Below the pieces are notes generated by a model. The model was not told where the DNA came from, searched no databases, and was given only the letters and a program-made list of their open reading frames with translations. 16,211 nt of DNA from Clostridia bacterium (GTDB taxonomy: Bacteria > Bacillota > Clostridia > Oscillospirales > CAG-272): NCBI GenBank assembly GCA_017411935.1, contig JAFQPC010000125.1:1-16211 (forward strand), in the 5' to 3' direction. The position numbers and the translations under genes were made by a program. Shown piece by piece: positions 1 through 16,211 of the stretch. Numbering within the stretch: the stretch's first letter is position 1; each line of letters opens with the position of its first letter.

Positions 1-1
1 G

Positions 2-502
2 GTCGCATCCGGGTTATTACGTGCCGTGGCAGGCATCAGCGCAGGCTTCTTCTTGGGGGCATTGGTACAGCGCGCCAAAGAATGGACTCCGACGCGCGGA
101 ACACAGATTGCGTTATCGGTAGCAGAGCTTTTGGGGATTGTTGCACTTGTTCTTATCGTGAGCCGCGAAACGCTGGCGAGGGGACCTTACGATCTTTTGG
201 CGGTTGCTTTGCAGTTTGGAATTTTGTTGATCGCGCTTTCGGGCAAGGCGTGGCATACGCCGCATCTTAGTTGGAAGCACTCGAAGATTCTTTCTGAGAT
301 CAGCCTCTATCTTTTCCTCAATCATTTTCCTTGGTGCTTCTTTTACCGCAAGCAGTACTCGACGATGGGCGAAGCGCTCCGACTTTTCCCCAAGGTACTC
401 TTCTGTACGGTAATTTCCGCCACCGCGGTTTGGTGTGCGGTGACGCTCACGCGCGTTTTGCTCAAGAAGCTTTCAAGACGACGCTCAGAGGCGCAGGGTT
501 GA
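2..502 (+). CDS. Acyltransferase-3-like integral membrane protein, C-terminal part
   Basis: The reading frame is open to the left edge of the window, so only about 166 C-terminal residues are present and the start lies outside. Hydrophobic segments alternate with short basic loops. They include a segment with GISAGFFLGALV near the start, LGIVALVLIVS, LLAVALQFGILLIALSG, the stretch SLYLFLNHFPW, and a last helix ending in a basic tail (KKLSRRRSE), which suggests a cytosolic C terminus. The arrangement of RAVAGISAGFFLG followed later by an SLYLFLNHFP-type helix resembles the last helices of acyltransferase-3 (OafA/WecH) proteins, which acylate surface sugars. This family call is inference from a fragment; another multi-pass membrane protein is possible. 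The gene ends at a TGA just before a strong palindromic terminator. Confidence 0.5.
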   Translation, partial: VASGLLRAVAGISAGFFLGALVQRAKEWTPTRGTQIALSVAELLGIVALVLIVSRETLARGPYDLLAVALQFGILLIALSGKAWHTPHLSWKHSKILSEISLYLFLNHFPWCFFYRKQYSTMGEALRLFPKVLFCTVISATAVWCAVTLTRVLLKKLSRRRSEAQG

Positions 503-507
503 TAACC

Positions 508-547
508 AAAAAGAACAGACACACCGCGGTGTGTCTGTTCTTTTTTT
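508..547. terminator. Bidirectional rho-independent terminator, perfect palindrome
   Basis: Bases 508-526 and 527-545 are exact reverse complements: five A, then AGAACAGACACACCG, then its mirror ending in T. The + strand continues in a T tract to 547. The minus strand also ends in T after the stem. It lies between the stop of the membrane protein (502) and the stop of the convergent esterase gene (564), so it probably ends both transcripts. Confidence 0.85.
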
Positions 548-563
548 ATTTTTGTGTCGATGA

Positions 564-2495
564 TTAGCCGACAATGATAATATCTCCGAAGCCGGAAGTA
601 CACTCATAAGTTACGGTGTGCGTCGTTCCGTCGGTGAGGGTATAGGTCACCAGAATCGTCGTTCCATCGTAGGCTTTCAGCTTTTGTGCATTCAGCGCGC
701 CTGCGTGTGCGCCTTCGGTGATCATAACGGTGTCGGTCACATCGGTCTCATCCATCATCACTTTGATCGTGAGCGTACCTGCGACGCTTCCCGCGGCGGC
801 ACGGAAGGTGAGATCTTCGGTGAGCTTGTCGGAGTTAATGGTTTTTGTCTCTCCGACGGTTGCCGTCGTTTGCTTTTTGGGACTTCCCGAGGTGTCGCCC
901 TGAACGATCGCAACGCTATTGCCGTGGAGTGCGCGGTACATATTGTACGCGGCATCGGCACCGATCAGGGTATAGCCGAACTTTCCGTAGTGGCAGTAGG
1001 CAATAGAACCGTAAAGATCCTTCATTGTGGTCGTCAACTTTCCGTCGGCAACGGTGGCAATGACGTTGCCGTCTTTATCCTTGATGGGATCGCCGCCGCT
1101 GTACTTATTCATTACAGAGAGATAGTTGCTGATGTCGATCGTATGCTCGGTATCTGCCGTTCCTACCCAATTCTCGGTCAGCGAGGTCGCGAGATAGAAG
1201 TTGTCGTGCTCGGCGATCATCTTGAGCTGTGCCGAAAGGGCAGTAGTATAGATAAGGTCGTTATGATTGGGGGCATCGGCATTCGGGAACTTATTGTCTT
1301 CCACGTCGCGTCTGACACGCAGGAATGCGGCGTATTCAAGACCTTGTGCCGCAAGGGTTTCCCACATCTTCATAAAGGATGCCTCGTAGGTGGCAGGATC
1401 CATTGCCGTGTGCCCCGGAATTGCGTTGTGGGCATTGGTCGAGCCGTCGATCTCGCCCTGCAACCAATACATTCCCTTGGAGCCGATCGAAAATTTTCTT
1501 GCGTTCGTGGCTTTGGTGTAATATGCCAAGCAGTTTTCCAAGAATTTTGCTGTGTGAAGTGTGGGCGTATTCACTGCATCGGGCGTTGCCCAGAATGAGA
1601 TTGACTGTCCGCTTTTGCTCGTCGAGCCTTCTAATGAAATGAGAATATTTTTCACGGGATCGCCTGCCGCGACGCTTTGCGCATAGAGCTCGGCAAGAAG
1701 GGTCGAGTGAAGTCCGCGCGTGGTATCGGTGAAAGCTTCAGGTTTTTTGTCGGTGTTATTCCAATGGTAAGCTGTGCCGAGGGGCGAGGAAATGTCGGTC
1801 ATTGCATTCACAAAAAGATTTGATCCGGAAACGGAATCCTCCCAATTGACCGAGTTGCTTTGACCCATTACGACGACGATGTTGATCTTCGCCTTTTCAA
1901 CGATGACGGTATAGCTCTTTTCCCCATCTGTCAAAGTAGCTTCACCAATTCCTTTTGCGTGGAAATACGTTGTGCTGTCAACGGTCTTGATTTCCAAAGC
2001 CGTTCCGTCCACCGTAACATCCTCTTTGGTTGCGGGAATGGAGAGAAGCGAGGGGAAGTAGTCGTCGTATTGCAGGGTCATTGCCTGACACTTGGAGCAG
2101 GTCTTCGGAGCTGTCAGCGTTGCGTTGACCCAAGCGTGGGGGATCTCGTCGATCGTTGCCTCACAGTTTTTTCGCTGACACGAAGCGGAAGCACCGCAAG
2201 CATCGGTATCCCAATCGTGGCCGAGTGCTTCGCATTGGGTCTCACCGCAAGTCTTGCAGGTTTTCGGCTCGGTACAAGTGGCATCGAGCCAATCGTGACC
2301 GTTGGGCTCTCCCTCGGTCTCATTGCAAACGCTACAGGTTTTGGGAGTTGTGCAAGTGGCATCGATCCATTCGTGCTCGCATGCGGGCACTTCGGAATCG
2401 TCGGGAGTAGCTTCGGCGGAAGGATCGTCTGCCCGACAGGCAACCGCGCCGAACAAAAATACGAAAATTAAGAGCAAAGATAAAAGTTTTTTCAT
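564..2495 (-). CDS. Secreted lipoprotein: Cys-rich repeats plus sialate-O-acetylesterase-like (SASA/SGNH) hydrolase
   Basis: The 643-residue protein starts MKKLLSLLLIFVFLFGAVAC, a lipoprotein signal with the lipid-bearing Cys at position 20. Residues 39-136 hold four Cys-rich repeats of the form HDWxDATCTEPKTCxxCGET, probably metal-binding or disulfide-knotted. Residues about 203-540 form an SGNH-type carbohydrate esterase domain: VVMGQSNS carries the likely nucleophile Ser213, WLQGEID (344-350) matches the family's WQGExD block, and CHYGKFGY around His502 is the likely catalytic His. This resembles SASA-family (sialate O-acetylesterase/CE6-like) enzymes that remove acetyl groups from glycans. 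The tail (about 545-643) is a beta-rich domain. Translation starts 24 nt after the preceding EEP gene's stop, behind a weak GAAAAGAGA site, so it is the last gene of the operon. Enzyme class is well supported; substrate unknown. Confidence 0.82.
   Translation of the reverse strand: MKKLLSLLLIFVFLFGAVACRADDPSAEATPDDSEVPACEHEWIDATCTTPKTCSVCNETEGEPNGHDWLDATCTEPKTCKTCGETQCEALGHDWDTDACGASASCQRKNCEATIDEIPHAWVNATLTAPKTCSKCQAMTLQYDDYFPSLLSIPATKEDVTVDGTALEIKTVDSTTYFHAKGIGEATLTDGEKSYTVIVEKAKINIVVVMGQSNSVNWEDSVSGSNLFVNAMTDISSPLGTAYHWNNTDKKPEAFTDTTRGLHSTLLAELYAQSVAAGDPVKNILISLEGSTSKSGQSISFWATPDAVNTPTLHTAKFLENCLAYYTKATNARKFSIGSKGMYWLQGEIDGSTNAHNAIPGHTAMDPATYEASFMKMWETLAAQGLEYAAFLRVRRDVEDNKFPNADAPNHNDLIYTTALSAQLKMIAEHDNFYLATSLTENWVGTADTEHTIDISNYLSVMNKYSGGDPIKDKDGNVIATVADGKLTTTMKDLYGSIAYCHYGKFGYTLIGADAAYNMYRALHGNSVAIVQGDTSGSPKKQTTATVGETKTINSDKLTEDLTFRAAAGSVAGTLTIKVMMDETDVTDTVMITEGAHAGALNAQKLKAYDGTTILVTYTLTDGTTHTVTYECTSGFGDIIIVG
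2088..2381 (-). repeat. Four tandem Cys-rich coding repeats in the esterase lipoprotein
   Basis: This encodes residues 39-136, about 25-28 residues per unit, with conserved H-x-W, DATCT, PKTC and CxxC positions. Units one and two are near-canonical. Unit three is diverged (DACGASASC, QRKNC) and unit four has lost the first Cys (NATLTAPKTC). The same repeat occurs in the EEP lipoprotein at 6353-6916. Confidence 0.85.
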
Positions 2496-2519
2496 AGCGA
2501 AATCTCTTTTCTTTATTTT

Positions 2520-4559
2520 TTATGATTTCAAAGAAATATCTGCAAAAGCAGGACGGTGTTCCGAGATCAGCGCGATATACTGATCGACGATGACACGGTA
2601 AGAAAGCACCGAAGCCAAGTCGGTCGGAACCAAAATGTGGTCGATCGAAGCGATCGTGTTTCGATTGGTCGTCAGATCAAACGAGGTAACAAGATCGGTA
2701 TTTGCGACCGTTTTCTGGAAAGTTATGGTCGTTTTTGCCGCGTTAAAATCGCCCGTGACAAAGATCGGAACGTTCGGGTAAAGTGCTTTGAGCTCGCGGA
2801 TCTTTGCATTGACAATATCGGCAGCGGCTTGCTGGTTCGCTTGATTTCTGCTGGTGGGATAGTGAAGATTGAGAATGATGTACTTTTGCGAGGGATCGTC
2901 GATCTTCGAGAAGATCGCCCACTGCCAACGGTGCATATGATCGTCAAAGTTTCCGGGATACATCGTATCCTTCGCTTCGATCTGCCATACCGTGTGGCGG
3001 TAGAGGATCGGGTTCCAATAGGTGTTTTCTGCCATTCCGTCGTAGGTGACAAAGGAATATTCGCTGCCTACCTTCTTCAAGAGCTCGGTGTGCATCAATG
3101 CCATGCCGTAGGTGTAGCCCTCTTGCATTTCCTGCAAGCCGACAAAGTCGGGAAGGTAGAGAAGAATGGCTTCCCCTTGGATATCGACGCGCTCTTGCCA
3201 AGAGATTCCGTATACGCCCTCGTACTGTTGCTTGCTGTACGAGTCTCCTGCGCAGATGATGTTCGAGGTCATCACGCGAACATCGGTATCTTCGGGTTTC
3301 TCAATGGCGTAGGAGCTGTAATCGGGGGTTTTCTTCAGATCAATGGAAGTAGCAGTGTCGTTCAGATAGAGCTTGTGGAATTCAGCGGCGGCATTGTCGG
3401 CAACGAGGTAGTTATCGTAAGCAATATAAATGCGTCCGTCAATGCTTCGAATGATGATCTCCCCCTCGCCGAGCTCGGCATAAAGTGACTGGCTTCCTGC
3501 GCGATCCGTGTTACCGAAGACGATCTCGTATTCGGATTCGGCTTTGGCATCGGTGATATAGGACATCACGTAACCGGTGTTGTCTCCGATCTTCTCTAAG
3601 ATGTCTTTGAGCAGGAATTTTTCTGCCGCGGTCATATTTTTGGAAACAACGATTTTGTATTCGGAAAGATCTCTGCCGAGAATCGTGGGAGAGGTATTGA
3701 CATACGATTGATTGTTGTCCACAAAGAAGAGAACGGTGTCAGGCATCGAAACATTGATCTTTCCTTGTTCATTGGTGGTTGCAAAAAGAGAATAGTTGAG
3801 AGATGCAAATCGTTCAATGGCGGCAAGCGCGCTTTCCTCGGTATGACCCGTGACGTGGATCGACATACCGCGGTCTATGGAAAGCAATCCGCGATAGGTA
3901 AGGAACGAGGTGTCGGCTATGATCTTGTTGGGGGCTTTTCCCAGTATGATCTTTTTGCCGCTGACATCGTTTTGGTAAGCGCTTGTCTTATAGGTGAAGG
4001 TCACGCCGGTTTTATTCGTTAACGTGGTTGCCAGTTGACTTGCCGCTACGTCGTAGGCTTCGTCGGAGCTGACGATGGTGTATTGTGCAACACCGTTCTT
4101 GACTAAGGAAACCCAATAGCCGACTTCGTCTATTTCGGAATTGTCTACAAAGAAGATAACGTTGCTCGGGACGCGAAGTTGGGTATTTCCGTTCGAGTCG
4201 GTCAGTACATATGACTCAAAATCAATCGCTGCGAATTTTTCAATGGCATCAAAGACCAAATCAGATGAGTGTGCGGTCAGATGGATCGAAACATTCATAT
4301 CGAGACAAAGCAGACCGAGCGAAGAAAGGAGCGAGGGGTCGGGAAGAAGATTGTTCGGATTTTTTCCGAGGACGATCTTCTTTCCCGTGACGCTGTTTTG
4401 CTGTTCGCTCGTCTTGTAGCTGAAGCTGCTGCCGGTTTTTTGAGTTAAAGCAGCCGCTAATTCATGGGCGGCGGTATCGTATTCCGAGCTGCTGCTGACG
4501 ACGGTATACTGTGCCGTTCCGTCCGTGATAAGGTTTACGAAATAGACGGACTCAAGTTT
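2520..4559 (-). CDS. EEP-superfamily hydrolase, out-of-frame continuation of the upstream lipoprotein gene
   Basis: The frame is open from 4622 down to the TAA at 2520, yet it has no ATG, GTG or TTG upstream of the ATG at 4298. That ATG has no Shine-Dalgarno site and falls inside a conserved module. I therefore place the coding start at the A run, as a -1 continuation of the upstream gene; a start-codon-based call would be 2520-4298 (592 aa). Two module copies occur (4140-4538 and 3714-4112; hallmark QYTIVSS, GKKIxLGKxPN, IHxTGH), then a related third domain. The EEP domain follows from about residue 338 (numbered from the 4298 ATG). Its metal and catalytic residues are present: Asn346 (TSNI), Glu390 (LQE), His479, Asp517 and Asn519 (GDFN), Asp553-His554 (IDH), His581 (SEHRP). 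EEP enzymes are Mg-dependent nucleases or phosphodiesterases. Alone, this frame encodes no signal peptide. Confidence 0.75.
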   Translation of the reverse strand, partial: KLESVYFVNLITDGTAQYTVVSSSSEYDTAAHELAAALTQKTGSSFSYKTSEQQNSVTGKKIVLGKNPNNLLPDPSLLSSLGLLCLDMNVSIHLTAHSSDLVFDAIEKFAAIDFESYVLTDSNGNTQLRVPSNVIFFVDNSEIDEVGYWVSLVKNGVAQYTIVSSDEAYDVAASQLATTLTNKTGVTFTYKTSAYQNDVSGKKIILGKAPNKIIADTSFLTYRGLLSIDRGMSIHVTGHTEESALAAIERFASLNYSLFATTNEQGKINVSMPDTVLFFVDNNQSYVNTSPTILGRDLSEYKIVVSKNMTAAEKFLLKDILEKIGDNTGYVMSYITDAKAESEYEIVFGNTDRAGSQSLYAELGEGEIIIRSIDGRIYIAYDNYLVADNAAAEFHKLYLNDTATSIDLKKTPDYSSYAIEKPEDTDVRVMTSNIICAGDSYSKQQYEGVYGISWQERVDIQGEAILLYLPDFVGLQEMQEGYTYGMALMHTELLKKVGSEYSFVTYDGMAENTYWNPILYRHTVWQIEAKDTMYPGNFDDHMHRWQWAIFSKIDDPSQKYIILNLHYPTSRNQANQQAAADIVNAKIRELKALYPNVPIFVTGDFNAAKTTITFQKTVANTDLVTSFDLTTNRNTIASIDHILVPTDLASVLSYRVIVDQYIALISEHRPAFADISLKS
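3714..4112 (-). repeat. Duplicated module, copy C
   Basis: This is the third of three related coding modules of about 133 residues (copy A 5777-6175, copy B 4140-4538). Shared landmarks are a start like V-x-L-V-x-x-G-x-A-Q-Y-T-I-V-S-S, then GKKIILGK, then SIHVTGHTEE, then an F-x-x-N end. The pattern recalls the small alpha/beta N-terminal domains placed before catalytic domains of clostridial glycan-acting enzymes; that comparison is inference. Confidence 0.75.
4140..4538 (-). repeat. Duplicated module, copy B, coded partly upstream of any start codon
   Basis: Translated in the frame of the downstream EEP gene, this stretch gives AQYTVVSSSSEYD, TGKKIVLGKNPN and SIHLTAHSSD, aligning with copies A and C. 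About the first two thirds lie upstream of the first in-frame ATG (4298). This is the main evidence that translation reaches this frame from the preceding gene. Confidence 0.8.
4521..4551 (-). promoter_or_regulatory. Possible stem-loop just downstream of the A9 run
   Basis: On the mRNA strand GTCCGT (4551-4546) can pair with ACGGAC (4526-4521), six perfect pairs with four G-C, closing a 19-nt loop that holds the zero-frame UAA stop. The stem begins five bases after the A run, a spacing usual for structures that stimulate -1 frameshifting. A second register (CCGTC with GACGG) is also possible. A six-pair stem can occur by chance, so this is only suggestive. Confidence 0.3.
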
Positions 4560-7036
4560 TTTTTTAGCGAAAGATCGGCAAAGATCGGACGGTGGTCCGA
4601 GGTCAATTCCATATAATCTCCGTTAATCTTACGGCAAGCGATAACATTTAAAAGGTCGGTGGAAACCATAATATGGTCGATCACGTTATCTTTTGTGGAG
4701 CTCGTTTCCGTACCCGTAAGATCTCCCAAGTCCTTGCAATCGTCGGTTTGAACGTATGCGCAGCGGACATCGGTATTGGCAATGGTTCTTTGATAGGTTT
4801 CGGTATCGAGTTCGGTATTGAAGTCACCCGTCAAAATGATCGGGATATCGGGATAGAGTTCTTTGAGTTCGAGAATTTTTGCATTGACAATGTCTGCCGC
4901 TGCCAGCTGACCGGGAAGATTACCGCTTCTCGTGGGGTTGTGGAGATTGAGAACGATGTATTTTTGTGTGGGATCGTCGATCTTCGAGAAGAGCGCCCAC
5001 TGCCAACGGTGCATTGCGTTGTCAAAGTCTCCGGGATAGAGAACGTCCTGCGCCTCGATCTGCCATACCGTCTTGCGGTAGAGGATCGGGTTCCAATATG
5101 CACCGGGATTATCTTTCATCTGATCGTAGACGACGAATGCGTATTCGCTCGAAACGTTGTTGAGAATTTCGGTGAACATATCGGCGGGAATACCATTGAC
5201 CGTACCGTTCTGGATTTCCTGCATTCCAACGAAGTCAGGCAGGTAGAGCATAATTTCTCCGGTGACGATGGCAATTCTTTCTTGCCACGAAATGCCGTAG
5301 GGTTTTTCGATATCCTTGATTCCGTTGGCATCCGCTGCGCAGACGATGTTGGAGGTCATCACGCGGATATCGGTATCCTCGGATTTTTCGACGCGCATAG
5401 AAGGATCTGCGGGGATTGTGACGTTCAGATCAACTTGATCGTTTGTGTTCGAGAGATAGAGCATATGAAGCGCAGTTCTCATCTGCTCGGCAATGCGATA
5501 GTTCGGGAACGGGATCGAAAGACATCCGTCTGCACTCTTGATGACGTAGTCGTTTTCAGCAAGAGCATCGGTGCTCGTGAAAACGATCTCGTTTACGCCG
5601 GTTGCTTTGTCTGCGGTTTTGGTCGAGAGATAAACACCACTGTAACGTCCGATCTCATCGATCAGTTTTATGATGCAGAAGTTTTCGGTAGCACTTATGT
5701 TCTTGGGAACGATAATGGTGTACTCCGAGAGGGGGGTGCCACAAAGGGAGGGATTCGGATTGATGTAATTTGTGGGGTTGGCAATGAAATCAAATACGCT
5801 CATCGGAACAGAGACAAGTTTCTTGCCATCGGATCCCGTGGAGATGTAAGGAGAAAAATCAATCGCGCCAAAGCGGTCGACTGCCGCAATCACCGTTTCT
5901 TCAAGATGTCCCGTAACATGGATCGACGAACCGGTGTAGTAGAAGAGCAGACCGAGATACGAAAGATCGGAGGGGTTCGGCAAGAGAACGTTCGGGTTCT
6001 TTCCGATTACGATCTTTTTGCCGGTCGCCGTATCTTGCTGAGTGCTGGATACATATTTAAACGTAACGCCAAGCTGTGTGCGCAGCTTTGTTGCAAGAAT
6101 GATAGCCAGATCGTCGTATTCAGGGCTGGAGCTCACAATGGTGAATTGTGATTTTCCGCCCTCAACGAGCTTTACCTTCATTCCGCTGGCGGTCGTATTT
6201 TCGGGATAGATCGGAGCGGGAGGTGTAGCGGGAAGCGAAAGCTCAGAGGGGAGCTCTACCGTTTCTTCTTTGCCGCAAACGGAGCAGCTTCTGGTCTTTT
6301 TCCAAACGTTGCCCTCGGTGGGAACGGTGGTAACGATCCAATCACCCGAGTGACCGAGTGCTTCACCCTCGGTTTCACCGCAGGTACCGCAGGTCTTGGG
6401 CTCGGTGCAGGTAGCATCTTTCCAATCGTGACCGAGCGCTTCACCCTCGGTTTCGCCGCACGTCGCACAAGTTTTGGGAGTCGTGCAGGTGGCGTCTGAC
6501 CAAGCGTGTCCGGGAATTTCTCCCTCGGTATGGTTACAATTGTCGCGTTGGCAGGTCGCGGGCTCGGTACAGGTGGCATTTCCAAGGTCGTGTCCGAGAG
6601 GATTGCCCTCGGTCGCTCCACAGGTGCCGCAGGTCTTAGGTTCGGTACAGGTAGCGTCTTTCCAATCGTGACCGAGTGCTTCGCCGCTCACTATGCCACA
6701 ACCCTCTCTTTGACAGGTTTTGGGCTCGGTGCAGGTAGCGTCGGCAAAGTCGTGACCGAGCTTGCTTCCCTCGGTCTTGCCACACATATTACAGGTTTTG
6801 GGTGCGATACAGGTGGCATCTGCCCAGTCGTGTGCAAGTGCGGTTCCCTCGGTCTCTTTGCAGAGACGGCAGGTTTTGGGAGTATCACAATCGGCAGCGA
6901 TCCACTCGTGTTCGCAAGTGGGGGCATTCGTCTCGTTCATATCAGACGGTGTGACGTTGACAGAAACTTCTTGCGTACACGCAACCGCCGTCAACAACAG
7001 CATAATAACCAATAGGAAGAATAAAAATTTTTTCAT
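4535..7036 (-). CDS. Secreted lipoprotein: Cys-rich repeats plus EEP-superfamily hydrolase domain
   Basis: The 833-residue protein begins MKKFLFFLLVIMLLLTAVAC, a lipoprotein signal with Cys20 as anchor. Residues 41-228 hold seven Cys-rich repeats, and a degenerate eighth (229-262) ends in CSVCGK. A roughly 133-residue module follows (288-420; QFTIVSS, GKKIVIGKNPN, SIHVTGH), then a related domain (421-550). The EEP domain spans about 556-822 with its expected residues: Asn563 (TSN), Glu607 (MQE), His699, Asp738 and Asn740 (GDFN), Asp787-His788 (IDH), Asp814-His815 (SDHRP). This predicts a metal-dependent phosphodiesterase, nuclease or phosphatase at the cell surface; the substrate is unknown. 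The start is set by AAAGGAGA at 7044-7051 and a good promoter upstream. After FADLSLKK an A9 run and a short non-conserved tail (NLSPSIS) end the frame, whereas the sister protein ends FADISLKS with no tail. Confidence 0.85.
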   Translation of the reverse strand: MKKFLFFLLVIMLLLTAVACTQEVSVNVTPSDMNETNAPTCEHEWIAADCDTPKTCRLCKETEGTALAHDWADATCIAPKTCNMCGKTEGSKLGHDFADATCTEPKTCQREGCGIVSGEALGHDWKDATCTEPKTCGTCGATEGNPLGHDLGNATCTEPATCQRDNCNHTEGEIPGHAWSDATCTTPKTCATCGETEGEALGHDWKDATCTEPKTCGTCGETEGEALGHSGDWIVTTVPTEGNVWKKTRSCSVCGKEETVELPSELSLPATPPAPIYPENTTASGMKVKLVEGGKSQFTIVSSSPEYDDLAIILATKLRTQLGVTFKYVSSTQQDTATGKKIVIGKNPNVLLPNPSDLSYLGLLFYYTGSSIHVTGHLEETVIAAVDRFGAIDFSPYISTGSDGKKLVSVPMSVFDFIANPTNYINPNPSLCGTPLSEYTIIVPKNISATENFCIIKLIDEIGRYSGVYLSTKTADKATGVNEIVFTSTDALAENDYVIKSADGCLSIPFPNYRIAEQMRTALHMLYLSNTNDQVDLNVTIPADPSMRVEKSEDTDIRVMTSNIVCAADANGIKDIEKPYGISWQERIAIVTGEIMLYLPDFVGMQEIQNGTVNGIPADMFTEILNNVSSEYAFVVYDQMKDNPGAYWNPILYRKTVWQIEAQDVLYPGDFDNAMHRWQWALFSKIDDPTQKYIVLNLHNPTRSGNLPGQLAAADIVNAKILELKELYPDIPIILTGDFNTELDTETYQRTIANTDVRCAYVQTDDCKDLGDLTGTETSSTKDNVIDHIMVSTDLLNVIACRKINGDYMELTSDHRPIFADLSLKKNLSPSIS
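4557..4565 (-). other. A9 homopolymer, candidate -1 frameshift or slippage site
   Basis: On the coding strand the sequence reads TCG CTA AAA AAA AAC TTG in the upstream gene's frame and then meets a stop eight codons later at 4535. Re-pairing one base back after AAA AAA gives AAA CTT GAG, which enters the downstream EEP frame. One extra A in the transcript, or in the DNA, has the same effect. The joined product would be about 1,505 residues (826 + 679). Confidence 0.65.
5777..6175 (-). repeat. Duplicated module, copy A, in the upstream EEP lipoprotein
   Basis: Residues 288-420 of the 833-residue lipoprotein, between the Cys-rich repeats and the linker domain. It carries SQFTIVSSSPEYDD, TGKKIVIGKNPN and SSIHVTGHLEE, colinear with copies B and C in the adjacent frame. 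Confidence 0.75.
6353..6916 (-). repeat. Seven tandem Cys-rich coding repeats in the EEP lipoprotein
   Basis: Units of about 26 residues (78 bp) with consensus HDWxDATCTEPKTCxxCGxTEGxxLG, covering residues 41-228. Units four and seven are nearly identical, including at DNA level (TCTTTCCAATCGTGACCGAG near 6418 and 6658), which suggests recent duplication or gene conversion. Units three and five have an altered second half (QREGC, QRDNC). The same repeat, with fewer units, begins the esterase lipoprotein. Confidence 0.9.
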
Positions 7037-7066
7037 AGTTCTTTCTCCTTTGTATAGAGTAATTAC

Positions 7067-7095
7067 AGTATATCATAAAATCATAAGTTTGTAAA
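7067..7095 (-). promoter_or_regulatory. Promoter of the lipoprotein operon
   Basis: On the minus strand TTTACA (7095-7090) is followed after 17 bases by TATACT (7072-7067), and then the AAAGGAGA ribosome site and ATG at 7036. It points away from the promoter at 7105-7133. Confidence 0.8.
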
Positions 7096-7104
7096 GAAAA
7101 AAAC

Positions 7105-7133
7105 TTGATTTTTTGTGAAAAATGTGATATACT
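7105..7133 (+). promoter_or_regulatory. Promoter of the cyclophilin-like lipoprotein gene
   Basis: TTGATT (7105-7110) and TATACT (7128-7133) are separated by 17 bases, 38 bases ahead of the chosen ATG. Its -35 box lies only ten bases from the -35 box of the divergent promoter, so the two may compete or share a regulator. Confidence 0.78.
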
Positions 7134-7170
7134 GATGTTCGAAAAGGAGAAAGCCAACAAAGGAGAACTT

Positions 7171-7842
7171 ATGATGAGAAAAATGAAATATATGAAGTCG
7201 ATTTTGGCGCTGATTTTAACGGTTGCGATGATGCTGAGCCTTTCGACCTTTCTGAATTCGTGTGGGGAGGGACCCGAAACGGAAAATGAAGGATCGACAG
7301 GGGGCGGAGCTGTGGAAGAAACCGAAACGAAAAAGAAAACGATCTACCGTCTTTCCTCTGAAAAAACGAACTACGTTCGCATTCAGATCAAAAATTACGG
7401 GACAATCGTGATCGAGCTCTATCCCGACATAGCCCCCGAAACGGTCAAGTTTTTCCAAGAGCTTATTCAGACCAAGTATTATGATGATTCGACCTTTCAC
7501 CGAATTTTGAAGGATTCGGTTGCCGAGGGTGGTATTCCAACGGATCAGAGCAAGACAGAGACACTTCCGACGCTTGCCGACGAAACATCTTCGCTGACGC
7601 TCTCGCGCGGTGTTGTTTCGCTGCTTCGCGAGGAAGAAAAGGGAGCGAAATTCTTTGTTTGTCTTGGGGATACGCCCGAGGTGGAAGGAACGTACGTAGC
7701 ATTCGGTAAGGTCGTCGATGGCTTTGATACGCTGGATCATTTGAATGAAGTGCCGAATTTCCATGGACAGGTGTTGGGAGAAAAAATTGAAATGCTCGAG
7801 CTTCGCTTTGTCTATCCCGATCTTGTGGGGGGAAGAACGTAA
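7171..7842 (+). CDS. Secreted cyclophilin-type peptidyl-prolyl isomerase-like lipoprotein
   Basis: The 223-residue protein has a lipoprotein signal ending LSTFLNSC (Cys31), an acidic Gly/Glu-rich linker (32-56), and a cyclophilin-like domain (about 68-214). Family blocks are GTIVIELYPDIAPETVKFF, STFHRIL (109-113; the FHR Arg is kept), GVVSLL, AKFFVCLGD and YVAFGKVVDGFDTLD. Cyclophilins speed proline isomerisation during folding, and lipoprotein forms act on exported proteins. The active site is degenerate: the usual SQFFI block reads AKFFV (Gln replaced by Lys160), and the usual F-x-I-Q-G-G-D block reads SVAEGGI, so activity may be weak or lost. The ATG at 7171 is chosen for AAAGGAG at 7159-7165; an upstream in-frame start at 7105 lies inside the promoter. 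ATG 7174 is an equally spaced alternative. Confidence 0.85.
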   Translation: MMRKMKYMKSILALILTVAMMLSLSTFLNSCGEGPETENEGSTGGGAVEETETKKKTIYRLSSEKTNYVRIQIKNYGTIVIELYPDIAPETVKFFQELIQTKYYDDSTFHRILKDSVAEGGIPTDQSKTETLPTLADETSSLTLSRGVVSLLREEEKGAKFFVCLGDTPEVEGTYVAFGKVVDGFDTLDHLNEVPNFHGQVLGEKIEMLELRFVYPDLVGGRT

Positions 7843-7919
7843 AAAGTGAAAAAAAGGTGATTTTTTCGAAAAAAGCGTGAAAAAAAGCGAAAATTTTGCA
7901 AAAAATATTCAATTTGCTC
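7843..7919 (+). promoter_or_regulatory. A-tract-rich spacer ahead of the ferredoxin promoter
   Basis: Several A tracts (7849-7855, 7869-7874, 7880-7886, 7890-7893, 7900-7905) lie just upstream of the ferredoxin -35 box, with an 11-base direct repeat GTGAAAAAAAG at 7846 and 7877. This could be an UP element or bent DNA. I see no convincing terminator for the cyclophilin gene here: the TTTTTTCGAAAAAA palindrome (7861-7874) lacks G-C pairs beyond its centre and a T tract. Confidence 0.35.
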
Positions 7920-7947
7920 TTGCAATTTTGAATTATTGTGATACAAT
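7920..7947 (+). promoter_or_regulatory. Ferredoxin promoter
   Basis: TTGCAA (7920-7925) and TACAAT (7942-7947) with a 16-base spacer, 60 bases upstream of the ferredoxin ATG. Confidence 0.7.
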
Positions 7948-8007
7948 ATAAGAAAGACGGAGCGATCCGTTGAAATAACTTTGATAAAATTATGGAGGTA
8001 TTTTACG

Positions 8008-8178
8008 ATGGCATACAAGATTACCGACGAGTGCATCGCTTGCGGTGCGTGCGCAGACGCTTGTCCCGTTAGCGCAATCAAGGAAGGCGATACCAAGTAC
8101 GAGATCAATGCTGACGAGTGCATTGAGTGCGGCGCATGCGCAGAAGCTTGCCCCGTTGCTGCTCCCGTTGCTGAGTGA
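8008..8178 (+). CDS. 2[4Fe-4S] clostridial-type ferredoxin
   Basis: The 56-residue protein has two classic CxxCxxCxxxCP motifs: Cys9, 12, 15 and 19, and Cys38, 41, 44 and 48. Each set holds three ligands of one cluster and one of the other. This is the full usual length of small clostridial ferredoxins, soluble one-electron carriers for anaerobic enzymes such as pyruvate:ferredoxin oxidoreductase and hydrogenase. The ATG at 8008 is preferred over an in-frame TTG at 7981 because GGAGGT lies at 7994-7999 with eight bases spacing and the protein then starts MAYKITDEC, as is usual. It has its own promoter and terminator, so it is a single-gene transcript, likely highly expressed. Confidence 0.96.
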   Translation: MAYKITDECIACGACADACPVSAIKEGDTKYEINADECIECGACAEACPVAAPVAE

Positions 8179-8211
8179 TTTCGGGTTATCCTAAATACAT
8201 ACGGATACAAA

Positions 8212-8255
8212 CAAACGGATCGGTATGCGGAGCATATCGGTCCGTTTGCTTTTTG
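8212..8255 (+). terminator. Rho-independent terminator of the ferredoxin gene
   Basis: Arms 8212-8228 and 8232-8248 pair over 17 positions with two G-T wobbles around a tight GGA loop, followed by a T5 tract (8251-8255). Confidence 0.88.
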
Positions 8256-8280
8256 AGTTTTTGTGAGGGGAGGAAACAAA

Positions 8281-9042
8281 ATGCCGCGTCTGTCTGAGAA
8301 CGAACGCATTGACGAGGTCAACGAGAAGATCTCGCTCATTCAAAAAAAAGACGGTTTGACCTTTGGCACCGACGCGTTTCTCTTGGCGTCGTTTATTCGT
8401 CCGCAAAAGAGTGCGCTTGCGGTTGAGCTTGGTACGGGGACCGGCATTGTTTCATTGCTTCTTGCCGCAAGAGAGCGCTTTTCTAAAATTTGGGCGCTCG
8501 AGGTTCAGGAAGAATTTGCTACGCTTGCCGCGCGCAACGTGCTTCTCAACCGAATGGAGACACGGGTTTTCGTGCGTCACGCCGATCTTCGTGAGTTTGG
8601 GGTGGACGAGCTCGGCAAAGAGGTTGACGTTGTCTTTTCCAATCCCCCTTATATGCGTACCGATAGCGGAAAACGCAACGAGTCGGACGGAAAATATATT
8701 GCGAGACACGAGGTCTGCGGCAATATCGGCGATTTTTGTGATGCTGCCGCACGGCTTCTCAAATACGGCGGACGCTTTTATTGCGTATACCGCCCCGATC
8801 GGCTCTCGGAATTGATGGAAGCTCTGCGGAAGCATCATTTAGAGCCGAAGCAGATGGTCTTCGTTCACGCCGATGTCGAAAGCGAGCCGTCGATGGTGCT
8901 GGTGTTGGCAACCAAGGGCGGCGCTCCCTCGCTTCGTATTCTGCCGCCGCTGATCTTGCATGATTCGGTAGAGAAAACGGGAACGCGCAAGCTTGGCGCA
9001 CGGGCACAGAAAATCTACGATACGATGAGCTTTTATGAGTGA
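8281..9042 (+). CDS. tRNA1(Val) (adenine(37)-N6)-methyltransferase-like protein
   Basis: The 253-residue class I SAM-dependent methyltransferase has the SAM-binding loop AVELGTGTGIVSLLLA (ELGTGTG at 49-55) and the amino-methyltransferase motif NPPY (121-124), which marks N6-adenine or similar exocyclic-amine methylation. The N-terminal stretch ISLIQKKDGLTFGTDAFLLASF is typical of the TrmN6/YfiC-YabB group that modifies tRNA1(Val) at A37. The ATG at 8281 is chosen over the in-frame GTG at 8263 because GGGGAGG (8267-8273) stands seven bases before it. Its last eight bases overlap the following TtcA-like gene, pointing to a two-gene tRNA-modification transcript. Substrate assignment rests on the family and is less sure than the enzyme class. 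Confidence 0.88.
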   Translation: MPRLSENERIDEVNEKISLIQKKDGLTFGTDAFLLASFIRPQKSALAVELGTGTGIVSLLLAARERFSKIWALEVQEEFATLAARNVLLNRMETRVFVRHADLREFGVDELGKEVDVVFSNPPYMRTDSGKRNESDGKYIARHEVCGNIGDFCDAAARLLKYGGRFYCVYRPDRLSELMEALRKHHLEPKQMVFVHADVESEPSMVLVLATKGGAPSLRILPPLILHDSVEKTGTRKLGARAQKIYDTMSFYE

Positions 9043-9817
9043 GGATAGAGAATCAATGGAGCATATCAAACGAGTTTTGAGCTACGTTCGCCGCGCGGTG
9101 GACGATTATGAAATGATCCGCGAGGGCGACAAGATCGCGGTAGGCGTTTCGGCGGGCAAGGATTCGCTGACGCTTCTTTGCGCGATGGCGGATCTTCAAA
9201 AATTTTATCCCAAAAAGTTCGAGCTTTGTGCCATTACGGTCGATATGGGCTTTGAGGGGGCAGATTTTTCCGCGATCTCGGCGCTGTGCGAGCGTCTCGG
9301 CGTGCCGTATCATATCATTCCGACGCAGATCTCGCAGGTGATCTTTGACGTGCGAAAGGAAAAGAACCCTTGCTCGCTCTGTGCCAAGATGCGCCGCGGC
9401 GCGCTTTATCGCGGGGCAAAGGAGCTTGGCTGTACGACGGTCGCGCTCGGACACCATTTTGACGACGTGGTCGAGACCTTTATGCTCAATCTTTTTTATG
9501 AGGGGCGTATCGGATGCTTTCAGCCCGTCACCTATCTTTCGAATACCGATATTACGATGATCCGACCGATGATCTATATGCCCGAGAAGGACGTGCGGTA
9601 TTTTGCGGGGAAAGCCGAGCTGCCCGTCATGAAATCGCCGTGCCCTGCCGACGGCAACACCGAGCGCGAGGAGATGAAGCAGCTGCTTGCCCGCCTCGAA
9701 CGAGAGAACAAGGGCTTGCGCTACCGCATTTTTGGTGCGATCCAGCGCGGCGAGATCGACGGGTTCCGTCAATTTGGCAAGATGCAGGGGATCAAAAGTT
9801 ATAGCGAAGAAGAATAA
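9035..9817 (+). CDS. TtcA-like PP-loop ATPase (tRNA thiolation)
   Basis: The 260-residue protein has the ATP-pyrophosphatase loop SAGKDS (39-44; the family usually has SGGKDS), a CxxC pair at Cys113 and Cys116 (NPCSLCAK), the GHHFDDVVET block (139-148), and a third conserved Cys203 (KSPCPADG). Three such cysteines bind the Fe-S cluster in TtcA, which adenylates and then thiolates cytidine 32 of tRNA. TilS and other PP-loop enzymes lack this Cys set. Two starts are possible: ATG 9035, overlapping the methyltransferase by eight bases, and ATG 9056, which has GAGG at 9041-9044 and begins MEHIKRVLSYVRRA like many homologues. The second may be the true one. The stop lies beside a bidirectional terminator. 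Confidence 0.87.
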   Translation: MSEDRESMEHIKRVLSYVRRAVDDYEMIREGDKIAVGVSAGKDSLTLLCAMADLQKFYPKKFELCAITVDMGFEGADFSAISALCERLGVPYHIIPTQISQVIFDVRKEKNPCSLCAKMRRGALYRGAKELGCTTVALGHHFDDVVETFMLNLFYEGRIGCFQPVTYLSNTDITMIRPMIYMPEKDVRYFAGKAELPVMKSPCPADGNTEREEMKQLLARLERENKGLRYRIFGAIQRGEIDGFRQFGKMQGIKSYSEEE

Positions 9818-9841
9818 AAAAGAGCCTTTCGGCTCTTTTTT
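9816..9841. terminator. Bidirectional terminator between the TtcA-like gene and radC
   Basis: An 11-pair stem (AAAAAAGAGCC-type arm 9816-9826, mirrored 9831-9841) closes a TTTC loop; both strands end in T tracts. It directly follows the TtcA-like stop and overlaps the radC stop codon (9840-9842). Confidence 0.88.
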
Positions 9842-10553
9842 ATTTGCGCTTTTTCTTTCGTTTGGATTCTTCTTGCTCGAAGGGAGCATTGTTATGCAGG
9901 ATCGGAACACACTCGTTATCGACGACGATGAAATGGTCAATGAGTGTGACACCGAGGTGCTCGAGAATGATTTGGATTTTTCTGGTTGTGGCGATATCCT
10001 GCGCGGAAGGCTTGGCGATCCCGTCAGGATGGTTGTGTGCGAGCACTGCTGCCGCGGCGTTCTTTCCAACGGCAAGTGCGCTCATCTTTTTGATCGAGAT
10101 TTCGGACATTCCCGAAAATCCGCTGCCGATTTTCTCGGTGTGTACAATTCTGCCCGCGGAGCTAAGAAGGATCAGATAGATCTTTTCCTTGGATTCTCCG
10201 ATGAAGAGCGAGCAAAGATATTCCATTAATTGAGCGCGAGAAGTGAGCGGATGAGTGATGTAGTGTGCGTCGCGAGAATATCGCGCAATAATTTCGGAGA
10301 TGATACGCAGAAAAAGAGCACTATTTTCTCCGATCCCCTCTACGTCCTGCAACTCATCCATTTGTGCGTCGAATACACGGCGAAATCCACCGAATTTGTT
10401 GATGAGACGATGTGCGGTTTCATTTGTGTTTTGCCTTGAAACGGAATAAAAAAGTGCGACTTCCAAAAGCTCGTGATCCTCGAGCGATTTCAGATCGATT
10501 TTGGCTCTTTCCCGCATTCGTCCGCGATGTCCTTGATGTAACTTTTTATCCAC
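9840..10553 (-). CDS. radC: RadC-family JAB-domain protein
   Basis: The 237-residue protein has a helix-hairpin-helix-like N-terminal part (VEGIGENSALFL, 71-82) and a JAB/MPN domain with the metal motif HNHPDGIAKPSAQD (His173, His175, Asp186) and upstream conserved EIS. This is the standard RadC layout (usual length about 220-230), a predicted metal-dependent hydrolase whose cellular role is still debated; the old DNA-repair label is not secure. The start is a GTG at 10553, supported by AAAGGAGA (10562-10569) seven bases upstream and by the promoter at 10593-10621. The Lys/Arg-rich C-terminal tail (ESKRKKKRK) runs into the shared terminator. Confidence 0.93.
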   Translation of the reverse strand: MDKKLHQGHRGRMRERAKIDLKSLEDHELLEVALFYSVSRQNTNETAHRLINKFGGFRRVFDAQMDELQDVEGIGENSALFLRIISEIIARYSRDAHYITHPLTSRAQLMEYLCSLFIGESKEKIYLILLSSAGRIVHTEKIGSGFSGMSEISIKKMSALAVGKNAAAAVLAHNHPDGIAKPSAQDIATTRKIQIILEHLGVTLIDHFIVVDNECVPILHNNAPFEQEESKRKKKRK

Positions 10554-10592
10554 AGAAATATTCTCCTTTGTGTTGAATTCTTTGACTTTGTT

Positions 10593-10621
10593 ATTGTATC
10601 ATTTTTGACACACTTCGTCAA
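10593..10621 (-). promoter_or_regulatory. radC promoter with an inverted repeat over the -35 box
   Basis: On the minus strand TTGACG (10621-10616) and TACAAT (10598-10593) are 17 bases apart. The -35 box lies in an inverted repeat, TTGAC (10605-10609) and GTCAA (10617-10621), seven bases apart, which could be an operator or chance. Confidence 0.75.
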
Positions 10622-10639
10622 TATTTTTGTGAAAATATT
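10620..10639. repeat. AT-rich inverted repeat upstream of the DUF378 gene
   Basis: AATATTTT (10620-10627) and AAAATATT (10632-10639) are perfect mirror arms around TGTG. It sits in the radC/DUF378 divergent spacer beside the radC -35 box. No clear -35/-10 pair for the DUF378 gene was found in this spacer (10554-10723). Confidence 0.5.
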
Positions 10640-10723
10640 TCCGATATTTGGTCCTCATAAAGAAATTTTCGTGGGAAAAACTACGAATAGGCGGCGAAAA
10701 CCGTATCAAAGGAGGATTTGACA

Positions 10724-10939
10724 ATGATCATGGACAGAATCGCCTTAATTATTACGATCATCGGCGCGCTGAACTGGGGAAGCATTGGACTTTTCCGTTT
10801 CGATCTCGTTGCGTGGCTTTTCGGCGGTCAGACGGCTCTTGGCAGCCGCATCGTATATACCGTCGTGGCTTTGGCAGGAATCTGGTGCATTTCGCTCATT
10901 TTCCGTGCTCGCGAACGCTTTGAAGCGCTGGACGAATAA
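10724..10939 (+). CDS. DUF378 family small membrane protein
   Basis: The 71-residue protein has two hydrophobic helices (about 5-27 and 41-60) and the family signature IIGALNWGSIGLFRFDLVAWLFG at its start, typical of DUF378 (YuzA-like) proteins of Bacillota. Its function is unknown. The ATG at 10724 follows AAAGGAGG (10708-10715) by eight bases, better than the in-frame TTG at 10718, which lies within the ribosome-site spacing. It stands alone between radC (divergent) and aspS (convergent) and ends before a bidirectional terminator. The charged tail RARERFEALDE probably faces the cytosol. Confidence 0.92.
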   Translation: MIMDRIALIITIIGALNWGSIGLFRFDLVAWLFGGQTALGSRIVYTVVALAGIWCISLIFRARERFEALDE

Positions 10940-10961
10940 TCAAGTAAACAGAAAAAGAAAA

Positions 10962-10994
10962 GGGAAGCTTGCGTGCAAGCTTCCCAAATTTTTT
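10962..10994. terminator. Bidirectional terminator between the DUF378 gene and aspS
   Basis: GGGAAGCTTGC (10962-10972) and GCAAGCTTCCC (10975-10985) pair perfectly; the T6 tract (10989-10994) serves the + strand and contains the first bases of the aspS stop codon (10993-10995). An A-rich flank at 10951-10961 gives a U-rich tail on the minus strand. Confidence 0.9.
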
Positions 10995-12786
10995 ATTCGT
11001 TTTCCTTGACGATGGCAAGGCAGAGCTCTGCGAGCGCGCCTGCGTCGGGTTCGGACGGGCACTTGGTCATCAGCTCCGCCGCCGTCTGTACCTTGGGGAA
11101 CGCGATGACGTCGCGGATATCCTCGAGACCGAGCAGGAGGGTGACAAGTCGGTCAAAGCCAAAGGCAAGTCCGCCGTGGGGCGGTACGCCGTAACGGAAG
11201 GCATCAAGCAGGTAGCCGAATTTTTCCTGCGCTTCTGCTTCGGAGAGACCGAGCACCTCGAACATCTTGGACTGGATCGCTCCGTCGTGAATTCGGATCG
11301 AACCGCCGCCGAGCTCGGTACCGTTGAGCACGATGTCATATGCCTTGGCGCGGACACGGCCGGGATCGCTGTCGATGTAGGGCAGGTCCTCGTCCATCGG
11401 AGAGGTGAAGGGATGGTGCATTGCGTAGAAGCGTCCGTCTTCCTCGCTGTATTCCAGCAACGGGAATTCGGTGACCCAAAGGAACTTGAAGTCCATCGGA
11501 TCGAGAATACCGAGGCGCTTTGCGCACTCACAGCGGAGCGCGCCGAGCGAATCGAAGACGACTTTATTTTTATCGGCAACGATGAGAATGAGGTCGCCTG
11601 CCTCCGCTCCCATTGCTGTCTTGATGGCTTCGTTTTCTGCTTCGGTCAAGAATTTTGCGTACGAGGACGAGATGTCCCCCGTTTCTGCCCATTTGAGCCA
11701 AGCAAGTCCGCGTGCTTTATAAAGCTTGACAAATTCTACAAGCGAGTCGATCTCCTTGCGGGAGAACTTTGCACCGCCCTTGACGTTGATCGCGCGGACC
11801 GAGCCGCCGTTCTCAATGGCACCCGAGAAGACCTTGAACTCACAACCCTTGAGGATCTCGGAGAGGTTCGTCAGCTCGAAACCGAAACGGATGTCGGGCT
11901 TGTCCGAGCCAAAGCGATCCATCGCCTCGGCGTAGGGCATCCGCGGAAAGTCTTCGGTAACTTCGATATTCATATATTCCTTCAGCACGCGCTTGAGGAA
12001 GCCCTCGTGCATCTTCATCACGTCGTCTGCCGTGACAAACGACATCTCGGTGTCGATCTGCGTAAATTCGGGCTGACGGTCGGCGCGCAGGTCCTCATCA
12101 CGGTAGCAACGGGCGAGCTGGAAGTAACGGTCAAAGCCCGAGACCATCAGAAGCTGCTTATAGAGCTGAGGAGACTGAGGAAGTGCGTAGAATTTTCCCT
12201 TGTGGACACGCGAGGGAACGAGATAGTCGCGCGCACCCTCGGGTGTGGGCTTACAGAGGGTCGGCGTTTCGATGTCGATAAAGCCTTGCTCCGCGTAGTA
12301 GTCACGCGCGATCTTCGACAGACGCGAGCGCGCGATGATATTTCTCTGCATATCGGGACGGCGCAGGTCGAGGTAGCGGTGCTTCAGACGAAGCTCGGCA
12401 TTGACGCGGCTGTCCTCTACGATCTCAAAGGGAGGGGTCTGCGCTGCCGAGAGAACACGAAGCTCGTCGACGGCGATCTCGATCTCCCCCGTCGGAATAT
12501 TCTTATTGATCGCACCCTCGCCGCGGCGGCGAACGCTACCCTTGGCGCAGAGAACGAACTCGGAACGGACACCAAACGCCTTCTGGAAGATCTCGCGGTC
12601 GGTCGCGTCGTCAAAGGCAAGCTGAACGATACCCGTGCGGTCGCGCAGGTCGATGAAGATCAACGCACCAAGGTCTCTTTGCTTTTGCGCCCAACCCATC
12701 ACGCAGACGCGTTCGCCGACATTTTCTGCCGACAGTTCTGCGCAGTAGTGAGTGCGCTTATCGGTTGCGGTTAATAATTCTGCCAT
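10993..12786 (-). CDS. aspS: Aspartyl-tRNA synthetase
   Basis: The 597-residue protein has the full bacterial AspRS layout: an N-terminal OB-fold anticodon-binding domain (GWAQKQRDLGALIFIDLRDR, about 31-50), the class II core with motif 2 (FQLARCYRDEDLRADRQPEF, about 222-241), the bacterial insertion domain in the middle, and motif 3 (GLAFGFDRLVTLLLG) near 540-555. It charges tRNA-Asp. The RDLG in the OB fold has Leu, as in the discriminating E. coli enzyme, where non-discriminating AspRS often has His; this hint is weak evidence for Asp-only charging. The start at 12786 has GGAAAGGAA (12796-12804) ahead of it. It follows the phosphoribosyltransferase gene by 30 bases on the same strand, so the two are probably co-transcribed. 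Confidence 0.98.
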   Translation of the reverse strand: MAELLTATDKRTHYCAELSAENVGERVCVMGWAQKQRDLGALIFIDLRDRTGIVQLAFDDATDREIFQKAFGVRSEFVLCAKGSVRRRGEGAINKNIPTGEIEIAVDELRVLSAAQTPPFEIVEDSRVNAELRLKHRYLDLRRPDMQRNIIARSRLSKIARDYYAEQGFIDIETPTLCKPTPEGARDYLVPSRVHKGKFYALPQSPQLYKQLLMVSGFDRYFQLARCYRDEDLRADRQPEFTQIDTEMSFVTADDVMKMHEGFLKRVLKEYMNIEVTEDFPRMPYAEAMDRFGSDKPDIRFGFELTNLSEILKGCEFKVFSGAIENGGSVRAINVKGGAKFSRKEIDSLVEFVKLYKARGLAWLKWAETGDISSSYAKFLTEAENEAIKTAMGAEAGDLILIVADKNKVVFDSLGALRCECAKRLGILDPMDFKFLWVTEFPLLEYSEEDGRFYAMHHPFTSPMDEDLPYIDSDPGRVRAKAYDIVLNGTELGGGSIRIHDGAIQSKMFEVLGLSEAEAQEKFGYLLDAFRYGVPPHGGLAFGFDRLVTLLLGLEDIRDVIAFPKVQTAAELMTKCPSEPDAGALAELCLAIVKENE

Positions 12787-12816
12787 AATATATTATTCCT
12801 TTCCTGTCAAGTCAAA

Positions 12817-13380
12817 TCAAGCAATGGGAGTTCCCTTGCGGTCAAAGAGGGGAAGCTTCTCAAGGTAGATCAGATCCTCGCGGTTCTGTGCGTCCCCCTC
12901 GGCAAAGACGGTCATTTTTCCGCAGATGACGCCGCCTGCTTTTTCAACGAGATATTCGAGTGCCTTGAGAGATTCGCCCGTTGAGATGACGTCGTCCACA
13001 ATGAGGATCTTTTTGCCACGCATTTCTTCGGCATCGGCAATGTCGAGATAGAGATGCTGATCCTTTTCGGTCGTGATCGAATGAAGATCGGCTTCGAAAA
13101 CGCCCGTCATATAGAGTTTGGGCGATTTGCGCGCAAGAAAATATTTCTGGTTGCCCGCGAGTCTTGCCATTTCGTGGACAAGCGGAATACCCTTTGCCTC
13201 AGCGGAAATGAGATAATCATATTCGGGCGCGCGAGCGAGCAGAGCTTCGGCACACGCCGTCGTCAGCTCGGGGTCACCGAAAATGACAAACGCGCCGATC
13301 ATCAGCGTATCGCTGATCGGGCAGAGGGGAAGTGCACGGTCAAGACCTGCGATCTTTGTTTTGTAATATAACTGTTCCAT
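12817..13380 (-). CDS. Adenine phosphoribosyltransferase-like protein
   Basis: The 187-residue type I phosphoribosyltransferase has the PRPP-binding motif ILIVDDVISTGES (125-137) and an upstream base-side segment ISAEAKGIPLVHEMARLAG followed by YFLARKSPKLYM. That pattern resembles adenine phosphoribosyltransferase (adenine + PRPP to AMP, purine salvage) with a slightly changed RK-x-GK loop, so another purine-type PRTase is possible. Length fits the family (170-190). The ATG at 13380 is preceded by GGAG nine bases upstream and by a near-consensus promoter. It leads the aspS transcript, coupling purine salvage and tRNA charging by position only. Confidence 0.82.
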   Translation of the reverse strand: MEQLYYKTKIAGLDRALPLCPISDTLMIGAFVIFGDPELTTACAEALLARAPEYDYLISAEAKGIPLVHEMARLAGNQKYFLARKSPKLYMTGVFEADLHSITTEKDQHLYLDIADAEEMRGKKILIVDDVISTGESLKALEYLVEKAGGVICGKMTVFAEGDAQNREDLIYLEKLPLFDRKGTPIA

Positions 13381-13432
13381 CGTAAATTCTCCGTTTCAAA
13401 AACGAATTGTCAGCATAATGCCTCAATTTAAT

Positions 13433-13460
13433 ATTATACACGAAACTTGCAAAATGTCAA
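13433..13460 (-). promoter_or_regulatory. Promoter of the phosphoribosyltransferase-aspS operon
   Basis: On the minus strand perfect TTGACA (13460-13455) and perfect TATAAT (13438-13433) with a 16-base spacer, the strongest promoter match in the window. The leader to the ATG is about 50 bases, too short for a T-box. Confidence 0.87.
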
Positions 13461-13490
13461 TCGAAATCAGAGATTTTTTTCCAAAAAACA

Positions 13491-13523
13491 AAATAAAAAG
13501 CAGCTTTCCTCAAAGAAAGCTGC
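13491..13523 (-). terminator. Terminator of rpmB
   Basis: On the minus strand GCAGCTTTC and GAAAGCTGC (13523-13515 and 13508-13500) enclose a six-base loop, followed by a T5 tract and further T-rich bases. It lies 27 bases after the rpmB stop. Confidence 0.88.
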
Positions 13524-13549
13524 CTTTTATACGTTTGCTTGTCAAAAGC

Positions 13550-13735
13550 TTACGCTCTGGTAACTTTACCCGAACGCAGGCAACGGGAGCAAACAGCAAC
13601 GGTCTTGGGTGTACCGTCAACAATTGCCTTTACCTTGCGAATATTGGGCTTCCAAGATCTGTTGGTCTTACGATGAGAGTGGGAAACGGCCTGTCCGAAA
13701 ACGACACCCTTTCCGCAGATGCTGCACTTTGCCAT
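13550..13735 (-). CDS. rpmB: Large-subunit ribosomal protein bL28
   Basis: The 61-residue protein starts MAKCSICGKGVVFGQAVSHS and has the L28 signature SHSHRKTNRSWKPNIRKV. Two CxxC pairs (Cys4/Cys7 and Cys49/Cys52, CSRCLRSGKV) make this the zinc-binding form of bL28. It sits in the large ribosomal subunit near the E site. The ribosome site AAGGAGGTG (13741-13749) is close to ideal, and it has its own promoter and terminator, so it is a single-gene transcript as is usual for rpmB in Bacillota. Confidence 0.98.
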   Translation of the reverse strand: MAKCSICGKGVVFGQAVSHSHRKTNRSWKPNIRKVKAIVDGTPKTVAVCSRCLRSGKVTRA

Positions 13736-13816
13736 ATTGACACCTCCTTATGTGTACAAGCCGAACGGAGATCGTTCGATCGTGCTTACCTTGTTGATTT
13801 TCATAGAACATTTGCT

Positions 13817-13845
13817 ATTATATCATATCCGAAATCAAAATGCAA
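13817..13845 (-). promoter_or_regulatory. rpmB promoter
   Basis: On the minus strand TTGCAT (13845-13840) and TATAAT (13822-13817) with a 17-base spacer, in the gap between the mtaB stop and rpmB. The leader of about 80 bases before the ATG holds no obvious attenuator. Confidence 0.82.
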
Positions 13846-13884
13846 GAGCTTTTTGAAAAATTTTTTCTAAAAAATTGAAAAAGG

Positions 13885-15198
13885 TCAGATTTTTTCGCCA
13901 AAGCAAAGCGCGCCGTCGGTCGTTTTGAGGCGTACGGAGTGAATTTCTCCGTGCATGGGACGTGACGCGGGAACGGCAACCTCCAAAAAGTCGGCGGTAT
14001 GTCCGTATGCCATTCCTTGCTCGTAGGTTTCAAAGAGAACGGTGGTGACGGGTTCTTTCGCTACAGCTTCCGTAAGAAGTGTACGGCGCGTATCTTCTGC
14101 AATGGCTTCGAGCTCATGCAGACGGCGGCGCTTGATCTCGTCGGGGATCTGATTCGGCATCGTTGCGGCAGGGGTTCCTTTGCGCTTGGAATAGGGGAAA
14201 ATATGTACCATCAAAAAGCGCGCGTTTCGCAAAAATTCTGCGGTATCTCTGAAATCCTCCTCGGTCTCTCCGGGGAAGCCGACGATGACGTCGGTGGTGA
14301 ATTTGACGTTCGGGATCGCTTCGCGCAAAAGCTCGATGGCGCGCATTGCCTGCTCGGCGTTATACTTTCGCTTCATTGCGGCAAGCGTGCGGCTGCTTCC
14401 GCTTTGCAGGGAAAGGTGAAAATGGGGAGTAAGCGAGGAGAGTTTTGCGATTTTTTCGACAAAGTCGGGGCGGATGAGCGATGGGTCGAGCGAGCCGAGA
14501 CGCACTCTTCCGATGCCCTCGATCTTGTCGATCTGCTCGAGAAGGGTGGCAAGGTCGACGTTGCCAAGATCTTTGCCGTAGGATGCCGTTTCAATGCCCG
14601 TCAGCACGATCTCGCGGCATCCGTTTTCAGTGAGCGTACGCACCTCAGAAAGCACGTCCTCGGGCGCTTTGGAACGGATCTTTCCACGCGCCGAGGGAAT
14701 GATACAATAGGTGCATCGGCTCTCACAGCCGTCCTCGATCTTGATATAGGCGCGTGTGCGCTCGAACGAGCGGATCTGCATTTCCTCGAAGCAGGCATTC
14801 TCGATCGGATCGACCGAGACGGCGGGGCTTTTCGCTTTCTGTCCTTCGCGGACAAGGCGGCAAAGCTCCTCTGCGGCAAACAGTTTTTTCGTATTGCCCA
14901 CGACGGCATCCACGCCGTCGATGGCAGCGATCATCTCTGCCGAGGTCTGTGCAAGACAGCCCGTAACCACGACGACGGCATCGGGATTTTTCGCGATCGC
15001 GCGGCGAATAAACTGTCGCGCCTTGCGGTCGGATTCGGCAGTGACGGTGCAGGTATTGATGAGATAAGCATCACAAGGCTCGGCAGGCGAGGAAATGTCA
15101 AATCCCTCTTTTTCAAGCAGCTCTGCGATCGCCTCGGATTCGTATTGGTTGACCTTACAGCCTAAGGTGTAAATTCCAACGGTTTTTTTTGGCATCAT
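13885..15198 (-). CDS. mtaB: tRNA (N6-threonylcarbamoyladenosine(37)-C2)-methylthiotransferase MtaB
   Basis: The 437-residue protein has the three-domain methylthiotransferase layout. The N-terminal domain holds the auxiliary Fe-S cluster cysteines Cys14 (TLGCKVNQYES, the MtaB hallmark), Cys50 (INTCTVT) and Cys81 (VTGCLAQ). The radical SAM core carries CESRCTYC (Cys158, 162, 165), and a C-terminal TRAM-like domain covers about 370-437. MtaB converts t6A37 to ms2t6A37 in ANN-decoding tRNAs. GGGAG stands four bases before the first ATG (15198) and seven before the second (15195), so the true start may be the second. The TLGCKVNQYES motif separates it from MiaB and RimO. The gene has a promoter (15225-15253) facing away from the divergent pseudouridine synthase. 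Confidence 0.96.
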   Translation of the reverse strand: MMPKKTVGIYTLGCKVNQYESEAIAELLEKEGFDISSPAEPCDAYLINTCTVTAESDRKARQFIRRAIAKNPDAVVVVTGCLAQTSAEMIAAIDGVDAVVGNTKKLFAAEELCRLVREGQKAKSPAVSVDPIENACFEEMQIRSFERTRAYIKIEDGCESRCTYCIIPSARGKIRSKAPEDVLSEVRTLTENGCREIVLTGIETASYGKDLGNVDLATLLEQIDKIEGIGRVRLGSLDPSLIRPDFVEKIAKLSSLTPHFHLSLQSGSSRTLAAMKRKYNAEQAMRAIELLREAIPNVKFTTDVIVGFPGETEEDFRDTAEFLRNARFLMVHIFPYSKRKGTPAATMPNQIPDEIKRRRLHELEAIAEDTRRTLLTEAVAKEPVTTVLFETYEQGMAYGHTADFLEVAVPASRPMHGEIHSVRLKTTDGALCFGEKI

Positions 15199-15224
15199 AT
15201 TTCTCCCGAAAATTTCTTGATATT

Positions 15225-15253
15225 ATTTTATCACGAATTTTGTTTTTTGTAAA
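15225..15253 (-). promoter_or_regulatory. mtaB promoter
   Basis: On the minus strand TTTACA (15253-15248) and TAAAAT (15230-15225) with a 17-base spacer, 26 bases ahead of the mtaB ATG. Confidence 0.75.
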
Positions 15254-15281
15254 TATCAAACGAAGAATTTCCGAAATCCTC

Positions 15282-15310
15282 TTGCAAAGAGTGGGGAAAT
15301 CCTTTATAAT
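15282..15310 (+). promoter_or_regulatory. Promoter of the pseudouridine synthase gene
   Basis: TTGCAA (15282-15287) and TATAAT (15305-15310) with a 17-base spacer, 30 bases before the ATG at 15341. Confidence 0.82.
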
Positions 15311-15340
15311 AAATGTAATAAATCAAGAAGGACTTATGGT

Positions 15341-16211
15341 ATGAGAATTCTTACGATCGGAAAAAATGACGCGGGGCAGAGACTGGACAAGTTTCTTTCC
15401 AAAGCAGTCAAGGGACTCCCCACGTCGATGATGTATAAGCTGATCCGCACCAAGAAGATCAAGGTCAACCGAAAGCGGTGCGAACAGAGTTATATGCTTC
15501 GCGAAGGGGACGAGATCCAGCTCTTTATCCGCGAGGAGTTTTTTGAGTCTCCCGAAAAGGATGAGGGGGCGCTCTCTCGCATCAAGCCGAAGCTGAGTAT
15601 CGTTTACGAGGACGACAATATTATGCTGCTCAACAAGCGCCCCGGGGTGCTTGTTCACGAGGATACCGCGGCGGCGGAGAATACCCTGATTATGCATATT
15701 CAGGCATATCTTTATCAGAACGGCTCGTACGACCCCGAGGCGGAGCAATCCTTTGCGCCCGCGCTGTGTAACCGTATTGACCGTAACACGGGCGGAATCG
15801 TGATTGCCGCGAAAAATGCCGAGGCGCTCCGCGTAATGAACGAGAAGATCCGAAACAATGAGATCTCAAAGTTTTATCTTTGTCTTGTGCACGGTACGCC
15901 GAGACCCGAGAAAGCGACGCTTCACGGCTATCTTCGCAAGAACAGCGCTGACAACCGTGTTGAGGTCAGAGAAACTCCCTTTCCCGGGGCAAAGGAAATC
16001 ATCACAAAATACCGTGTTCTCGAGCGTCGGGGGGACGAATCGCTCCTTGAGGTCGAGCTCGTGACGGGACGGACGCATCAGATCCGCGCGCATATGGCGT
16101 CGATCGGACATCCGCTTCTTGGTGATGGAAAGTACGGGATCAATCGCGAGGAAAAGCAGAGGGGCTATAAATATCAAGCTCTTTATGCCTACCGTCTTTC
16201 GTTTGATCGGA
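15341..16211 (+). CDS. RluA-family (RluC/RluD-like) 23S rRNA pseudouridine synthase, 3' end outside the window
   Basis: The frame is open from the ATG at 15341 to the window end, giving 290 residues with no stop. An S4-like RNA-binding domain (about 12-62; QRLDKFLSKAV, KKIKVNRKR) precedes the catalytic domain. The catalytic block reads NRIDRNTGGI with Asp147; most relatives have HRLDRDTSG, so the first and third residues differ. The downstream block GRTHQIRAHMASIGHPLLGD is canonical. Such enzymes isomerise uridines in 23S rRNA (RluC at 955/2504/2580, RluD at 1911/1915/1917); which site is used here cannot be told. AAGGA at 15328-15332 stands eight bases before the ATG; an ATG at 15336 is out of frame. 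It is divergent from mtaB. Confidence 0.93.
   Translation, partial: MRILTIGKNDAGQRLDKFLSKAVKGLPTSMMYKLIRTKKIKVNRKRCEQSYMLREGDEIQLFIREEFFESPEKDEGALSRIKPKLSIVYEDDNIMLLNKRPGVLVHEDTAAAENTLIMHIQAYLYQNGSYDPEAEQSFAPALCNRIDRNTGGIVIAAKNAEALRVMNEKIRNNEISKFYLCLVHGTPRPEKATLHGYLRKNSADNRVEVRETPFPGAKEIITKYRVLERRGDESLLEVELVTGRTHQIRAHMASIGHPLLGDGKYGINREEKQRGYKYQALYAYRLSFDR

Follow-up and report, generated by a model that had tools for sequence, protein, structure and literature searches.

Probable recoding at an A9 run between two EEP reading frames of a clostridial lipoprotein gene

Two adjacent reading frames, each encoding an EEP domain, meet with a -1 offset at a run of nine A's in the stretch of Clostridia bacterium DNA analysed here (16,211 nucleotides, hereafter the window). 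The break between the frames in the window is real, as is, in one relative, P0002, the fusion of the two halves, while the split is apparently common to at least two further lineages. Taken together, these comparisons make recoding at the A9 run likely, and the explanation to which we give rather more credit than to all others is a conserved recoding event that yields one-EEP and two-EEP lipoproteins from one gene, probably by transcriptional slippage.

According to this proposal, decoding would mostly stay in the zero frame and end after a short tail, NLSPSIS; the resulting lipoprotein, of 833 aa, has a single EEP domain. In some fraction, one base of shift would be gained at the A9 run, and decoding would enter the second half. 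The lipoprotein made in this way would be about 1505 aa long and carry two EEP domains as well as three N-modules. The shift would most likely be due to RNA polymerase adding an A, or possibly to ribosomes slipping by -1 on A_AAA_AAA or A_AAA_AAC; transcriptional slippage is favoured, the ribosomal route being the main alternative.

The locus and its two reading frames

The window corresponds to contig C103 of a 1.30-Mb metagenome-assembled genome (MAG; 1,295,704 bases, 217 contigs, 67%-complete). A preliminary description of this DNA had placed the meeting point of the two EEP frames at an A9 run, with a -1 offset and a short zero-frame tail stopping at 4535, and both features were found again (Table 1). 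The final codons of the upstream ORF are CTA AAA AAA AAC TTG AGT CCG TCT ATT TCG TAA. Joining the two frames by -1 results in 826+1+678 = 1505 residues (arithmetic on the two frames), which reproduces the size of about 1,505 residues given in that description for the two-EEP lipoprotein. The third frame shows an immediate TGA at the junction; thus, the loss of one A was rejected as a source of the long form, and slippage in that direction gives another short form.

The earliest ATG, GTG or TTG in the -1 frame is the ATG at 4298. A codon scan of the 86 codons between the A9 run and this position returned none of these three, the only near-cognate starts being two ATC and one CTG, and no Shine-Dalgarno-like motif was seen by eye in the 25 nt preceding the ATG, unlike the gene start at 7036, which carries AAAGGAG. 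The absence of a usable start and of a ribosome site, previously claimed, is thereby corroborated, and the downstream -1 frame has no signal peptide. Beyond the earlier description, this frame holds two N-modules, the first of them containing the ATG at 4298. The gene at 564-2495 possibly belongs to the same operon as the EEP frames.

Table 1. Features of the EEP locus in the window (positions in nucleotides).
Feature	Position	Strand	Remarks
Upstream ORF, 833 aa	4535..7036	-	Lipoprotein-type signal, Cys-His repeats, one N-module, M2 module, EEP domain
Perfect hairpin TCGGAC-CACC-GTCCGA	4585..4600	-	19 nt upstream of the A9 run
A9 run	4557..4565	-	Within CTA AAA AAA AAC; frame-change site
Zero-frame stop TAA	4535..4537	-	Closes the short product after DLSLKK and the tail NLSPSIS
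Downstream -1 frame (P0001)	2520..4622	-	700 open codons plus stop
First downstream N-module	4128..4553	-	Portion ahead of any start codon: 4299-4553
Second downstream N-module	3708..4127	-	Module alignment
M2 module	3303..3707	-	Module alignment
Second EEP domain	2523..3302	-	PF03372, 26.1-26.5 bits (cut-off 24.5)
Next gene, lipoprotein with similar Cys-His repeats	564..2495	-	24 nt past the stop of the second EEP

Fused, split and start-less relatives

Relatives were collected by two protein searches (25 and 38 matches at E 1e-3) and a search with profile A3 (27 matches at E 1e-60), each of which scored the best 7992-7998 candidates by shared words; relatives were compared as proteins. P0002 (1456 aa) is a single in-frame protein covering both halves, with a match of 70% to the upstream ORF and of 80% to the downstream frame. 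Its junction, SLKNKSNSLYLVDLVKDG, is equal in length to the -1 reading of the window, SLKKKLESVYFVNLITDG, and the two align free of gaps, although its residues KNKSNS cannot encode an A9 run.

Four other relatives (P0008, P0009, P0010 and P0011) are second halves devoid of a signal peptide, and their predicted starts differ, although those of P0010 and P0011 are just two codons apart. These four start-less clusters comprise 13 contigs (four, four, two and three, respectively), of which the representatives were read and which may share reads. P0010 (592 aa), located on a 16215-bp contig, is near-identical to the second half of the window and is called from the same ATG. The first halves P0006 and P0003 end in SLKKNLIPPIS and SLKKDLTTVTP, with a tail of the same length as that of the window, SLKKNLSPSIS (SLKK plus seven residues). 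Longest contigs are equal within the pairs P0006/P0008 (11071) and P0003/P0011 (11035), and from this equality alone we infer that the members of each pair lie side by side. Thus, both divergent pairs appear to be split at the same place as the window, although P0011 begins too late to reveal its junction and covers two of the 85 start-less positions. Codon logic indicates that in the P0006 and P0003 tails the -1 reading permits, at the corresponding position, the Y-x-V with which the N-module opens, whereas the +1 reading does not; support for -1 joining from this source is modest, because by our rough estimate one random tail in eight also permits Y-x-V. The first halves lacking a recognised partner (P0004, P0005 and P0007) stop at SVK, AFKN and SYKNS, within two residues of the last lysine of the domain, and P0007 is apparently on the same contig as P0006.

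The idea put forward initially, that one protein runs across the two frames, is reinforced by the in-frame fusion in P0002 and by the two other lineages apparently split at the same place. It would have been weakened by relatives whose second gene had a normal start and signal peptide, and none of the three start-less relatives from other lineages (P0008, P0009 and P0011, P0009 having no recognised first half) shows them. P0012 (803 aa) is, in this respect, a point against the one-gene explanation. In this second-half relative, nested among the start-less and fused orthologues, a signal peptide and Cys-His repeats are joined to a single N-module, and the first N-module is missing; the arrangement suggests module shuffling between neighbouring genes and shows that a second half can acquire a signal peptide of its own.

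It could also be argued that two separate proteins are made, the second being begun internally by termination-reinitiation and, having no signal peptide, remaining in the cytoplasm. The predicted start of P0008 would lie only a few codons past the stop of P0006 (as deduced from the protein alignment), which would suit such coupling. However, the window has ATC at the position of the P0008 start codon, within the 86 codons described above, the starts predicted in the relatives differ, and full-length members of the family are lipoproteins, so that this is the least probable of the explanations considered here. A simple lipobox pattern failed to match 13 of the 46 rows. Five of these are second halves (P0001 and P0008-P0011); of the other eight, several have a signal recognisable by eye or may have been truncated by a contig end.

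When P0002 was searched in 30 genus genomes and P0008 in 196 family genomes (E 1e-60), both N-modules were matched, among the matches listed, only in the window's own genome. P0001 found no relatives in 61 pattern matches against genome contigs, and alignment A1 found one in 42, a yak-cecum MAG contig of 45348 bases, as long as contig C34 of G015, in which the EEP genes arranged in tandem each carry a signal peptide. No relatives appeared among viral contigs, either in 77 matches with alignment A1 or in 155 with A5.

Conservation of the start-less stretch and age of the split

Within the start-less stretch (P0001 residues 24-108), 56/85 positions are shared with P0002, 55/75 with P0008 and 43/54 with P0009 (66, 73 and 80% identity). 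Against the same three proteins, the rest of the first downstream N-module shows 58, 61 and 72% identity, the next N-module 78, 69 and 82%, and the second EEP domain 90, 76 and 85%, above the N-modules. The start-less stretch is, thus, coding-like and about as conserved as its neighbouring modules.

In the second-half tree (12 rows), P0008 and P0011 group together (97/97) outside the group formed by the window, P0002, P0009 and P0012 (99/98), and the fused P0002 is nested, pairing with P0009 (97/96). Since the fused protein is nested and P0008 and P0011 lie outside, this topology favours an old split over an ancestral fusion, although P0012 requires a further event. The first-half tree is poorly resolved, with two of seven inner branches starred. 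The arrangement would, on our reading, be old and may have been kept by selection.

These data bear on the possibility that the downstream half is a decaying paralogue truncated at its 5' end, or that the window contains an assembly indel. The source is an incomplete MAG, and tandem EEP genes of related genomes have signal peptides of their own (see below). Moreover, at 2561-2567 (minus strand) the window reads ISEH where P0010 reads SSDH, the sole two residue differences in 592; most relatives listed have SDH at that site, and the SEH of the window could hint at decay. Nevertheless, the 700 open codons and the conserved start-less stretch speak against this possibility, as does the apparent occurrence of such a split in lineages at a distance of 0.46-0.54 substitutions per site, and the second half on the 16215-bp contig is called from the same ATG. 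Taking into account the fusion in P0002 and the apparently shared split in two other lineages, a recent disabling mutation or an assembly indel is disfavoured, and we regard this explanation as unlikely.

The A9 run and the mechanism of the shift

Runs of A's are acted upon by RNA polymerase slippage, ribosomal -1 slippage and replication slippage. Slippage calls for an A/T homopolymer of about 7-9 or more, and the junction carries nine A's. In the whole MAG there are seven distinct runs of at least nine A's (eight pattern matches, one run of ten being counted twice); among the genomes listed, others of the genus have counts of the same order, and a few have more. The two frames can switch only within about 85 nt, and the accidental occurrence of at least nine A's there has a probability of about 2e-4 (our own arithmetic, made post hoc). 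Given the peptide LKKN and local codon use, A9 is expected with p = 0.012. CTA accounts for two of 370 Leu codons in ten genes of the window, one of them lengthening the A9 run and the other being codon 8 of the same gene.

An A9 run alone was rejected as a marker of recoding, since the MAG has another one (2651-2659 of L064, G000:C126), positioned in frame within a MatE/polysaccharide flippase ORF. This ORF reaches the contig end, its Pfam match spans the run in frame, and there is no partner frame. Concerning the remaining five runs, two are just 5' of the first start codon of a long ORF, and three are in stretches without a 100-aa ORF or with only overlapping ORFs of 121-173 aa. The two A8 runs of the window both sit in open ORFs, which, together with the flippase match, also argues against an assembly indel at the junction. 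As a separate observation, contigs C39, C61 and C101 of G027 contain runs of about 30 A's, absent from the other genomes among those listed, which are possibly assembly artefacts.

Transcriptional slippage has precedents at runs of this length. Nine A's have been reported to slip in transcription (PMC5009743, PMC6211511), and in Clostridium thermocellum about 16% of the cDNAs from an A9 run slip in each direction, seven A's being sufficient, as in the case of IS1447 (PMC6211511, in part). Such reports weigh against the need for a ribosomal route, in which programmed -1 frameshifting would generate the long form. This route is a sub-case of the preferred explanation and overlaps with it in probability. 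The zero-frame CTA AAA AAA AAC contains two heptamers of the form X_XXY_YYZ, A_AAA_AAA and A_AAA_AAC, both listed among bacterial frameshift sites (PMC3711429, in part). In addition, the protein tail of P0006 permits A9, and that of P0003 (LKKD) allows no more than A7, a length short for classical slippage and enough for a ribosomal shift. On the other hand, inspection by eye of the 30 nt preceding the run showed no Shine-Dalgarno-like stimulator, and folds taking in its downstream side were no better than shuffles (z -0.14, 0.65 and 0.34), so that a downstream frameshift-stimulating hairpin is unsupported (z -0.14), although one proven A_AAA_AAC frameshift case is described without an established stimulator (PMC4066793, in part). 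The stretch 4557-4615 outperforms most of its shuffles in folding (z -1.79; 10 of 200 do as well), and the upstream hairpin within it (Table 1) may be incidental because it encodes the conserved SDHRP motif. All this considered, we hold the ribosomal route to be rather unlikely, though the strongest of the alternatives.

Phase variation, in which replication slippage in the A run toggles cells between the short and the long forms, turned out to be the weakest of the three mechanisms contemplated in the preliminary description. A homopolymer within a surface lipoprotein gene is what such switching would use. However, P0002 is not simply the ON allele, because KNKSNS cannot encode A9; no close fused protein appears among the matches listed, in which lengths up to about 1560-1620 were allowed; and the P0003 run is at most A7. 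Phase variation is accordingly a distinctly improbable explanation. The two alleles compared, those of the window and of the 16215-bp contig, give the same split call.

Returning to transcriptional slippage, the preferred mechanism, several known systems offer partial parallels. In the IS1447 transposase of C. thermocellum, A9 also joins two frames in a Firmicute, by slippage both ways, although IS1447 is a mobile element and the +1 direction gives its full protein, whereas here a lipoprotein with two enzyme domains would be obtained in the -1 direction (PMC6211511, in part). In Citrobacter rodentium tssM1, slippage of about 20% at A11 leads to two length variants; as in our case, the A run precedes a premature stop by a short distance, and one gene gives a short and a long envelope protein, but the long form of tssM1 completes one protein, whereas the long form here would gain an entire further catalytic unit (PMC4256274, in part). 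The alpha-L-fucosidase of Saccharolobus solfataricus likewise combines two frames by a -1 shift in a carbohydrate-acting enzyme (a guess in the present case); unlike the archaeal fucosidase, where the shift is needed for function, the short form here already holds a complete EEP domain (PMC8037382, in part). Much predicted bacterial programmed frameshifting lies in mobile genes (PMC3711429, section heading). In the titles and abstract openings retrieved on slippage, frameshifting, fucosidase and mannan, by queries that did not name the gene family, there was no report of this case.

Domains and possible function

EEP domains are characterised by the catalytic motifs QE, NLH, GDFN and SDH. All four are present in the upstream EEP, whereas the downstream one has QE, NLH and GDFN, with SEH in place of SDH. 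Both halves are above the curated PF03372 cut-off, the upstream EEP with 29.8 bits vs 24.5. In profile comparisons with solved chains, the first half matched nocturnin best (E 8e-6), followed by 3g6s, PDE12 and the mannosyl-6-phosphatase group, and the nearest chains to the second half were the mannosyl-6-phosphatase 4c1r and the putative EEP proteins 3mpr and 3g6s (E 3e-4 to 5e-4). These are distant sequence matches that share the EEP domain, and the chains of 4c1r, 3mpr and 3g6s (267-298 residues) are too short for N-modules plus EEP. The N-modules are weakly GH20b/GH67N-like, GH20 domain 2 being matched in three of four rows (best E 4e-4). For the gene at 564-2495, neither a Pfam family above cut-off nor a PDB match at E 0.1 was obtained; the gene contains a GQSN stretch, which we take to resemble that of carbohydrate esterases. 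A role of the EEP lipoprotein in glycan processing at the surface is, thus, only a guess, because the domain matches are distant and the GQSN reading has no Pfam or PDB support.

Most full-length family members in the related genomes examined combine a signal peptide with a single N-module, M2 and a single EEP, and in L040 and L044 there are tandem EEP genes, each with its own signal peptide. Six tandem single-domain EEP ORFs were also observed in each of two genomes (L037, G000:C152, 1517-6692; L046, G015:C30, 5805-11060), of about 283-338 aa and with no obvious signal peptide by eye.

Significance

We infer that the long form is made alongside the short one. A more far-reaching proposal, which we advance tentatively and with some doubt, is that, in uncultured gut Clostridia, a conserved slippage switch fixes the proportion of one-EEP and two-EEP forms of a surface glycan-processing lipoprotein, both forms being useful and P0002 being locked in the long one. 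If the preferred explanation is correct, automatic annotation hides this arrangement as two genes, the second of them without a usable start. It also serves as a warning that, in gut MAGs, a neighbouring gene without a start may be one half of a recoded protein. For the bacterium itself, such recoding would decide whether a surface lipoprotein carries a whole second enzyme.
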